Shown: piece after piece, positions 1 through 64,000 of the stretch | How positions within the stretch are numbered: position 1 is the stretch's first letter | Layout: each line of letters opens with the position of its first letter | DNA from: Streptomyces sp. B93 | GTDB taxonomy: Bacteria; Actinomycetota; Actinomycetes; Streptomycetales; Streptomycetaceae | Assembly (NCBI RefSeq): GCF_018070565.1 | Contig: NZ_JAGPXL010000023.1 | Coordinates: 1 to 64,000, forward strand | Length of the DNA: 64,000 nucleotides | Direction: 5' to 3' | The notes under the pieces: generated by a model | The model's database searches: none | What the model was told of the DNA's origin: nothing | Seen by the model: only the letters and a program-made list of their open reading frames with translations | Position numbers and translations under genes: made by a program

Positions 1-79
1 GCCGACCCGGCTTGATGCCCGTCGGCAGCAAAGGCTCAAGCCGGGCCCACTGGCCGTTCGTCAGATCCCCACGTCCCAC
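1..79 (-). CDS. IS5-family transposase, N-terminal end (cut by window edge)
   Basis: Read on the minus strand from a GTG at 77-79, the frame gives GRGDLTNGQWARLEPLLP followed by a Gly-Ile-Lys-Pro-Gly-Arg stretch. This is the usual opening of IS5-type transposases (a 'L(T/S)xxQWxxLEPLLP' helix before the DDE core). Only about 26 residues lie inside the window, so intactness and subgroup cannot be judged. The element sits directly upstream of the LytR_C gene. Family assignment is by pattern recognition of a short stretch. Confidence 0.7.
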   Translation of the reverse strand, partial: MGRGDLTNGQWARLEPLLPTGIKPGR

Positions 80-127
80 AGGACGTGATCATCAACGAAC
101 AAGATCCACTTTCGCAACAGACCCTAG
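1..127 (-). mobile_element. End of an IS5-like insertion sequence
   Basis: The transposase start lies at 79 and about 45 bases of non-coding sequence follow before CTAG at 124-127, a target often used by IS5-group elements. The outer end is therefore placed near 123-127, but the inverted repeat cannot be confirmed because the partner end is outside the window. Confidence 0.4.
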
Positions 128-162
128 TAGGCATCGCCGCCCGGGCGCACTACGCTGCGCTC

Positions 163-801
163 ATGAGCATGCTGACTCCTCCCGGCATGGGCGGCCAGTA
201 CCGGATCACGGGGGACAAGTACCCGCGGATGCGACGCCCCCGGCGGCGTGGCAGGCTCGTGTTCCTCGTCGTCGCCTCCGTCGCCGCGCTCGGCATGGTC
301 GGCTGGGGCACGCTCCAGCTCATCGACGTCTTCACGGGCGGCGACAAGGCCTCGGCGGCCGGGACCAGGTCGGGCTGCCCGGCCGGGGCGAGCCCGTCAC
401 CGAGCGCGGCACGGGCGGCGGCGCTGCCCGAGCCCCGCAGGATCACCGTCAACGTGCTCAACGCCACGACGCGCGCCGGTCTCGCCCAGAAGACCGCGGA
501 CGAGCTGAAGAAACGCGGCTTCCGGATCGGTGAGGTGGGCAACGCCACCGAGGAGTACGACAAGCGGGTCAAGGGCGCCGGTGTGCTGCTCGGCCCGGCC
601 ACCGCCCTCGACACCGCGCTGCCCGTCCTCGGCACCCAGCTGCCCGCCGCCGAACGCCGTACCGACGCCGCCCGCAAGGGTGCCGCCGTCGACCTCATCA
701 TCGGCGACGGCTTCAAGCGGCTGGCGACCACCGCCGAGGCGGACAAGGCCCTCACCGCGCTCACGGCACCGCGGCCGGAGCCCTCGGACAAGGGCTGCTG
801 A
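163..801 (+). CDS. LytR C-terminal-domain (LytR_C) membrane protein
   Basis: A 212-aa protein. A basic N-terminal stretch (about residues 22-30, RMRRPRRRGR) is followed by one membrane segment (about 31-52), a short linker and a LytR_C-type domain (about 85-185, with the typical 'ITVNVLNATTRAGLAQKTADEL' opening split here by no gap). LytR_C domains are found at the ends of LCP cell-wall ligases and as stand-alone membrane proteins; the molecular role is not known. I chose ATG 163 because the open frame further upstream, from GTG 85, runs into the IS5-like sequence and is not expected to belong to the gene. It is convergent with upp. Confidence 0.8.
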   Translation: MSMLTPPGMGGQYRITGDKYPRMRRPRRRGRLVFLVVASVAALGMVGWGTLQLIDVFTGGDKASAAGTRSGCPAGASPSPSAARAAALPEPRRITVNVLNATTRAGLAQKTADELKKRGFRIGEVGNATEEYDKRVKGAGVLLGPATALDTALPVLGTQLPAAERRTDAARKGAAVDLIIGDGFKRLATTAEADKALTALTAPRPEPSDKGC

Positions 802-827
802 GCGGTCCGGCCCCCGTGCCGGACGCG

Positions 828-1463
828 TTACTCGGCGGAGCCGTACATCCGGTCCCCGGCGTCGCCCAGGCCGGGGACGATGTAGCCGTGCTCGTTGAGC
901 CGTTCGTCGACCGAGGCGGTGACCACGGTGACCGGCGTACCGGCGAGTTCGCGCTCCATGACCTCGACGCCCTCGGGGGCGGCCAGCAGGACCACGGCCG
1001 TCACGTCGTCCGCGCCGCGCTTGATCAGCTCCTGGATCGCCGCGACCAGGGTGCCGCCGGTGGCGAGCATCGGGTCCAGCACGTACACCTGACGGCCGGA
1101 CAGGTCCTCCGGCATCCGGGTGGCGTAGGTCGAGGCCTGGAGCGTCTCCTCGTTGCGGATCATGCCCAGGAACCCCACCTCGGCGGTCGGCAGCAGCCGC
1201 ACCATGCCGTCCAGCATGCCGAGCCCGGCCCGCAGGATCGGCACCACCAGCGGACGCGGGTGGGAGAGCTTCACGCCGGTGGTCCGCGCGACCGGCGTGG
1301 TGATGTCGACCTGCTCGGTGCGCACGTCGCGGGTGGCCTCGTAGGCCAGCAGGGTGACCAGCTCGTCGGCGAGACGGCGGAAGGTCGCGGAGTCGGTGCG
1401 CTGGTCGCGCAGCGTGGTGAGCTTGTGGGCGACCAAGGGGTGGTCGACGACATGGAGACGCAT
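828..1463 (-). CDS. upp: Uracil phosphoribosyltransferase
   Basis: A 211-aa cytosolic enzyme that makes UMP from uracil and PRPP in pyrimidine salvage. The PRPP-binding motif DPMLATGGT (about residues 130-138) and the uracil-binding C-terminal segment around [17 protein letters not shown] are both present, and the length equals that of bacterial Upp. The start [16 protein letters not shown] is the normal start of the family. It is transcribed leftward, convergent with the LytR_C gene 26 bases away, and divergent from the next gene. Confidence 0.97.
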
Positions 1464-1568
1464 GCCCTAACAGTAACCGCGCCCCGACCCCCGTGCGCCG
1501 CGCCGACGGTGGCACTGAACCGCCCGTCCGGGGGAAGGTGGGGAGGAACGGACCGGGGTGGTGTGCCT

Positions 1569-2036
1569 ATGTCTGACCTGCCTGACCTGCCTGACCCGCA
1601 CGCGCGCGGGACGTCCGAGCCGCGGGGCACCGCGGGCCGTACGGGCTCAGGGAGCCGTACGGCGAAGGCGAGCCGTTCGGATGGCGGTGGCCTCGGCGGC
1701 GTAGGCGACCGCCGTCGGGGCGGCGGTGGCGGTCGCGGTGGCGATGGCACTGGCACTGGCACGCCCTCGCGCGACGCGCCCGACCGGTCGGACGGGGACC
1801 CCACAGCCACCGCGACCGGCACGCGCGCGGACCGGTCGCCGCGCGCCGGGTCGGAGCGTACGGCCACGTCACCGCCGGGGCCGGAGGGCGAGACGGACGT
1901 GGAGCGGCGACGGCGCAGGGCCTTGTTCCTGCGGGAGTTGGCGGAGGCCCGGGAGCTGCGGGCGCGGGTGCAGCCGCGCCGGGTGAAGGCGGCGCGGCTG
2001 CGGCACGCGATGCGTATGCGGACGTTCCGCTGGTAG
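1569..2036 (+). CDS. Hypothetical protein with disordered N-terminus and basic C-terminal tail
   Basis: A 155-aa protein with no known function. The first about 105 residues are low-complexity (Gly, Arg, Thr, Pro, Asp). The last about 45 residues form a predicted helical, Arg-rich segment (RRRRRALFLRELAEAREL, then RVQPRRVKAARLRHAMRMR) ending in TFRW. I recall this tail as conserved among Streptomyces proteins next to upp, which is why I accept the frame. The start is uncertain: ATG 1569 and GTG 1563 are both possible and neither has a good ribosome-binding site. The longer open frame from 816 is antisense to upp and was not used. Confidence 0.55.
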   Translation: MSDLPDLPDPHARGTSEPRGTAGRTGSGSRTAKASRSDGGGLGGVGDRRRGGGGGRGGDGTGTGTPSRDAPDRSDGDPTATATGTRADRSPRAGSERTATSPPGPEGETDVERRRRRALFLRELAEARELRARVQPRRVKAARLRHAMRMRTFRW

Positions 2037-2305
2037 GGGCCAAGACACCGAAGATCCGGTGGGTGTGCGTGACCGGTGGCCAAAGCCGCGTACGATCCGC
2101 AGGTGGCGGCAACGAGTGTGCTGGTGAGTGCTACGCGGAAGTGCGATCAAAACCACCGGACACAGGGAGCCGAAGACGTCCCCTGAACGCCTTGTTTCTG
2201 CCACGATTCCGAGTGGGTGGGGCTCGGGAGCCCAGCGATCGCCGCCCACGACCTCCGCCGGGGGGACCCCCAACCGGCACGCCTATGACCAGTGGGAGAG
2301 TCACG

Positions 2306-2833
2306 GTGTACTTCGCCGCACTGCTCGCGCGCACCGAAGACGGGTGGGAAGCGAGCGACACAGAGCTCGACGATGTGGAGACCCTGTCGGATCTGGCCGA
2401 CCTGGCCCGGGAAGCCTCTCCCGACGAGGACACGGTGCTCGTCCTGATCGAGCAGGAGGACGCCTGGTTCGGCGTCGTCCGCGTCGACGGCGAGGACGAC
2501 CCCCGGATCTACGTCTCGGACGCCGCCGCCGCTGCCCGCAGCAGCTACGGCGAGATCCTGCTGACCGACGAACTGCTCGGCAGGGAACCGGCAGACGACG
2601 ACACCGACCTGGACGCCCTCGATCTCGACGGCACCGAGGACGGTGAGGACGAGGACGACGACTCCGAGGACGGCGGCTCCGCCGAGGCCGTACCGCACGG
2701 CCCGGTCGGGGACACCGGTGTCCTCGACGACCTCGGCGTCAGCGAGAAGGAGCTGCTGTCGCTGTCCGAGGACGCGCTCACCGAGATCGCCGAGGCCCTG
2801 GGCGCCTCGGAGGTACTGGAGACCGTCCGCTGA
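2306..2833 (+). CDS. tRNA adenosine deaminase-associated protein
   Basis: A 175-aa acidic protein beginning with YFAALLARTEDGWEASDTE. Actinobacteria keep this family directly upstream of the tRNA adenosine deaminase, hence the family name; its biochemical role is not established. The N-terminal about 90 residues look folded; residues about 95-125 are an Asp/Glu-rich acidic linker (DDDTDLDALDLDGTEDGEDE), followed by a short helical C-terminus. GTG 2306 is chosen because GGGAGAG lies 5 bases upstream; ATG 2285 is the alternative. The downstream deaminase follows after 53 bases, probably in the same transcript. Confidence 0.85.
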   Translation: MYFAALLARTEDGWEASDTELDDVETLSDLADLAREASPDEDTVLVLIEQEDAWFGVVRVDGEDDPRIYVSDAAAAARSSYGEILLTDELLGREPADDDTDLDALDLDGTEDGEDEDDDSEDGGSAEAVPHGPVGDTGVLDDLGVSEKELLSLSEDALTEIAEALGASEVLETVR

Positions 2834-2886
2834 CCGCGCCCGAGGCACCCCGCCGGGCGCGGGAACACGAACCCCCGCGCGATCCC

Positions 2887-3342
2887 GTGCGTGATCCCTG
2901 GCGGGCCGCGATGCGGCTCGCCCTGGACGAGGCCCGCGCGGCCGCCCGGGGCGGTGACGTCCCCGTGGGGGCCGTCGTCCTGTCCGGCGACGGTACGACC
3001 GTGCTCGCCGCCGGGCACAACGAACGCGAGGCCACCGGCGATCCGACCGCCCACGCGGAAGTGCTCGCCATCCGCCGTGCGGCGGCACGGCTCGGCGAGT
3101 GGCGGCTGACCGACTGCACGCTCGTGGTGACGCTGGAGCCCTGCACGATGTGCGCCGGCGCGATCGTGCAGTCCCGCGTCGACCGGGTGGTCTACGGCGC
3201 CCGCGACGACAAGGCGGGCGCGGCCGGTTCCCTGTGGGACGTGGTGCGCGACCGTCGGCTCAACCACCGTCCCGAGGTCGTCGAGGGCGTGCTCGCCGCC
3301 GAGTGCGCCGGACTGCTCACCGATTTCTTCCGCGCCCGCTGA
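2887..3342 (+). CDS. tadA: tRNA-specific adenosine(34) deaminase
   Basis: A 151-aa zinc deaminase that converts A34 to inosine in tRNA-Arg(ACG). The zinc site is visible as HAE (about residues 57-59, His ligand and catalytic Glu) and PCTMC (about 87-91, two Cys ligands). The length is normal. The GTG start gives RDPWRAAMRLALDEARAAA, the usual first helix. It is worth noting that the only tRNA-Arg(ACG) gene in the window, at 39354-39426, is the substrate type of this enzyme. Confidence 0.93.
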   Translation: MRDPWRAAMRLALDEARAAARGGDVPVGAVVLSGDGTTVLAAGHNEREATGDPTAHAEVLAIRRAAARLGEWRLTDCTLVVTLEPCTMCAGAIVQSRVDRVVYGARDDKAGAAGSLWDVVRDRRLNHRPEVVEGVLAAECAGLLTDFFRAR

Positions 3343-3425
3343 ACGCCTCGCACCCCCGGGCCGCACCCCCACACCACCGGAAACGGATTTCGGACCACGG
3401 CCCACCTTGGGGTAGGGTCTCCCTC

Positions 3426-3510
3426 GGTAGCGTGTCCGAGCGGCCGAAGGAGCTCGCCTCGAAAGCGAGTGTGGCGCAAGTCACCGAGGGTTCAAATCCC
3501 TCCGCTACCG
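3426..3510 (+). tRNA. tRNA-Ser(CGA)
   Basis: A complete 85-nt class II tRNA. Acceptor arms GGTAGCG/CGCTACC pair fully, with G as discriminator. Anticodon stem CTCGC/GCGAG encloses the loop CTCGAAA with anticodon CGA at 3460-3462. A long variable arm and the GGTTCAAATCC T-arm follow. CCA is not encoded. A strong hairpin terminator begins 5 bases downstream. Confidence 0.97.
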
Positions 3511-3515
3511 CTGAA

Positions 3516-3545
3516 GAAGGGCCCCGTCGTAAGACGGGGCCCTTC
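3516..3545. terminator. Terminator after tRNA-Ser(CGA)
   Basis: A perfect 13-bp stem (GAAGGGCCCCGTC with its complement) around a GTAA loop lies directly after the tRNA. The T-run is poor, as usual for Streptomyces terminators. Confidence 0.85.
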
Positions 3546-3621
3546 GTGCGATCATGGGCGCGCTCCGCCGCGGCAGGGGACGGCGGGGCAGCAGTGAACA
3601 GCGGAGACAGGGGAGGCCGCG

Positions 3622-3801
3622 GTGGCGGTGAACGCGAAGAAGATCGCCGTCTATGTGCTCGTGGTCTTCGTGCTCTATCTGATCATCACTGATCCGGAGA
3701 AGGCGGCAGAGTACGTCCAGGTAGGGTTCGAGGGCATATCGGACGCCGCCAAGGCCCTGGGCGACTTCGCGACCTGGGTCGCCAACGGAGGAGACTCATG
3801 A
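3622..3801 (+). CDS. Small membrane protein, translationally coupled to the Dabb gene
   Basis: A 59-aa protein missed by length cut-offs. One N-terminal membrane segment (about residues 7-20, IAVYVLVVFVLYLIITDP) is followed by a helical tail (EKAAEYVQVGFEGISDAAK). GTG 3622 is preceded by AGGGGAGG. Its stop TGA (3799-3801) overlaps the ATG of the next gene in ATGA, which supports translation of both from one message. Function unknown. Confidence 0.7.
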   Translation: MAVNAKKIAVYVLVVFVLYLIITDPEKAAEYVQVGFEGISDAAKALGDFATWVANGGDS

Positions 3802-4091
3802 TCCGCCATCTGGTCCTCTTCAAGCTCGCCGAGGGTGTGGAGCGCGACGACCCGCGCGTGGCCGAGGGCGTGGCGGCCTTCCAGGGGCTCGACGGCAAGA
3901 TCCCCGAGATCCGCTTCTGGGAGCTGGGCTGGAACCTCAGCGACCGGCCCATCGCCTACGACTTCGCGATCAACTCGGCCTTCGAGGACGCGGACGCGCT
4001 GCGCCGGTACGTGGAGCATCCCGAGCACCAGGCGGGCGTGGCGCTCTGGCGCGAGTTCGCCACCTGGGTGATCGCCGACTACGAGTTCTGA
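3798..4091 (+). CDS. Dabb (stress-responsive A/B barrel) family protein
   Basis: A 97-aa protein with the family opening MIRHLVLFKLAEGV and the closing pattern RYVEHPEHQAGVALWRE. Dabb proteins form dimeric ferredoxin-like alpha+beta barrels; most bacterial members have no assigned substrate. It is coupled by a 4-base overlap to the 59-aa membrane protein upstream. Downstream lies a short tandem repeat and then sigF. Confidence 0.88.
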   Translation: MIRHLVLFKLAEGVERDDPRVAEGVAAFQGLDGKIPEIRFWELGWNLSDRPIAYDFAINSAFEDADALRRYVEHPEHQAGVALWREFATWVIADYEF

Positions 4092-4139
4092 GCCGGGGTT
4101 CCCCGGTTCCGAGCCGGGGCTTCCCGGTTCCGAGCCGGG
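4090..4139 (+). repeat. 21-bp tandem repeat downstream of the Dabb gene
   Basis: Two copies of a 21-bp unit starting GAGCCGGGG and ending CCCGGTTCC lie head to tail at 4090-4110 and 4111-4131, differing at two neighbouring bases, followed by the first 8 bases of a third. The units can fold into GC-rich hairpins and may end the upstream transcript. Confidence 0.7.
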
Positions 4140-4328
4140 TCGCCGCCACCCGTTTCCGGGGCTCCCGTCGAGACGGCGGGAGCCCTTACCCGTTCCTGCC
4201 GCTTATCGCCAAATTCGTCGTCAACACGGCACTTTGCGGTGCTTGCACACAGTGCACATGTCTTGTGATGCTATGACCGCTTTTGACGGATGAGTTGACG
4301 GAAGAGTTTGACCGAAGAAGAGGTGGCG

Positions 4329-5162
4329 TTGACCGTGTCGGCCAGTACTGCGCCGCCCCAGGAAGAGGCTCCCGCCCCGGCCGCCACCCCACAGCGCAGC
4401 CGGGGCGCCGACACCCGGGCGCTCACGCAGGTGCTCTTCGCCCAGCTCAAGGAGTTGGAGCCGGGCACGCCCGAGCACGACCGGGTACGCGGGGCGCTCA
4501 TCGAGGCCAACCTCCCGCTGGTCCGCTACGCCGCCGCCCGCTTCCGCTCCCGCAACGAGCCGATGGAGGACGTCGTCCAGGTCGGCACGATCGGCCTCAT
4601 CAACGCCATCGACCGCTTCGACCCGGACCGGGGCGTGCAGTTCCCGACCTTCGCCATGCCGACCGTCGTCGGCGAGATCAAGCGGTACTTCCGCGACAAC
4701 GTCCGCACCGTCCACGTACCGCGTCGCCTCCACGAGCTGTGGGTGCAGGTCAACAGCGCCACCGAGGACCTGACCACGGCCTTCGGGCGCTCCCCGACCA
4801 CCTCCGAGATCGCCGAGCGGCTGCGGATCACCGAGGACGAGGTGCTGTCCTGCATCGAGGCCGGACGGTCGTACCACGCGACCTCCCTGGAGGCCGCCCA
4901 GGAGGGCGACGGGCTGCCGGGGCTGCTGGACCGGCTCGGCTACGAGGACCCCGCGCTGGACGGCGTGGAGCACCGGGATCTCGTACGGCATCTGCTGGTG
5001 CAACTCCCGGAGCGGGAGCAGCGGATTCTGCTGCTGCGGTACTACAGCAACCTCACCCAGTCGCAGATCAGTGCGGAACTCGGCGTCTCCCAGATGCACG
5101 TCTCGCGGCTACTCGCGCGTAGCTTCCAGCGGTTGCGGTCCGCCAACCGGATCGACGCCTAG
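4329..5162 (+). CDS. sigF: RNA polymerase sigma factor SigF (SigB/SigF group)
   Basis: A 277-aa group III sigma factor. Region 2 carries [40 protein letters not shown] and [11 protein letters not shown]; region 4 carries [31 protein letters not shown]. In S. coelicolor SigF acts late in spore maturation. TTG 4329 is chosen because GAAGAGG lies a few bases upstream; TTG 4308 and GTG 4335 are alternatives. It precedes sigN, its close paralogue, in the same direction, with a 294-bp gap that holds sigN's own control region. Members of this group are normally held by RsbW-like anti-sigma factors; no such gene adjoins it. Confidence 0.93.
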
Positions 5163-5305
5163 GTCCATCGGAACTCCACCGGCGCACAACCGAAAGCGGA
5201 AGCGAGCCATCACCTTCACGAGCGAATCGCTCACCAGCGAGGATGCCGACACTTCTGCGCTGAAACGCAGTCAGACCCCGTGTTTCCAGGGTCTATCCGC
5301 GTCTT

Positions 5306-5343
5306 ACATGTCGACATGTCACTACAGCGTGTTGCCGACATGT
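5306..5343. promoter_or_regulatory. Palindrome and half-site upstream of sigN
   Basis: ACATGTCGACATGT at 5306-5319 is a perfect 14-bp palindrome made of two ACATGT blocks, and a third ACATGT lies at 5338-5343. They stand 110-150 bases upstream of the sigN start. A binding protein is not known. Confidence 0.4.
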
Positions 5344-5362
5344 GACATTCTTCCGGAAGCGC

Positions 5363-5388
5363 GTTTGCCGGTGCCCCGGCTCCGGTAT
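5363..5388 (+). promoter_or_regulatory. Possible SigB/SigN-type promoter of sigN
   Basis: GTTT at 5363-5366 and CGGTAT at 5383-5388 are separated by 16 bases. This resembles the GTTT-N(14-16)-GGGTAT pattern of SigB-group sigma factors. It would place the transcript start about 62 bases before the ATG. Autoregulation is an inference. Confidence 0.4.
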
Positions 5389-5456
5389 TCAGGTGAAGGC
5401 TGCGTTCCTCGACGGGAGCGTCCGCCGCGACCGTCCCGCGACCCAAAGGGGGTGGC

Positions 5457-6377
5457 ATGTCCGCAGAACAGGGCAGCTCGAAGGTGCTCACGCTCAGCAA
5501 GAGCGAGACAGCGCCCGAGGCGCTCGACGCGCTCGACGCCATCGGCACCATCGACGACGTGCCGGCCCTCCCGGCCGCGCCGGAACCGGCCCTCCCGGCT
5601 CCGGAGACCTCGGAAGCCATCGACACCCGAACCCTGTCCCGCTCCCTGTTCCTGCGGCTCGCCGCGCTCGGCGAGGACAGCCCGGAGCGCGCCTACGTCC
5701 GGGACACCCTGATCGAGCTGAACCTCCCCCTGGTCCGGTACGCGGCGGCCCGCTTCCGCTCGCGCAACGAGCCGATGGAGGACATCGTCCAGGTCGGCAC
5801 GATCGGGCTCATCAAGGCGATCGACCGCTTCGACTGCGAGCGCGGGGTCGAGTTCCCGACCTTCGCCATGCCGACCGTCGTCGGCGAGATCAAGCGGTTC
5901 TTCCGGGACACGTCCTGGTCGGTGCGGGTGCCCCGGCGCCTCCAGGAGCTGCGGCTGGCGCTCACCAAGGCGAGCGACGAGCTGTCGCAGAAGCTGGACC
6001 GCTCGCCGACGGTCACCGAACTGGCCGCCGTGCTCGGCGTCTCCGAGGAGGACGTCGTCGACGGCCTCGCGGTCGGCAACGCGTACACCGCCTCCTCCCT
6101 CGACTCCCCGGCCCCCGAGGACGACGGCGGCGAGGGCTCCCTGGCCGACCGGCTCGGCTACGAGGACACCGCGCTGGAGGGCGTGGAGTACCGCGAGTCG
6201 CTGAAGCCGCTGCTGGCCAAGCTGCCGCCCCGCGAACGGCGGATCATCATGCTCCGCTTCTTCGCCAACATGACCCAGTCGCAGATCGGCGAGGAGGTCG
6301 GCATCTCCCAGATGCATGTCTCCCGGCTGCTGACCCGGACGCTGGCGCAGCTGCGGGAGGGGCTCATCTCCGACTGA
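5457..6377 (+). CDS. sigN: RNA polymerase sigma factor SigN (SigB/SigF group)
   Basis: A 306-aa paralogue of SigF with a longer acidic/Pro-rich N-terminus (about 55 residues), then region 2 ([40 protein letters not shown]), region 3 and region 4 ([30 protein letters not shown]). In S. coelicolor SigN is needed for aerial growth and drives nepA in the subapical stem compartment of aerial hyphae. A nepA homologue lies in this window at 52678-53004. The ATG start is preceded by AAAGGGGG. The separate promoter region upstream indicates its own expression. Confidence 0.92.
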   Translation: MSAEQGSSKVLTLSKSETAPEALDALDAIGTIDDVPALPAAPEPALPAPETSEAIDTRTLSRSLFLRLAALGEDSPERAYVRDTLIELNLPLVRYAAARFRSRNEPMEDIVQVGTIGLIKAIDRFDCERGVEFPTFAMPTVVGEIKRFFRDTSWSVRVPRRLQELRLALTKASDELSQKLDRSPTVTELAAVLGVSEEDVVDGLAVGNAYTASSLDSPAPEDDGGEGSLADRLGYEDTALEGVEYRESLKPLLAKLPPRERRIIMLRFFANMTQSQIGEEVGISQMHVSRLLTRTLAQLREGLISD

Positions 6378-6436
6378 CGGGCAGCGTCGGCCGCCGCGCT
6401 CTTCACAATTGACGGATCGTCAGCCACCATGTCGCG

Positions 6437-7342
6437 ATGCTTCCAGCGACGGCGAAGGCGACGGTGAAGGCGAAGGCAACAACGGCAGCGGCAGCCGACC
6501 CGGCCGGGCCCGACCGGGTCCGTGGCCGCCGGAGCGTCCTCCTGGGCGCGTCGGCGGCCGTCGTCTGCGCGGGTGCCGTTCTCGCCAGCTGCGGGGGCGG
6601 CGCCGGGCCGGGAGACGGCCGGGTCGCCGTGGGCGCGGCGGGCGGTGGGGCCGGGCCCTCGTCCGGTACGGCGGTACGGCCGACGGACGGGGTGCGGCTG
6701 GTGCCCCTGGACGGACCGGGTGCGGCGAGCGGCTCGGCGGGGGCGAGGGAAACGGCGGGGGCCGACGGGGCGGTCGGCCGGGAGCGGGAGGTGACCGGTC
6801 CGACGGCATCGGAGGGCCGCGGCGGTCAGTCCGGGGCGGCGTCCGGTGGCTTCAGTGACTCCGAGGACTCCCGGGGCTCCCGTGGTTCCCGTGGGGACGG
6901 TGCCGCCGACGTCTCCCCCGGCGCCCCTGGCACGGGCGTCGCCGTCCCGGGCGACGGCGCCCCCGACGGTCGTACGCCTGCGACATCGGTGTCCCCGGCG
7001 CCCAGCGCGCCGCCCGCGTCCTCCGCCCCGCCCGGGCCCGCCGTGCTGAGCGTGGGAGAACCCGTGCGGGAGGCGGCGGACCGGCGGTGGTGCGAGCAGG
7101 TGACCGTCGCCTTCCACAACACCGGCGCGACCGCGGTGCGTTCGGGCACGGTGACCTTCGGCACCCACATCATCGGCGCGCTCGGCATCGACTGGGGCAC
7201 CGTCGAGTCGACCGTGGACCTTCCGGCGCCGATCGGGCCCGGCGTACGGAAGGAGGGCAGCTGGACGGTGTGTGTGGACTGGTGGCGGGTGCCGCTGGGG
7301 ATGCGGGTGGAGACGCGGGACGTCTCGGTGCGCTGGGAGTAG
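6437..7342 (+). CDS. Putative lipoprotein with disordered linker and C-terminal beta-sandwich
   Basis: A 301-aa exported protein. The basic N-region (VRGRRSVLLGAS) and hydrophobic core end in a lipobox-like LASC near residue 51, predicting lipidation. Residues about 55-205 are Gly/Ser/Ala/Pro-rich and probably disordered. The last about 95 residues (CEQVTVAFHNTGATAVRSG, then GTHIIGALGIDWGTV and SWTVCVDWWRVPLGM) form a probable beta-sandwich with two Cys. Function unknown. It follows sigN and is convergent with the small membrane protein. Confidence 0.75.
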   Translation: MLPATAKATVKAKATTAAAADPAGPDRVRGRRSVLLGASAAVVCAGAVLASCGGGAGPGDGRVAVGAAGGGAGPSSGTAVRPTDGVRLVPLDGPGAASGSAGARETAGADGAVGREREVTGPTASEGRGGQSGAASGGFSDSEDSRGSRGSRGDGAADVSPGAPGTGVAVPGDGAPDGRTPATSVSPAPSAPPASSAPPGPAVLSVGEPVREAADRRWCEQVTVAFHNTGATAVRSGTVTFGTHIIGALGIDWGTVESTVDLPAPIGPGVRKEGSWTVCVDWWRVPLGMRVETRDVSVRWE

Positions 7343-7371
7343 CGGACCAGGAGCGGACCCGCCCGGTCCGG

Positions 7372-7566
7372 TTACTTCAGCGCGAGCCAGGCGACCGCGG
7401 CGACGATCGCGACGGCGACGACGACACCGATGATCAGGCCGACGCGGGGGCCGGAGGAGGCCGCCTGCTGCTGTCGGCCCTGGGGGGCCTCGTCGACGAA
7501 CGCGCGGAACATCTGGGTGCTGCCCGCGGGGTCCGGGTTGCCCTGGGGGTTCTGGGTGTTGGCCAT
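7372..7566 (-). CDS. Small single-span membrane protein
   Basis: A 64-aa protein: a polar N-terminal half (MANTQNPQGNPDPAG) and a C-terminal membrane helix (about 42-62, VGLIIGVVVAVAIVAAVAWL). I chose ATG 7566; the frame upstream reads into non-coding sequence. The tail-anchored layout suggests the N-terminus faces the cytoplasm. Function unknown. Confidence 0.65.
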   Translation of the reverse strand: MANTQNPQGNPDPAGSTQMFRAFVDEAPQGRQQQAASSGPRVGLIIGVVVAVAIVAAVAWLALK

Positions 7567-7735
7567 GGCCCGAGACACTAGCGAAAAGGGCGGGGAGGCC
7601 CAAGTGCGGGGTTGCTGAAGGGGTCTGGGCCCGCGGGAGGACCGCGTCATCCGCTGTCACCGGCCGCCACCTGCACCTTTACATCTGCCAATACTTGCCT
7701 TTGCCAAGTTTTTATGCCCGCCTGACGATTTTCGT

Positions 7736-7777
7736 TTGCCTGTAGCAACCAATCGTTTCTATGGTTGCTCTAAGCAA
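7736..7777 (+). promoter_or_regulatory. MarR promoter and operator
   Basis: TTGCCT (7736-7741) and TATGGT (7760-7765) with an 18-base spacer form a plausible promoter. AGCAACCA (7744-7751) and TGGTTGCT (7762-7769) are perfect inverted arms over the spacer and -10 box, and TTGCTctaAGCAA (7765-7777) is a second inverted repeat. This is the expected form of an autoregulatory MarR operator. Confidence 0.65.
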
Positions 7778-7794
7778 CAAACTCGGGAGTGGCC

Positions 7795-8310
7795 ATGGCC
7801 GGACAGGCGCAGTACGAGGAGCTGACCCGTCAGCTCAGCGCTCTCGGGGCCGTCAAACGCGAGATCGGCCGGGTGCTGCCCACCAACTGCCCGGGAGGCT
7901 CCGCGGCGGTGCTGACGCTGCTCGACCGGCACGGGGACATGCGGATCGGCCAGCTCGCGGAGCTGCTCGCCGTCGACATGTCGGTCACCAGCCGCCATGT
8001 CGCCCACGTCGCCGGACGTGGCTGGATCGTCCGCTCCCCCGACCCCGCGGACAAGCGCTCGCGCATCCTGCGTCTGACCCCGGCCGGACACGCCGTGCTC
8101 GACGAGCTGTCCCGGCGCAGCAGCGCCCTGCTCGCCGACCGGCTCAGCGACTGGACCGACGACGAGGTCGGCCAGCTCGTGCGGCTCATGACCCGGCTGC
8201 GGGAGAGCTTCGACGACTGCCGCGCGACGCCGCACGGGGCCCCGCCGCCGCGGCCCCTGCCCGCTGCCCAGGCCGCACCGACCACCCGTACACCCGAAGA
8301 CGCTGAGTAG
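7795..8310 (+). CDS. MarR-family transcriptional regulator of the adjacent exporter
   Basis: A 171-aa winged-helix regulator: HTH around RIGQLAELLAVDMSVTSRHVAHV (recognition helix about residues 60-75), wing at SPDPADKRSRILRLTPAG, and a dimer helix after it. The C-terminal about 30 residues are Pro/Ala-rich and extra. ATG 7795 is preceded by GGGAG at 5 bases. It is followed after 13 bases by the MFS exporter, so it is probably the drug-sensing repressor of that operon through the inverted repeats at 7744-7777. Confidence 0.9.
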   Translation: MAGQAQYEELTRQLSALGAVKREIGRVLPTNCPGGSAAVLTLLDRHGDMRIGQLAELLAVDMSVTSRHVAHVAGRGWIVRSPDPADKRSRILRLTPAGHAVLDELSRRSSALLADRLSDWTDDEVGQLVRLMTRLRESFDDCRATPHGAPPPRPLPAAQAAPTTRTPEDAE

Positions 8311-8323
8311 GAAAAGGAAACCC

Positions 8324-10810
8324 ATGGCAACGACCACACCATCCGGTGTGCGGGCCCACGCCAAGCCCTCAGGGGGCCACCCGTCCGGTGACGCCCCCAT
8401 GACGCACCGGCAGATCATGGAGGCGCTCACCGGTCTGCTGCTGGGCATGTTCGTCGCGATCCTGTCGTCGACGATCGTCTCCAACGCCCTGCCGCAGATC
8501 ATCAAGGACCTCGGCGGCGGCCAGAGCGCCTACACCTGGGTCGTGACCGCCTCGCTGCTGACGATGACCGCGTCCACCCCGCTGTGGGGCAAGCTCGCGG
8601 ACCTGGTCTCCAAGAAGCTGCTCGTCCAGCTGGCACTGGTGATCTTCGTGCTCGGCTCCGCGGCGGCCGGGCTCTCGCAGAACCCCGGCACGCTGATCAC
8701 CTTCCGCGCCGTGCAGGGCATCGGCATGGGCGGTCTGTCCTCGCTGGCGCAGATCATCCTGGCCGCGATGATCTCCCCGCGCGAGCGCGGCCGGTACAAC
8801 GGCTACCTCGGCGCCACCTTTGCGACCGCGATGGTCGGCGGCCCGCTGATCGGCGGCGTGATCACCGACACCGACTGGCTCGGCTGGCGCTGGTGCTTCT
8901 ACGTCGCCGTGCCCATCGCCGTCATAGCCCTGGTCGTGCTCCAGCGCACCCTGCACCTCCCGGTCGTCAAGCGTCAGGTCAAGGTCGACTGGGCGGGCGC
9001 CTTCCTCATCACCGCCGCGGTCTGTCTGCTGCTGATCTGGGTGACGTTCGCCGGTGACAAGTACGACTGGGCGTCCGTGCAGACGTACTCCATGGTGGGC
9101 GGCACGCTGGTGCTGCTGGCGCTCTTCCTGCTCGTCGAGTCGAAGGCGTCGGAGCCGATCATCCCGCTGCGGCTGTTCCGCAACCGCACCATCACGCTGG
9201 CGTCGCTGGCCTCACTGTTCGTCGGCATCGCGATGTTCGCGGGCACCATCTTCTTCAGCCAGTACTTCCAGCTGGCCCGCGACAAGTCCCCGAGCATGTC
9301 GGGCGTGATGACGATCCCGATGATCGCGGGACTCTTCGTCTCCTCCACCGTCTCCGGGCAGGTCATCACCCGCACCGGGCGCTGGAAGGCGTGGCTGCTG
9401 GCCGGTGGCGTGCTGGTGACCGGCGGGCTCGGTCTGCTCGGCACCATCCGCTACGACACCGCGTACTGGCACGTCGGCGTCTACATGGCGCTGCTGGGCC
9501 TCGGCGTCGGCATGATGATGCAGAACCTGGTGCTGTGCACGCAGAACCAGGTGGCCCCGAGCGATCTGGGCGCCGCCAGTTCCGTGGTCAACTTCTTCCG
9601 CTCCCTCGGCGGCGCGGTGGGCGTCTCCGCGCTGGGCGCCGTGCTCAGCCACCGCATCACCGACCACCTGAGGGACGGCCTCGCCACCCTCGACCCCCGG
9701 TACGCCGCCGAGCTGGCCGCCTCCGGCAACGGCACCGGCAGCATCCCCGACATGGACGCCCTGCCGGGACCGCTGCGGTCCGTGGTGGAGGGCGCCTACG
9801 GCCACGGCATCGCGGACGTGTTCCTGTACGCGGCGCCCATCGCGCTGCTCGCGCTGGTCTTCTCGGTGTTCATCAAGGAGGTGCCGCTGCGGACGAGTTC
9901 GGCGCTGGCGCAGGCGGCGGAGAAGTCGGCGACGGTGGAGGGCCCGGTGGCCGCGACGGCCTCGACCGCCTCTTCCACGGCCCCGGTACCTCCGGCGGCG
10001 CCGGTCGCTCCGGTCGTCACCGAGGCCGCCGCCCCCGTCGCCGCGGCCACCGGCATCCCCGTCCGTGGCCGGGTCCGCGGCGCCGAGGACGCGCCCGTGC
10101 CGGGGGCCGCCGTCACGCTGATCTCACTCTCCGGCCGCCAGCTGGGCCGTTCGGTCGCGCAGGCCGACGGCTCCTACACGGTGGACGCGCCGGGCACGGG
10201 TTCGTACGTCCTGATCGCCTCCGCGGACGGGTTCCAGCCGCAGGCGTCCACCGTCGTCGTCAACGACGAGCCGCTGTCGTACGACGTCCTGCTCAGCGGC
10301 ACCAGTGGGCTGAGCGGGCTGGTGCGGGCCAAGGGGGGCGGGGAGCCCGTGCCGGACGCGATGGTCGTCGTCACCGATGTGCGCGGAGACCTGCTGGCCG
10401 GGGGGACCACCGGTGAGCGGGGCGAGTTCTCCTTCACCGAGCTGGTGCCGGGTGCCGTGACCGTCGCGGTGAACGCCGCCGGGTTCCGGCCGAGCGCACT
10501 GCCGGTCGAGGTGGGCGGCACCGGTGTCACCCGGATCGAGGTCGGGCTGGAGGCCGGGGCGCGGGTGCGGGGTGTCGTACGCGCTGCGCACGGGCCGCTC
10601 GCCGACGCCCGCGTGACGCTGGTCGACGCGGCGGGCAACGTGGTCGGCTCGGCCACCACCGGGGCGGACGGGGCGTACGCCTTCACCGACCTCGACGGCG
10701 GCGAGTACACGGTCATCGCGACCGGATACCCGCCGGTGGCGACCGCGGTGACGGTCGCCGGGGCGGGCGTGGACGGCCAGGACGTCGAGCTGGCCCACCC
10801 GGCCGAGTGA
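8324..10810 (+). CDS. DHA2-type MFS exporter fused to three carboxypeptidase-regulatory-like domains
   Basis: An 828-aa protein. Residues about 30-540 form a 14-helix EmrB/QacA-type drug/proton antiporter (opening QIMEALTGLLLGMFVAILSS; motif A-like GKLADLVSKK; motif C-like GATFATAMVGGPLIGG). After a Pro/Ala linker, residues about 580-825 hold three repeats of about 80 residues, each with the pattern V-x-G-x-V, VPxAxVxLxxxxG, then DGxYxxxxLxxGxYxVxAxxxG, typical of carboxypeptidase-regulatory (prealbumin-like) beta-sandwiches. Such extensions on MFS proteins are uncommon; their side of the membrane depends on an even number of helices, which puts them inside the cell. AGGAAAAGGAAA precedes the ATG. 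It is controlled by the MarR gene upstream. Confidence 0.9.
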   Translation: MATTTPSGVRAHAKPSGGHPSGDAPMTHRQIMEALTGLLLGMFVAILSSTIVSNALPQIIKDLGGGQSAYTWVVTASLLTMTASTPLWGKLADLVSKKLLVQLALVIFVLGSAAAGLSQNPGTLITFRAVQGIGMGGLSSLAQIILAAMISPRERGRYNGYLGATFATAMVGGPLIGGVITDTDWLGWRWCFYVAVPIAVIALVVLQRTLHLPVVKRQVKVDWAGAFLITAAVCLLLIWVTFAGDKYDWASVQTYSMVGGTLVLLALFLLVESKASEPIIPLRLFRNRTITLASLASLFVGIAMFAGTIFFSQYFQLARDKSPSMSGVMTIPMIAGLFVSSTVSGQVITRTGRWKAWLLAGGVLVTGGLGLLGTIRYDTAYWHVGVYMALLGLGVGMMMQNLVLCTQNQVAPSDLGAASSVVNFFRSLGGAVGVSALGAVLSHRITDHLRDGLATLDPRYAAELAASGNGTGSIPDMDALPGPLRSVVEGAYGHGIADVFLYAAPIALLALVFSVFIKEVPLRTSSALAQAAEKSATVEGPVAATASTASSTAPVPPAAPVAPVVTEAAAPVAAATGIPVRGRVRGAEDAPVPGAAVTLISLSGRQLGRSVAQADGSYTVDAPGTGSYVLIASADGFQPQASTVVVNDEPLSYDVLLSGTSGLSGLVRAKGGGEPVPDAMVVVTDVRGDLLAGGTTGERGEFSFTELVPGAVTVAVNAAGFRPSALPVEVGGTGVTRIEVGLEAGARVRGVVRAAHGPLADARVTLVDAAGNVVGSATTGADGAYAFTDLDGGEYTVIATGYPPVATAVTVAGAGVDGQDVELAHPAE

Positions 10811-10912
10811 CCGGGTAGGCCGACGGCCGAGGCCCCGGCCCGGGGGGCGCGCTCTGTAGCGGTGGCGCGCTTCCCGGGCCGGTTCTCTGTGAGTGATCAG
10901 GAGTTGGGTGAG

Positions 10913-11737
10913 ATGGGACTGACCGCGAGGATTCGTACCCGGGACGGATGGGCCGTGTCGCACGCGGTCGTCACGGTGACCGACATGCGCGGGGCGCAGG
11001 TGCTGCGCGCCGAGGCCGACGCCGAGGGCGCCGTACGGGACGGGACACCGCTGGAGCCGGGGGCGTACACGGTGATCGTCACCGCCGTCGGGTACGCGCC
11101 CGCCGCCGTGGGCGCGCTGGTCACCGCGAGCGGGCGGGCCGAGGCGGGGACGGTGACGCTGGCCCGGCAGGGTGGCGCCGAGCTGCCGCCGCCGGGGACG
11201 TGGACGGTCGATCCGGCGCACTCCGGCGTCGCCGCGGTGGCGCGGCACCTGGGGATCTCCAGCGTGCGGGGCCGGTTCACGGACTTCGCGGCGACGATCG
11301 GGATCGCGCCCGACGACGTCACCAAGTCCCGGGTGGAGGCGGTGATCCGGGCCGACTCCATCGACACCGGGAACGCCGTGCGCGACACCCACCTGCGCTC
11401 CGAGGACTTCCTCGACGTCGAGCGCCACCCGGAGATCGCCTACCGCTCCACCGGGCTGACCCCGGCCGGCCCCGACCGCTGGACCGTCCACGGCGAACTG
11501 CGCCTGCGCGGCGTCGTACGCCCCGTCGACCTCGACCTCGCCCACCAGGGCACCGGCGCCGACCCGTGGGGCGGCACCCGCGCCGCCTTCCACGCGACCA
11601 CGGAACTGCGCCGCGGGGACTTCGCGATGAACTACAACCAGGTGGTGGCGGGCATCGCCGCGATCGGTACGACGCTGAAGGTGGAGCTGGACATCCAGGC
11701 GGTGTGGGGCGGGTCACCGTCGGCCGGGGTCGGGTGA
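10913..11737 (+). CDS. YceI-family protein with an N-terminal carboxypeptidase-regulatory-like domain
   Basis: A 274-aa protein. Residues about 3-80 repeat the beta-sandwich pattern seen at the end of the upstream MFS protein (VSHAVVTVTDMRGAQVLRAE, EPGAYTVIVTAVGYAP). Residues about 95-270 are a YceI lipocalin-like barrel (WTVDPAHSGVAAVARHLGIS, FLDVERHPEIAYRSTG, FAMNYNQ). YceI proteins bind isoprenoid or similar lipids; no signal peptide is seen here, so it is probably cytosolic. ATG 10913 fits the domain edge and AGGAG upstream. Its 3' end overlaps the convergent GAF-ANTAR gene by 24 bases. Confidence 0.85.
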   Translation: MGLTARIRTRDGWAVSHAVVTVTDMRGAQVLRAEADAEGAVRDGTPLEPGAYTVIVTAVGYAPAAVGALVTASGRAEAGTVTLARQGGAELPPPGTWTVDPAHSGVAAVARHLGISSVRGRFTDFAATIGIAPDDVTKSRVEAVIRADSIDTGNAVRDTHLRSEDFLDVERHPEIAYRSTGLTPAGPDRWTVHGELRLRGVVRPVDLDLAHQGTGADPWGGTRAAFHATTELRRGDFAMNYNQVVAGIAAIGTTLKVELDIQAVWGGSPSAGVG

Positions 11738-12466
11738 GGGCCGCCCGTCCGGTCGGCGGCGAGGCATCCCGGGGCGGGCGCCGTCCGCGCCGCCGACCTT
11801 CGCCACCAGCGCCCCGCACAGGTCCCGCAGCTTGACGTTGCGGTCCTGCGACAGGCGCCGCAGCCGGGCCAGGGCGATCTGGGCGCTGACCCGTTCCTGC
11901 GCCATGAGGATGCCGATGGCCTGGTCGATGACGCTGCGGGAGAGCAGCGCGGAGCGGACGTCGGCCGCCGAGGTGCGCTCGCGTTCGATGCGCAGCGCCA
12001 CGGCGATCGTGTCCGCGGCGCGGGCGGCGAAGGCCCGTGCCGTCGCCCGGTCGCTGCCGAGCGAGCCGGGTTCGGTGCCGTAGAAGTTGATCGCCGCGCC
12101 CGTCTCCGGTTCGACGGCGAGCGGCAGGGCCAGGACGCAGCGCACGCCCGCCGACAGCGCGTACTCCCGGTAGCCGGGCCAGCGGCTCTCCTCGGCCAGA
12201 TCGGGGGCGTACTGCTCGACCTGCGTCTCGGCGGCCTGCACGCAGGGCCCCGAGCCGTTCTCGTACTGGCGCTGGTCGAGCCCGCCGGGCAGGCCGGCGC
12301 TGCCCGCGAGGGTGAGCAGCCGCCCGGAGCGGCGCACGGTGATGCTGCACGCGGCGGCACCGCTCACCTCGTCGACCGCGCGGTCGGTCAGGTCGTGCAG
12401 CAGAGTGTCGAGACCGCTGCTGCGCACCATCGCCATTTCCAGGGTGTCGGACGTCTCGGGACTCAT
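11714..12466 (-). CDS. GAF-ANTAR regulator (first of a tandem pair)
   Basis: A 250-aa cytosolic protein. A GAF domain covers about residues 15-165 (SGPCVQAAETQ, YREYALSAGVRCVLALPL) and an ANTAR domain about 170-230 (ALLSRSVIDQAIGILMAQE, then ARLRRLSQDRNVKLRDL). ANTAR domains bind paired RNA hairpins and prevent termination; GAF domains sense small molecules. No receiver domain is present. ATG 12466 is chosen; the frame continues upstream but without family similarity. The paralogue at 12516 lies 49 bases upstream in the same direction. Confidence 0.88.
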   Translation of the reverse strand: MSPETSDTLEMAMVRSSGLDTLLHDLTDRAVDEVSGAAACSITVRRSGRLLTLAGSAGLPGGLDQRQYENGSGPCVQAAETQVEQYAPDLAEESRWPGYREYALSAGVRCVLALPLAVEPETGAAINFYGTEPGSLGSDRATARAFAARAADTIAVALRIERERTSAADVRSALLSRSVIDQAIGILMAQERVSAQIALARLRRLSQDRNVKLRDLCGALVAKVGGADGARPGMPRRRPDGRPSPDPGRR

Positions 12467-12515
12467 GGCCGTACGGATACCCCCGATGAGCGGGTTGAGG
12501 CAGCGGACGGGTTCG

Positions 12516-13355
12516 TCACGTGGTGCCCCGGGGCTCGCCGACCAGGCGCTGGGCCAGGTCACGGAGCTTGACGTTCTCCCGCTGGGAGACGCTCACCAGG
12601 GTGGCGAAGGCGTCCGCCGCGTCTATGCCGAGGCGCTCCATCAGGATGCCGATGGCCTGGCCGATCACATCGCGGGAGCGCAGCGCCTCGGCGAGCTGCT
12701 CCCGTTCCGTCGCCGACGCGAGCGCGAGGCTCACGTGCTCGGTGAACAGGCGGCCGACGCGGGCGGCCGTGTCGTCGAAGGCGCGCGGCACCCGGGCGTA
12801 CGCCGTGAGCACGGTGAGGCGGCCGCGGTCCGCCCGCAGCCGCAGCGCGAGCGCCGAGCGCAGCCCCGGGCCGGGCATCGCGCCCGTGGCCCCGGGCCCG
12901 GCGCCGGTCTCGTCGTCCTGGAGGCGGACCACGGGGCTGTGCCACAGGGCCGTCCAGTAGGGGGAGGGGGTTCTCTGCGCGGCCCGGACCAGGTCGTCGG
13001 ACCAGGCGACGGTGCGGTGCCCGTCGCCCCGCTCGACCACCGAGACGGCGGCGTGCTCGGCGCCGGGCAGCAGACGGACGGCGAGCCGGACCGCGGTGTG
13101 CAGGGTGCCCTGCGAGGTGCTGGCGTCGTGCAGCTGGCGGGCGGCCACCGCCAGCGCCTCGGCCAGCTCGAAACCGCCCGGGGACGCACCGGGCCCGACG
13201 GGCTCGGCGGCGCCGTCGGCTCCCGCACCGCCGGCTCCCGCGTCGCCGGGCTCGGGAACGGGCGGCGCGGCGGCGTCGGCCGCGCTGTCGGACCCCGGGG
13301 AGTCGGCCGGCTGGGCCGGGATATCGGGCACACCAAAGAACTCAGACGCAGTCAC
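12516..13355 (-). CDS. GAF-ANTAR regulator (second of a tandem pair)
   Basis: A 279-aa protein: a Pro/Ala/Gly-rich N-terminus (about 60 residues), a GAF-like region (about 62-200, AEALAVAARQLHDASTSQG, SPYWTALWHSPVVRLQDDE) and an ANTAR domain (about 210-268, ALRSRDVIGQAIGILMERLG, ATLVSVSQRENVKLRDLAQR). GTG 13355 is chosen because GAAGAGG lies 6 bases upstream; GTG 13358 and ATG 13373 are possible. The ribosome-binding site takes part in one of two mutually exclusive hairpins (13362-13394). It probably shares a transcript with the downstream paralogue. Confidence 0.85.
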   Translation of the reverse strand: MTASEFFGVPDIPAQPADSPGSDSAADAAAPPVPEPGDAGAGGAGADGAAEPVGPGASPGGFELAEALAVAARQLHDASTSQGTLHTAVRLAVRLLPGAEHAAVSVVERGDGHRTVAWSDDLVRAAQRTPSPYWTALWHSPVVRLQDDETGAGPGATGAMPGPGLRSALALRLRADRGRLTVLTAYARVPRAFDDTAARVGRLFTEHVSLALASATEREQLAEALRSRDVIGQAIGILMERLGIDAADAFATLVSVSQRENVKLRDLAQRLVGEPRGTT

Positions 13356-13361
13356 CACGAA

Positions 13362-13394
13362 CCTCTTCGGCATGCACGGCCGAAGAGGCCGTGC
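13362..13394 (-). promoter_or_regulatory. Two mutually exclusive leader hairpins at the ANTAR gene start
   Basis: On the minus-strand message, GCACGGCC/GGCCGTGC (13387-13394 with 13374-13381) forms an 8-bp hairpin. The alternative CCTCTTCGGC/GCCGAAGAGG (13379-13388 with 13362-13371) forms a 10-bp hairpin that covers the AAGAGG ribosome-binding site. They share bases and cannot coexist. The same bases could instead be a DNA operator. Confidence 0.45.
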
Positions 13395-13475
13395 GCAGAA
13401 AAGCTCCGCAGCACATTCCCGACTGCGAGCACAGGATGAACAGCACTCTAGCCGCGAAGTGTCTAGGCTGCCGAC

Positions 13476-13946
13476 ATGGCACCGAACATCGCGACCACCA
13501 CCCGAGTGTCCCTGTCCGAGTTGCTGGACTTCGTACGGCCCCGGCACCGGGCCCTGCTGATCACCCGGCGGTCCGACGGCGGCCCTCAGGCGTCGCCGCT
13601 GACCTGCGGGGTCGACGACTCCGGGCGGATCGTGGTCTCCACCTATCCCGAGCGGGCCAAGACCCGCAACGCCAAGCGGGACGACCGGGTCACCCTCGTG
13701 GTCCTCAGCGACGACTGGAACGGGCCGTGGGTCCAGATCGACGGCACGGCCGAGGTCATCGACGCGCCCGACTCGGTGGAGCCGCTGGTGGAGTACTACC
13801 GCAACATCGCCGGTGACCACCCGGACTGGGACGAGTACCGGGCGGCCATGGTCAAGCAGGGCAAGTCGATCATCCGGGTCACCCCGGAGCGGTGGGGTCC
13901 GGTGGCTACGGGAGGGTTCCCGTCGCGGCTGGTGGAGGAGAGGTAG
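13476..13946 (+). CDS. PPOX-class F420/flavin-dependent oxidoreductase
   Basis: A 156-aa split-barrel protein of the pyridoxamine 5'-phosphate oxidase-like class. Recognisable segments are FVRPRHRALLITRRSDG, SPLTCGVDDSGRIVVSTYPERAKTRNAKRDDRVTLVV (split across residues 40-76) and the closing IIRVTPERWGPVATGGFPSR. Actinobacterial members of this length usually bind F420 rather than FMN; the substrate is unknown. It is divergent from the GAF-ANTAR gene and convergent with the TetR gene. Confidence 0.85.
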   Translation: MAPNIATTTRVSLSELLDFVRPRHRALLITRRSDGGPQASPLTCGVDDSGRIVVSTYPERAKTRNAKRDDRVTLVVLSDDWNGPWVQIDGTAEVIDAPDSVEPLVEYYRNIAGDHPDWDEYRAAMVKQGKSIIRVTPERWGPVATGGFPSRLVEER

Positions 13947-13971
13947 GCAGGCAGCCCGTGCCCGGCGGCGT

Positions 13972-14673
13972 TCAGCCTCGGGCCGTCATCGCCTCGATGC
14001 CCGCGATCAGCAGGTCCAGCGCGAAGACGAAGTCCCGCTCCAGCGTCTCCGGCGCCCCGGTGACCGTCTCCACGGAGTGCCGGAAACAGTCGTCGGGGGT
14101 CATCCCGAAGTCGGCGCCGCGGGCCAGGAAGTGGCCCTCGACGGTGCCGTAGCCGTAGACGAAGCGAAAAACGGCCGAGATCGCCCCTGAGATGCCGTGC
14201 GCGGGCAGCCCGGTCCTGCGGATCACGCGCTGTACGGCGCGGGAGAACGCCAGCGAGTTCGGGCCGATGTTGAGGTACGTCCCGACGAGCGGGGACAGCC
14301 AGGGGTGGCGCACCAGCAGCGCCCGGTACTCGTGGGCGAGGGCGCGCAGTTGCTCGTGCCAGTCCGCGGTGTCGGCCTCCGGGGCGGGCAGCCTCAGTTC
14401 GCCGTGGACGGCGTCGAGTGCGAGTTCGAGGAGGTCGTCCTTGGTGTCGACGTACCAGTAGACGGACATCGCCGTCACGTTCAGCTCGGCCGCCAGCCGC
14501 CGCATCGAGAACCCGGCCAGCCCCTCCGCGTCCAGCAGCCGCACGGTCACCTCGGTGATCCGCTCCCGGTCGAGCCCCGACGGCTGCCCACCGCCCCGCC
14601 CGCTCCGGCGCGGCCGGTCCACCAGCCACACACTGACCCGCGCCGCCCGCCCCGCCGCGCCGTCCTTCGCCAT
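13972..14673 (-). CDS. TetR-family transcriptional regulator
   Basis: A 233-aa regulator. The HTH is at about residues 36-80 (RITEVTVRLLDAEGLAGFSMRR, LAAELNVTAMSVYWYVDTKDDL). The C-terminal part (HGELRLPAPEADTADWHEQLR onwards) is of the TetR_C type seen in regulators with tetracycline-repressor-like folds (YVDTKDDLLELALDAV). ATG 14673 begins MAKDGAAGRAARVSVWLVDR. No target gene is clear: neighbours are a PPOX protein (convergent) and the end of the glycosyltransferase cluster. Confidence 0.87.
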   Translation of the reverse strand: MAKDGAAGRAARVSVWLVDRPRRSGRGGGQPSGLDRERITEVTVRLLDAEGLAGFSMRRLAAELNVTAMSVYWYVDTKDDLLELALDAVHGELRLPAPEADTADWHEQLRALAHEYRALLVRHPWLSPLVGTYLNIGPNSLAFSRAVQRVIRRTGLPAHGISGAISAVFRFVYGYGTVEGHFLARGADFGMTPDDCFRHSVETVTGAPETLERDFVFALDLLIAGIEAMTARG

Positions 14674-14858
14674 GGGGAACCTTCCTGAGCGTCTCGAACG
14701 CCGGTCGGCCTCCCCGCCCCAGGGGAGCGGGGAACTGCGCGGTCGACCCATCACGACCCGCGGCCGCGGGAATGCCGTGCCGCCCGGGTCATGAGGCGTC
14801 TTCCCGCTCCGCCCGCCGCGACAACGCCGCCGCCGGCAGTTCCCCGCTTCCCTTCCGG

Positions 14859-16964
14859 TCAGTTCGGCCGAGTCAGGTCGTAGAAGGTGGCCGAACCGGC
14901 CGTCACCTCCTTGAAGTTCTCCTGGACCCAGGTGGTGATCTCGCTGTCACCGCCCATGCCGCCGCCCATGCCGCCGCCCGCGATGAAGTAGTGGATCCTG
15001 CCCGCCGCCACGTACTCCTTGAACTGGGCCAGTGTCGGCGACGGGTCGGTGCCGTTGAAGCCCCCGATGGCCATCACGGGTTCACCGGTGGCGAGTTGGT
15101 AGCTCGCGGCGTTCTGGGAGCCGATGGCGGCGGCCACCCAGGTGTAGTCGCCCGCGTCCGTCTCCAGCAGCTCCTCGGCCTCGTCGCTGACGGTGGAGCC
15201 GTTGAGGAGGCCGCCCATGGCGCCACCGCCACCGGTCATGCCGCCGCCGTCCGCCGTACCGCCGCCGGGGGTGGTCTGCTGGTTCTGGTCGGGGAAGGTC
15301 CCGTTCGGGGGCTGTTGGGGGAGCTGGCCGTTCCCCTGGCCCTGCTGGCCCTGCTGGCCCTGCTGGCCCTGCTGGCCCTGCTGGCCCGGCTGGTTCTGGC
15401 CGGGGAAGCCGCCGCCGGGGCCGCCGCCCGTGCCTCCGCCGGGGCCGCCGCCCCTACCGCCCGCGACCGTCGGACCGGCGGTGACGATCGAACCGGTGTG
15501 CCCCTCGCCCAGCGTCGTGAGGGTGTACGCGGCGGGACCGGCCAGCCCGGTGACCACCGCCAACCCCGCGACCCCCAGGGCGAGTCGACGTCCCAGCCGC
15601 GCCACGAACAGCAGCCCGAGCGCGGCCACCAGGCCGCCCACCAGCACCAGCCACTTCAGCCAGGGGTGGTAGTCGGCGGAGCGGTTGAGCAGCACGTATC
15701 CCCAGGCGGCCGTGGCCGTCGTCGCCGCGGCGGTCGTCAGCGCCGCCCAGCCGCGCCGCCGCTCGCGCCACAGCAGGGCGGCGCCCATGCCGGTCAGCGG
15801 GGCGATGTAGGGGGCGAGGGCGACGGTGTAGTACTCGTGGAAGATGCCCTGCATATAGCTGAAGATCACCGTGGTGATCAGCAGGGAGCCGCCCCAGAGC
15901 AGGAAGAGGGCGCGGGTGGCGTCCGTACGGCCCGCCCCGCGGGTCGCGACGAGCGCCGCCACCAGCAGGATCAGCGCGGCCGGGATCAGCCAGGAGATCT
16001 GGCCGCCGATGGTGGAGCTGAACATCCGGTCCCAGCCGGTCTCGCCCCAGCCGCCGCCCTGGCCCCCGCCGACGCTGCCGGTCTCCTCGCCGTTGATACG
16101 GCCCAGGCCGTTGTAGCCGAAGGTCAGCTCCAGGAAGGAGTTGTTCTGCGAGCCGCCGATGTACGGGCGTGAGGACGCGGGCCACAGTTCGACGACCGCC
16201 ACCCACCAGCCGCCCGCGACGGCCATGGTGAGCCCGGCGAGCAGCACCTGCCCGACGCGCCTCCTCAGGCCGGTCGGCGCGCACACGACGTAGACGAGCG
16301 CCAGCACCGGCAGGATCAGGAACGCCTGGAGCGTCTTGACCAGGAACGCGAGGCCGATCGCGGCCCCGGCCCACATCAGCCACTTGGTCCGCGCCTCCTC
16401 CAGGGCGCGCTGGGTGCAGTACACGGCGACGGCCATCAGCAGGGCGAGCGCGGCGTCGGGGTTGTTGAAGCGGAACATCAGCGCGGCGACCGGCGTCAGC
16501 GCGAAGGCCGCGAGGGTGAGGAAACCGGCGCCCGCGCCGAACCGGCGGCGCACGGAGGCGTACAGCACACCGGCCGTCGCGACCGCCATCAGCACCTGCG
16601 GGAAGAGGATCGCGAAGGAGTTGAGGCCGAGCAGCCGCACGGACAGGGCCATCGGCCACAGGGACGCCGGGGGCTTGTCGACGGTGATGGCGCCCGCCGC
16701 GTCCAGCGAGCCGAAGGACATCGCCTTCCAGGACTGGCTGCCCGCCTGTACGGCCGCGGAGTAGAAGGAGTTGGCGTAGCCGGACGCCGTGAGGTTCCAG
16801 GTGTAGAGCGCGCCGATCAGCAGCAGCGTGCCGAGGAATGCGGGGCGCACCCAGCGGGAGTCCTCGGGGCGTCCGCGCCACAGCCGCCGGGGGAAGGACG
16901 TGCCGGGTGCGGCGTGCGCCGTGGAGGTGGCGGCCGGCGGGCCGTGCAGGGTGGTCGTGGTCAT
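14859..16964 (-). CDS. ArnT-like/PMT_2 membrane glycosyltransferase
   Basis: A 701-aa integral membrane protein of the GT-C fold. Motifs include NLTASGYANSFYSAAVQAGS, the DKPP sequence (ITVDKPPASLWP, near residue 93, typical acidic loop) and FRFNNPDAALALLM. About 12 membrane helices run to residue about 480. A Gly/Gln/Pro-rich linker with a GQQ repeat (about 505-560) precedes an extracytoplasmic domain with DYTWVAAAIGSQNAASYQLATG, and Gly-Met-rich GGGMGGGMGG. It probably moves a sugar from a polyprenyl carrier made by the upstream GT2/GtrA enzyme, with which it overlaps by 4 bases (ATGA). Confidence 0.88.
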   Translation of the reverse strand: MTTTTLHGPPAATSTAHAAPGTSFPRRLWRGRPEDSRWVRPAFLGTLLLIGALYTWNLTASGYANSFYSAAVQAGSQSWKAMSFGSLDAAGAITVDKPPASLWPMALSVRLLGLNSFAILFPQVLMAVATAGVLYASVRRRFGAGAGFLTLAAFALTPVAALMFRFNNPDAALALLMAVAVYCTQRALEEARTKWLMWAGAAIGLAFLVKTLQAFLILPVLALVYVVCAPTGLRRRVGQVLLAGLTMAVAGGWWVAVVELWPASSRPYIGGSQNNSFLELTFGYNGLGRINGEETGSVGGGQGGGWGETGWDRMFSSTIGGQISWLIPAALILLVAALVATRGAGRTDATRALFLLWGGSLLITTVIFSYMQGIFHEYYTVALAPYIAPLTGMGAALLWRERRRGWAALTTAAATTATAAWGYVLLNRSADYHPWLKWLVLVGGLVAALGLLFVARLGRRLALGVAGLAVVTGLAGPAAYTLTTLGEGHTGSIVTAGPTVAGGRGGGPGGGTGGGPGGGFPGQNQPGQQGQQGQQGQQGQQGQGNGQLPQQPPNGTFPDQNQQTTPGGGTADGGGMTGGGGAMGGLLNGSTVSDEAEELLETDAGDYTWVAAAIGSQNAASYQLATGEPVMAIGGFNGTDPSPTLAQFKEYVAAGRIHYFIAGGGMGGGMGGDSEITTWVQENFKEVTAGSATFYDLTRPN
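15336..15387 (-). repeat. 9-bp tandem repeat coding for a Gln-Gly linker
   Basis: CTGGCCCTG is repeated five times head to tail from 15336 to 15380 with a partial sixth, giving GQQ repeats on the minus strand. The number of units is expected to vary between strains. Confidence 0.85.
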
Positions 16965-18349
16965 CGGAAGTCCCTCGGGTGGGTGTCGTGCGGGCGCACC
17001 GGCTGGAGCGGCATCGTGGCGTCGGCGGCGGCCGTCTCCGGCCACTCGGGCGCTCCGCCCCGCTCGGGCGCCCCGCGCTGGGCGGGCATGGCGCGCAGGA
17101 GGCCCGGGTCGCGCTGTTCGGGGAACACCCAGGCCCGGAAGAGCAGGAACCGCAGCACGGTCGCCGCGAGGTTGGCGGCGATCAGTACGGCCAGCTCGGT
17201 GGAGTGGGCGGGGTCGGAGGTCGCGGTGTTGAGGGCGGCCAGGGAGCCGCTGGTGAGGGCGAGGCCGATGCCGAGGACGACGAGGCCCTGCGCCTGGTGC
17301 CGTACGGCGCCGCCCCGGCCGCGCACCCCGAAGGTGAGGCGCCGGTTGGCCGCCGTGTTGGCGACGGCGGAGACCAGCAGCGCGAGCGCGTTGGCGGCCT
17401 GGGAGCCGGTGAAGGAGCGGAAGCCGGTGTAGAGGAGCAGGTAGAAGAGGGTGGAGAGGCCGCCGACGACACAGAAGCCGACGAGTTGGCGGGCCAGCTG
17501 GCCGGGTACGTCCTTGATCTCGCGGTCGCGCGGATCGTCACCGAAGGGTCGGGCGAGCCGGTCCAGCGGCAGTGAACCGGTGGCCAGGGCCCGGCCCACC
17601 CGCCAGACGCCCTTGAGGTCGTCGGTCGCCGTCCGGACGAGGTGGACGGTGGAGTCGGGGTCGTCGACCCAGTCGACGGGCACCTCGTGGATGCGCAGCC
17701 CGGCCCGCTCCGCGAGCACCAGCAGCTCGGTGTCGAAGAACCAGCCGGTGTCCTCCACCAGCGGCAGCAGTGCCTGCGCCACGTCCCGGCGGATCGCCTT
17801 GAACCCGCACTGGGCGTCGGAGAAGCGGGCCTGGAGGGAGCCGCGCAGAATGAGGTTGTACGAGCGGCTGATGAACTCCCGCTTCGCGCCGCGCACGACC
17901 CGTGAGGAGCGCGCGAGCCGGGAGCCGATCGCCAGGTCCGAGTGACCGGAGATGAGTGGGGCGACCAGCGGGAGCAGCGCGTTGAGGTCGGTGGACAGGT
18001 CGACGTCCATGTAGGCGAGCACGGGGGCGTCGGACGCGGACCACACCGCGCGCAGCGCGCGCCCGCGCCCCTTCTGCTCCAGCCGTGCGGCCCGCACCTC
18101 GGGGATGCGCTCGGCGAGGTGCCGGGAGACCAGCGGGGTGGCGTCGGTGGAGGCGTTGTCCGCGATGGTGATGCGGAAGGCGTACGGGAAGGTCCGCGTG
18201 AGGTGCTCGTGCAGCCGCAGCACGCACGGCTGGAGGTCCTTCTCCTCGTTGTAGACGGGGATCACTACGTCCAGGACAGGCGTACCGGCGTCTCCGGCCG
18301 GGAGGTGCTCCCGCGCCGGCAGGGTGCCGGGAGAAGAGTCGGTTCGCAT
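16961..18349 (-). CDS. GT2 polyprenyl-phosphate glycosyltransferase fused to a GtrA domain
   Basis: A 462-aa protein. Residues about 25-270 form a DPM1-like family 2 glycosyltransferase (VLDVVIPVYNEEKDLQPCV, IADNASTDATP, MDVDLSTDLNALLPLV with the DxD-type acidic pair, SDAQCGFKAIRRDVA). Residues about 290-420 hold four GtrA-type membrane helices (LVGFCVVGGLSTLFYLLLY, NRRLTFGV). It should load a sugar on a polyprenyl phosphate at the inner membrane face and help flip it, supplying the ArnT-like enzyme downstream. Confidence 0.9.
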   Translation of the reverse strand: MRTDSSPGTLPAREHLPAGDAGTPVLDVVIPVYNEEKDLQPCVLRLHEHLTRTFPYAFRITIADNASTDATPLVSRHLAERIPEVRAARLEQKGRGRALRAVWSASDAPVLAYMDVDLSTDLNALLPLVAPLISGHSDLAIGSRLARSSRVVRGAKREFISRSYNLILRGSLQARFSDAQCGFKAIRRDVAQALLPLVEDTGWFFDTELLVLAERAGLRIHEVPVDWVDDPDSTVHLVRTATDDLKGVWRVGRALATGSLPLDRLARPFGDDPRDREIKDVPGQLARQLVGFCVVGGLSTLFYLLLYTGFRSFTGSQAANALALLVSAVANTAANRRLTFGVRGRGGAVRHQAQGLVVLGIGLALTSGSLAALNTATSDPAHSTELAVLIAANLAATVLRFLLFRAWVFPEQRDPGLLRAMPAQRGAPERGGAPEWPETAAADATMPLQPVRPHDTHPRDFR

Positions 18350-18363
18350 GCCACCGACTCTTC

Positions 18364-19965
18364 TCAGGCGCCCTGTCGCACCCGTGTGGTGAGGCTGTGC
18401 TGCGCCTGTGAGTACGCCGCCTCGTAGGCGTACGCGGCCCCGGGGCCGTCGAGCGCGGGCAGATGGACCGTGAACACGGTCCGTCCGGGCACGCTGTCGA
18501 CGGTCACGGCACCGCCGTGCGCCGCCGCCACGGCCTGCACGATGGCGAGGCCGAGGCCGGTCGAGCCGGTGGCGCGGGAGCGCCCGGAGTCACCGCGGGC
18601 GAACCGTTCGAAGACATGGGGGAGCAGTTCGGCGGGGATGCCCTGCCCGTCGTCCTCGACGTCCACGCACAGCCGGCCGCCGTCACGGCGCACCCGCGCG
18701 GTGACGGTCGTACCGGGCGGGGTGTGGGTACGGGCGTTGGCCAGCAGGTTGACCAGCACCTGTTGCAGCCGGGCGGCGTCCGCCACGACCAGGGCGGGTT
18801 CGTCGGGCAGGTCGAGCCGCCACACGTGGTCCCGGCCCGCGGCGCGCGCGTCGCTGACGGTGTCGATGACCAGCGGTACGAGATCGGTCTGCTCGAACTG
18901 GAGGGGGCGGCCCGCGTCCAGTCGGGCGAGCAGCAGCAGGTCCTCCACGAGCAGGGTCATCCGGCCCGCCTCCGACTCGATCCGCCCGAGGGCGTGCCGG
19001 GTGTCGGGCCCGACCTGCTCCCGGCCGCGCCGGGTCAGCTCGGCGTAGCCGCGGATGGAGGCGAGCGGGGTGCGCAGTTCATGGCTGGCGTCCGCGACGA
19101 ACTGCCGTACCCGGGTCTCGCTGCGCTGGCGGGCGTGCAGGGCGCCGTGGACGTGGTCGAGCATGCGGTTGAGGGCGGCACCGACGCGGCCGACCTCGGT
19201 GTGCGGGTCGCACTCGGACTCCGGTACGCGTTCGTCGAGGTTGACCTCGCCGCTGTGCAGGGGCAGTTCGGAGACCCGGGTGGCGGTGGCGGCGACCCGG
19301 CGCAGCGGGCGCAGGGCGACCCCGACGATGGCGGCACCGGCGAGGGACGCGGCGACCAGACCGGCGGCGGTGACGCTGACCTCGACGAGGATCAGGGTGT
19401 TGATGGTGCCGGTGACACCGGCGGTGGGGACGGCGACGTAGTAGCTGCCGTTGGGGCCGCTGGTGTACTCGACGCGGTAGCCGCCGAGGCCGGGGAGGTC
19501 GACGGTCTCCGGCTCGCCCTTGTGCCGGGCGACGGTGGAGAGCGCGGCGATCTGCGCCTCGGTGAGCGGCTCGGCGGCCATGTCCAGGCCGTCCGCGGTC
19601 TTCTCGCCGATCCGCGCGTCGGTGACGGTGCCGTTCTGGATCTCGGCGGCGATGGTGCCCTGGGGCTGCGGGCCGCGGGTGACGAAGTCGTCGAGGGGGA
19701 TGGCCTGCCCGTCGTCGAGGGTGGTGCCGTCCTTGAGGTCCCCGGGCGGGCCGAAGCCCTCGGCCCGCACCGCCACCTCCCGCAGCTGCCCGTCGAGTTG
19801 CTCGTAGAGGTGCGAGCGCAGGGCGAGGGTGGTGACCGTGCCGATCACCGCGCAGACCACGGCGATCAGCACCACGGACGCGACGACGAGCCGCGTCCGC
19901 AGGGTGCGCGGCTGGCGCCCCGGGCCCCGCGGGGGACGCGGCCGTCGGCGTCCGCGCCCCGTCAC
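18364..19965 (-). CDS. Sensor histidine kinase
   Basis: A 533-aa membrane kinase: TM1 (about 27-47, VVASVVLIAVVCAVIGTVTT), an extracellular sensor (about 50-190), TM2 (about 191-213), HAMP, HisKA with FVADASHELRTPL (phospho-His), and HATPase with the N box LVNLLANARTHTPPG, G1 VEDDGQGIP and G2 GSTGLGLAIV. It overlaps the response-regulator stop by 4 bases. The pair is the first half of a four-gene leftward cluster ending in two cell-envelope glycosyltransferases, which suggests envelope sensing. The ligand is unknown. Confidence 0.93.
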   Translation of the reverse strand: MTGRGRRRPRPPRGPGRQPRTLRTRLVVASVVLIAVVCAVIGTVTTLALRSHLYEQLDGQLREVAVRAEGFGPPGDLKDGTTLDDGQAIPLDDFVTRGPQPQGTIAAEIQNGTVTDARIGEKTADGLDMAAEPLTEAQIAALSTVARHKGEPETVDLPGLGGYRVEYTSGPNGSYYVAVPTAGVTGTINTLILVEVSVTAAGLVAASLAGAAIVGVALRPLRRVAATATRVSELPLHSGEVNLDERVPESECDPHTEVGRVGAALNRMLDHVHGALHARQRSETRVRQFVADASHELRTPLASIRGYAELTRRGREQVGPDTRHALGRIESEAGRMTLLVEDLLLLARLDAGRPLQFEQTDLVPLVIDTVSDARAAGRDHVWRLDLPDEPALVVADAARLQQVLVNLLANARTHTPPGTTVTARVRRDGGRLCVDVEDDGQGIPAELLPHVFERFARGDSGRSRATGSTGLGLAIVQAVAAAHGGAVTVDSVPGRTVFTVHLPALDGPGAAYAYEAAYSQAQHSLTTRVRQGA

Positions 19966-20702
19966 GAGGCCGCGGGCTTGATCAGGTAACCGGCGCCGCG
20001 CCGGGTGTGGATCATCGGCTCACGCCCGGCGTCGATCTTCCGCCGCAGGTAGGAGATGTACAGCTCGACGACGTTGGCCTGCCCGCCGAAGTCGTAGGAC
20101 CACACGCGGTCCAGGATCTGCGCCTTGCTGAGCACCCGCCGCGGGTTGCGCATCAGGAAGCGCAGCAGCTCGAACTCGGTCGCGGTGAGGTGGATGGAGT
20201 CCCCGCCGCGCGTGACCTCGTGGCTGTCCTCGTCGAGGGTGAGGTCACCGACGACGAGCATCGACTCGGAGCGCCGGTCGGCGGCGCCCGACCGGCGGAT
20301 CAGCCCGCGCAGCCGTGCGACCACCTCTTCGAGGGAGAACGGCTTGGTGACGTAGTCGTCCCCGCCCGCGGTGAGCCCGGCGATCCGGTCCTCCACCGCG
20401 TCCTTGGCGGTCAGGAAGAGCACCGGCACGTCCGGCAGCTCCCGCCGCAGCCGTCCGAGGATGGTCAGCCCGTCCATGTCCGGCAGCATCATGTCCAGGA
20501 CGACGGCGTCCGGCCGGAACTCCCGCGAGGCCTGGACGGCGCCGTGCCCGTCCCCCGCGGTGCGGATCTGCCAGCCCTCGTAGCGCAGGGCCATCGACAG
20601 CAGCTCCGTGATCGACAGCTCGTCGTCCACGACGAGCACCCGGACGGGGCTCCCGTCCGGCCTCAGCAGTTCGGTGCGCCCCTGGGGCGAGGTCGTGGTC
20701 AT
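19962..20702 (-). CDS. OmpR/PhoB-family response regulator
   Basis: A 246-aa regulator: receiver (about residues 20-135; acidic VVDDE, phospho-acceptor Asp in VVLDMMLPDMDG, Lys in VTKPFSLEE) and a C-terminal winged helix (about 150-245, LDEDSHEVTRGGDSIHLTATEFELL, ending RRGAGYLIKP). ATG 20702 is used; the frame from 20735 extends into the promoter region. It is the first gene of the cluster and partners the kinase that follows with a 4-base overlap. Confidence 0.94.
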   Translation of the reverse strand: MTTTSPQGRTELLRPDGSPVRVLVVDDELSITELLSMALRYEGWQIRTAGDGHGAVQASREFRPDAVVLDMMLPDMDGLTILGRLRRELPDVPVLFLTAKDAVEDRIAGLTAGGDDYVTKPFSLEEVVARLRGLIRRSGAADRRSESMLVVGDLTLDEDSHEVTRGGDSIHLTATEFELLRFLMRNPRRVLSKAQILDRVWSYDFGGQANVVELYISYLRRKIDAGREPMIHTRRGAGYLIKPAAS

Positions 20703-20777
20703 GCGGACCACCCTGTCCACAGGCTCTGAGAGCACGCTTTCGGGAGCCTGTGATTTGTCTGAGAAAGGGCACCCCCG

Positions 20778-21695
20778 TCAGAAGAGGCCGTCCTGGAGGG
20801 GACCGGCGGCGGCCTTGAACCGCCGGACGGGGAAGGTCACTTCACCAGCGCCCTCGGTGCCTCCGGCCTCCCCGGTGGCCGCCACCAGCTCCCATCCCGC
20901 CATCAGCCGTGTGTCGAGCACGACCACCGCCCGCGTCCCCGCGCCCGCCCCCGCGACCGCCAGGTGCAGATCGGGCCCGGCGGCGGCCACCAGCTCCCCG
21001 CTCACCCGGCCCCCGGCGGCCAGCTCGCTCACCTCCCCCACGGCGCCGGGCACCCCGCCCAGCCCGAACGCGCCGATGTGGTCCACCGCCCGGAACGGCT
21101 CCCTGGCCAACGACTCGGGCCACTGGGGCAGTCGTACCGCACGCGCGTGCAACTCGGCGATCTCGGCGGCCCGTTCCCCCTCGGCCTCCGGCAACGCCGA
21201 CCGCACCGCCCGCTTGGCGCCGTACGGGATCCGGTCCGGCACGCCCAGCGCGGCGCGCAGCAGCTCCTCGGCCCGCCGGGCCGCCATCAGCGGCCCGGCG
21301 CCGAGCCAGCTGAAGCAGACGGCCCCCTGTTCCAGCAGCCGCGCCGACCCGCGCTCGACGGCCGTGATCCCGACCTTGACCATGCCGGGACCGAACCAGG
21401 CCAGGTAGACGTGGTACGGCCGGGGGTCGTCGGCGACCGTGTCGGCCGCGACGGAGTGCGCCCGGTCCAGCCGCCCGCAGGTGTCGCACCGCCCCCCGGT
21501 GCTCCGCCCCGGCACCACGGCCCGCACCGGGCAGGGGTTCCCCCGCGCCCCCGCACAGACCCGCTCACCCCCTTCGACGACCCCGAAGGCCACCCGCTTC
21601 CCCCGGACCAGCTCACTCCTGCGTCCCCCGTCCCACGCCAGCACGGGCCGCCCCGACACCCACCGCAGCCCCGAGCACTTCCATGTCTGTGCCAT
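20778..21695 (-). CDS. DUF2797 family protein
   Basis: A 305-aa protein with the family features: a Cys cluster (NPCPVRAVVPGRSTGGRCDTCGRLDRAHS, about 53-82) and a GIY-YIG-like core (YHVYLAWFGPGMVKVGITAVERGSARLLEQGA, about 93-125) where HVYLAWF replaces the usual GIY block. DUF2797 is annotated as a nuclease-superfamily relative of unknown function. ATG 21695 directly follows a GTG. It diverges from the MarR gene at 21777. Confidence 0.82.
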   Translation of the reverse strand: MAQTWKCSGLRWVSGRPVLAWDGGRRSELVRGKRVAFGVVEGGERVCAGARGNPCPVRAVVPGRSTGGRCDTCGRLDRAHSVAADTVADDPRPYHVYLAWFGPGMVKVGITAVERGSARLLEQGAVCFSWLGAGPLMAARRAEELLRAALGVPDRIPYGAKRAVRSALPEAEGERAAEIAELHARAVRLPQWPESLAREPFRAVDHIGAFGLGGVPGAVGEVSELAAGGRVSGELVAAAGPDLHLAVAGAGAGTRAVVVLDTRLMAGWELVAATGEAGGTEGAGEVTFPVRRFKAAAGPLQDGLF

Positions 21696-21736
21696 CACCC
21701 ACGAGCGTAGGCGGCACCACTGACAACGTCATCTTC

Positions 21737-21747
21737 CGGATAATCCG
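21737..21747 (+). promoter_or_regulatory. Small palindrome before the second MarR gene
   Basis: CGGATaATCCG is a perfect 11-bp palindrome 30 bases before the MarR ATG, in the divergent DUF2797/MarR interval. It is a candidate operator or part of a promoter. Confidence 0.3.
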
Positions 21748-21776
21748 CAACCAACCGAACCTCTATCCTGGGCGGC

Positions 21777-22268
21777 ATGACAGCCATGGCCCCCGCCCGC
21801 ACCGAACCGGACCTCTCCTACCTCCTCGACCACACCAGCCATGTCCTGCGCACCCGCATGGCCGCGGCGCTGGCGGAGATCGACCTCACCCCGCGCATGC
21901 ACTGCGTGCTGGTCCACGCCCTGGAGGAGGAGCGCACCCAGATCCAGCTGGCCGAGATCGGCGACATGGACAAGACGACGATGGTCTCGACGGTGGACGC
22001 CCTGGAGAAGGCGGGCCTCGCCGAGCGCCGCCCCTCCAGCAAGGACCGCCGGGCCCGGATCATCGCGGTGACGGAGGAGGGCGCCCGTCTCGCGGAACGC
22101 AGCCAGGAGATCGTCGACGGGGTCCACCGGGAGGCCCTCGCGGACCTGGCCCCGGACGAGCGCGAGGTGTTCCTGCGCCTGATGAACCGCCTGGCCACGG
22201 GCGCGCTCGGCACCCCGGCGGAGAGCCCCCAGGGGGCGCGCAGGGCACGCCAGCGCAGCGGCGGCTAG
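21777..22268 (+). CDS. MarR-family transcriptional regulator
   Basis: A 163-aa winged-helix regulator. The HTH is at about residues 58-82 (IQLAEIGDMDKTTMVSTVDALEKAG), with the wing RRPSSKDRRARIIAVTEEGARLA and a C-terminal dimer helix. A downstream MFS exporter starts 114 bases later behind an inverted repeat (22312-22331), so the exporter is its probable target. Confidence 0.9.
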   Translation: MTAMAPARTEPDLSYLLDHTSHVLRTRMAAALAEIDLTPRMHCVLVHALEEERTQIQLAEIGDMDKTTMVSTVDALEKAGLAERRPSSKDRRARIIAVTEEGARLAERSQEIVDGVHREALADLAPDEREVFLRLMNRLATGALGTPAESPQGARRARQRSGG

Positions 22269-22311
22269 CCGCGCACCTCACGGACGCGCACCTTCATCGA
22301 TCCCGAAACAA

Positions 22312-22331
22312 ATAGTCTGTAACCAAACTAT
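22312..22331 (+). promoter_or_regulatory. Inverted repeat before the second MFS gene
   Basis: ATAGT (22312-22316) and ACTAT (22327-22331) are inverted arms 10 bases apart, in an AT-rich patch between the MarR and exporter genes. It is a likely operator. Confidence 0.5.
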
Positions 22332-22382
22332 CTGCTACGGTCTCTCTATCGCCATGCCATGCCGGACGAGCAGGGGGAGACC

Positions 22383-23834
22383 ATGTCCGCGACCCGCACC
22401 ACGGAACTCAAGAACACGGCCACCGGGGAACAGCCACCCGCACCGGAGGCCCGGCGCCACCTCGCCCTGGGCGTGATCGCCACGGGCATGCTGATGGTCG
22501 TGCTGGACGGCAGCATCGTGACCGTGGCGATGCCGGCCGTCCAACGGGACCTCGGCTTCACCCCGGCGGGCCTCAGCTGGGTCGTCAACGCCTACCTGAT
22601 CGCCTTCGGCAGCCTGCTGCTCCTCGCGGGCCGGCTGGGCGACCTCGTCGGCCGCAAACGCATGTTCCTGGCGGGCACCGCGGTCTTCACGGCCGCCTCG
22701 GTCCTGGCGGGCGCGGCCACCTCCGGCACCGCCCTCGTCGCCGCCCGCTTCCTCCAGGGCGTCGGCAGCGCGATGGCCTCGGCGGTGGGCCTGGGCATCC
22801 TGGTCACGCTCTTCCCGCGCCCCGCCGAACGGGCCCGCGCGATCGCGGTGTTCAGCTTCACCGGCGCCGCGGGCGCCTCCATCGGCCAGGTACTCGGCGG
22901 AGTCCTCACGGACGCCCTGAACTGGCACTGGATCTTCTACATCAACCTGCCGATCGGCCTCGCCGCCCTCGCCGTGGGCGCGTACGCCCTCCCCGCCGAC
23001 CGCGGTCTGGGGCTGCGGGCCGGCGCCGACGCGCTGGGCGCGCTGCTGATCACGGCGGGCCTGGTGCTGGGCATCTACGCGGTGGTCCAGGTGGAACGGA
23101 CGGGCTGGACGGCGGCGCCCACCCTGACGCTGGGCACCCTGTCCCTCCTGCTCCTCACGGCGTTCACCGTCCGGCAGGCGAAGGCCCGCACGCCCCTGAT
23201 GCCGCTGCGCATCCTCCGCTCCCGCAACGTGGCCGGGGCCAACCTGGTCCAGATCCTCATGGTCGCGGCGCTGTTCTCCTTCCAGATCCTGGTCGCCCTC
23301 CACCTCCAGCAGGTCCTCGGCTACGGCGCCCTGGAGACGGGCCTCGCGATGCTCCCGGCGGCGGTGGTCATCGGCGTGATCTCGCTCGGCGTCTCGGCCC
23401 GCCTGAACGCCCGTTTCGGCGAACGCCGGGTCCTCCTGGCGGGCCTCACCCTGCTCGCGGCCCTCCTGGCCCTGCTGACCCGCCTCCCCTCCGACGCGGA
23501 CTACCTCACGGACGTCTTCCCGCTGATGCTGCTGGCCTCCGGCTTCGGGCTGGCCCTGCCCGCCCTGACCTCCCTCGGCATGTCGGGCGCGGGTCCGGAC
23601 GACGCCGGACTCGCCTCCGGCCTGTTCAACACCACCCAGCAGATCGGCATGGCCCTCGGCGTGGCGGTCCTCTCCACCCTGGCCGCCGCCCGCACGGACT
23701 CCCTCCGCACCACCGGCACACCCCGCCCCGAGGCCCTGACGTCCGGCCACCACCTGGCCTTCGCGGTGGGCACGGGCCTGATCGTCACGGCGATGGCAGT
23801 GGCCTGGACGCTGCCGCGCCGCCCGCGCGCCTGA
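22383..23834 (+). CDS. DHA2-type MFS drug exporter
   Basis: A 483-aa protein with 14 predicted membrane helices of the EmrB/QacA class: GVIATGMLMVVLDGSIVTVAM (helix 1 with the D1 motif), GRLGDLVGRKRMFL (motif A), FTGAAGASIGQVLGGVL (motif C) and FFYINLPIG-like WIFYINLPIGLAAL. ATG 22383 is chosen because GGGGGAGA precedes it; ATG 22359 lacks one. It is the probable target of the MarR gene upstream. Its stop codon is followed in the same frame by remains of a secreted-peptide gene. Confidence 0.92.
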   Translation: MSATRTTELKNTATGEQPPAPEARRHLALGVIATGMLMVVLDGSIVTVAMPAVQRDLGFTPAGLSWVVNAYLIAFGSLLLLAGRLGDLVGRKRMFLAGTAVFTAASVLAGAATSGTALVAARFLQGVGSAMASAVGLGILVTLFPRPAERARAIAVFSFTGAAGASIGQVLGGVLTDALNWHWIFYINLPIGLAALAVGAYALPADRGLGLRAGADALGALLITAGLVLGIYAVVQVERTGWTAAPTLTLGTLSLLLLTAFTVRQAKARTPLMPLRILRSRNVAGANLVQILMVAALFSFQILVALHLQQVLGYGALETGLAMLPAAVVIGVISLGVSARLNARFGERRVLLAGLTLLAALLALLTRLPSDADYLTDVFPLMLLASGFGLALPALTSLGMSGAGPDDAGLASGLFNTTQQIGMALGVAVLSTLAAARTDSLRTTGTPRPEALTSGHHLAFAVGTGLIVTAMAVAWTLPRRPRA

Positions 23835-23861
23835 CCGGGTCTCGGCGCGGCGATCGCGGCC

Positions 23862-24227
23862 ATGGGCGCGGCAGTCGCACTGAGCCTGGGCAGCGCGGGC
23901 GTCGCCGGCGCCAAGATCCAGCCGGTGGACATCTCCTGCACCAACCCGAGCGCTGCGGAGCCGGGCGGCCAGCAGCCGTCCTGTAAGGGCCAGGCGCACA
24001 CGCAGGAGACCGAGAACCGGAACCCGGCGGGCCAGGCCCCGCCCGGTCAGAACAAGGAGGGACAGCGAGGAGGGACGAAAGTCCGGGACACCCCGGACGG
24101 CACCCACCAGCCCCCACCGGCGGAGAACCGCGGGCCGGGGGCTTCATCGTGCCGGGCGCCGGACCGGGGCCACAAGGTCGTTCAAAAACGGCACCCGCCG
24201 CGGACGGGCTCCGTAACGTATCGGCCC
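23862..24227 (+). pseudogene. Possible 5'-truncated secreted-peptide gene
   Basis: From the MFS stop (23832-23834) the same frame continues as LGAAIAAMGAAVALSLGSAG, which looks like the hydrophobic core and cleavage region of a signal peptide (ending near AGVAGA), then KIQPVDISCTNPSAAEPGGQ with two Cys. No start codon and no basic N-region are left before ATG 23862. The frame then runs open, without family likeness after about residue 70, into the DUF4760 gene. I read it as the remnant of a small secreted protein cut by the exporter gene; a short functional peptide cannot be excluded. Confidence 0.35.
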
Positions 24228-24761
24228 GTGACGTCCTATGAACGATGGTCCCTGGTCGCCTCCTTCGGCTCCCTGCTCATCAGCGTCGTGGCGTTCGGCG
24301 CCCTGGCCTGGCAGCTCCTGATGCTGGCCCGCGGCACGGCCCAGGACCACGACCGGCGCCGCAAACAGGCGACCATGGAGTACCTGACGGCCATCATGGA
24401 CCGGCGGAAGACCCTCTACGACGAGGGCATACCCGACGAACGCGACCACCCCGCCGTGTCGGCCCTGATCAGCCGCGCACTGGCGGGCGACCCCACGGCC
24501 GTCCGGCTGATCACCTCCTACCTCACCGCCTTCAACTACCTGGGCGTGGGCACCCGGTCGGACGCCTTCGACCGCGAGATCGTCGACCAGGCCTGGGGCG
24601 GCCTCATCATCGCCGTACGGGACAACTACGCCCCCTGGATCGAGGCCCAGCGGGAGTCACGCGGCGAGCCGCGCCTGTACGAGGACCTCCGCTGGCTGGC
24701 GGCGGAGATGACCCCGCGCCGCACCGCCGACGTGCCCCCGCAGGGGGACCCGGTGCGCTAA
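24228..24761 (+). CDS. DUF4760-like membrane-anchored protein
   Basis: A 177-aa protein: one N-terminal membrane helix (about residues 8-32, VASFGSLLISVVAFGALAWQ) followed by a cytosolic helical domain (RRKQATMEYLTAIMDRRKTL, ITSYLTAFNYLGVGTRSDAFD, WGGLIIAVRDNYAPWIEAQR). This is the DUF4760 layout; function unknown. GTG 24228 sits at the domain edge; the open frame continues upstream but codes for an unrelated sequence. Its end overlaps the convergent GNAT gene by 4 bases. Confidence 0.7.
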   Translation: MTSYERWSLVASFGSLLISVVAFGALAWQLLMLARGTAQDHDRRRKQATMEYLTAIMDRRKTLYDEGIPDERDHPAVSALISRALAGDPTAVRLITSYLTAFNYLGVGTRSDAFDREIVDQAWGGLIIAVRDNYAPWIEAQRESRGEPRLYEDLRWLAAEMTPRRTADVPPQGDPVR

Positions 24762-25333
24762 GAACCGGGGCAGGGCCCGCGCCGCGGCCCGGGGGTCTCG
24801 TCCACGAAGCCGTGGTCGGCGGGCCGCGCCGGTCGCTGGGCCAGCCATCCCGAGACCCGGGGGCCGCCGTAGCCGGCCTGTCCCTGCCGGACGGTCCGGA
24901 CGTGCCGGAAGCCTTGGCGGAGGTAGTACGCCTGGAGGGCCTCGTTGGTCGTCCACGCGTCCAGCCGCAGCCACACGGCCCCCGCCCGGTGGGCACGGTC
25001 ACCGGCCCAGTCGAGCAGCCGCCCGCCGAGGTTCCGCCCGGCGTGCGTGCGCGCGACGGCGAGCTTGCTGACGAACAGCGCGGGCTCGGCCAACTCGCGC
25101 TCCGTCCACAGCCCTTGCCCCGTCGCCCGCGAGGTGAGCGTGACGGTGGCGACCGTGTCCTCGCCGTCCAGGACCAGGAAGACGTCCCCGGCCTCGACCG
25201 CGCCGCGCAACCGGTCGACGGGAAAGGGCCGTTGCCACTGGTCGCTGCCGAGCCGCGCCAGCCACCCGGCGGCCTCCGTCCGGAAGGCCACGAGCGTGTC
25301 CACGTCCGCGGGCCGGGCGAGGACGACCCTCAC
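24758..25333 (-). CDS. GNAT-family N-acetyltransferase
   Basis: A 191-aa acyltransferase. The central acetyl-CoA region reads ALFVSKLAVARTHAGRNLGGRLLDWAGDRA (about 95-124), where the R-x-x-G-x-G/A loop is represented by AGRNLGG, followed by WLRLDAWTTNEALQAYYLRQGF (about 130-151). Substrate unknown. GTG 25333 overlaps the stop of the upstream small membrane protein (GTGA), so the two are coupled. Confidence 0.85.
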   Translation of the reverse strand: MRVVLARPADVDTLVAFRTEAAGWLARLGSDQWQRPFPVDRLRGAVEAGDVFLVLDGEDTVATVTLTSRATGQGLWTERELAEPALFVSKLAVARTHAGRNLGGRLLDWAGDRAHRAGAVWLRLDAWTTNEALQAYYLRQGFRHVRTVRQGQAGYGGPRVSGWLAQRPARPADHGFVDETPGPRRGPCPGS

Positions 25334-25653
25334 GCCGTGTCGCTCCCCGGCCGGTTCCCGCCGCCTCGCTCGCCCCGCTGGCTCACCGCCATCACGAGCA
25401 CACCGGCCAGCAACAGCGCACTGCCCGTCAGGGTCCCCCCCTGCCGGGTGCCGATGTCCTCGACCACCAGCCCGAAGACCATCTGCCAGCACAGGGCGAG
25501 GGCCACCACCAACTGCCCCCACCCGAAGAGCCGCACCCGGCGCACCCGCTCACGGTTCATGGGCAACACCCACCCACGGGCGACGGCCGCCCACCCCGAG
25601 GCCCCGACGAGCAGCGCCACGAGCACCAGGAACACGGCGAGATACGGCTTCAT
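25330..25653 (-). CDS. Small membrane protein coupled to the GNAT gene
   Basis: A 107-aa protein with three probable membrane segments: residues about 4-24 (YLAVFLVLVALLVGASGWAA), 46-64 (GQLVVALALCWQMVFGL) and 74-92 (TLTGSALLLAGVLVMAVS). ATG 25653 is preceded by a GGGGG patch. It is the last gene before the integrated element on this side. Function unknown. Confidence 0.7.
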   Translation of the reverse strand: MKPYLAVFLVLVALLVGASGWAAVARGWVLPMNRERVRRVRLFGWGQLVVALALCWQMVFGLVVEDIGTRQGGTLTGSALLLAGVLVMAVSQRGERGGGNRPGSDTA

Positions 25654-25672
25654 GATCACCCCCGGAGAAAAG

Positions 25673-25704
25673 CCAGGGGCCCCGGATTTCTCCGGGGCCC
25701 CTGG
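25673..25704. terminator. Original terminator of the tRNA-Arg locus
   Basis: A 13-bp perfect stem (CAGGGGCCCCGG plus one outer pair) with a 6-base loop lies directly beyond the left att repeat. Before integration it would have followed the 3' end of the leftward tRNA-Arg gene. Confidence 0.75.
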
Positions 25705-25707
25705 GCA

Positions 25708-25752
25708 CTGCGCACTCGGCAGGATTCGAACCTGCAACCTTCTGATCCGTAG
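25708..25752. repeat. attL: 45-bp core with a duplicated tRNA-Arg 3' half
   Basis: Identical over 45 bp to 39351-39395. It starts at CTGCGCACTC and stops at CCGTAG, inside the anticodon loop of the tRNA. Here the tRNA sequence is only the 3' half and is not a gene. Confidence 0.95.
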
Positions 25753-26100
25753 GATCGGGCAGCATCTTACGGAGGGGCACCACCACGGCTTGGTTGGATC
25801 GCCGACGTTAGTAATCATCGGCTTCTGTGTGCCGTCGTTGCCGTCAGAGCTGCCGTCAACCGCGAACGATACACCGCCACCACGACGGGCTCTCAGCCCG
25901 CCCGCCTCAGCTCAGACAACATCGACCTAACGCGCTCCCCAACAGCAGCAGATAGCAACCCGAGGACGGGCCCGTGCAGACCTGAAACCCGACACTTGCG
26001 TCCTGTCTACCAAGTTGCAGCTATCCCAACGGGTCCGAGGCGGCTCGCTCCGGTCTCCACCCCGCCCCAGGTGCGTCGTGGCTGGCACGGTCGGTGATTG
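25753..26100. other. Gene-free left end of the element
   Basis: 348 bp between attL and the YaaC-like gene. It holds three copies of a TGCCGTC repeat (25830-25858) and otherwise no convincing frame, hairpin or promoter. Confidence 0.6.
25829..25860. promoter_or_regulatory. Candidate integrase arm-type sites, left
   Basis: TGCCGTC occurs at 25830, 25839 and 25851; the last two are the longer TGCCGTCA, 12 bp apart. The same TGCCGTCAA pair occurs at the other end of the element (39281 and 39294). Matching short repeats beside both att cores are expected for tyrosine-integrase arm sites. Confidence 0.5.
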
Positions 26101-27189
26101 TCAGGGATCTCTCCGGGAACTTACAGCTCTGATCGTGTGGTGCACCAACTCAGGACAGACATGCAATGCACAGTCAAGCGCGTGCTCAACGGAGGCGGCG
26201 TCCGGGCTCCTGTCGACGTCGATAAATTCTGTCCACTTGGCTGGCTTATACCGAGCAAGCATAGAAAGCGAAAAGAGCAACGCCCACCAGGCAATGAGCG
26301 GATGTATAGGCTTATCGCTACCATCCAAGGCAGGAAAAACATATCGCCTCTCATCGCCAGCATAAGGGGTCGTGAGAGATTGCGACCACTCCTGAACATT
26401 TTCAGGTGGACTCTTCAAGACCCAGACTCGAGATATTCGAGCACACTCTCCCTCCGAGAAGCTTTGAGTCACTTTCCGCAGCTGATTTCCCGCCTCTTGC
26501 GCTCCCGTCAAAGTAGGATAGTGGGAGATAAATTCACAGACCTTCCGCTCTTCGTCATCTCGCAGGAAGCGCTTAGATACGCCATCGAGCCACCCGTAGA
26601 TTCTGAATTCTCCATCGCTAATTCTCTCACCCGGCCCTTGCAGCGAAAATCCAAGGAAGGGATGAAGCGGCTGATTGGAGGACTCTAGAGGGAAGGGCCT
26701 CAACTCGGGGATGGTACACCAAATCTTGCCCAGCGGAACTCCTTGACCCAGCGTACTTGACGAGAGAAGTGACGCTAGGCCGATAAAGCTTCCACCCCCT
26801 TTCGTGTCATGAAGACCGAGGTTCGCCAACCGTCGATACCGCCCATCAACATCCGCTGTAATCCCATGCTTGGCGAGATCCCACTCCTTCTCTCCCGCTT
26901 TCACCGAAGCAGCCGCTATTGCTCGACCCGCCTGACTTATGCCGTAGAACAAGAGCAGGGGGCGTGAGGCATAACCCGCATTCGCAGCCGAAGTGAAGAG
27001 CTGCTCAGACTGCTCCAACGCTGCACTGAAGACTTCTCGTCGCGCCCCACTACTGGCTGCACCTGGGGCGCGATGGCGCATCGCCCTGATGCTTCGCCAA
27101 ACCATGTTTGCACCAGGAGCACTCAGGTCCGCCAAGGTGCCACCAAGCCGATGCCCCCCGGGGCCCAAAGGAGAAGGTAGGTTAACCAT
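26101..27189 (-). CDS. YaaC-like family protein (element cargo)
   Basis: A 362-aa protein with segments that I recognise as YaaC-like: ASRPLLLFYGISQAGRAIAA (about residues 73-92) and HPLIAWWALLFSLSMLARYK near the C-terminus. YaaC proteins have no assigned reaction. No signal peptide or membrane helix is convincing. The gene is much less GC-rich than the neighbouring chromosome and uses many A/T-ending codons, a sign of recent transfer. It stands alone, at the edge of the element, a position often used by accessory genes such as phage-defence functions; this role is only a guess. ATG 27189 opens MVNLPSPLGPGGHRLGG. Confidence 0.65.
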   Translation of the reverse strand: MVNLPSPLGPGGHRLGGTLADLSAPGANMVWRSIRAMRHRAPGAASSGARREVFSAALEQSEQLFTSAANAGYASRPLLLFYGISQAGRAIAAASVKAGEKEWDLAKHGITADVDGRYRRLANLGLHDTKGGGSFIGLASLLSSSTLGQGVPLGKIWCTIPELRPFPLESSNQPLHPFLGFSLQGPGERISDGEFRIYGWLDGVSKRFLRDDEERKVCEFISHYPTLTGAQEAGNQLRKVTQSFSEGECARISRVWVLKSPPENVQEWSQSLTTPYAGDERRYVFPALDGSDKPIHPLIAWWALLFSLSMLARYKPAKWTEFIDVDRSPDAASVEHALDCALHVCPELVHHTIRAVSSRRDP

Positions 27190-27638
27190 GGCGTGATTCT
27201 CTCAGTACCTGAAGTCGAGGTGCATGCTCTTTCTCGCGAACGCTCTGCGCACCGCCAACAGGCTGTTAATCGGCGAGTGATAGGTCCTGGGCGAGGACGT
27301 GTGAGCCACGCGTGATACACCATCAGCGTTCGGATCGTGGAGGCCGTCGCATGGGAGCCGACCATCCTCGTCCTAGTGGTTCACCTCAGCGCCGGAAGTT
27401 CCCCATCCGGGAGCGTGCACCAGCCCGAGCAGCCCGAGGTGAAGACGCAACCGGGGAACGGCCAGTGATGTCCAGTTGCGGAACATGACCGCTCTTACTG
27501 CCCCTGACTGTTGGTCGCTCCAGCTAAGGCAGGGGCACACCACGGACATCTCGTCAAGGTGACGTGAAAAGAGTCAAACGGCAACCCCTGTCCAGATCAG
27601 TCTGAGATCCTGGAGACTGAGCGAGAGGGGCCGCAGGT
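27190..27638. other. Intergenic region between YaaC-like and Nudix genes
   Basis: 449 bp with intermediate GC content. Short open frames here (for example 27123-27365 on the minus strand) have no family likeness and no ribosome-binding site. It must contain the promoters of two divergent genes, but I cannot pick clear boxes. Confidence 0.5.
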
Positions 27639-28172
27639 ATGGAGTGGAAGACCCACGGTGAGCGACAGATCTACACCAACAGGTGGGTGAACCTGTGTCT
27701 GGTCGACGTCCAGCAGCCTGACGGGCGCAGGTGGGAGTACCACGTCGTTCGCCTCCGGCACCTGGCCGTGGCCGCCGTGGTCAATGACCGCCAAGAGGTG
27801 CTGATGATGTGGCGGCACCGCTTCATCACGGACTCGTGGGCCTGGGAGCTGCCCATGGGCCTGGTGGAGGAGGGCGAGACTCCGGAGGAGGCAGCGGCCC
27901 GCGAAGTTCTGGAGGAGACCGGCTGGCGTCCGGGCCCCGTCAAGCCCTTGATCTACGCCGAGCCCGCCAACGGCATCACGGACTCACAGCACCACGTCTT
28001 CCGTGTGGACGGCGCGACCTACGCGGGACCGCCCACCGAGAAGAACGAGTCCGACCGCATCGAGTGGGTGCCCCTCTCGGAGGTGCGGGGAATGATCGAC
28101 CGCCGCGAGATCGTGAGCAGCGGATCACTCGTCGGTCTCCTGTACCTGCTCATGGATGAAGCGATCCGCTGA
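27639..28172 (+). CDS. Nudix hydrolase (candidate Pif-type immunity factor)
   Basis: A 177-aa protein with a complete Nudix box at about residues 75-97 (GLVEEGETPEEAAAREVLEE then TGW), with all G, E, REx2EE positions kept, in the ADP-ribose pyrophosphatase-like subgroup (substrate-binding region EYHVVRLRHLAVAAVV, AGPPTEKNESDRIEWVPL). Its place inside an AICE recalls pSAM2, where the Nudix protein Pif blocks redundant transfer between carriers. That role is inferred from position and fold only. Its last 23 bases overlap the convergent HTH-TPR gene. Confidence 0.85.
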   Translation: MEWKTHGERQIYTNRWVNLCLVDVQQPDGRRWEYHVVRLRHLAVAAVVNDRQEVLMMWRHRFITDSWAWELPMGLVEEGETPEEAAAREVLEETGWRPGPVKPLIYAEPANGITDSQHHVFRVDGATYAGPPTEKNESDRIEWVPLSEVRGMIDRREIVSSGSLVGLLYLLMDEAIR

Positions 28173-29490
28173 CCGGTGGCATGAGTTCCCGTAGCCTCGC
28201 CTCGAAGGCCAGGGCCACGGGCTCCTGCCTGTACGGCGCCAACTGGTCGTAGAACTCTCGGAGGTGGCCGGACACGCGCTCGGAAGCCACCGCGGACGCG
28301 GGCTCAAGGGCCTGCGTGGCTGTGTGGCACGCCTGGTCCAGCTTGCCCTGATCGAGCTGCGTACGAGCAAGCCAGAACGTGTGAAAGGCCCGGCCGCGCT
28401 GGTTGGTCGGGGCCTCCCGTCGTAAGGCATCCGCGATCAAGGGCTCGGCTGTCGCCGCCTCACCCAGTCGGCCGTGGGCAATACCGGTGTCCACTATCAG
28501 CTTCGGCTCATCGAAGTAGGTCACCCATGAGGGGTCCGGGTCGCTCGCCTGGATCTGCTCAAACTGGCGGTGCGCTTCCCCGATCGCCCTCGTGGTGGCG
28601 TCCCGGTTGCCGAGTGTGGCGTGAGCAAAGGCTTCCCGCATGGAAAGCATGGAAAGAACGCGCGGGGTGCTGCCGGGAGCGGATCGGGCTTGATCCTGGG
28701 CAGCGCTGACGAGCGCAAGAGAGTCCACGGGCTTGTCCTGGTACGTCGCCTGCAAGCTCATGCAGGCCAGGACGTTGGCCATGAACTGCCGATCGTCGAT
28801 TTCCTTGGCCAGTTGCAGGGCTTCGGTGAAGTACGCGCGGGCCTGGTGGTACTGGCGGGCGTCGAAGTAGGTCCAGCCGGTGAGGCGCGCCAACTCAGCC
28901 GCGATGCCGTACAGCCCGTTCTGGATGGACGGCGGTCGGCCTTCCTTCAGTAGTCCTACCACGTAGCGGAGCTGCCCCACGATGGCCGGTCTCAGGGCCT
29001 CGCCGCCGTGCTGGTCGTCCCGCCGCCAGTAGTCCTCAATGGACGACCGAAAGGCTTCCAGCGTGGCTCCGTTGAGGCTGGTCCGAGTGGCCAACGCAAG
29101 GATGCTGTCCACGTCTGGCCCGGGCAGGGATGCAGGCTCATGCCTCTCCGGCTCCCGCTCTGGCGGCATCTCACGATCGGTGACGGCGAGCGCCTGCGGC
29201 GTCTCCCAAGGTCGTCGGGCAAGCCCGAGCATGTGTCCTGGGATGCGCAAGCCGTCCGCGATGCGCTCGATGACGTCCATGTGCAGCAACTGACGCCTGC
29301 CAGCAATTACCTCGCCGACCCGGCTGGGCGTCAGTTCGCATCTCCTGGCGATCATCGACGGGTAGATACCCGCCCTTGTCTTCACCAGCCGGAAGACCCT
29401 GGCGAAGTCCCGCATCCGGCACGCGTTGATCATCTCGGGATCGGTCAGCAGCCTGGCAGGAAGCTCCTGCGGCCGGTCGGCGTCGGGCAT
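28150..29490 (-). CDS. HTH (XRE-type) regulator with TPR domain and a TTA codon
   Basis: A 446-aa protein: an N-terminal HTH (about 27-80, FRLVKTRAGIYPSMIARRCE, LTPSRVGEVIAGRRQLLHMD), a linker with Glu/Pro, and a long helical TPR-like region (about 130-440, LARLTGWTYFDARQYHQARAY, FTEALQLAKEIDDRQFMANV). This build is common in Streptomyces peptide-sensing or plasmid regulators. The Leu of ADALRREAP is encoded by TTA (forward 28423-28425), the codon read by the bldA tRNA, so expression may depend on development. ATG 29490 is preceded by GGGAGC. A perfect 17-bp palindrome lies in the divergent interval upstream. Confidence 0.85.
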   Translation of the reverse strand: MPDADRPQELPARLLTDPEMINACRMRDFARVFRLVKTRAGIYPSMIARRCELTPSRVGEVIAGRRQLLHMDVIERIADGLRIPGHMLGLARRPWETPQALAVTDREMPPEREPERHEPASLPGPDVDSILALATRTSLNGATLEAFRSSIEDYWRRDDQHGGEALRPAIVGQLRYVVGLLKEGRPPSIQNGLYGIAAELARLTGWTYFDARQYHQARAYFTEALQLAKEIDDRQFMANVLACMSLQATYQDKPVDSLALVSAAQDQARSAPGSTPRVLSMLSMREAFAHATLGNRDATTRAIGEAHRQFEQIQASDPDPSWVTYFDEPKLIVDTGIAHGRLGEAATAEPLIADALRREAPTNQRGRAFHTFWLARTQLDQGKLDQACHTATQALEPASAVASERVSGHLREFYDQLAPYRQEPVALAFEARLRELMPPVSGSLHP

Positions 29491-29551
29491 TGGGCAAGCT
29501 CCCAGACTGCGAGGGCTACGCAACGTCGCGAAATCTCTACTTGCGGCGATG

Positions 29552-29568
29552 TTACCCAAGTTGGGTAA
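29552..29568. promoter_or_regulatory. Perfect 17-bp operator palindrome between divergent genes
   Basis: TTACCCAAgTTGGGTAA lies between the HTH-TPR gene (start 29490) and the small protein (start 29617). A half-site, TTACCCAA, recurs at 32398-32405 inside a hairpin. The adjacent HTH protein is the obvious candidate ligand. Confidence 0.65.
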
Positions 29569-29616
29569 TCAGCCTGACCTTTCCTCAGCGGTGTACCGAT
29601 CGCGATGCTCCTGTGC

Positions 29617-29847
29617 ATGGCGAGCAACCAGCAGACCAGACCAGGCATCGGTGAACTGGCGAAGGACATCGCCAGCGGACGCGTCGGCGTCGTCATGGGT
29701 GAGACCGGTGGCCGCGTGCAGATAAGGCCGGTCGGCGGCGGTGTCGAATGGGATGCCATGCCGGACAACGTGGTGGCGCCGGGCGCGCGGGAGGAACTGA
29801 GCGCGCGTGTGGCCATTGCGAACGGCAACAGTCGGTCCAGGCTGTGA
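29617..29847 (+). CDS. Small conserved protein of regulator-linked type
   Basis: A 76-aa protein: ASNQQTRPGIGELAKDIASG then RVGVVMGETGGRVQIRPVGG and GVEWDA. I recall similar small proteins with the RVGxVMGxxGGRVxLRPxGGGxEW pattern next to HTH regulators in Streptomyces; the fold may be a small SH3-like barrel. Function unknown. ATG 29617 is chosen over ATG 29605. It is the first gene right of the palindrome and overlaps the next small frame in TGATG. Confidence 0.65.
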   Translation: MASNQQTRPGIGELAKDIASGRVGVVMGETGGRVQIRPVGGGVEWDAMPDNVVAPGAREELSARVAIANGNSRSRL

Positions 29848-29945
29848 TGCGCGCCATCGGCCGGTATGCGGGAGTCCTCTTCATCGTCCTGCTCAGCGGG
29901 TCCTGCGGCCTGGTGATCGGGATGGCTCTCAGCATCCGCCCGTAG
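29847..29945 (+). CDS. 32-aa membrane peptide
   Basis: MRAIGRYAGVLFIVLLSGSC then a second hydrophobic stretch to SIRP. It is almost wholly one membrane helix with a basic start. Its ATG overlaps the preceding stop (TGATG), which supports coupled translation, and a terminator follows 4 bases after its stop. Below the usual length limits; no family known. Confidence 0.45.
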   Translation: MRAIGRYAGVLFIVLLSGSCGLVIGMALSIRP

Positions 29946-29948
29946 ACC

Positions 29949-30003
29949 GGCCAACCCCGAACGGGTACCAGTTCCCGGCTCCCGCCCCCGTCCGGGGTTG
30001 GCC
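29949..30003 (+). terminator. Terminator after the small-protein pair
   Basis: GGCCAACCCCG (29949-29959) and its exact complement at 29993-30003 form an 11-bp stem around a long loop, ending the 29617-29945 transcript. Confidence 0.6.
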
Positions 30004-30097
30004 ATCCAATCCCACGTCGCAGACCGTCCGTAGGTCACGGCTTCGCGATCGATGTGGACGGTAAGTGCCACACACCACCAACCCAAGGAGAAGGCGC

Positions 30098-30541
30098 ATG
30101 ACGGCAACGGCGAACGATCAGAAGACCGGCCGCTCGGTGGCTGGTGAGGAACTCTTCCAGAGCCTCGCCCACTTCGTGGTCATCCACAACGGGCAGTCGC
30201 CCGAGCGTGCCGAGCAGATCGCGGACCAGGCGGTCGCCTTCGTAGTCACGGCGGCGACCGCCACGGTTCCCATGGTCCCGTCGGACGACGTGGACCTGGG
30301 TCTGCACGCCCTCATCCTGCACACGAAGGAGTACGCCGCGCTGTGCGAGCAGTACGCGGGCCGCTTCCTGCACCACAACCCGATGCCGGGTGGGGAGAGC
30401 CGCGACCCGGAAAAGGTCGCCGCCTCGGCGCGTGCCATCAAGGCCGCCGGATTCGTCGTCTTCGACGACCTCTGGACCATGGACGGCGAGAACCTCGGCC
30501 AGTGCGACTCGGACTGTGGGCGACCGTACGGTCAGGCGTAG
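30098..30541 (+). CDS. GRDP-like protein with Cys-containing C-terminus
   Basis: A 147-aa protein. Residues about 20-60 are helical (LFQSLAHFVVIHNGQSPERA); residues about 65-95 read LGLHALILHTKEYAALCEQY then AGRFLHHNP, which resembles the core of glycine-rich-domain (GRDP-like) proteins, where a 'WHxxILxTxxYxxFC...FxHHxP' pattern is usual. It ends in GQCDSDCGRPYGQA with two Cys spaced by three residues. AAGGAGAAG precedes ATG 30098. The kinase-like gene follows after 71 bases. The GRDP likeness is from memory of the pattern and should be treated as tentative. Confidence 0.55.
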   Translation: MTATANDQKTGRSVAGEELFQSLAHFVVIHNGQSPERAEQIADQAVAFVVTAATATVPMVPSDDVDLGLHALILHTKEYAALCEQYAGRFLHHNPMPGGESRDPEKVAASARAIKAAGFVVFDDLWTMDGENLGQCDSDCGRPYGQA

Positions 30542-30561
30542 CACACGACCAACAGCGACGT

Positions 30562-30587
30562 GGCCGACACCCTTCTCGTGGTCGGCC
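30562..30587 (+). other. Hairpin between GRDP-like and kinase-like genes
   Basis: GGCCGAC (30562-30568) and GTCGGCC (30581-30587) form a 7-bp stem directly before the ribosome-binding site of the kinase-like gene. It could be a weak terminator or a processing site that sets the ratio of the two products. Confidence 0.4.
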
Positions 30588-30612
30588 GCGTTCGCCGGGA
30601 AGGAGAAGCGAC

Positions 30613-31449
30613 GTGTCCGGCTCAACCACCGAGCTGCCGATCGTGGTGCTCAACGCTCTCATGCCCACGAGTCAGCGTCTGGTGATCAACCGTCGGGGTT
30701 CCTCGGTCTGGGACGTGGAGGGCGAGCGCGGCCGGTATGCGGTGAAGCTCGGTTATCCCATCGAGGCGACGCCCGAATGGCCTGCCCAGCCCTGGACGGC
30801 ACTCGCACCCGCACGCGAAGGTGCCGTCCTGAACCGCCTCGGCTTCGAGGAAATCGGGTACGGCGAGTGGGAACACGGAACCTGGAACTTCCAGCCGTGG
30901 CGCGAAGGGCCGGACCTGTACAGCTTGTGGGAGCCCTGCCGACGGGCAGAACCGCCCTTCGAGCCGCACGCCAGCGTGGCCTTGGGATGCGTCGAAGCGC
31001 TGACCGAACTCCACGCCAAGGGCTGGGCTCACGGTGACGTACAACCCGCTCACTTCATCATCGCGCCGGAACGGACACACCTCATCGATCTCGCTCTAGC
31101 TCATGGCGGACGTGTGCCCGAGAGGTACGACTTCCCCTTCCGCGGCTGCCTCGTCCACTACGAGGCGCCGGAGATCTCGCGCAGTGTGCTCGCGACAGGC
31201 CAGGCCGAGCCCACGCAGGAGGCAGACGTCTACGCGCTCGGCGCATCCCTGCTCATCTCTGCCACGGGCTGGCGGGCCGTCGAGTACCCCGATGACGCTC
31301 CGCGTCCTGTCCAGCGAGAGGCCGTGGCGAACGGCAAACGGCGACCTGTGAAAGCTCCCGGTGAGCTGGGTGAGCTGATCGAGGCCATGCTCAGCTACGC
31401 CCCAGAGGACCGGCCAACCATCTACGAGGTGGGGAAAGCCCTGAGCTGA
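30613..31449 (+). CDS. Degenerate protein-kinase-like protein
   Basis: A 278-aa protein with a kinase fold: ATP-site Lys in RYAVK (Lys45), catalytic loop HGDVQPAHF (about 140-148), metal-loop DLA in place of DFG (about Asp159), YEAPE (about 182-186), EADVYALGASL (about 197-207) and DRPTIYEV near the end. The HRDxKxxN signature is changed: Arg to Gly, Lys to Gln and Asn to His, but the catalytic Asp is kept. It may transfer phosphate to a small molecule or peptide, or be a pseudokinase. No membrane helix or sensor domain is attached, unlike housekeeping Pkn proteins. GTG 30613 has AAGGAGA upstream. It pairs with the GRDP-like gene. Confidence 0.75.
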   Translation: MSGSTTELPIVVLNALMPTSQRLVINRRGSSVWDVEGERGRYAVKLGYPIEATPEWPAQPWTALAPAREGAVLNRLGFEEIGYGEWEHGTWNFQPWREGPDLYSLWEPCRRAEPPFEPHASVALGCVEALTELHAKGWAHGDVQPAHFIIAPERTHLIDLALAHGGRVPERYDFPFRGCLVHYEAPEISRSVLATGQAEPTQEADVYALGASLLISATGWRAVEYPDDAPRPVQREAVANGKRRPVKAPGELGELIEAMLSYAPEDRPTIYEVGKALS

Positions 31450-31466
31450 CCCCCAACAACCCAAAG

Positions 31467-31511
31467 ACCGGACCACCCCTCAGCCTGGACAGCGATTCGG
31501 GGTGGTCCGGT
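31467..31511. terminator. Terminator after the kinase-like gene
   Basis: CCGGACCACCCC (31468-31479) and its exact complement (31499-31510), with one more A-T pair, form a 13-bp stem around a 19-base loop, 18 bases after the stop codon. Confidence 0.8.
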
Positions 31512-32116
31512 TCTGGAATCCCTGGTCAGGACCCCGGTGCCGATGGTACCGGGGTGATCGGCGTGCTCTGACTCGGGTACGGCCGCAACCCCTCATGCCC
31601 ATTGCCGAGTTGGAAGGGACGGCCGTTGCGGATCAACCAACGTTGGAGTGACCTGCGCCACCGAAAGTCAGCCACAGCGGCGGGACCGCCGAACGAGCAC
31701 CCGTCACGTGTGCCTCCAGCAACCCCGTACCGGCCTCAGCCACGCCTCCTGGGTGTTGCCGACGTGGCTGGGCAACTGGGCTGCCCCTACGGCTCTGCGT
31801 GCCATGCGGCTTTGAAAGACGGGCGGTTGGGTGGCGGGTCCTCGCCTGGTGGGTGTCGGCTTGGTCCTGGTGGTCGGGGTGGTCGAGCTGCTTCCTGGTC
31901 TGGCTGTCCGCCTTGATCAAGTAAAGAAACTCTGAACAGCTCCGGTGCGCTGGGCCCGTGGCCGGTCGCGCGGCCATGCGCTGGCCCTGTCCTCACGACC
32001 GCTCGCGGACTCTCCAGCCGCTTTAAGCCCGCTAGATCCGTGTTCATGCCCATTGGTTCAGGCGAGCGTCGAACTTTATCCACAGGCAGGGGATTGCAGG
32101 ATGCCGTTTGCGTGGT

Positions 32117-32192
32117 TGGTCGGGGCTCACCAGTCCACCTCGTGACCGTTTCGTGACCTTGGTCGGCCGCTGATGGTCGGGGTCATGGTCGG
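32117..32192 (+). repeat. TGGTCGG iteron-like cluster
   Basis: TGGTCGG occurs at 32117, 32160, 32174 and 32186, all in the same direction; a further copy is at 31871. Spacing is irregular (43, 14 and 12 bases). Confidence 0.45.
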
Positions 32193-32604
32193 TGGTGAGT
32201 GCTGAGCTGATTCCGTCGGCGGCCGTCACACCGACTGACTTTCCGGCACCCGGAGCGGCTGAACGGCATACGGGATTCTCACCCGATGGAGAAGTGGCGT
32301 GGGTCACAGAAATGAGGGTCGCACCGACCCGGAGTTCCGCACCCCTATAGGCACTCCCCGATGGAGTGAGCGGCGGAACATAGCACGGAAGTGCCGGTTA
32401 CCCAAACCGGCGATTCCCCGGACTATTGATGGTCCCGGGCGACGACTGGAAGGAAGGCGACGTGAGCGCTACGAGGCGAGATCCCGCTCTGCGGGAGGGC
32501 GGAGATTTCACACCTGCCGCATTGCCCGCCTGGCGGGACCCCGCCCTGCGCACGCCTGGCGTGTCCGCTCGGGCCGGTAGATGTAGCTGCACCATACGGA
32601 TTGC

Positions 32605-32675
32605 GGCTTGCCAGATGGCACGGGCAAGCCCTGCTCCAGGGCGGGGCAGCCGCCGGGCAAGCCTTCGGGCAAGCC
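32605..32675. repeat. CGGGCAAGCC direct repeats, candidate transfer locus
   Basis: CGGGCAAGCC is found at 32621-32630, 32654-32663 and 32666-32675, with an inverted GGCTTGCC at 32605-32612. TraB proteins of Streptomyces plasmids recognise short repeated octamers in clt; this is the only such cluster near traB. Confidence 0.5.
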
Positions 32676-32730
32676 CTCGGCTGTTGGGTGGAGGCAACAC
32701 GAACAACGGCACGACCGCGAACGGGTGGAC

Positions 32731-32868
32731 ATGAACGAGCACGAGACAGCACGTATAGCGGCTCGACTCAAGGAGGTGGAGGAGAAGCTGGCTCAACTAG
32801 AGGGTCTGGTGCGTCGGGCCATCGAGAAGAATGCCATTACTTCTTCGGCGACTGCTTCGCCTCCATGA
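32731..32868 (+). CDS. 45-aa coiled-coil protein
   Basis: MNEHETARIAARLKEVEEKL then AQLEGLVRRAIEKN, a clear amphipathic heptad pattern, and a Ser/Thr tail. No family is known and the ribosome-binding site is weak. Its last 32 bases overlap the convergent GntR gene. Codon use and the neat coiled coil favour a real gene, but only moderately. Confidence 0.4.
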   Translation: MNEHETARIAARLKEVEEKLAQLEGLVRRAIEKNAITSSATASPP

Positions 32869-33253
32869 CACCGCCCAGCTGCTGGAAGACCTGCAACAGG
32901 CTGTCCAGCCTGGCGTTTATGGCATCCAGCCGCTCGCTGAGTTCAATGTATTCCGGCGTGGGCATTCGCCCACCGCTTGCCGCCTCGGGAGCGCCGCCCT
33001 TCGGGGCGGACTCTGCGGGCAGAGGGTCGGCGACGAAGTTTCCCCGACCCGGCATGGAGTAAATCAGCCCCTCGTCACGCAGCACGCGCAGCGCGGAACG
33101 TGCGGTCATGTTCGCGATCTCGTAAGTCGCTTCCAGGTCACGGGACGAGGGGACCCGCTCACCTGGCTTGAGGCGCCCGGAGCGAATCTGCCGCCGTAGC
33201 TCCTCGGCGACCAGGCGGTACGGCGGAGTGTCGGAATCCTTGGGCAGCTTCAT
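32837..33253 (-). CDS. GntR-family repressor, KorSA-like
   Basis: A 138-aa protein: N-terminal winged helix (about 8-75, YRLVAEELRRQIRSGRLKPG, ERVPSSRDLEATYEIANMTA, RSALRVLRDEGLIYSMPGRG) and a short C-terminal coiled coil (about 100-130, YIELSERLDAINARLDSLLQ) instead of a ligand-binding domain. This build equals KorSA of pSAM2, which silences transfer and replication genes. It diverges from the tra operon. An imperfect palindrome at 33262-33284 just upstream is a likely autoregulatory site. Confidence 0.85.
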   Translation of the reverse strand: MKLPKDSDTPPYRLVAEELRRQIRSGRLKPGERVPSSRDLEATYEIANMTARSALRVLRDEGLIYSMPGRGNFVADPLPAESAPKGGAPEAASGGRMPTPEYIELSERLDAINARLDSLLQVFQQLGGVMEAKQSPKK

Positions 33254-33261
33254 AGACCGAG

Positions 33262-33284
33262 GGTAGCGGGCCTAGCCCGTCTAC
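33262..33284. promoter_or_regulatory. Candidate KorSA-like operator
   Basis: GGTAGCGGGC (33262-33271) and GCCCGTCTACC (33274-33284) are inverted arms around CTA with a one-base bulge, 9 bases upstream of the GntR start. Confidence 0.5.
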
Positions 33285-33346
33285 CGCAGTAGGACCCTGA
33301 TGCACCTGGATCTTTCCCATGCGCCACTCCCGCTCTGAGTGCGATG

Positions 33347-33364
33347 AGCGCTAAGCGCTTGACG
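33347..33364 (+). promoter_or_regulatory. Palindrome and -35-like box before the tra operon
   Basis: AGCGCTaAGCGCT (33347-33359) is a perfect palindrome that runs into TTGACG (33359-33364). A good -10 box is not seen at normal spacing. It is a possible repressor-controlled promoter of the tra operon. Confidence 0.35.
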
Positions 33365-33440
33365 CACCTATCGGGGGTAGTGCACATTGGATCTCGCTTC
33401 GCCGCCTCGGCGGAGCACCTAACGAAAGGACGTAATACCC

Positions 33441-33800
33441 ATGGCCCGTATCCGTGTTGGCCTGCTCCCCACCGCGTCGTTCATGGTCGGCACCATGCCG
33501 GTGCCGAAGTACGCGGACGCCGAGAAGACCCAGTTCGCCGTGGACCGGGAGACCGGCGCGAAGCTGATGACGATCACCCTCTTCTTCATGGAGGAGGACC
33601 GAGCCGAAGCGCTGAAGATCACCGTTCCGGAGACCGGTCTCCCCAACGGCCTCAAGCCGGGTCTGCCGGTGATGCCGGTGGAGCTGTTCGCCACCCCGTG
33701 GGCGCGGATCTTCAACGGCCAGCTCTCGGACGGGATCGCCTACCGCGCCGACCGCCTTGACCTGGTCGGCGGCTCCGCCCCGGCCGCTGAAGCCGCGTGA
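33441..33800 (+). CDS. AICE-conserved protein at the head of the tra operon
   Basis: A 119-aa soluble protein (MARIRVGLLPTASFMVGTMP, TITLFFMEEDRAEALKITVP, DGIAYRADRLDLVGG). I recall similar proteins just upstream of traB in many Streptomyces integrative elements, with no function assigned. Beta-rich; possibly an OB-like fold. AACGAAAGGACG precedes the ATG. Its stop overlaps the next gene's GTG in GTGA. Confidence 0.75.
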   Translation: MARIRVGLLPTASFMVGTMPVPKYADAEKTQFAVDRETGAKLMTITLFFMEEDRAEALKITVPETGLPNGLKPGLPVMPVELFATPWARIFNGQLSDGIAYRADRLDLVGGSAPAAEAA

Positions 33801-34003
33801 GCGGCACCGCCTTCCGGTTCGGCGCTGAGCGCAGTTACCCGCTGGCTCACGCCGGACCGGACCCCCGGTTCAGCGAATCCCTCGTCAACTCGGTGGCGGC
33901 CGTGCTCGTCGGCTACGGCTACCCCCGCTTCGCCGCCCTGGAGGACTGGGCGGCCCTCGAAACGGCCCTCGCGGCCTTCCTCTACACCCCCAAGGAGCAG
34001 TAG
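33797..34003 (+). CDS. Small AICE-conserved protein
   Basis: A 68-aa protein (GTAFRFGAERSYPLAHAGPD, LVNSVAAVLVGYGYPRFAAL, EDWAALETALAAFLY). It is helical and soluble, coupled to the gene before (GTGA overlap) and ends directly before the traB ATG. Function unknown, but the tight coupling suggests a role in transfer. Confidence 0.7.
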   Translation: MSGTAFRFGAERSYPLAHAGPDPRFSESLVNSVAAVLVGYGYPRFAALEDWAALETALAAFLYTPKEQ

Positions 34004-35413
34004 ATGTCCGTGCAGGAGGTGTTCAGCCTCGCCCCGTTCGTCGCGCTGATCGGCCTCGCCGTGTTCGTCGTGTGGGGCGTGGTGTGGGCGGTCCGCTATC
34101 TGCTGGCCGACTCCATGATGCGGGCCAGCATCCGGCAGGCCGTACGAGTGCGCCGCACCTGGAAGCGGTTCGCCGCAATGGCGGGCCTGTCCGTGACGGA
34201 CAAGACGCCGACCGCCATGGCGTCGCTGTCGAACGCGGATGGCAAGCCGCCCAAGCCCCGGCTCCTGACGCCGACTCTGAAGGTGACGCCGGACCCGTTC
34301 GGCGTGATGGTGCAAGCCAACTGCCTGCCGAAGGTGGGCCTGGAGGAGTTCCAGAAGGCCGCGCCCTATATCGCGGACGCCTGGCGGTGCACGCGGGTGT
34401 CCGTCGCCCAGAACAAGCCCGGTCAGGTCCTCATCCGTGGCGTGCGTGTCGACCCGCTCATCACCAAGACCGAGCACACCCCTTCCGGCAAGGTCCCGGA
34501 GAAGCTGTCGGTGTGGAACCTGGGGGTGGACGAGTACGCCCAGGCAGTGAGTGTCGACCTGGCGGAGGTGCCCGGCGTAACCGTGGCGGGCCTTCCCGGC
34601 TTCGGGAAAACCTCGCTGATCAACCGGTTCATCTGCGACACCGCGCCCTCTCCAGCCGTGCAGTTCGCGGTGGCGGACGGCAAGGTGATGGCCGCCCATG
34701 AAGGCGACTACGCCGACCTGATGGGACGTCTGTTCGCCTTCGCTGGAAGCGACCTGGAGGAAGCGAACGCTCTGTTCTGGAAGCTGGTCAGGCTGCGGCG
34801 CGCCCGGTCCACCGCGATCAAGACCGTCCTTCGTCGCAAGGACATGTGGCACGGCGGGCCGTCCGTCGACTGGCCCTGGGCCGTGCTGATCATCGATGAG
34901 GCGCACACCTACTTCCGCGACCACAAGGGCTCTGACAAGGAGACCAAGCGGCTCGCCGCGCTGGCAGCGCAGAACGCCCGCTTGGTGGAGGAGTTGGTGA
35001 AGATGGGCCGGAGCGTCGGCATCCTGGTCATCCTCGCTACGCAGAAGAGCACAGGTGACGCCATCCCCACGTTCATCCGCGACGTGTGCCCGGTCGGCCT
35101 GTCCTTCGCGCAGAAGACCGCCGATGCGGCCGTGGCCGCCCTGGGCGAAGACATCCGGGACTGGCCCGATGCAAGCCCCACCGTGTTGCAGGAACCGGCG
35201 TACGTCGGCGTCGCGGTCATGAAAAGCAGTGGGCAGAAAGGTTTCACCCGCCTGCGTACCCCGTACGTCAGCGAGGACGACTCCGCAGACATCGCCGCAC
35301 GTACCGCCTACCTCACCGCCGATCCGGCCGACCTGCTTGCCGCTCAGCTCCCCGGCATCGACCTCACGAAAACGGGCTCGGACGGCGACTCCATCCCGCC
35401 GCTGGCGGCCTGA
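34004..35413 (+). CDS. FtsK/SpoIIIE-like DNA translocase TraB
   Basis: A 469-aa protein: N-terminal membrane segment (about 8-33, LAPFVALIGLAVFVVWGVVW), then an ATPase with Walker A GLPGFGKTS (about 193-201) and Walker B AVLIIDEAH (about 291-299). Such proteins pump double-stranded plasmid DNA between hyphae and are the only essential transfer protein of pSAM2-type elements. It starts one base after the preceding stop. The C-terminal DNA-recognition helix expected in TraB proteins is not obvious to me. Confidence 0.92.
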   Translation: MSVQEVFSLAPFVALIGLAVFVVWGVVWAVRYLLADSMMRASIRQAVRVRRTWKRFAAMAGLSVTDKTPTAMASLSNADGKPPKPRLLTPTLKVTPDPFGVMVQANCLPKVGLEEFQKAAPYIADAWRCTRVSVAQNKPGQVLIRGVRVDPLITKTEHTPSGKVPEKLSVWNLGVDEYAQAVSVDLAEVPGVTVAGLPGFGKTSLINRFICDTAPSPAVQFAVADGKVMAAHEGDYADLMGRLFAFAGSDLEEANALFWKLVRLRRARSTAIKTVLRRKDMWHGGPSVDWPWAVLIIDEAHTYFRDHKGSDKETKRLAALAAQNARLVEELVKMGRSVGILVILATQKSTGDAIPTFIRDVCPVGLSFAQKTADAAVAALGEDIRDWPDASPTVLQEPAYVGVAVMKSSGQKGFTRLRTPYVSEDDSADIAARTAYLTADPADLLAAQLPGIDLTKTGSDGDSIPPLAA

Positions 35414-35454
35414 CCCCGTCCGGCTCGCCGTTCACGAAAGGAGGTGAACTCCCC

Positions 35455-36171
35455 ATGTCCGAGGACCGGATCACCCAACGCACCGTGACCGTCGTCATGG
35501 GCATCATCGCCCTCCTGGCGTTCGTCTTCTCCTTCGGCAACGTCTGGGCTCTGGCCCTGCGCCTCGGCGTTCCTTCCCCCATCGCACCCCTGATCGCCCC
35601 CATGGTCGACCTGTCCGTGGTCGGGCTCCTGGTGGCCTTGCGCTACCTCTCCCTGCGCGGCGTCCCGCCCGAGCAGATGAAAGCGGCCACGCGACTCATG
35701 CACGTCTCGGGGCTACTGACCCTCGCCCTCAACGTCGCCGAACCCATCGCCGCGGGGCACTACGGCCGCGCCGCTGTGGATGCCGTGGCTCCCCTGCTCC
35801 TCCTCGGGTGGGGAGCGGTCGGCCCTCAGCTCCTCCGCTCCTTCCACGCGGTCACCATCAGCGCCACCGTTCCGGCCACGGCTGCCGAGACGGAACCGCC
35901 CCAAGGGCCCAACCCCGCCTCCATTGAGACGGAACGCGCCTCGGTGCCTCCCCTTCTCGTCGCCCCGGAATCGGCCCCCGTCGCTTCGGTCGCTGCTCCT
36001 GCCCCTGCCCCTGCCCCTGCGGTCAAGGTGCCTGAGCCGCTGCTCACCGAAGCTCGCTCCATCGCCGCGTCGCATCATGCCGAGCACGGCGAGCCCATCA
36101 CAGCGGCTCAGCTCAAAAGGCGGCTCGGCATTGGCTTGCCCATGGCCACCGCCCTGCACGCCGCCCTGTAG
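35455..36171 (+). CDS. DUF2637 membrane protein, SpdB-like
   Basis: A 238-aa protein with four membrane helices in the first about 125 residues (VVMGIIALLAFVFSFGNVWA, APLIAPMVDLSVVGLLVALR, SGLLTLALNVAEPIAAG, APLLLLGWGAVGPQLL), a Pro/Ala-rich linker and a C-terminal HTH-like end (HGEPITAAQLKRRLGIGLPM). DUF2637 proteins are a standard part of Streptomyces plasmids and help spread within the mycelium. A textbook AAAGGAGGTGA ribosome-binding site precedes ATG 35455. Confidence 0.85.
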   Translation: MSEDRITQRTVTVVMGIIALLAFVFSFGNVWALALRLGVPSPIAPLIAPMVDLSVVGLLVALRYLSLRGVPPEQMKAATRLMHVSGLLTLALNVAEPIAAGHYGRAAVDAVAPLLLLGWGAVGPQLLRSFHAVTISATVPATAAETEPPQGPNPASIETERASVPPLLVAPESAPVASVAAPAPAPAPAVKVPEPLLTEARSIAASHHAEHGEPITAAQLKRRLGIGLPMATALHAAL

Positions 36172-36321
36172 CGCCGCTCCCTCCGCTGGCCTCCCCAGCA
36201 CCTCCCACCCCACGCCCACCCCTGGGCCCACCACGTCATGCCTGCGGGCAGCAGCCCGAGCGCACTGATCGCTGCTGCCCGCAGGCCCCACCCTCACGCC
36301 AGAAGGGAGACCCCGCCACCC

Positions 36322-37800
36322 ATGCGCCGCCCCCTCGACCTGCGCCACGTGATCAGCCCCAGCGTGCGGGACCTGATCGAACTGGCCAACACCCACGACT
36401 TCGACCGCGTCACCGAACAGGTCCGCAACCTGCGCGGCTGCACCCGCCCCGTCAACCTCCACGGCTGGACGGTCACCACCGACCCGGCCACCAAGGATGT
36501 GGTCCGCTCCTACCGCTCCGAAGACGAACCCTCCGGACGACTGCTGACCACCTGCGGGAACCGCCGCGCATCCCGCTGCCCCACCTGCTCACGGGTGTAC
36601 GCCGCCGACACCTACCACCTGATCAAGGCCGGACTGTCCGGTGGCAAGAACGTCGCCGAAACCGTCCGTGGCCACCCCCGCGCCTTCGTCACCCTCACCG
36701 CCCCCTCCTTCGGCCCCGTCCACCGCAACACCGACCGTGCGGGCAAGCCCTGCCGCTGCGGCATCCACCACCCCGACGACGACCCGGCGCTGAGCACCCC
36801 ACTGGACCCGGCCACCTACGACTACACCGGTGCGGTGCTCTGGAACGCCCACGCCGGACAGCTCTGGGCACGCTTCACCACCTACCTGCGCCGCGCCCTG
36901 GCCGAACACCTCGGCATAACCCAGAAGGCGCTGAACGCCGCCCTCCGCGTCTCCTTCGCCAAGGTCGCCGAGTACCAGAAGCGCGGTCTGGTCCACTTCC
37001 ACGCCGTGATCCGCTTCGACGGGCCCGACGGTCACACCACGCCGCCCCCGCCCTGGGCCACCTTCGATGCCCTGAGCGCCGCCGTGGGCCTGGCCGTCGA
37101 GCGTGCCCGGCTCATCGTCGCCTCCGACGCCATCGGCGAACGGGTCATCGCCTGGGGCGGCCGGTTCAAGGTCGACTCCATCACGGCCCTGGGCGACGGC
37201 GAACTCACGGACGCCAGGGTTGCCGAGTACACAGACGCCAAGGTCGCCGGATACGTCGCCAAGTACGCCACCAAGAACGCCGAAGGTGCGGGCACCGTAG
37301 ACCGCACGCTGATGTGCCATCCGTGCGCTGGACGCGGCTACGTACGCGGGCCCTCCCAACTCCCGAACCGCTGCGCCGACTGCCACGGCACCGGGCAGGC
37401 CGAACCCATCAAGTCCCTGCCCATCCACCAGCACGCACGGCAGATGATCCGTACCGCCTGGGCCCTCGGACACCTCCCCGAGTTCGCCCACCTCAAGCTC
37501 TGGAAGTGGGCCCACATGCTCGGCTTCCGCGGCCACTTCTCCAGCAAATCCCGCGCCTACTCCACCACCCTCGGCGCACTGCGCGACGTACGCCGCGCCT
37601 GGCGCCTCGCCCAAGCCGAAGCCGCTCGTGCCCGCGCTGGCCTGCCCGCCAGTGACGAGCACACCACCCTTGTCACCACCTCCTCGTGGACCTATCTCAG
37701 CAGCGGCTACCGCCCCGGCGAAGAACTCCTCGCCGCCCAGGTCCGCCACGACATCGCTCACACCCAACGCCTCAAGCAGGAAGGACTGGTGCCCGCATGA
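36322..37800 (+). CDS. Rolling-circle replication initiator, RepSA-like
   Basis: A 492-aa protein. HUH motif HFHAVI near residue 225 (RGLVHFHAVIRFDG) and a catalytic Tyr candidate in YVAKYATK near residue 310. Two zinc-like clusters are present: CGNRRASRCPTCSRVY (about 77-92) and CHPCAGRGYV with CADCHGTG (about 331-357). The size and order fit RepSA of pSAM2. ATG 36322 is used because the family similarity starts there and AGAAGGGAGA lies upstream, though 11 bases away. Its stop overlaps the xis ATG. Confidence 0.9.
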   Translation: MRRPLDLRHVISPSVRDLIELANTHDFDRVTEQVRNLRGCTRPVNLHGWTVTTDPATKDVVRSYRSEDEPSGRLLTTCGNRRASRCPTCSRVYAADTYHLIKAGLSGGKNVAETVRGHPRAFVTLTAPSFGPVHRNTDRAGKPCRCGIHHPDDDPALSTPLDPATYDYTGAVLWNAHAGQLWARFTTYLRRALAEHLGITQKALNAALRVSFAKVAEYQKRGLVHFHAVIRFDGPDGHTTPPPPWATFDALSAAVGLAVERARLIVASDAIGERVIAWGGRFKVDSITALGDGELTDARVAEYTDAKVAGYVAKYATKNAEGAGTVDRTLMCHPCAGRGYVRGPSQLPNRCADCHGTGQAEPIKSLPIHQHARQMIRTAWALGHLPEFAHLKLWKWAHMLGFRGHFSSKSRAYSTTLGALRDVRRAWRLAQAEAARARAGLPASDEHTTLVTTSSWTYLSSGYRPGEELLAAQVRHDIAHTQRLKQEGLVPA

Positions 37801-37979
37801 CGACGGCCGTACTCACCGTGGACCAGGTGGCGGAGCGTCTCGGCATCAGCCGATGGAAGGTCCACGACCTGATCCGCTCCCGCGAACTCACCTCCTTCAA
37901 GATCGGCCGCTGCCGCCGCATAAGCGAGACCGCCGTGCACGCCTACATATCGCTCCGCACCGAACAGGAAGCCGCCTGA
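37797..37979 (+). CDS. xis: Excisionase (MerR-like HTH)
   Basis: A 60-aa DNA-binding protein: LTVDQVAERLGISRWKVHDL, then a wing (RELTSFKIGRCRRISETAV). It directs Int towards excision. It overlaps rep by 4 bases (ATGA) and int by 1 base (TGATG), so rep, xis and int are expressed together. Confidence 0.9.
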   Translation: MTTAVLTVDQVAERLGISRWKVHDLIRSRELTSFKIGRCRRISETAVHAYISLRTEQEAA

Positions 37980-39262
37980 TGGCCAAGCCGAAGAAGAACG
38001 CCAATAACGAGGGCACCATCTACCAGCGGAAGGACGGCCGCTGGGAGGGCAGTGCCTACGTTCTGACGACGGACGGCACGTACAAGCGGCGCAGCGTCTA
38101 CGGCAAGACCTGGGACGAAGCACACGAGAAGCTGACCAAACTCAAGGCCGACTCCCTGAACGGTCTGCCGGTCGCCACCAACAAGATGACCATCTCCCAG
38201 TACCTGACGTACTGGCTCGCGAACGTCGCCAAGGGCAAGGTGCGCAGGACGACATACGTCAACTACGAATCCCTCGTCCGCAACTACATCACCCCCGAGT
38301 TCGGTAGGAAGAAACTGACCCGGCTCACCGCCCGCGACATCCGGGCCTTCCTGACCAAGACGGCGGCCACCTGCCAGTGCTGCGCCCAGGGCAAGGACAA
38401 AAAGCGGCCCGAGCACAAGCGGCGCTGCTGCGCCCTCGGCAAGTGCTGCAAGAAGCTCCCCTCTGACCGCACCGTCCGCTTCCTGCTGGTAATCCTGCGG
38501 GCCGCTCTCCAACACGCCGTACGTGAAGACGAGTTGCCCCGCAACGTGGCCCGGAACGTGGAGCTGAGCATGGGAACGAAGCGCGAGATCGAGCCGCTCA
38601 CGGCCAAGGAGGGGCGTCAGCTCCTAGCGGCGGCCCGTGACAACCGGCTGTGGGCCACGTACGAACTGGCGGTCCGCATCGGCCTGCGGCGCGGTGAGCT
38701 GCTGGGGCTGCGTTGGTCGGACGTGGATCTCCACGAAGGCGTCCTCACCGTCCGGCAGGCCCTACAGCGGGTCGGCGGCGAACTGCTGATCGTCGCGCCG
38801 AAGACTCAACGGTCGGCCCGTCGCGTGGCCCTGCCGCCCGAATGTGTGACCGCGCTCCGTGCTCAGCGCGCCCAGCAGACTGCCGACCGAAAGGCCGCTG
38901 GTGCCAACTGGAAGGGGACGGGCCAGGGCCTCGTCTTCACCACGAAGAACGGGACCCCCATCGAGCCGCGCAACCTGAACCGGTCCTTCGAGGCTCTGTG
39001 CGCTCGCGCCGGAGTCCGTAGGGTCCGCTTCCACGATCTGCGCCACACCTGCGCTTCCTTGCTGCACGAACAGGGCGCCGACGCTCGCATGATCATGGAA
39101 GTCCTGGGCCACAGCTCCATCCGCGTGACCATGGACATCTACACCTTCGTACGGCTCGACTCTCAGCGCTCGGCGTTCGATCGCGTCGGGGATGCCTTGA
39201 GGGATGACGGCAACGAAACGGACGATGACGACGGCGCGGCCGGTGTCCCCGTAGCCGTGTGA
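37979..39262 (+). CDS. int: Site-specific tyrosine recombinase (integrase)
   Basis: A 427-aa integrase: arm-binding N-terminus (about 10-60, GTIYQRKDGRWEGSAYVLTT), core-binding SAM-like domain (about 68-190), and catalytic domain with Arg in IGLRRGELLGLRWSDVD (about 237), HDLRH (about 351-355) and Tyr in VTMDIYTF (about 386). Residues about 128-158 contain an unusual insert with seven Cys (CQCC, CCALGKCC), possibly zinc-binding. It lies 88 bases from attR and carries out integration into tRNA-Arg(ACG). ATG 37979 overlaps the xis stop. Confidence 0.95.
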   Translation: MAKPKKNANNEGTIYQRKDGRWEGSAYVLTTDGTYKRRSVYGKTWDEAHEKLTKLKADSLNGLPVATNKMTISQYLTYWLANVAKGKVRRTTYVNYESLVRNYITPEFGRKKLTRLTARDIRAFLTKTAATCQCCAQGKDKKRPEHKRRCCALGKCCKKLPSDRTVRFLLVILRAALQHAVREDELPRNVARNVELSMGTKREIEPLTAKEGRQLLAAARDNRLWATYELAVRIGLRRGELLGLRWSDVDLHEGVLTVRQALQRVGGELLIVAPKTQRSARRVALPPECVTALRAQRAQQTADRKAAGANWKGTGQGLVFTTKNGTPIEPRNLNRSFEALCARAGVRRVRFHDLRHTCASLLHEQGADARMIMEVLGHSSIRVTMDIYTFVRLDSQRSAFDRVGDALRDDGNETDDDDGAAGVPVAV

Positions 39263-39279
39263 TCGCCTCCTGAAGGCGG

Positions 39280-39302
39280 TTGCCGTCAAACACTGCCGTC
39301 AA
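39280..39302. promoter_or_regulatory. Candidate integrase arm-type sites, right
   Basis: TTGCCGTCAA (39280-39289) and CTGCCGTCAA (39293-39302) lie between int and attR and match the pair at the left end of the element. Confidence 0.5.
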
Positions 39303-39309
39303 GGCAAAA

Positions 39310-39347
39310 GCCAGAGGCCCTGTGGATCACTCCATAGGGCCTCTGGC
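39310..39347. terminator. Element-supplied terminator for int and tRNA-Arg
   Basis: A long hairpin whose outer 12 pairs (GCCAGAGGCCCT with its complement) are perfect, continued by an inner stem. It lies between int and the 3' end of the leftward tRNA gene and can end both transcripts, replacing the original terminator now at 25673-25704. Confidence 0.8.
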
Positions 39348-39350
39348 CTG

Positions 39351-39395
39351 CTGCGCACTCGGCAGGATTCGAACCTGCAACCTTCTGATCCGTAG
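39351..39395. repeat. attR: 45-bp core inside the intact tRNA-Arg gene
   Basis: Identical to 25708-25752. It runs from 3 bases beyond the tRNA 3' end to the anticodon loop, so integration rebuilds a complete tRNA. Confidence 0.95.
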
Positions 39396-39426
39396 TCAGA
39401 TGCTCTATCCGTTAAGCTACGAGTGC
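39354..39426 (-). tRNA. tRNA-Arg(ACG), AICE integration site
   Basis: A 73-nt tRNA. Acceptor GCACTCG/CGAGTGC pairs fully, discriminator G. Anticodon stem TCTGA/TCAGA encloses CTACGGA with anticodon ACG, read as ICG after A34 deamination by TadA. The 3' half derives from the element's att core and its sequence is unchanged. Confidence 0.97.
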
Positions 39427-39564
39427 TTGTCTTCTGTTTTCCTGTCTCCGCTCCCGGCCCTTTCGGCCCGCTCGCGGCGACAGGAAGAACATTACATGAC
39501 TGCCGCCGTCATGTGAAATCCGTTTGCGCTACCCCTTGTGACCTGCGAAAACGCCTCTTCGGGG

Positions 39565-39680
39565 CGTGCGGGCCGGGGGAACGCCGAAGCCCCGGCCGTG
39601 CGGGCCGGGGGAACGCCGAAGCCCCGGCCGTGCGGGCCGGGGGAACGCCGAAGCCCCGGCCGTGCGGGCCGGGGCTTCGG
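39565..39680. repeat. Three perfect 32-bp tandem repeats between two tRNA genes
   Basis: A 32-bp unit starting CGTGCGGGCC is repeated exactly at 39565, 39597 and 39629, followed by 14 bases of a fourth copy that then completes a terminator stem. Each unit contains GGCCGGGG and CCCCGGCC and can form its own hairpin. No unique spacers are present, so it is not a CRISPR array. Confidence 0.9.
39648..39680 (-). terminator. Terminator of tRNA-Ser(GCT)
   Basis: CCGAAGCCCCGGCC (39648-39661) and its exact complement (39667-39680) form a 14-bp stem with a 5-base loop, 9 bases beyond the tRNA. It overlaps the end of the 32-bp tandem repeats. Confidence 0.8.
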
Positions 39681-39689
39681 GATCATGCG

Positions 39690-39780
39690 CGGAGGCGGAG
39701 GGATTTGAACCCTCGATGGGGGGTAAACCCCAAACCGCATTAGCAGTGCGGCGCCATAGACCGGACTAGGCGACGCCTCC
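39690..39780 (-). tRNA. tRNA-Ser(GCT)
   Basis: A 91-nt class II tRNA. Acceptor GGAGGCG/CGCCTCC pairs fully, discriminator G. The anticodon loop CTGCTAA gives GCT. The long variable arm (TTTGGGGTTTACCCCCCATC) and T-arm GGTTCAAATCC are normal. Confidence 0.97.
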
Positions 39781-39970
39781 AGCACAACCGCTCGCGCGAG
39801 CGCGAATGGTGCGTGCAGATGATGACACAGTCGAGCGCGGTGTCACCAATCGGCTCCCACGGTACTAGGCAGGTGGTGCGCAGGGCAAAGGCGTTCCCGG
39901 GGCGAGCCACGGGTGGTTCCCGCGGGGTCCGGTCGCGCAACGCAACGGGGTCCGCCGCGTTAGGCAGGGC

Positions 39971-40441
39971 ATGTCTCAGGTCATGTTCTCCGGCGCCGTG
40001 CGCCGGGTTGTGCTCGCCGCCGCCGTCGTCGGGATGGGTTCGGCCGTGGTCCCGTTCGCCGGAGCACCCGCGGCGTACGGGGCGCACGGGCGGGGTGCCG
40101 GGGATCACCTCACGGTGACGGTGCGGGACGCGGGGGCTGAGGTGGACGGGACGTACGAGGTGCGGTGCGGTGCGTCGTACGCGCTTCGGGCGTCCGGGCG
40201 CCATCCCGATCCCTCCGGCGCCTGTCGTGCCGTACGGCGGAACTCCCGGGCCGGGGCCGACGCCTTCGCGACCGTGCCGGGAGGCACCGTCTGCACCCTG
40301 CAGTACGGCGGTCCCGCCACCGCTCATGTCACCGGGACCTGGGGCGGGCGGGCCGTCGACGCCACGTTCGACCGGAGCAATGGGTGTGAGATCGGACGGT
40401 GGGACCGGTTGGTGCCGCTACTGCCCGATCTGGGCAGGTGA
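39971..40441 (+). CDS. SSI-family secreted protease inhibitor-like protein
   Basis: A 156-aa protein with a signal peptide (basic RR then LAAAVVGMGSAVVPFAG, probable cleavage near AYGA). The mature part follows the Streptomyces subtilisin inhibitor plan: HLTVTVRDAG, EVRCGASYAL, GACRAVRRNS, VCTLQYGGPATAHVTGTWGG and ATFDRSNGCE with four paired Cys. In SSI the P1 residue follows CP; here the loop is C-T-L-Q-Y, so P1 would be Leu and the usual Pro is missing. It probably inhibits subtilisin- or chymotrypsin-like proteases outside the cell. Confidence 0.82.
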   Translation: MSQVMFSGAVRRVVLAAAVVGMGSAVVPFAGAPAAYGAHGRGAGDHLTVTVRDAGAEVDGTYEVRCGASYALRASGRHPDPSGACRAVRRNSRAGADAFATVPGGTVCTLQYGGPATAHVTGTWGGRAVDATFDRSNGCEIGRWDRLVPLLPDLGR

Positions 40442-40675
40442 GGAGGCGGTCCCGGGCGGCGACCGTTCCGTGGAGGTTTCGCGACCGCCCGACGAGGGCC
40501 GCATGGAGGCCCCGGTGACGCCGGGGCGCCGGTCACCGGGTCGTGCGACCTCTCTCTCATCCGGCGTCGCGAGCGCAACCGCAGCCCTTAGACTCCCTCG
40601 CGTGACACGTCGCGGGCCCCTTGGCAAGATGGCCCGAGCGGTCGGCTAGATGCGGTAACAGGGAGGAAGCGTCTC

Positions 40676-43600
40676 GTGAGCAGCAGGCCATCCCGAGGCG
40701 CTGCTCGCCTCGCAGCCATACTGGACGCGCTTCCCGACGCGTTGGTCCTGGTCAACGCCAACGGCACCGTCGTCAACGCCAACACCATCGCGCTGGAGGC
40801 CTTCGAGGCGCCCGGCACCGCGCTCGTCGGCCGTGGTCTGCTGGATCTGCTGCCGCAGTTCGACTCGAAGCTGATCCCGGGCTCCATGCGGCGGCCCGAC
40901 CACATCGACCCGCGGGCCCGGACCAAGCCGACCCGGATGATCGCGCGCCGGACCGACGGGAGCGAGTTCCCGGTCGAGGTCACCAGCGCCAATCTGGAGA
41001 ACCCCGGCCAGCAGGCCTACGACAGTCACGGCTACGGCTCCGACGAACTGCTGATGCTCGTCGTACGCGATCTGTCCGGGACCGTCGACACCGAGGCGGA
41101 GCTGGCCCGGTCGCAGCGGCAGACGGAGATGATCCTGCGGGCGGCCTCCGAGGGCGTCGTCGGCACGGACACCGACGGCCGGGTCGTCCTCGTCAACCCC
41201 GCCGCCGCGCAGATCCTCGGCTACCGGGCCAGCGAGCTGGGCGGCAAGGAGCTGCACACCCTCGTCCTGCACTCCCGCGCCGACGGCTCGCCGTTCCCGT
41301 ACGGGGAGTCCCCGCTCGCGGACACCCTGCGCTCCGGGCGCAAGCACCGGGTGCGCGGGCAGGTCGTGTGGGCCAAGAACGGCGACAAGCTGCCCGTCGA
41401 CCTGACGACCGCGCCGGTGCGTGACGGGGACCAGCTGGTCGGCGCCGTCATGACGTTCACCGACCGGCGGCCCTACGACGCGCTCGCCGAGGAGAAGGCG
41501 GCGCTGGAGAAGCGGCACGCGGAGGAGGTGGAGCGGCTCGCCGGGGAGCACGCCTCCGACCTGACCGCCCTGCGCCAGCAGCACGTGGCCGAGCTGGAGG
41601 ACCTGCGCGAGCAGCACGCCGAGGAGCTGGCGGCGGGCGAGGAGCGGTACGCCGCCCTCGGGGAGCGGGAGAAGGACCGCTACGAGGCCCTCGCCGGGCG
41701 GCACGAGCAACTGCTGACGCTGCTCGGGCGGTCGCTGCGCGGGCCGCTGGACGAGTTGCGGCGTGAGCTGGCCGCCCTGGCCGCGGACGACGCCGGGCAG
41801 TTGTGGCCCGAGGCCAACCAGGTGCTGCACCACCTGTCGGCGGGCTATTCGCGGATCACCACCCTCATCGACAACGTCCTCGGCTACCAGCGGCTGGACG
41901 CCGGGGCCGAGGACGTCGTCCGTACGAAGGTGATGCTCGACTCCGTGGTCGCGGCGGGTGTCGACGGTGCCGTCGACCTCATCGGGCCGGGGCGGGTGCA
42001 GTTCGCCGTGCACGCGCCGCCGATCGAGGCCGAGGTCGACGCGCGGCTGCTCGCCACCGCCCTCGCCCACCTGGTCGCCGATGTCGCCGGGGTCGACGCG
42101 ACCGGCAACACACCGGTGGCCACGGGCGGTTACCTGGACAACACCGTCGTCGTGGCGGCGGCGCAGCGCGGCGAGTCCGTGCGGATCGAGGTGCGCGGGC
42201 CGTACGCCGGCGGGGACGCCGTGCACGAGCCCATCGTGCGGGGGATCGTGCGCGCCCACGGCGGTGTGCTCCAGACGCACGAGGTGCCGGGGATGAGCGG
42301 GAACGCCTACGTCCTCGAGGTGCCGATCGGGGGTGGCGCCGGGGTCGTCGCGCCCCAGGCGGGGGTCGTGGCCGTGGCCGGGGGTACGGCTCCGGGCGAC
42401 GGGACCGAGGGCGGTCCGGGTGGTCCGGGTGGTCCGGGTACGGCCGTGGAGGCTGCCGCCGTCGGTGGCGGTGGGCGGCGCCGGGCCCGGCGGTCCTCCG
42501 TGGACGCCTTCCTGGAGAGCGAGGTCGCGGGCGGCGGTGCCGAGACGGAAGGCGTGGCGGAGGGCGTGGCGCCCACCGGGCGTCGGCGTCGGCGTGCCGC
42601 CGCGTCCGCCTCCGCCGAGGCGGTGGAGTCCGCGTCCCCGGCCGCCGCTGCCGGGAGCGCTCCGGTTCCGGACGCGGGCCTTGCTCCCGCTCCGGCCAAC
42701 AGCGGTACCGGGCGGCGGCGTGGACGGCCCGCCGAGGACGCTGCCGCCGCCGCACGGGCGCAGGTGGCTCTGCCGCAGACCGCCCTGCCCCAGAACGCCC
42801 TGCCCCAGGCGGCCCTGCCCCAGGCGGTCGCTCCCGGGGCCGCCGCCGAGGGTGCCGTGGTCACCGCCGCCGAGCATGCGGCCGGGGCCGCGGCCTCCGG
42901 GACCGGGCTCGGTGGGACCGTGCCGCCGCAGGGCGTGCCCGCGGGCGGGGGGCGGCGCGGGCGGCGTGCCGCCGATCCGCAGCAGGCCCAGCCTCAGCCT
43001 CAGCCCCCGTCACCGAATCCGTCGCAGTCGCAACCGCACGCGCTGCCGCCCGCGCTGCCCGTCTCCGCCGACGCGGGCGTGGCCGCGCCGGGTGCCGTCG
43101 AGGACGACCAGCCGACCGGACGCCGGCGGCGGGCGCTCGCCGCGGCGCAGGAGCGTGCGGCGGCTCAGGAGGCGGGGCCGCGTACGGTGTTCGCCCTGCC
43201 GCCCGCCGACGCCGACCGGGCGCCGACCGCCGAGGCACCGACGCCGGGGCCCGCGCCCGGTTCGGTCGCACCCGGTTCGGTCGCACCCGCGCAGATGCCC
43301 GCACCCGGTTCGATCCCGTCGGCCCAGATGCCCGCACCCACCCCAGTACCGCCGGCCCAGATGCCCGCCCCTGGTTCGGTACCACCCGCGCAGATGCCCG
43401 CCCCAGGTTCGGTACCACCGGCCCAGATGCCCGCGCCCGGCCCGGTGCCGCCCGCGCCGATGCCGATGCCCGCGCCCGTCCCGCCCGCGCAGATCCCGGC
43501 CCAGGGGCCGGGTCCGGCCGCCGCCGACGGCGGTGTCGCCGCGGGGGAGCACGGGCGCCATGACGCCGTACCGCACGACCAGAGCGACGACCACACCCCG

Positions 43601-45262
43601 CCGCAGCCGCATCCCACGGGTGCGCCGACGGGGCGGCGGCGACGGGCCGTGGCCCAGCCGTCCGCGCAGGCCTCCGCGCAGGCCTCCGAGGCGGGCCCGG
43701 TGGCCACTCCGGCTCCGGCGGTCGCCAACCCCGCCCCCGCCGCGGCGAATCCGGCCCCGGCGGCAGGGGTCGTACCCCCGCAGGGTGCTCCGCAGCCCGC
43801 ACCGGCCGCCGCCGACGCGGGCGTGGCCGCGCCGGGGCACACCGTCACCGCGCCCGCGGCCCAGCCGGTCGCCCCGCCCGTTCCCGGTCAGCCGCTCCCG
43901 GCCGAATCCGCCACCGCCGGGGGTACGGCCGTACCCCCGGCCCCGGCTCCCGCCGTGACCGCGACGCCCGCGCCCGGTACCCCGCTGCCCCCGGCCGCTC
44001 CCGCGCAGCCCCGGGCCGCGCAGCCCCGGGCCGCGCAGCCGCTGCCCGCCGAGGCGTCGGCGCCGGAAGCGCCCGTGGACCCGAACTCCACCCAGGGCCG
44101 GGCGATCAGCGTGCGCACGCTGGGCCAGGGGGTGCCCTTCACCCGGCAGGCCGCGCAGGTGCAGCAGACCTCCGGCGGCGCGGCCGGTACGCCTCCGCCG
44201 CACCAGCCGGGCGGCTCCGGGCGGCGCCGCAAGCTGGGGACGCCGCCGGACCCGGCCGCCGCCGGTCGTCCGGAGCTGGGGGCCCGCCCGCATCCGGCGA
44301 CGGCCGAGCAGCCGCCCGCACCGGCGCAGGCCCAGCCGCAGTCACCGCCCCAGCCGTCGCCGTCGCCGGCCGGGCAGTCGCGGCTCGCGCCGCCCGCGCA
44401 GGCGTCCGAGGGCGCCGGACGGTCGTACGCGATAGGCGCGCCGGACAAGAACGCCGCCGAGGGGCCCGAGCCGCTGGACGGGCCGGGTGGCGCGGTCGAG
44501 GTGGCGGACCCGCCGCGACCGCGGCCGATGGACGACGAGCTGCCGCCGGAGCCGCTGGACAATCCGCGGCGGCTGCTGGTGTGGCCCGCGCCGGACGTGA
44601 CGACGCAGCAGGCGCTGAGCGACCGGGGCTACCGGCCGGTGATCGTGCACTCGCGCGAGGAGGTGGACGCGCAGATCGCCGCGTTCCCCGCCGCCCTGTT
44701 CGTCGATCCGCTGACGGGACCCATCACGCGTACGGCCCTCCAGTCGCTGCGGCAGGCCGCGGTGGCCGCCGAGGTGCCGGTGATGGTCACGGCGGGGCTC
44801 GGACAGGCGACGCGCGAGGCGGCGTACGGCGCCGATCCGGCCGTACTGCTGAAGGCGCTGGCGCCCCGGGACAGTGAGCAGCATCCGCCCCGGGTGCTGC
44901 TGATCGAGGAGCACGCGGAGATCGCGCTGGCGCTGACGGCGACGCTGGAGCGGCGTGGGATGCAGGTGGCGCGGGCCGCGAGCGACACGGACGCGGTGAC
45001 GCTCGCCGGGCAGTTCCGGCCGAACCTCGTGGTGATGGACCTGATGCAGGTGCACCGGCGGCAGGCCGGGATCATCGACTGGCTCCGGGCGAACGGGCAG
45101 CTCAACCGCACCCCGCTGGTCGTCTACACGGCCGCCGTCGACCAGGCGGACCTGCCGCGGCTGGCGTCCGGTGAGACGGTGCTGTTCCTCGCGGAGCGGT
45201 CCACCAGCGCCGAGGTGCAGGCCCGGATCGTGGACCTGCTGGCCCGCATCGGGACCAACTGA
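40676..45262 (+). CDS. Giant PAS/pseudo-histidine-kinase/receiver protein
   Basis: A 1528-aa protein: two PAS domains (about 10-130 and 150-270; ILDALPDALVLVNANGTVVN, ILRAASEGVVGTDTDGRVVL), a coiled coil (about 268-338, with EEVERLAGEH repeats), a DHp-like segment LLTLLGRSLRGPLDELRREL where the phospho-His is absent, and an HATPase-like region without clear N and G boxes. A Pro/Ala-rich linker (about 555-1290) with several TGRRRR blocks follows. It ends in a degenerate receiver (about 1298-1400) and a receiver with Asp in VVMDLMQVHRRQ (about 1453) but no clear Lys. It probably scaffolds or senses rather than phosphorylates. GTG 40676 has GGGAGGAA upstream. Downstream TetR gene is convergent. 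Confidence 0.85.
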   Translation: MSSRPSRGAARLAAILDALPDALVLVNANGTVVNANTIALEAFEAPGTALVGRGLLDLLPQFDSKLIPGSMRRPDHIDPRARTKPTRMIARRTDGSEFPVEVTSANLENPGQQAYDSHGYGSDELLMLVVRDLSGTVDTEAELARSQRQTEMILRAASEGVVGTDTDGRVVLVNPAAAQILGYRASELGGKELHTLVLHSRADGSPFPYGESPLADTLRSGRKHRVRGQVVWAKNGDKLPVDLTTAPVRDGDQLVGAVMTFTDRRPYDALAEEKAALEKRHAEEVERLAGEHASDLTALRQQHVAELEDLREQHAEELAAGEERYAALGEREKDRYEALAGRHEQLLTLLGRSLRGPLDELRRELAALAADDAGQLWPEANQVLHHLSAGYSRITTLIDNVLGYQRLDAGAEDVVRTKVMLDSVVAAGVDGAVDLIGPGRVQFAVHAPPIEAEVDARLLATALAHLVADVAGVDATGNTPVATGGYLDNTVVVAAAQRGESVRIEVRGPYAGGDAVHEPIVRGIVRAHGGVLQTHEVPGMSGNAYVLEVPIGGGAGVVAPQAGVVAVAGGTAPGDGTEGGPGGPGGPGTAVEAAAVGGGGRRRARRSSVDAFLESEVAGGGAETEGVAEGVAPTGRRRRRAAASASAEAVESASPAAAAGSAPVPDAGLAPAPANSGTGRRRGRPAEDAAAAARAQVALPQTALPQNALPQAALPQAVAPGAAAEGAVVTAAEHAAGAAASGTGLGGTVPPQGVPAGGGRRGRRAADPQQAQPQPQPPSPNPSQSQPHALPPALPVSADAGVAAPGAVEDDQPTGRRRRALAAAQERAAAQEAGPRTVFALPPADADRAPTAEAPTPGPAPGSVAPGSVAPAQMPAPGSIPSAQMPAPTPVPPAQMPAPGSVPPAQMPAPGSVPPAQMPAPGPVPPAPMPMPAPVPPAQIPAQGPGPAAADGGVAAGEHGRHDAVPHDQSDDHTPPQPHPTGAPTGRRRRAVAQPSAQASAQASEAGPVATPAPAVANPAPAAANPAPAAGVVPPQGAPQPAPAAADAGVAAPGHTVTAPAAQPVAPPVPGQPLPAESATAGGTAVPPAPAPAVTATPAPGTPLPPAAPAQPRAAQPRAAQPLPAEASAPEAPVDPNSTQGRAISVRTLGQGVPFTRQAAQVQQTSGGAAGTPPPHQPGGSGRRRKLGTPPDPAAAGRPELGARPHPATAEQPPAPAQAQPQSPPQPSPSPAGQSRLAPPAQASEGAGRSYAIGAPDKNAAEGPEPLDGPGGAVEVADPPRPRPMDDELPPEPLDNPRRLLVWPAPDVTTQQALSDRGYRPVIVHSREEVDAQIAAFPAALFVDPLTGPITRTALQSLRQAAVAAEVPVMVTAGLGQATREAAYGADPAVLLKALAPRDSEQHPPRVLLIEEHAEIALALTATLERRGMQVARAASDTDAVTLAGQFRPNLVVMDLMQVHRRQAGIIDWLRANGQLNRTPLVVYTAAVDQADLPRLASGETVLFLAERSTSAEVQARIVDLLARIGTN
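43258..43500 (+). repeat. PAQMPAP repeat in the linker of the giant protein
   Basis: Units of about 36-39 bp coding for variants of APGSVPPAQMP are repeated seven times or so in this stretch. The copies are very similar at the DNA level, so copy number may vary between strains and assembly may be unsure. Confidence 0.75.
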
Positions 45263-45268
45263 CCCCGC

Positions 45269-45847
45269 CTAGCGGGCGGTGATCCGCCGCGCCGCCTCCT
45301 TGATCGAGGCGCGCAGGCGGTCGCCGTCGCTGTCGTCGGCGCCGACCAGGATGCGTTTCATCTGGGGGACGACGGTGGCCCAGTTGGCCATGGCGACGAG
45401 CAGGAACAGCAGGTCACGGGCCGGGATGGCGTCACTGACGACGCCCCGGTCCTGGCCGTCCCGGAGGGCGGCGACCTTGCGGGCGTAGTGCTGCTGGCGT
45501 TCGTCCTCGTCGGGCAGTTCGGTGGTGCCGTACTCCAGGCCCTCCCAGAAGAGGAGGCGGAGGAGTTCGGGGTGGGCGGCGTGGTAGTCCATCAGCCGGT
45601 CCAGCCAGCCCTCGATGTCGTCGGGGTCGACGGGGACGGCGACGGCGAGGTCCAGCATGCACTTGGCGAGGACCTGGGTGAACAGCTCGGCCTTGTTGCC
45701 GAAGTAGGCGTAGATGAGCTGCTTGTTGGCCTTGGCCGTGCCCGCGATGCGGTCGATGCGCGCGCCCGCGATGCCGTGCCCGGCGAACTCGTCGATCGCC
45801 GCCTGGAAGATCCGGGCCTTGGTGGCCTCGGGGTCCCTTGCTGCCAT
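45269..45847 (-). CDS. TetR-family repressor of the adjacent exporter
   Basis: A 192-aa regulator with HTH at about residues 8-52 (TKARIFQAAIDEFAGHGIAG, RIDRIAGTAKANKQLIYAYF) and a C-terminal ligand domain (LFWEGLEYGTTELPDEDERQ). It diverges from an MFS exporter; three palindromes lie in the 114-bp interval. Autoregulation and control of the exporter are the simplest reading. Confidence 0.92.
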   Translation of the reverse strand: MAARDPEATKARIFQAAIDEFAGHGIAGARIDRIAGTAKANKQLIYAYFGNKAELFTQVLAKCMLDLAVAVPVDPDDIEGWLDRLMDYHAAHPELLRLLFWEGLEYGTTELPDEDERQQHYARKVAALRDGQDRGVVSDAIPARDLLFLLVAMANWATVVPQMKRILVGADDSDGDRLRASIKEAARRITAR

Positions 45848-45879
45848 GGGGACAGGGTAGGGCAGCGGCCGGAATAAGT

Positions 45880-45956
45880 AACCAACGGTTTGGTTGACAA
45901 CTAGCGATCCTCAAGCGCAGACTCGGCAGCCGAGTCTCTACCAACCAATTAGTTGG
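45880..45956. promoter_or_regulatory. Three palindromes between TetR and MFS genes
   Basis: AACCAAcggtTTGGTT (45880-45895), GACTCGGCaGCCGAGTC (45920-45936) and CCAACcaattaGTTGG (45941-45956). The first and last share the CCAA/TTGG half-sites; the middle one is a different, perfect 17-bp palindrome. TTGACA at 45894-45899 may be the -35 box of the exporter. Confidence 0.65.
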
Positions 45957-45961
45957 GAACC

Positions 45962-47179
45962 ATGGCACCGCAGCAGTCAGCGACCACCGCGCGCCGCGTC
46001 CTCGACCACAGCCGGCCTCCCGCCCGCAAGCGGGACGCCCACGCCCTCTTCCTCGCCCTGATCGCCGTGTGCAGCGCGGTCACGGCCGCCAACATCTACA
46101 TCGCCGCCCCGCTGCTCACCCTCATCGCCCGCGACTTCGGCTCCACCCCGGCCGGCGTGGCCTGGATCGCCTCCGTCGCCCAGCTCGGTTACGCCGTCGG
46201 CCTGCTGTTCTTCGCCCCGCTCGGTGACAGCGTCAACCGGCGCCGCCTGGTCGGCGCCCTCACCCTGGTCACCACGGCCGCCCTGGTCGCCAGCGCCGCG
46301 GCACCCGGCACCGGCGCGCTCGCCGTCGCGGTGTTCGTCGCCTCGGCCGCGACCGTCATCCCCCAGCTCCTCGTCCCGCTGGTCGCCGAACGCGCCCCCG
46401 CCGCCCGCCGCGCCCGGCATGTCGGGGCCGTCGTCGCGGGCCTGTTCACCGGCATCGTCGCCGCCCGGGTGCTCGGCTCCCTCGCCGGGCAGGCGCTCGG
46501 CTGGCGGTGGGTGTTCGCGGGGGCGGCCGTGCTGACGCTGGGGCTCGGGCTCGCGACCGCCGCCGTGCTGCCGACGGCACGACGTCCTCGTGGGGGCGGC
46601 CCGTTCTCCGGTCTCGCCACGCTGCCGGGGCTGGTCCGGCACTCGCCCGACCTGTGGCGGGCTTGCCTGCGGCAGGCCGGGATGTTCGGGGCGTGGAGCG
46701 CGGTGTGGACCTCGCTGGCGCTGCTGCTGACCGGTGCGCCGTACCACCTGTCCACCGCGACCGCCGGGCTCTTCGGACTCTTCGGACTCACCGCCACCGC
46801 GGTGGCGCCGCTCGCGGGCGGACTGGTCGACCGGTTCGGCGCCGCGAAGGTCGTACGGTCGGCGTACGCGGTGGCCGCCGTCTCCGTCCCGCTGTTCTGG
46901 GCGGGCGGCCGGGCCCTGTGGGCGCTGTTCCTGGCGGCGATCGCCGTGCACGCCGCCCTGGTCGCCTCCCACGTCGCCAACCAGACCCTCGCCCTGACCA
47001 CCACCTCCGCCCCGGCCGCCGCCAACACCGCCTACGTCGTCTCCGGCTTCGCGGGCGGCGCCCTCGCCTCAGCCGCCGCGGGCCCCGCCTTCGGCCACTG
47101 GGGCTGGGGCGGGGTGTGCGCGGTGGCGGGCGCCTGGCTGCTGGTGGGGTGGGGTGGTACGGCTGTACGGCGGCGGTGA
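45962..47179 (+). CDS. 12-helix MFS transporter
   Basis: A 405-aa exporter-like protein (ALIAVCSAVTAANIYIAAPL, GLLFFAPLGDSVNRRRLVGA as motif A, VVAGLFTGIVAARVLGSLAG as motif C-like). It resembles the YnfM/arabinose-efflux type of MFS proteins. It starts 114 bases from the divergent TetR repressor, directly behind a CCAA/TTGG palindrome. Substrate unknown. Confidence 0.9.
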   Translation: MAPQQSATTARRVLDHSRPPARKRDAHALFLALIAVCSAVTAANIYIAAPLLTLIARDFGSTPAGVAWIASVAQLGYAVGLLFFAPLGDSVNRRRLVGALTLVTTAALVASAAAPGTGALAVAVFVASAATVIPQLLVPLVAERAPAARRARHVGAVVAGLFTGIVAARVLGSLAGQALGWRWVFAGAAVLTLGLGLATAAVLPTARRPRGGGPFSGLATLPGLVRHSPDLWRACLRQAGMFGAWSAVWTSLALLLTGAPYHLSTATAGLFGLFGLTATAVAPLAGGLVDRFGAAKVVRSAYAVAAVSVPLFWAGGRALWALFLAAIAVHAALVASHVANQTLALTTTSAPAAANTAYVVSGFAGGALASAAAGPAFGHWGWGGVCAVAGAWLLVGWGGTAVRRR

Positions 47180-47216
47180 GCCGTACGGCCATGCGGCTCA
47201 CCGCCCCCCGTCGGGC

Positions 47217-48884
<1,668 letters not shown>

Positions 48885-48985
48885 GGCGTTCCTCCCGGGC
48901 GACATTGCCTACGCGACCGCCACGTCCTCCGGTGCCTGCGCGGCGCCGGTTACGCGGCGGTAATGGGTTGCGCTGATTCTGCGCG

Positions 48986-49001
48986 CATACCGCGTGGTAT
49001 G
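48986..49001. promoter_or_regulatory. Palindrome upstream of the acyl-CoA synthetase gene
   Basis: CATACCgcgtGGTATG, a perfect inverted repeat with 6-bp arms, 102-117 bases upstream of the GTG start. Confidence 0.5.
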
Positions 49002-49026
49002 TCACTAGTCCCGGGGTGATCGATCA

Positions 49027-49065
49027 GGTCACGTTAGTGACCAGGATCAGGTCGCGAGAGCGACC
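49027..49065. terminator. Twin hairpins after the ECF sigma gene
   Basis: GGTCACgttaGTGACC (49027-49042) and GGTCGCgagaGCGACC (49050-49065) are two perfect palindromes in near-repeated CAGG-flanked units, 23 bases apart centre to centre. They lie 9-47 bases beyond the stop of the ECF gene on the minus strand and so may act as a double terminator; a DNA-binding role is also possible. Confidence 0.5.
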
Positions 49066-49073
49066 AGGTCGGC

Positions 49074-49661
49074 TCAGGATCGAACAAAGCCCAGCTCAGG
49101 GTCGTCGCGCAGCTTGCCGAGCGCACGCGACACGGCCGACTTCACCGTGCCCACGGAGACGTCCAGCACCTCCGCGGTCTGCGCCTCGCTCAGGTCCTCG
49201 TAGTACCTGAGGACGACCATGGCGCGCTGTCGCGCGGGCAGTCGCATGATCGCCCGCCACATCGCGTCGTGCAGGGCCTGCCGCTCCGCCGGGTCGCCCG
49301 TGCCCGGGACGGGCTCCGGCTCCGGCAGCTCGTCGCAGGCGAACTCGTCGACCTTGCGCTTGCGCCACTGCGAGGTGCGGGTGTTCAGCAGCGCGCGGCG
49401 TACATAGCCGTCGAGGGCCCGGTGGTCCTCGATGCGCTCCCAGGCGACGTACGTCTTGGCGAGCGCGGTCTGGAGCAGGTCCTCGGCGTCGCTGGGGTTC
49501 GCGGTCAGCGAGCGGGCGGTGCGCAGCAGCACGGGCTGCCGGGCGCGCACGTACGACGAGAAGGACGGGTACGGCGCGTAGGGGCGGGTGGGGAGCGTGG
49601 GTGTGGTCTGCCTCGCCGCAGTGGCGGCCTCCGAAGCGCTGGTGCAGACGGGTGTGGTCAT
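49074..49661 (-). CDS. SigE-family ECF RNA polymerase sigma factor
   Basis: A 195-aa ECF sigma factor: region 2 (FSSYVRARQPVLLRTARSLT, SDAEDLLQTALAKTYVAWER) and region 4 (LPARQRAMVVLRYYEDLSEA, QTAEVLDVSVGTVKSAVSRA). This is the SigE-family group (SigE70) of actinobacteria that usually lacks a neighbouring zinc anti-sigma factor; none is seen here. The first about 30 residues are Thr/Ala/Pro-rich. Expected target: unknown. Confidence 0.92.
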   Translation of the reverse strand: MTTPVCTSASEAATAARQTTPTLPTRPYAPYPSFSSYVRARQPVLLRTARSLTANPSDAEDLLQTALAKTYVAWERIEDHRALDGYVRRALLNTRTSQWRKRKVDEFACDELPEPEPVPGTGDPAERQALHDAMWRAIMRLPARQRAMVVLRYYEDLSEAQTAEVLDVSVGTVKSAVSRALGKLRDDPELGFVRS

Positions 49662-49856
49662 GGCTCAACGCTAGGAGCGGGTGCCACCCGCGCGGATCGG
49701 CCGGAGGTCCTGAAGGCGAGTCCCCCTCAGGTTGTAGGGCTGGTGCTGGCTGCACCTCCTGTAGGTGGACGGGAGGGGGAGGGGTACTACGGGTTGGCTC
49801 ATGGCTGATCCCTGAGGGACGGGGTGGGTGAAGCCTGGGGGGACGGGGCCGGTACG

Positions 49857-49916
49857 CCGTCCTCGGGGAGGCCCGGTTCCCGGCGGGCCGTCCTCGGGGT
49901 GGCCCGGTTCCCGGCG
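49857..49916. repeat. Direct repeat of about 30 bp at the end of the Ltp2-like gene
   Basis: CCGTCCTCGGGG(A/T)GGCCCGG, continuing TTCCCGGCG, occurs twice in direct order at 49857 and 49888. The second copy ends next to the stop codon of the Ltp2-like gene. Probably a duplicated terminator arm. Confidence 0.6.
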
Positions 49917-49917
49917 C

Positions 49918-51069
49918 TCAGCCGTCCTCCGTGAGGACGAGCCCCGACGTCGGCACCCCCGTCCCGGCCGTCACCAGCACCCGCCCGGCGCCCGCGACCT
50001 GGTTCACGGACGTGCCGCGGATCTGCCGCACCCCCTCCGCGATGCCGTTCATGCCGTGCAGGTACGCCTCGCCGAGCTGTCCGCCGTGGGTGTTCAGCGG
50101 CAGCCGCTCCTCGGCGACGAACCCGGCCGCCTCACCGGGGGCGCAGAAGCCGTACTCCTCCAGTTGCATCAGCACGAACGGGCTGAAGTGGTCGTAGAGG
50201 ACGGCCACGTCGACGTCGGCGGGGCCCAGGCGGGCGGTGCGCCAGAGCTGCCGGGCGACCACGCCCGCCTCCGGGAGCCCGGTCAGATCACCGTCGTAGA
50301 AGCTCGTCATCTGCTCGCGCGCCCGGCCCGCGCCCTGGGCGGCGGCCGCGATCACGGCGGGCGGGTGACGCAGCGCGCGGGCCCGCTCCAGCGAGGTGAC
50401 GACCAGGGCCTGGCCGCCGTCGGTCTCCTGGCAGCAGTCCAGCAACCGCAGCGGTTCGGCGATCCAGCGGGACGCGGCGTGGTCGGCGAGGGTGATCGGG
50501 CGGCCGTGGAAGTACGCCGCCGGGTTGGCCGCCGCGTACCGGCGCGCCGTCACCGCCACCGGCCCGAACGCCGCCTCGGGGGTGAGCCCGTAGGTGTGCA
50601 GGTACCGCTGGGCCGCCATCGCCACCCAGGACGCCGGGGTGAGCAGCCCGAACGGCATCACCCAGCCGAGCGCCACGCCCTCCGCCGTCGGCTCCCGGTG
50701 CCGGACGCCGGAACCGAAGCGGCGCCCCGAACGTTCATTGAACGCCCGGTAGCAGACGACGACCTCCGCCACCCCCGCCGCCACCGCCAGCGCCGCCTGC
50801 TGCACGGTGGCGCAGGCCGCGCCACCGCCGTAGTGCACTCGCGAGAAGAAGGACAGCTCACCGATCCCGGCCGCCCGGGCGACGGTGATCTCGGGGCTGG
50901 TGTCCATCGTGAAGGTCACCATGCCGTCGACGTCCGCCGGGCTCAGCCCCGCGTCGTCGAGCGCCGCGCGCACCGCCTCCACGGCCAGCCGCAGCTCGCT
51001 GCGCCCGGAGTCCTTGGAGAACTCGGTGGCGCCGATCCCGGCGACGGCGGCGTGCGGGCGGGCGCTCAT
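49918..51069 (-). CDS. Thiolase-fold lipid-transfer protein, Ltp2-like aldolase
   Basis: A 383-aa non-decarboxylating thiolase-fold protein: VAGIGATEFSKDSGRSELRL opening, VDGMVTFTMDTSPE, YGGGAACATVQQAALAVAAG, and YDHFSPFVLMQLEEYGFCAP with the Tyr/His-rich region typical of Ltp2-type steroid side-chain aldolases, closing NTHGGQLGEAYLHGMNGIAE. In mycobacteria Ltp2 acts with the DUF35 part of ChsH2; here the ChsH1-like and ChsH2-like genes are directly upstream with 4-base overlaps. The actual substrate in Streptomyces is not known and may not be a steroid. Confidence 0.8.
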   Translation of the reverse strand: MSARPHAAVAGIGATEFSKDSGRSELRLAVEAVRAALDDAGLSPADVDGMVTFTMDTSPEITVARAAGIGELSFFSRVHYGGGAACATVQQAALAVAAGVAEVVVCYRAFNERSGRRFGSGVRHREPTAEGVALGWVMPFGLLTPASWVAMAAQRYLHTYGLTPEAAFGPVAVTARRYAAANPAAYFHGRPITLADHAASRWIAEPLRLLDCCQETDGGQALVVTSLERARALRHPPAVIAAAAQGAGRAREQMTSFYDGDLTGLPEAGVVARQLWRTARLGPADVDVAVLYDHFSPFVLMQLEEYGFCAPGEAAGFVAEERLPLNTHGGQLGEAYLHGMNGIAEGVRQIRGTSVNQVAGAGRVLVTAGTGVPTSGLVLTEDG

Positions 51070-51455
51070 GCGGGGGTCCCGAGGGTGACGGTCACCGTGC
51101 CGGTGACATGCCTGCCGAGGTCGTTGTCGCCGGTCACGCGGATGACGGCGGTGTCCGCGTCGACGTCCACGACGGTGCCGGTGAGGACGAGGGTGTCGCC
51201 GGGGTGGCTGGGGGCGCCCAGGCGGATGGCCACCTTGCGGAGCGTGGCCGCGGGGCCGAGGCGGTCGGTGACATAGCGGCCGACCAGGCCGTTGGTCGTC
51301 AGGATGTTCATGAAGACGTCCGGCATGCCCGCGCGCTCGGCCGCCGCGGGGTCGTGGTGCACGTCCTGGTAGTCGCGGGAGGCGAGGGCCGCGGCGACGA
51401 CGAGGGTACGGGTGACGGGGACGGCGAGCGGCGCCAGTTCGTCTCCGGGGCTCAT
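51066..51455 (-). CDS. MaoC-like hydratase subunit, ChsH1-like
   Basis: A 129-aa hot-dog fold protein (PVTRTLVVAAALASRDYQDV, HHDPAAAERAGMPDVFMNIL). The hydratase motif is partly kept: the DYQDVHHDPAAAERAG stretch carries Asp and His in the usual places. ChsH1-type proteins pair with the N-terminal half of ChsH2 to form an enoyl-CoA hydratase. ATGA overlaps link it to both neighbours. Confidence 0.82.
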   Translation of the reverse strand: MSPGDELAPLAVPVTRTLVVAAALASRDYQDVHHDPAAAERAGMPDVFMNILTTNGLVGRYVTDRLGPAATLRKVAIRLGAPSHPGDTLVLTGTVVDVDADTAVIRVTGDNDLGRHVTGTVTVTLGTPA

Positions 51456-52498
51456 GAGGCGGCGCCCCCCTGGAACACCGGCAGCGTCAGCGTCGCGTCC
51501 CCGTCGTCGTACTCCTGGAAGACCAGCCGTACGGCCATCCCGATCCGCACCTTGTCGTACGGCACCCCGACGACGTTGCTCACGATCCGCACCCCCTCGG
51601 CGAGTTCGACGAGGGCGACCGCGTAGGGCGGGTCGAAGGCCGGGAAGGGCGGGTGGTGCAGGACGACGTACGAGTACACGGTGCCGTCCCCGCCCGCGGC
51701 CACGGTGTCCCAGTCGAGCCCGCCGCAGCCGCCGCATCCCGGCAGCCAGGGGAACCGCAGGGTCCGGCAGCCGGTGCAGCGCTGGATGAGGAGGCGGTGC
51801 CGTCGTACACCGTCCCAGAAGCCGGAGTTGTCGCGGTTGACGACGGGGCGGGGGCGGGCGGGGCGGGCGGGGGTCGGCTGTGCGGGCCTTGCGGACCTTG
51901 CGGGTGGGTCGGGCCGGTCAGGCCGGTCGGGTCGATCGGGTCGTGGGCGCGGGGCGTACTTGAGGATGCGGAAGCGATGGGTCCCGACGAGTTCGCGCCC
52001 ATGCCGTTCACGGACGTCCATCCGCGTGGTGACGAAGTACCCGGTACCCAGGCGGGTCGTCTTCCGCTCCGACACCGACTCGATGACCGAGTCGAAGGTG
52101 ATCTCGTCCCCCGGCCGCAGGGGGCGCAGATACTCCTGCTCGCAGTCGGTGGCGACGACGGAGGTGCAGCCCGCTTCGTCGAGGAGGCCGAGGAGTTCGT
52201 CGTAGGCGGGGGTACGACCGCCGCGCCCCCACCTCTCCCCTTCTCCGTCCCTCTCCCCTTCCCCTCCCCTCTCCCCTTCCCCCTCCCCATGGCCGGAGAG
52301 TCCGCCCATGGTCCACACCTGGAGCATGGGGGGCGGGGCGATGGCGTCGGGGCCGGTGTAGGCGGGGTTGGCGTCGCCGATGGCCTCGCACCAGTGCCGC
52401 ATCATGGGGCGGTTGACGGGGTCCTTGCCGACCCCGTCGACGACGGCGGGCCGGCCTTCGTAGCCCTTCAGACGCGCGGCGAGGGGATCGTGGGACAC
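51452..52498 (-). CDS. MaoC-DUF35 fusion, ChsH2-like
   Basis: A 348-aa protein: MaoC-type hot-dog half (about 1-195, PVNRPMMRHWCEAIGDANPA, YLRPLRPGDEITFDSVIESV), a Pro/Arg-rich linker with repeated PDRPDRP (about 190-225) and a DUF35 zinc-ribbon/OB half (about 226-345; CTGCRTLRFPWLPGCGGCG with four Cys). Residues about 67-91 are an extra Gly/Glu/Arg-rich insert inside the hot-dog half. GTG 52498 has GGGAGG upstream. It is the first gene of the three-gene operon and lies behind a CTGAC/GTCAG operator-like repeat. Confidence 0.85.
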   Translation of the reverse strand: MSHDPLAARLKGYEGRPAVVDGVGKDPVNRPMMRHWCEAIGDANPAYTGPDAIAPPPMLQVWTMGGLSGHGEGEGERGGEGERDGEGERWGRGGRTPAYDELLGLLDEAGCTSVVATDCEQEYLRPLRPGDEITFDSVIESVSERKTTRLGTGYFVTTRMDVRERHGRELVGTHRFRILKYAPRPRPDRPDRPDRPDPPARSARPAQPTPARPARPRPVVNRDNSGFWDGVRRHRLLIQRCTGCRTLRFPWLPGCGGCGGLDWDTVAAGGDGTVYSYVVLHHPPFPAFDPPYAVALVELAEGVRIVSNVVGVPYDKVRIGMAVRLVFQEYDDGDATLTLPVFQGGAAS

Positions 52499-52550
52499 GG
52501 CGCGCCCTCCCTGGAGAGGCTGAGGCGAATCGATCACGGCAGGGCCATTT

Positions 52551-52582
52551 CTGACTGTCCGTCAGATAGTGCCACCTGTCAA
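52551..52582 (-). promoter_or_regulatory. Promoter and operator of the ChsH/Ltp2-like operon
   Basis: CTGACtgtccGTCAG (52551-52565) is an inverted repeat. On the minus strand TTGACA (52577-52582) with GACAGT 17 bases later makes a plausible promoter whose -10 box overlaps the repeat, as for a TetR-type repressor site. Confidence 0.55.
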
Positions 52583-52677
52583 GGTACGCTCCACACACAC
52601 CTGCGCGGCGGTACCGGAGCACCGCCGCGCAAGCTGACCTTGTTCACCCCACGGAGCACGCCCATCAGGGCGTCAGC

Positions 52678-53004
52678 TCACCACCACAGCGGCGTGAAGC
52701 TGACGGCGGTGTTGTCGTTGCCCTGGTTGACGGCCGTGAAGGCGGAGCCGTCGACCTGCGCGGTGTTGCTCTGGTTCGAGGCGCCGGCGCCGATCGCCTG
52801 CTGCTGGGTGGTGGACGAGTTGCCGCTGTTGTCGCCACCGACGCCGCTGCCGAGGACCCCCGCGAACGCGTTGGTGACGGCCGCACTCGATCCGTTGTCC
52901 GCGAAGGAGCCGTTGTCAGCGGTCGCGGCACCGGAGAAGAGGGCGGCGGCGAGCGGCAGGGCGGAGACAGCGGCGATGACGCGGGCGGTACGGATGCTTG
53001 CCAT
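52678..53004 (-). CDS. nepA: NepA, secreted cell-wall protein of aerial hyphae
   Basis: A 108-aa exported protein: signal peptide (about 1-29, MASIRTARVIAAVSALPLAA, cleavage near ATA/DNG), then a small mature part rich in Asn, Gly, Ser and Gln (DNGSFADNGSSAAVTNAFAG, NSGNSSTTQQQAIGAGASNQ, ending TPLWW). I recognise it as NepA, in S. coelicolor a SigN-dependent, wall-bound protein that helps keep spores dormant. The composition resembles amyloid-like structural proteins without Cys. AGGAGGAA precedes the ATG. Identification is from memory of SCO4002. Confidence 0.8.
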   Translation of the reverse strand: MASIRTARVIAAVSALPLAAALFSGAATADNGSFADNGSSAAVTNAFAGVLGSGVGGDNSGNSSTTQQQAIGAGASNQSNTAQVDGSAFTAVNQGNDNTAVSFTPLWW

Positions 53005-53402
53005 GTTGTGTTCCTCCAGAACCAGGTACGCGGGACATGCACGCAGGCGGACTGTTCGACCGCGGATGCGTGAAGTAGGGCTGTCACCGGGGCAGTTGGC
53101 CGACCACCTCGGTGCGGTGAGCACGACGTCGCGAGACCAGAGTTGCCCACCGAATCCCCGGCGAACCACCCCGGAAGCCATGATTCGCCCCCAAGCGTGA
53201 TGACATGTCGATAAACCCCTTTCGCCACTTCAGTCCCCCACTTCAGGACAGTCCGGACCACTCCCCCGCCCCCCACCCCAAGCGCCGCAAGCGCTGAAGC
53301 GTTCCGCCACGTTTCCGGCCAACTTCCCCACCCCGGCGCGTCGAGCCGCCCGCCCTCCCCTCCCCCCTTCCCATCCTCGAACAAACGTACGAAACTAAGG
53401 CC
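53005..53402. other. Divergent promoter region of nepA and the Prim-Pol gene
   Basis: 398 bp without a gene. It contains ACATGT at 53203-53208 in the context CGACATGTCA on the minus strand, the same extended motif as in the sigN upstream palindrome. No clear SigB-type boxes were found for nepA. The pyrimidine-rich part (53261-53360) shows no structure that I can name. Confidence 0.5.
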
Positions 53403-54302
53403 ATGGCCACCACCAACCGGCAGGCCACCACCCTGGCCCTCGCCCACGCCCTGACCGCCGCCGAGCGCGGCCTGGCCGTCATCCCCCTGTCCCGCACCAA
53501 GCTCCCGGCCCTGCGCTCCCCGCACCGCGGCGACCCCGCGGCTCCGCCCTGCCACGGCGAGTGCGGCCGCTTCGGACACGGGGTGTACGACGCCTCCACC
53601 GACCCGCGCCGCATCCGCGAACTGTTCGCCGCCGCTCCCTGGGCCACCGGCTACGGCATCGCCTGCGGCCTGCCCCCGCACCAGTTGATCGGCGTCGACC
53701 TGGACACCAAGTCGGGCACGGACTCCTCGGCCGCCCTGCGCGAGCTGGCCCTGCGCCACCTCTTCACGATCCCGCCCACCGTGGTCGTACTCACCCCCAG
53801 CGGTGGCCGCCACCTCTGGCTGACCGGCCCCCGCGACGTGGTCATCCCCAATTCGGCGGGCCGCCTCGCCCCCGGCATCGACATCCGCGGCGCGGGCGGC
53901 TACCTGGTCGGCCCCGGCTCCCGCACCGACCACGGCACGTACACCACGGCCCCCGGCACCGGCCACCTCCCCCCGGCCCCCTGCCCCCGCGCCCTGCTCC
54001 GCCTGCTCCTCCCCCCACCCCGCCCGCAGGGCACCACGGCGGCCCGTCCCCCCGCCCACGGCCAGGGCCTGATCCACTTCGTCCAGGCAGCCCACGAGGG
54101 CCAGCGCAACACCCGCCTCTTCTGGGCAGCCTGCCGCGCCTACGAGAACGGCCTGACTCCTGACCTGCTCCCCGCCCTGATCGAAGCGGCCCGTGCCACC
54201 GGCCTCACAGAGCAGGAGGCCCGCGCAACAATCGCCTCAGCGTCCCGCCTGACGACCCACCGCCCACAAACCCCCCACGAGACCCCCCGCTGGGCCCCCT
54301 AA
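53403..54302 (+). CDS. Bifunctional primase/polymerase (Prim-Pol, AEP) domain protein
   Basis: A 299-aa protein with the AEP fold pattern: WATGYGIACGLPPHQLIGVD then LDTKSG (DxD-type catalytic pair near residue 100), TPSGGRHLWLTGP (His of the motif II region, near 138) and GIDIRGAGGYLVGPGS (motif III Asp). A C-terminal helical part (EGQRNTRLFWAACRAYENGL) is of the type linked to plasmid primases. No helicase part or replicon genes lie nearby. It may act in repair or be a leftover of a plasmid or phage. Confidence 0.85.
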   Translation: MATTNRQATTLALAHALTAAERGLAVIPLSRTKLPALRSPHRGDPAAPPCHGECGRFGHGVYDASTDPRRIRELFAAAPWATGYGIACGLPPHQLIGVDLDTKSGTDSSAALRELALRHLFTIPPTVVVLTPSGGRHLWLTGPRDVVIPNSAGRLAPGIDIRGAGGYLVGPGSRTDHGTYTTAPGTGHLPPAPCPRALLRLLLPPPRPQGTTAARPPAHGQGLIHFVQAAHEGQRNTRLFWAACRAYENGLTPDLLPALIEAARATGLTEQEARATIASASRLTTHRPQTPHETPRWAP

Positions 54303-54407
54303 GATGAGCGCCCTGCCCGGACGCCCTCTTGACGGAGCTGAACACGAGGGCCGCCGAAGCGGCACCGCACCCTGAAACACCAGGCCCCGCCCACCCCGCG
54401 AACAACA

Positions 54408-54440
54408 CGGCCCCCGACCGTCTTACCTGGTCAGGGGCCG
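54408..54440 (-). terminator. Terminator of tRNA-Ser(TGA)
   Basis: CGGCCCCCGACC (54408-54419) and GGTCAGGGGCCG (54429-54440) pair with one mismatch, 11 bases beyond the tRNA 3' end. Confidence 0.65.
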
Positions 54441-54450
54441 CTTGCATGTG

Positions 54451-54535
54451 CGGTGGGTGTGGGATTTGAACCCACGGTGACTCGCGCCACGACGGTTTTC
54501 AAGACCGTTCCCTTAGGCCGCTCGGGCAACCCACC
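54451..54535 (-). tRNA. tRNA-Ser(TGA)
   Basis: An 85-nt class II tRNA. Acceptor GGTGGGT/ACCCACC pairs fully, discriminator G. The anticodon loop CTTGAAA gives TGA. The variable arm and T-arm GGTTCAAATCC are normal. It is the third tRNA-Ser gene in the window (with CGA and GCT). Confidence 0.97.
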
Positions 54536-54628
54536 CTTGCTCCGCCCGCCAGGGGCCGGAGCGGGTACAGCGTACCGGGCGACGCCAGGGGCGTGGGGGT
54601 GTTGGTCGGTGGGTGGGACACCAGGGCG

Positions 54629-56185
54629 TCAGCTGTCGCCCACTCGGGAGTCCAGGGTGACCTCCACCGTGTTGGTCTTGCCGTTGCGTTCGTAGGTGAG
54701 GGTGACCTTGTCGCCCGGCTTGTGGGTCCAGATCTCGCCGATCAGGGTGGGGCCGGAGTCGATGACCCGGTCGTCGAGCTTGGTGATGACGTCGCCGGGC
54801 TTGAGGCCCGCGCGGTCGGCCGGGCCGCCCGGCTCCACGGGCTCGGAGCCGCCCGCCCCGGTGTCCGTGATCTTCGCGCCGTCCGTGGTGTCCTCCAGGG
54901 AGACGGAGGCGCCGATACGGGCGTACACCGGCTTGCCGTTCTTGATCAGTTCCTGGGCGACGTACTTGGCCTGGTTGATCGGGATGGCGAAGCCCAGGCC
55001 GATGGAGCCGGACTGGCCGGTGCCGAAGCCGCCGTTGCCGCTGGACTGGATCGCGGAGTTGATCCCGATCACGTTGCCCTGCGCGTCCAGCAGCGGGCCT
55101 CCGGAGTTGCCGGGGTTGATGGACGCGTCGGTCTGGAGGGCGCTCATGTACGACGCCTGGCTGCCGGAGCCGTCGCTGGAGGCGACGGGGCGGTTCTTGG
55201 CGCTGATGATGCCCGTGGTGACCGTGTTGGACAGGCCGAAGGGGGCGCCGATCGCGATCGTGGAGTCGCCGACCGCGACCTTGTCCGAGTCGCCCAGCGT
55301 CAGGGGCTTCAGGTTGGACGGGGCGTTGTCCAGCTTGATGACCGCCACGTCGTAGCCCTGCGCGTTGCCGACCACCTCGGCGTCGTACTTCTTGCCGTCC
55401 GGGAAGGTGACCGAGACCTTGCCGCCGTCGACCGCGTCCGCCACCACGTGGTTGTTCGTGACGATGTGGCCCTCGGTGTCGAAGACGAAGCCCGTGCCGG
55501 TGCCGCCCTCGCCGCTGCTGCTCTCCGCCTCGATGGTGACGGTGCTGGGCAGCGCCTTGGCGGCGACCGCCGCGACCGTGCCGGGCTCGCGCTTGAAGTC
55601 GCCGCCGCTGTCGGGGGCGGAGACCGTCGTCGAGCTGGTGCCGTCGTCGTTCTTGGCCAGGGTGTAGCCGATGCCGCCGCCCAGGCCGCCCGCGACCAGC
55701 GCGGCCACCAGGACCGCGGCGAGCAGTCCGCCGCGCCCGCCTCGGGACCGCTTGGCGGGGGGAGGGGTGGTGGCCTGGGGGTCGTGGTAGGCGGCGCCCC
55801 ACGGCTGCTGCCCCGGGTCGTGCGGGTTGCCATACGGGTTGCCGTGCGGGTCGTCGTGCCGGCTGCCTTGCTGGTCGTTGTACAGACCGCCGTACTGGCC
55901 CCCCTGTGCGCCGCCGTGCTGGCTGTCGTGCTGGCCGCCGTACGGGTCGCCCTGCTGGCCGCCCTGTGCGCCGCCCTCGGCCGTCGTCGCCTGGGGCGCG
56001 GGCGGCGGGTATGCCGCGGGGGGCGGCGGCCAGTTGGCGTCCGGGGCCGAGCCCTCGTGCCCGGCTCCGGGCGGCGGTGGCGTCGGGGCGTCGCCCGCCT
56101 GCGGGGAAGCTGCGGGGGTGTCCACCGGCACGGGGGGTGCAGACGGGGCCGGGGGTACCTCAGTGCCCTCGTTCTCGGTGCTCAC
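54629..56185 (-). CDS. HtrA/DegP-like membrane serine protease with PDZ domain
   Basis: A 518-aa protein: a long cytosolic Pro/Gly/Gln-rich N-terminus (about 1-148), one membrane helix (about 150-175, GLLAAVLVAALVAGGLGGGI), an extracytoplasmic trypsin-like domain with His in TNNHVV (about 245), Asp in YDVAVIKLD (about 280) and Ser in GNSGGP (about 359), and a PDZ domain (about 430-510, GPADRAGLKPGDVITKLDDR). It degrades or refolds damaged exported proteins. GTG 56185 is preceded by GAGGAGAAG. An AT-rich divergent promoter region lies upstream. Confidence 0.94.
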   Translation of the reverse strand: MSTENEGTEVPPAPSAPPVPVDTPAASPQAGDAPTPPPPGAGHEGSAPDANWPPPPAAYPPPAPQATTAEGGAQGGQQGDPYGGQHDSQHGGAQGGQYGGLYNDQQGSRHDDPHGNPYGNPHDPGQQPWGAAYHDPQATTPPPAKRSRGGRGGLLAAVLVAALVAGGLGGGIGYTLAKNDDGTSSTTVSAPDSGGDFKREPGTVAAVAAKALPSTVTIEAESSSGEGGTGTGFVFDTEGHIVTNNHVVADAVDGGKVSVTFPDGKKYDAEVVGNAQGYDVAVIKLDNAPSNLKPLTLGDSDKVAVGDSTIAIGAPFGLSNTVTTGIISAKNRPVASSDGSGSQASYMSALQTDASINPGNSGGPLLDAQGNVIGINSAIQSSGNGGFGTGQSGSIGLGFAIPINQAKYVAQELIKNGKPVYARIGASVSLEDTTDGAKITDTGAGGSEPVEPGGPADRAGLKPGDVITKLDDRVIDSGPTLIGEIWTHKPGDKVTLTYERNGKTNTVEVTLDSRVGDS

Positions 56186-56292
56186 AGCTCTTCTCCTCGA
56201 TCCACGGCTGGGTGGCTATGTGTTTGTATGCGGTCAGCTTTTCCCACGGGCCATCAGGGCACCATAAACGGTCGCTGTGGACTCACGACCAT

Positions 56293-56340
56293 CCTTTATA
56301 TAAGACATTTACGAACAAGAATATGCATCCGCGATAAAAG
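56293..56340. promoter_or_regulatory. AT-rich promoter island between htrA-like and GDPD genes
   Basis: About 48 bases of exceptional AT content (TTTATATAAGAC, TTTACG, GATAAAAG) in an otherwise very GC-rich region, located between two divergent genes. It probably contains their promoters. Confidence 0.5.
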
Positions 56341-56417
56341 TGGATGAGCCGCCGGGTGTGGGCGGACGCCACCCCACCCGCCCGGATACCCCGTCCCGGT
56401 GGCACCATGACGCGGTG

Positions 56418-57245
56418 ATGACTCACGCACGCCAGCAGCGGATCCAGGTCGTCGCGCACCGCGGCGCCTCCGAAGACGCGCCCGAGCACACCCTGGCCGC
56501 GTACAAGAAGGCGATCGAGGACGGCGCCGACGCCCTGGAGTGCGATGTGCGGCTGACCGCCGACGGCCATCTCGTCTGTGTGCACGACCGCCGCGTCAAC
56601 CGGACGTCCAACGGCCGCGGCGCCGTCTCCGCCCTGGAACTCTCCGACCTCGCCGCCCTGGACTTCGGCTCCTGGAAGAACCGCGACGCCTGGCGCGGCC
56701 GGGACGAGGAGCCGGACTGGGAGCACCGCCCGGAAGACCCCGCCGACACCTCCGTACTCACCCTGGAGCGGCTGCTCGAACTCGTCGCCGACGCCGGGCG
56801 CCCGGTCGAGCTGGCCATCGAGACCAAGCACCCCACGCGGTGGGCCGGCCAGGTCGAGGAGCGGCTCCTGCTGCTGCTCAAGAGGTTCGGTCTGGACGCG
56901 CCGCGCACGCCGGAGGAGTCCCCGGTGCGGATCATGAGCTTTTCGGCGCGCTCCCTGCACCGCGTCCGCGTCGCCTCCCCGACGCTGCCGACGGTCTCCC
57001 TCATGCAGTTCGTCACACCACGGCTGCGCGACGGTCGGCTGCCGGAGGGCGTAGGGATCGCGGGCCCCTCGATCCGGCTGGTGCGCAACCACCCGGTGTA
57101 CGTCGAGCGGCTGAAGCGGGCCGGGCACCAGGTGCACGTCTGGACCGTGAACGAGCCCGAGGACGTCGACCTCTGCGTCGACCTGGGCATCGACGCCATC
57201 ATCACCAACCGCCCGCGCGAGGTGCTGCGCCGCCTCGGCCGCTGA
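56418..57245 (+). CDS. Glycerophosphodiester phosphodiesterase
   Basis: A 275-aa cytosolic enzyme that splits glycerophosphodiesters into glycerol 3-phosphate and an alcohol. The active-site elements are VVAHRGASEDAPEHT (His and Glu, about residues 11-25), ALECDVRLTADG (metal-binding Glu/Asp, about 40-51), VCVHD (about 55-59), ELAIETKHP (about 135-143) and VHVWTVNEPEDV. It is a TIM barrel of typical length. ATG 56418 directly follows a GTG; no signal peptide is seen. Confidence 0.93.
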   Translation: MTHARQQRIQVVAHRGASEDAPEHTLAAYKKAIEDGADALECDVRLTADGHLVCVHDRRVNRTSNGRGAVSALELSDLAALDFGSWKNRDAWRGRDEEPDWEHRPEDPADTSVLTLERLLELVADAGRPVELAIETKHPTRWAGQVEERLLLLLKRFGLDAPRTPEESPVRIMSFSARSLHRVRVASPTLPTVSLMQFVTPRLRDGRLPEGVGIAGPSIRLVRNHPVYVERLKRAGHQVHVWTVNEPEDVDLCVDLGIDAIITNRPREVLRRLGR

Positions 57246-57401
57246 GATCGCCTGCCCGCCGCACCCGTCACGGGGAGTGCTCCGGCGCGTTCGTTACGTG
57301 TTCGATCGTTGCGAATGCGTCACCGGAAGAGGATTGGCCGGTTTCCGGTACAGGCCAATGGGGCATCCACTCGATGGCGTGGGGCGAAGGAGGTCTCGGG
57401 G

Positions 57402-57953
57402 GTGGCGTTGGTGGTGGCACAGGAGGTGCCCACGTCGTCGAGCATGGCCGTACCCCATGGCCCTGCGGGCGTGGGGGAGGCAAGACATCGGATGCGGGCG
57501 CAGCTGCGCCGCGGCGGTGTGGCGGAATCGGTCATCGACGACGCCGTACTGATCCTTTCCGAACTGCTGAGCAACGCCTGCAAACACGGGCGGCCCCTGG
57601 GCGACGCCCTCTCCGGCGACGGTGACGTACGGGCCGCCTGGCGCGTCGACCCCGGCGGACGGCTCGTCGTCGAGGTGACGGACGGCGGCGGCCCGACCCG
57701 CCCGGCCCCCGCGACCCCCTCGGTCACGGCGCACGGCGGCCGGGGGCTGAACATCATCACCGCTCTCGCAGACGACTGGGGCGTACGGGACGACGTCCGC
57801 GGCGAGGTCACGGTCTGGGTCGTCGTCCATGACGACGTGTACGACCCCGACGCCGGGCGGCGCCGTGACGACTTCGCCACCCGGATCACCGCCCCGCCGA
57901 TATCGGCCCTCCCGGACCTGGACTTCGCGGACGCCTTCGACGAACTCGACTGA
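57402..57953 (+). CDS. RsbW-like ATP-binding protein (HATPase)
   Basis: A 183-aa protein with a GHKL ATPase domain: DDAVLILSELLSNACKHGRP (N box, about 47-65), VEVTDGGGP (G1, about 92-100) and AHGGRGLNIITALADDWGVR (G2, about 112-131). Such proteins act as anti-sigma factors or sensor partners in Streptomyces; a partner sigma or PP2C is not directly next to it, though a PP2C phosphatase lies at 61266. GTG 57402 is chosen because AAGGAGG lies 8 bases upstream; ATG 57315 in frame is the alternative start. Confidence 0.85.
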   Translation: MALVVAQEVPTSSSMAVPHGPAGVGEARHRMRAQLRRGGVAESVIDDAVLILSELLSNACKHGRPLGDALSGDGDVRAAWRVDPGGRLVVEVTDGGGPTRPAPATPSVTAHGGRGLNIITALADDWGVRDDVRGEVTVWVVVHDDVYDPDAGRRRDDFATRITAPPISALPDLDFADAFDELD

Positions 57954-58143
57954 GGGGGCCGGGCTGAGGGACCTCGACTGAGGGGCCTGGGCTGAGGGGC
58001 CCCGGCCCGCGCCCCTCACCCTCACCCCCGGTCCCGCCCGTTCCCGCCCCGCCCCCGAAGTTCGTCCACAGGGTCCCGCTGCCCGTGGCGTGAACGGCTA
58101 GGCTCCCGGCGTACCAGACGAGCCTTTCCGGGAGACACCCACC

Positions 58144-59109
58144 ATGGCCAAGAAGCGACCCCAGACGAAGGCCAAGCGCCCGCAGCTCACGGACGGGGAG
58201 ATCCCGGTCGTCGGCGCCCGCGAGCCCTGCCCCTGCGGCAGCGGCCGGCGTTACAAGGCCTGTCACGGCCGGGCCGCCGCGCAGGCCGAGACCGAGCTGG
58301 TGCAGCGCCCGTTCGAGGGGCTGCCCGGCGAGTGCGACTGGGTCGCCCTGCGCGAGCTGGTCCCCGCGGCCACGGTCGCGCTGACCCTCAAGGACGGCCT
58401 CCCCGAGGGCGTCCCGTCGGTCACGCTCGCCACGGTGCTGCCGATGGCCTGGCCCGCCCTGCGCCGCGACGACGGCTCGGTGCTGCTGGGCCTCCAGAAC
58501 GACACGGCGTCGGGCGACATCAGCCGCGACCTCGCCGACACGCTCCGGCGCGCGCTGGAGGCGGAACCCGGGACTCCGGTCCAGGGCCGCCGCGCCCCGG
58601 CCGACGGTCCGCGGCTCCAGGACCTGCTCGACCCGGAAGGCGCGTTCGAGCCAGTTGTGCACCCGGGCTTCGAGTTCTGGGTCCCGGACGCGGAGAACGC
58701 CACCCCGGACGTGGCCGCCTCCCTGGAGCGGGCCAACGCCGCCGCCATCCCGACCGTCCGGCTCCAGGGCGTGGACGCCGCCTACTGGTGCGAGACCCCG
58801 GAGAAGAACCACCTGCGCTGGGTCATGCCGCATCCGGAGGAGCAGCTTCTGGACGCTCTCGCGCGGCTGCACGCGGAGGGCCGCTCCAGCCTCGGGGAGG
58901 GCACCCGGCTGGTGGGCTCCTTCCGGGCGCACGGCCTCACCGTGCCGGTCTGGGACCTGCCGAGCGGTGTCGGGGCGGACGACATCGAGAAGCCGGCCGC
59001 CGAGTTCGCCGAGCGGCTCGCCGCCGCCCTCGCCACCGACGCGCCGCTCACCGCCGACGAGCGCCGCGCCCGCGGCGGGCTGACCAACCGGCAGGTCACG
59101 CTCAGCTGA
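58144..59109 (+). CDS. SEC-C zinc-motif protein (DUF5926-like)
   Basis: A 321-aa protein. After a basic start (MAKKRPQTKAKRPQL) comes a SEC-C motif CPCGSGRRYKACHG (about residues 30-43, C-x-C-x8-C-H) that binds zinc. The rest (TLATVLPMAWPALRRDDGSV, VHPGFEFWVPDAENATPDVA, HLRWVMPHPEEQLLDALARL) matches the DUF5926 type known in actinobacteria. The SEC-C motif links it loosely with SecA or ribosome-associated functions; its role is unknown. Confidence 0.85.
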   Translation: MAKKRPQTKAKRPQLTDGEIPVVGAREPCPCGSGRRYKACHGRAAAQAETELVQRPFEGLPGECDWVALRELVPAATVALTLKDGLPEGVPSVTLATVLPMAWPALRRDDGSVLLGLQNDTASGDISRDLADTLRRALEAEPGTPVQGRRAPADGPRLQDLLDPEGAFEPVVHPGFEFWVPDAENATPDVAASLERANAAAIPTVRLQGVDAAYWCETPEKNHLRWVMPHPEEQLLDALARLHAEGRSSLGEGTRLVGSFRAHGLTVPVWDLPSGVGADDIEKPAAEFAERLAAALATDAPLTADERRARGGLTNRQVTLS

Positions 59110-59271
59110 CGCGCGGCACGGGGACGGTGTCCGGCTGACCGACCGGTCAGCCGGAACATCAGCCGTGAAAACGGGGCGGAATGACTGACTCCGGTTGCGC
59201 CTCCCTCGCCAACTGACGCTGGAGACAAGCCAGTCGATGTCCAAATACCCGAGCAAAAACCGAGATCGAAT

Positions 59272-59299
59272 TTGCTAACTGCCGATCTCTTGTTACCGT
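59272..59299 (+). promoter_or_regulatory. Promoter in front of a short hairpin transcript
   Basis: TTGCTA (59272-59277) and TACCGT (59294-59299) with a 16-base spacer form a fair housekeeping promoter. The start would fall near 59305-59307, directly before the hairpin at 59308. Confidence 0.4.
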
Positions 59300-59304
59300 T
59301 CCAG

Positions 59305-59355
59305 TAGCCCGGTTGCTGGTGCATCCCCCGTCGCCAGCAACCGGGTCTTTCTGTC
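59305..59355 (+). ncRNA. Candidate short RNA made of one terminator hairpin
   Basis: If the promoter at 59272-59299 is active, the transcript would be about 50 nt: a 12-bp stem with a 14-base loop and a U-rich tail (TCTTTCTGTCT). It lies between DUF5926-like and secreted-protein genes in a stretch less GC-rich than its surroundings. Only in-sequence signals support it. Confidence 0.35.
59308..59345 (+). terminator. Terminator downstream of the SEC-C gene
   Basis: CCCGGTTGCTGG (59308-59319) and its exact complement (59334-59345) form a 12-bp stem followed by TCTTTCTGTCT, one of the few T-rich terminator tails in the window. Confidence 0.8.
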
Positions 59356-59386
59356 TCCGTCCCTGTTTACGGAACGCCGTCACGTG

Positions 59387-60007
59387 TCAACCACGCGTAG
59401 GCGCCCCGGAGTTGGGAAAGTTGCCGGAGTTGCTTCCGGAACGCAGCAACAGCCGCCCCGCCCCGCCCGGCTCCGCGAACTCCGTCACGGCCGTGTAGTC
59501 GGCGGGCCGCCCCGTATCGCGGCCCCGCGGCGTGTCACAGGTGGCGGGCGCGTCCTCGGCGCCCACCGCGCAGTTCATCCGCACCGTGCGGTCGTCCGGG
59601 CCCATGAGGCTCAGTACGGCGTCCAGCGCGCCCCCGGTCGCGTTGCGGTAGTAGGTCCGGCCCCAGGTCTCCTCGCCCTGCGTCAGCACGCACGTCTGTG
59701 CCTCGATGCCCTCGGGGGAGGTGAGTTCCGGTCCGCAACGGGCGGCGGTGGCCAGGCCGAGGCCCAGGGTGAGCGGGGAGGCAGTGGCGGCGACGGCGCC
59801 CTTGGCATCGCCGGGGGGCGAGCGGTCCGGCCGTACGAAGACCGAGTGGTCCTGAACCAGCACCGTGCTGTCCGGTCGTACGACGGTGTGGTCCCGCTGG
59901 GCGGCCGGGTGGTCCCGGTCGCCCACCGGCCCCGCGGACGCCATGGCCAGGGGCAGTGCCACCGCGCAGGCGGCGACGCCCGCGAGGGCGAGCAGTCGGA
60001 CGTTCAT
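59387..60007 (-). CDS. Secreted protein of unknown function
   Basis: A 206-aa exported protein. Signal peptide MNVRLLALAGVAACAVALPL, probable cleavage near ASA/GPVG. The mature part has four Cys (RCGPELTS, EAQTCVLTQGEET, RMNCAVGAED, ATCDTPRG), suggesting two disulfides, and a WGRTYYRNATGGALDAVLSL segment. A repeated D-H-T/S-V pattern (RDHTVVRPDSTVLVQDHSVF) precedes it. No family is recognised. ATG 60007 is used; the upstream frame has no signal-peptide features. Confidence 0.7.
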   Translation of the reverse strand: MNVRLLALAGVAACAVALPLAMASAGPVGDRDHPAAQRDHTVVRPDSTVLVQDHSVFVRPDRSPPGDAKGAVAATASPLTLGLGLATAARCGPELTSPEGIEAQTCVLTQGEETWGRTYYRNATGGALDAVLSLMGPDDRTVRMNCAVGAEDAPATCDTPRGRDTGRPADYTAVTEFAEPGGAGRLLLRSGSNSGNFPNSGAPTRG

Positions 60008-60062
60008 GGGCTGGAAGATAACGAGCGGGCGGGGGCGCGCGGTTGCCCGCGCGCCCGACACC

Positions 60063-60737
60063 CTAGAACTCGGGAGCGCTCACACCCGTACGAGTGAGGG
60101 CGTCGACCACGGCGTCCACCACCGCCTCCACATCGGGCACCCACGGCGAGGCGGAGCCGGGCAGCGGGGCGCGCTCCCAGCGGATGCCGCCCTGGCCGGT
60201 CCCGGAGGGCGGCAGCGCGAGGTAGCCGCCCTCGCCGTGGAAGCGCAGCGAGCCGGGTACGAAGTCCTTGGCGTAGAGCAGTTCGCCCAGCTGTTCCATG
60301 GTGTACGGCCGGACGAGCACCGCCCAGCGGGTGGGTGAGGCGACGACCGGGCCGAGGCGCGTCCCCGAGCGGTCCAGGGCGGCGAGGGCGCGCGCGGCCG
60401 CGGGGGCCGGGAGACTGACGGCACAGGGGGCCGTGCCCCCGGTGGCCAGGACGATCGGAGCCGTCGGCCTGTTCGTCCACCACCAGCGCACCATGCGCTC
60501 GTCGGTGGTGGCCGCGAGCAGGCCGGGGTCGAAGGGGTGGGCGCCGGGCACCGCGCACTCCGGGTCGGGGCAGCCGCAGCCGGACCGACCCTGGGGGTCG
60601 GACGCCACGCCCGGGAGTACGGGCCACTGCCATTCCGTCGCGAAGGTCACGGCCGCGCCGAGCAGCTCAGGCCCCCCGCCCTTCCGCCGGAACAGGTGCC
60701 TGCGTCGCCTTCCGAGCCTTCCGAGGATCTCGCGCAT
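60063..60737 (-). CDS. Prim-Pol-like (bifunctional primase/polymerase N-terminal) protein
   Basis: A 224-aa protein of the AEP-like type: TFATEWQWPVLPGVASDPQG, a Cys cluster (CGCPDPECAVPGAHPFDPG, about 54-72), WWWTNRPTAPIVLATGG, and WAVLVRPYTMEQLGELLYA. It ends with HGEGGYLALPPSGTGQGGIR. The acidic catalytic residues of true Prim-Pols are not obvious (the VDxD site appears lost), so it may be a structural relative. ATG 60737 opens MREILGRLGRRRRHLFRRKG, a strongly basic start. Confidence 0.7.
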   Translation of the reverse strand: MREILGRLGRRRRHLFRRKGGGPELLGAAVTFATEWQWPVLPGVASDPQGRSGCGCPDPECAVPGAHPFDPGLLAATTDERMVRWWWTNRPTAPIVLATGGTAPCAVSLPAPAAARALAALDRSGTRLGPVVASPTRWAVLVRPYTMEQLGELLYAKDFVPGSLRFHGEGGYLALPPSGTGQGGIRWERAPLPGSASPWVPDVEAVVDAVVDALTRTGVSAPEF

Positions 60738-61265
60738 GAGCGCTCGTTCCTTTCCGTTGCACGCCTGGCAACACCGTGGTCCACATCACACCATGTGTCG
60801 ATCACTTCACTGTGCGTACCTGCTGGCGCATCACACCCCGGCGTTCGAGCACGGGGAACCCCTCTGGGCCGAGCGTCGGCCACTGCGTCCGCGGCCGTTG
60901 CGTCCCTACTGCGTCTATCTAAAGCACGGGCGTGGCGTGGGGTGGCGAACTATGGCGTTTTGCCGTCCCGCGTATTTCTCTCCGCCTCCGCCACGGGAGG
61001 ATGGGGCACGGTCGTCGGTGGATAGGACGCCCGGGTCCGTCGCCAGGTTCCGGGCGGTTCCCAACCACCCCTGGCCTTCACCGAGTAGGTACCCATCACG
61101 ACCGCTGTGACGCTCCGTCGAACAAGGCCAGTCGACCTCAATAAGCCGTTGCCCGAGTCAGTTTTAAGCCAATTTTGCTTTTCTGCAAGGGAACCGAGTG
61201 AAGACCGCGAGAAGCCCCCTGTCCACCCCACTGGCCCCACTGACACCAGCAATCCCAGCAGGACA
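60738..61265. other. Upstream region of the PP2C phosphatase gene
   Basis: 528 bp without a supported gene. Small frames at 60932 and 60537 continue neither codon bias nor family likeness. An AT-rich patch at 61158-61196 (TTTTAAGCC, ATTTTGCTTTTCTG) probably contains the promoter of the phosphatase gene. Confidence 0.5.
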
Positions 61266-62783
61266 ATGCTGGACATCCCCTCACGAGTGCGTGTACATGT
61301 GGAGACACTGCTAGCGGCGCAGATTGACATGGGGGTTTGCGATGCTTTTGAGCAATACGCACCGGTCGGAAAGCCGTACACCATGAACGCCCCGCACCCT
61401 CCGAAAGTGGCCGGAATCGATTCAACGGTTCCCGCTCCCGCACACACTGTCGCGCCCGCGCCTTCCGCCCCGGACACCCCCGGGGTCCACCCCGCCCCCG
61501 GCGCCCTCCTCCAGGACCGGCTCGCGGGCTGGGTCTCGGACCTCACCACGCTGCACGAGCTGACCGAGCGTCTGACCCGCACGAACACCCTCCCCGACGC
61601 CCTTCAGGAACTGCTGCGCGCCGGTGCCGCCCTGGTGGGCGCCCGGCGCGGTCTCGTCGTACTGGAACCCGGCGACGGCCTCGGCCCCGCCACCACCGTC
61701 GGGCTCGGGCTCGCCCGGTCCGATCTCGGCCACCTGGAGACCGTGCCGCGCGCCTCCCTGCCGTACGGCGAACTCCTCGACACCCGGGCCGGACTGCCCG
61801 GCGGTGTCACCGAGGTCGTACGGTCCGACCTGTTCGCCGAGAAGGGGCTGCATCCACGCCATCGCGAGGTGGCCGCCCGCCTTGGTTTCGCCGCGAGCTA
61901 CGCGCTGCCGCTGTCCACCGAGGCCGCCGGACGACTGGGCGCCGCCGTCTGGCTGTACGACGAACCCGCCGAGCCGGACGAGCGGCGCCGCCATCTGGCC
62001 GGGCTGTACGTCCGCCACGCCACCGGGCACCTCGCCCGGCTGCTGGAGGTCGAGCGCACGCGCGCGTGCATGGCGACGATGACCGAGGAGCTGCTCCCCT
62101 CCCGGCTGCCCCGGGTCTCCGGCGTGCAGCTCGCCGTACGGCACCGCACCGGCCCGCGTGGGGGCGGCGACTGGTACGACGCGCTGCCGCTGCCGGACGC
62201 GGCCCTCGGGCTCGCCGTCGGGTCCGTCACCGGGTCGGGGCCCAGCGCGGTCGCCGCGATGGGACGGCTGCGGGCCAGCCTGCGGGCGTACGCCGTGATG
62301 GAGGGCGAGGACCCGGTCGCCGTCCTGTCCGACCTGGAGCTGCTGCTGCGGCTGACCGAGCCCGCCCGCTCGGCCACCGCGCTGTTCGCCTACTGCGAGC
62401 CCGCGCTGCACCGGATCACCCTGGCCGGGGCCGGGCACAGTCCGCCGCTGGTGGTCGGGGAGCGGCGCACCGAGTACGTGGAGACCACCGTGTCCGCGCC
62501 GCTCGGCATGCTCGCCTGCTGGGAGGCGCCCAGCGTGGAGTTCCAGGCCGCGCCCGGAGAGACGGTTCTGCTGTACACCGACGGGCTGCTGCACCGCACC
62601 GGCGACCCCGTCGACCGCGCCTTCGCCCGGCTGCACGCCGCTGCCGCCGGGGTGCCGAGGGCGGCGCGCCACGACCCCGGCGCGGTCGTCGACCACGTGC
62701 TGCGGACGGTGCTGCCGGACGGCGGCGCGGCCGACGCGGAGTCCACCGAGGACGTCGTCGTCCTGGCGGCGCGGTTCGAGTAG
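61266..62783 (+). CDS. SpoIIE-type PP2C protein phosphatase with GAF domain
   Basis: A 505-aa protein: N-terminal helix (MLDIPSRVRVHVETLLAAQI), a Pro/Ala linker, a GAF domain (about 85-260, LHELTERLTRTNTLPDALQE, ARLGFAASYALPLSTEAAGR) and a SpoIIE/PP2C domain (about 280-505, GGDWYDALPLPDAALGLAVG with the metal-binding Asp, TALFAYCEPALHRITLAGAG, LLYTDGLLHRTGDP). Phosphatases of this type dephosphorylate anti-anti-sigma factors. ATG 61266 is chosen because I recall this start from related Streptomyces proteins; the frame is open further upstream to 61107. Confidence 0.88.
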   Translation: MLDIPSRVRVHVETLLAAQIDMGVCDAFEQYAPVGKPYTMNAPHPPKVAGIDSTVPAPAHTVAPAPSAPDTPGVHPAPGALLQDRLAGWVSDLTTLHELTERLTRTNTLPDALQELLRAGAALVGARRGLVVLEPGDGLGPATTVGLGLARSDLGHLETVPRASLPYGELLDTRAGLPGGVTEVVRSDLFAEKGLHPRHREVAARLGFAASYALPLSTEAAGRLGAAVWLYDEPAEPDERRRHLAGLYVRHATGHLARLLEVERTRACMATMTEELLPSRLPRVSGVQLAVRHRTGPRGGGDWYDALPLPDAALGLAVGSVTGSGPSAVAAMGRLRASLRAYAVMEGEDPVAVLSDLELLLRLTEPARSATALFAYCEPALHRITLAGAGHSPPLVVGERRTEYVETTVSAPLGMLACWEAPSVEFQAAPGETVLLYTDGLLHRTGDPVDRAFARLHAAAAGVPRAARHDPGAVVDHVLRTVLPDGGAADAESTEDVVVLAARFE

Positions 62784-62889
62784 GGCCGCGCCGGGCGCGG
62801 TAACGGGCGCCACGGCCCTGGGCCCCCTTCCCGTCGGACGTGCGAACGTACGATGGACGGGGTCCAGTGCCGTATCAAGGAGGATGACC

Positions 62890-64000
62890 GTGGCGGACGA
62901 GCGGAACCCGGCGACCCCGGAGACCTCGGAAACCGAGTCCGAGGAGCCCATCAAGCGCCGGAAGAACGGCCTGTACCCGGGCGTCTCCGACGAGCTGGCC
63001 GAGAGCATGAAGTCCGGCTGGGCCGACACCGAGCTGCACGACCTGGAGCCGATCGCCCAGGCCGCCGAGACCGCCGCCCGGCGCGCCGCGCTCTCCGCGC
63101 GCTTCCCCGGCGACCGTCTGGTGATCCCCGCGGGCAACCTGAAGACCCGCTCGAACGACACCGAGTACCCCTTCCGCGCCTCCGTGGAGTACGCGTACCT
63201 CACCGGCAACCAGACGGAGGACGGCGTCCTCGTCATGGAGCCGAAGGCCGACGGGCACGAGGCGACGATCTACCTGCTGCCGCGCTCCGACCGCGAGAAC
63301 GGCGAGTTCTGGCTCGACGGCCAGGGCGAGCTGTGGGTCGGCCGCCGCCACTCCCTCACCGAGGCCGGGAAGCTGTACGGCATCCCCGCCTCCGACGTGC
63401 GTGAGCTGGCCGACAAGCTGCGTGAGGCGACCGGGCCGGTGCGCGTCGTGCGCGGCTACGACGCCGGGGTCGAGGCCGCGCTGACCGACAAGGTCACCGC
63501 CGAGCGCGACGAGGAGCTGCGGGTCTTCCTCTCCGAGGCACGGCTGGTCAAGGACGAGTTCGAGATCGGCGAACTCCAGAAGGCCGTCGACTCCACCGTG
63601 CGCGGCTTCGAGGACGTGGTGAAGGTCCTCGACAAGGCCGAGGCGACCAGCGAGCGCTACATCGAGGGCACCTTCTTCCTCCGCGCGCGCGTGGAGGGCA
63701 ACGACGTCGGCTACGGCTCCATCTGCGCCGCCGGCCCGCACGCCTGCACCCTGCACTGGGTGCGCAACGACGGCCCGGTCCGCTCCGGCGACCTGCTGCT
63801 GCTCGACGCGGGCGTGGAGACGCACACGTACTACACCGCCGACGTCACGCGCACGCTGCCGATCAACGGCCGCTACAGCGAGATCCAGAAGAAGATCTAC
63901 GACGCCGTGTACGACGCCCAGGAGGCCGGTATCGCGGCGGTGAAGCCGGGCGCCAAGTACCGCGACTTCCACGACGCGTCGCAGCGCGTGCTGGCCGAGC
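62890..64000 (+). CDS. pepP: Aminopeptidase P (Xaa-Pro aminopeptidase), cut by window end
   Basis: The first about 370 residues. An N-terminal creatinase-like domain (about 50-210, RLVIPAGNLKTRSNDTEYPF, YAYLTGNQTEDGVLVMEPKA) is followed by the pita-bread metalloprotease domain (EGNDVGYGSICAAGPHACTL, then LLLLDAGVETHTYYTADVTR with both metal-binding Asp). It removes N-terminal residues preceding proline. GTG 62890 has AAGGAGG at 6 bases; ATG 62884 in frame lies directly on that site and is unlikely. The remaining metal ligands lie outside the window. Confidence 0.93.
   Translation, partial: MADERNPATPETSETESEEPIKRRKNGLYPGVSDELAESMKSGWADTELHDLEPIAQAAETAARRAALSARFPGDRLVIPAGNLKTRSNDTEYPFRASVEYAYLTGNQTEDGVLVMEPKADGHEATIYLLPRSDRENGEFWLDGQGELWVGRRHSLTEAGKLYGIPASDVRELADKLREATGPVRVVRGYDAGVEAALTDKVTAERDEELRVFLSEARLVKDEFEIGELQKAVDSTVRGFEDVVKVLDKAEATSERYIEGTFFLRARVEGNDVGYGSICAAGPHACTLHWVRNDGPVRSGDLLLLDAGVETHTYYTADVTRTLPINGRYSEIQKKIYDAVYDAQEAGIAAVKPGAKYRDFHDASQRVLAE

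Follow-up and report, generated by a model that had tools for sequence, protein, structure and literature searches.

The window (the whole stretch of 64,000 nt analysed, positions 1 to 64,000 of contig NZ_JAGPXL010000023.1 of Streptomyces sp. B93) contains a 13.7-kb AICE integrated in tRNA-Arg(acg), with the right copy of its 45-bp repeat located within the tRNA gene. The att repeats and the genes for integrase, Rep and Tra, together with those for SpdB and an excisionase, bear out the earlier note, which had assigned the region to an AICE. The element and its main features are as follows.

25708–39395, no strand: AICE hosting the P147–KIN pair, with identical 45-bp direct repeats at its ends
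25708–25752, no strand: left att repeat of the AICE (45-bp identical direct repeat)
27639–28172, + strand: NUDIX hydrolase gene, located 5' of the operon, where it and the HTH regulator gene are exchanged as a pair
28150–29490, - strand: NsdA-family HTH-TPR regulator gene, divergent from the operon (NF053720, E 5.6e-106)
29605–29847, + strand: S80, the opening gene of the operon, encoding a small conserved protein; present in most P147–KIN loci
29847–29945, + strand: S36, 32 aa with a single hydrophobic segment, its start overlapping the S80 stop codon
29949–30003, + strand: long GC-rich hairpin in the gap between S36 and P147 (dG -36.5, z -4.7)
30098–30541, + strand: P147, 147 aa, GRDP-like scaffold protein with a C-terminal tail (ORF, homologues and fold model)
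30613–31449, + strand: KIN, 278 aa, stand-alone atypical protein kinase (Pkinase match and kinase fold)
31466–31513, + strand: hairpin 3' of KIN with a 14-pair main stem (dG -34.7, z -2.4)
34004–35413, AICE right half: Tra
35455–36171, AICE right half: SpdB-like
36322–37800, AICE right half: Rep
37797–37979, AICE right half: excisionase
37979–39262, AICE right half: integrase
39351–39395, no strand: right att repeat of the AICE, the 3' part of tRNA-Arg(acg)

The right half of the AICE also contains a GntR gene, and the left half carries a YaaC-like gene, the NUDIX gene, the divergent NsdA-family HTH-TPR regulator and the operon S80-S36-P147-KIN. The YaaC-like protein (26101–27189, - strand) matches PF14175 (3.9e-37) and has no PADLOC match. 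A 32-bp GC-rich repeat is present in tandem copies at 39562–39674, in the interval between tRNA-Arg and tRNA-Ser. S36 is kept in most close homologous loci (neighbour cluster of 65). Both ORFs of the pair are real and lie where they had been placed. P147 starts at the ATG at 30098; an in-frame GTG is present at 30065, yet the homologue alignments begin at 30098. KIN starts with a GTG at 30613. The sequence motifs claimed for the two proteins (ILHTKEYAALC...FLHHNP and the QCDSDCG tail in P147, HGDVQPAHF and DLA in KIN) are all present.

The pair had been described as lying between two terminators and behind an HTH-TPR regulator. The two sites form strong hairpins (29949–30003 and 31466–31513), and no T-rich terminators were found there; the regulator is indeed nearby, but its gene is divergent, and S80 and S36 lie between it and P147. 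The structure of the hairpin at 29949–30003 is preserved across 77 distinct homologous versions of differing sequence (mean -36.9 kcal/mol), and many loci have a second, less regular inverted repeat 5' of the ribosome-binding site of P147. The HTH/NUDIX pair upstream of S80-S36-P147-KIN is of the window's version in 44 of 80 loci and is replaced by a different HTH/NUDIX pair in 24. Furthermore, the same operon occurs in 5- to 10-kb elements that lack Rep and Tra and are bounded by tRNA-Arg repeats (L009, L026, L032, L053, L063 and L040). The two alternative HTH–NUDIX pairs and the elements without Rep and Tra show that the operon outlasts the transfer genes. Because regulator and NUDIX gene are swapped, a dedicated pairing with the NsdA regulator as a necessary partner was rejected. 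By eye, two of the small att-bounded elements contain genes resembling those for an OLD/AAA ATPase (L032) and a restriction endonuclease (L063).

Two regions of P147 can be distinguished.

30125–30478, + strand: folded helical GRDP-like domain, residues 10–127 (AlphaFold2 pLDDT mostly >90)
30503–30529, + strand: tail core CDSDCGRPY, residues 136–144 (low model confidence, probably disordered)

In the AlphaFold2 model, which was built from 50 sequences, residues 10–126 are helical and confidently predicted, and the C-terminal tail has low confidence. The core of the domain (residues 61–95) has the pattern PSxxVDxxxHxxILHTxxYxxxCxxxxGxxxHHxP, and V65, D66, H70, C83, H93, P95 and W126 are invariant or near-invariant. 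The proposal that P147 is GRDP-like holds as a distant relationship and not as a direct PF07173 match. P147 and six divergent members of its family are below the PF07173 cut-off, nor is there any PF07173 match in the host's own genome, and P147 and its divergent relatives have no match in Pfam, NCBIfam, PHROGs or PADLOC. However, comparison of the P147 family alignment (A2) with a set of bacterial GRDP-like proteins (A4), which includes one protein above the PF07173 cut-off (L139), gave an hhalign probability of 99.5 and an E-value of 3.7e-23 over 107 columns. In Foldseek searches, the P147 model matched a glycine-rich domain-containing protein-like protein of Harvfovirus (prob 1.00, TM 0.56/0.60, E 1.7e-3) and proteins of Gaeavirus and Terrestrivirus (prob 1.00 each); among solved structures, no relative of P147 was found by sequence or, with Foldseek, by fold. 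The match to A4 and the viral fold matches thus identify P147 as a distant GRDP-like protein. A GRDP-like protein of another actinobacterium (L325, 1189–1989) ends with a Gly/Cys-rich repeat tail.

The second gene of the pair encodes a protein with the following motifs.

31030–31053, + strand: KIN catalytic loop HGDVQPAH, residues 140–147, near-invariant in homologues
31087–31095, + strand: DLA replacing DFG, residues 159–161 (IDLAL invariant in alignment A3)

KIN belongs to the kinase superfamily, with a Pkinase score of 32.1 bits (cut-off, 31.7) and a bilobal fold; its model is of moderate confidence (pLDDT 74) and matches many kinases with a Foldseek probability of 1.00. The full canonical catalytic set is not present. 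In KIN and its close homologues, the catalytic-loop Lys is changed to Gln144 and the metal-binding Asn to His147, and both changes are fixed; in remoter relatives the loop reads HADVQPTN, which retains the Asn, or H(A/G)DLQPSH. The description of KIN as 'degenerate' is borne out only in part: the 21 rows of alignment A3 show no variation at Lys45, Glu69, Asp142 or Asp159, the motifs are near-invariant over about 90 homologues, and APE and DxYxLG are retained. For these reasons, 'atypical' fits KIN better than 'dead', although the Gln and His substitutions leave room for KIN being a binder and not a catalyst. The best NCBIfam match of KIN is to region 293–452 of LanL (E 2.9e-15; 55.7 bits against a cut-off of 650); as the score is far below the cut-off and the other domains are absent, the possibility that KIN is a lanthipeptide synthetase was rejected.

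The altered catalytic loop bears on one alternative, in which KIN, as a pseudokinase or a slow kinase, binds the P147 tail as a docking motif, the complex then acting on the neighbouring NsdA-type regulator or on host development. Such a signalling role would agree with the fixed N-to-H and K-to-Q changes and with the NsdA-family or XRE regulators that flank most members of the family, and NUDIX and NsdA-like genes have been reported in AICEs (PMC3218068). We nevertheless consider it unlikely, since the exchange of regulators over the same operon (44 versus 24 loci) argues against a dedicated contact and other partners of P147-type proteins belong to intact enzyme families.

The gene content of the element raises a second alternative. 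The NUDIX protein Pif of pSAM2 is a conjugal immunity factor (PMC3218068), and the pair is likewise cargo of mobile elements; P147–KIN may be linked to element immunity. The more specific explanation, that the pair, perhaps with the NUDIX gene, forms an anti-phage or element-immunity module blocking phages or incoming related elements, is in our judgement very improbable. The kinase region of KIN weakly resembles mad6 (1e-9) and PD-T4-6 (4e-7) in PADLOC, and a methyltransferase found beside relatives of P147 resembles mad2 (1.8e-16), but such scores are typical of kinase or methyltransferase domains in general. The matches of KIN are partial and confined to the kinase domain, and there is no PADLOC model for P147.

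The pairing of the two genes had been expected to recur in other genomes, and it does. In 80 loci of other Streptomyces with P147 relatives at 72–90% identity, KIN is located downstream on the same strand in each, which is more than chance, and a P147 with a DxDxGRxY tail is followed by KIN in all 84 readable loci. A further P147 with this tail, in L088, is an orphan next to a transposase, and a full pair is present elsewhere in that genome. Viewed from the other gene, P147 lies within 1.5 kb of KIN in 22 of 29 KIN loci from other genomes. The seven loci without P147 include two at contig edges (L293 and L306), two in which P147 has been deleted except for its tail (L291/L344 and L298/L346), two where a short ORF directly 5' of KIN has GDSDDGR(D/P)Y at its end (L315/L347 and L319/L349), and one with neither P147 nor a tail ORF (L318/L348). 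The tail-only ORFs of L347 and L349 could be deletion remnants comparable to those of L344 and L346.

Kinases sharing 35–40% identity with KIN adjoin a divergent GRDP-like protein with a conserved tail of the EWDCGP type, in the operon XRE/DUF5753 - DUF6879 - GRDP-like - DUF6875 - kinase - GNAT (L333, L335–L338, L340 and L341), indicating that the association of GRDP-like proteins with kinases is old. Heme-dependent tryptophan hydroxylases are among the DUF6875 proteins (PMC13307353), and for this reason the operon looks like a small biosynthetic one; that the DUF6875 enzyme acts on the Trp of the EWDCGP tail is only a suggestion.

Selective constraint varies along P147. Over 66 KIN-class P147 genes, pN/pS was 0.06 for residues 135–144 (QCDSDCGRPY), 0.20 for residues 13–99, 0.40 for the linker (residues 128–134) and 0.36 for the last three residues. 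Residues 135–144 are thus the most constrained part of P147 despite being predicted as disordered. A constraint three times that of the fold in an unstructured region is best read as marking a putative recognition or modification site. In three long versions of P147 (L222/L312, L316 and L148), the tail motif is present twice. Natural homologues with DADCGRPY reveal that Ser138 is dispensable, whereas Asp137, Asp139, Gly141, Arg142 and Tyr144 persist, and Ser138 was therefore rejected as an obligatory phosphosite.

The tail motif itself had been noticed before; the correspondence between tails and partners and the wider family had been missed. Relatives of P147 were found in 128 of 198 good Streptomyces genomes (65%), in 58 IMG/VR loci, in a few plasmids and, next to the integrase gene, in temperate phages of Streptomyces. 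In the phages Kromp and TinaBelcher (L140 and L141), genes of the P147 family are partnered by S45 and a methyltransferase and lie close to the integrase gene, a position consistent with lysogenic cargo. Across 223 relatives, for which genes in other loci were taken from a simple codon-usage caller and classes from BLAST clustering, the type of tail predicts the downstream gene. The next same-strand gene was KIN in 86 loci, S45 in 37, C142 in 26, a methyltransferase in 20, S83 in 13 and an APH-like gene in 9. The small proteins S45, S83 and C142, three of the six classes, are not recognisable enzymes. A CNxPxCC tail was accompanied by C142 in 26 of 27 loci and a CxxCHxxC tail by a methyltransferase or APH-like phosphotransferase in 23 of 23. 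The xAAxCxH tail was found with S45 or S83 in 46 of 62 loci, the rest having unclassified neighbours and none having KIN, methyltransferase or APH enzymes. Because CxxCHxxC occurs with both the methyltransferase and APH, a strict rule of one tail to one partner was relaxed, and a heme-c reading of the CxxCH tails was set aside as not general, the motif being missing from the other tail classes. In a tree built from the domain alone, with the tail removed, the six partner states need 8 changes; partner labels thus largely follow the P147 lineage, and few independent switches back the tail–partner link.

The two-gene layout, with one scaffold and unrelated partner families, also invites comparison with addiction modules of the toxin–antitoxin kind, in which the GRDP-like domain would be harmful and the partner would neutralise it, enzymatic partners doing so by modifying it chemically. 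The location on AICEs and temperate phages, the retention of P147–KIN where a small att-bounded element has neither Rep nor Tra, and the loci that kept KIN after deletion of P147 (L344 and L346), which would fit an antitoxin remnant, can all be accommodated. An intact P147 without KIN exists (L088), however, some relatives have no recognised partner, and no known toxin fold is present in P147, so that we regard this explanation as decidedly unlikely.

The explanation that we prefer, and to which we give about an even chance, is that P147 and KIN form a matched, RiPP-like scaffold-and-modifier pair; among the three roles that the earlier note had considered, a peptide-modifying pair is the best. 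The helical GRDP-like domain of P147 would hold out the flexible C-terminal peptide QCDSDCGRPY, and KIN would recognise this peptide and most likely phosphorylate it. The tail peptide cognate to KIN would be NLGQCDSDCGRPYGQA. Tyr144 is the best candidate for the modified residue, given that several homologues have Ala at the position of Ser138. The pair would be one variant within a large family of Streptomyces and its phages, where the same scaffold bears other tails and has a methyltransferase, an APH-like phosphotransferase or a small protein as its partner. Modified P147 may be regulatory or may provide another benefit that keeps the element in the host. No protease or exporter was seen by inspection of the genes of the six small att-bounded elements, which makes a released peptide product unlikely.

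A broader proposal is put forward tentatively, as conceivable and somewhat less than probable. P147-like proteins may constitute a new class of modified proteins that AICEs and temperate phages have carried into most Streptomyces. The folded GRDP-like domain would act as both leader and scaffold, and the short peptide at its C-terminus would in each case be modified inside the cell by a dedicated enzyme, the enzymes being interchangeable (a kinase, a methyltransferase or APH, and DUF6875 plus GNAT in an older branch). In the open-access literature, we found no description of P147–KIN and nothing on Streptomyces GRDP proteins or on DUF6415/DUF6879 function, and the results suggest that matched tail-and-modifier pairs are an undescribed family. 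Two 'hypothetical' cargo genes thereby become an entry point to a family present in about two-thirds of Streptomyces genomes and give a first handle on a possible role of bacterial GRDP-like domains, as scaffolds for a recognised or modified tail, with an exact 10-residue target and a candidate residue named. If the tail is indeed modified, a class with a folded scaffold would be added to RiPP-like systems.

With regard to known systems, the host element resembles AICEs such as pSAM2 in its genes for replication, transfer and integration, its att site in a tRNA gene and its NUDIX and NsdA-like genes (PMC3218068), but no description of a P147–KIN cargo was found for these. P147 shares with GRDP-like domain proteins (PF07173, DUF1399) a helical domain with VDxxWHxxILxTxxYxxxCxxxxGxxxHHxP, and differs from them in scoring below the model and in ending with a peptide that is linked to a partner gene; the plant-type glycine-rich region is absent. 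The kinase domains of class III/IV lanthipeptide synthetases (LanKC and LanL) are the nearest NCBIfam counterpart of KIN, which consists of the kinase region only, without lyase and cyclase domains. RiPP precursors keep their leader and vary core and tailoring enzymes. In contrast to RiPP precursor/tailoring-enzyme pairs, in P147 a large folded domain takes the place of the short leader, the tail is conserved within each class, no protease or exporter was seen in the six elements inspected, and several partners are not enzymes. Nevertheless, the layout of P147 appears to fit the RiPP architecture of a precursor with a co-encoded enzyme, since both combine a conserved scaffold or leader with a variable short C-terminal peptide, the neighbouring modifying enzyme varies by subfamily, and the core motif is occasionally duplicated.
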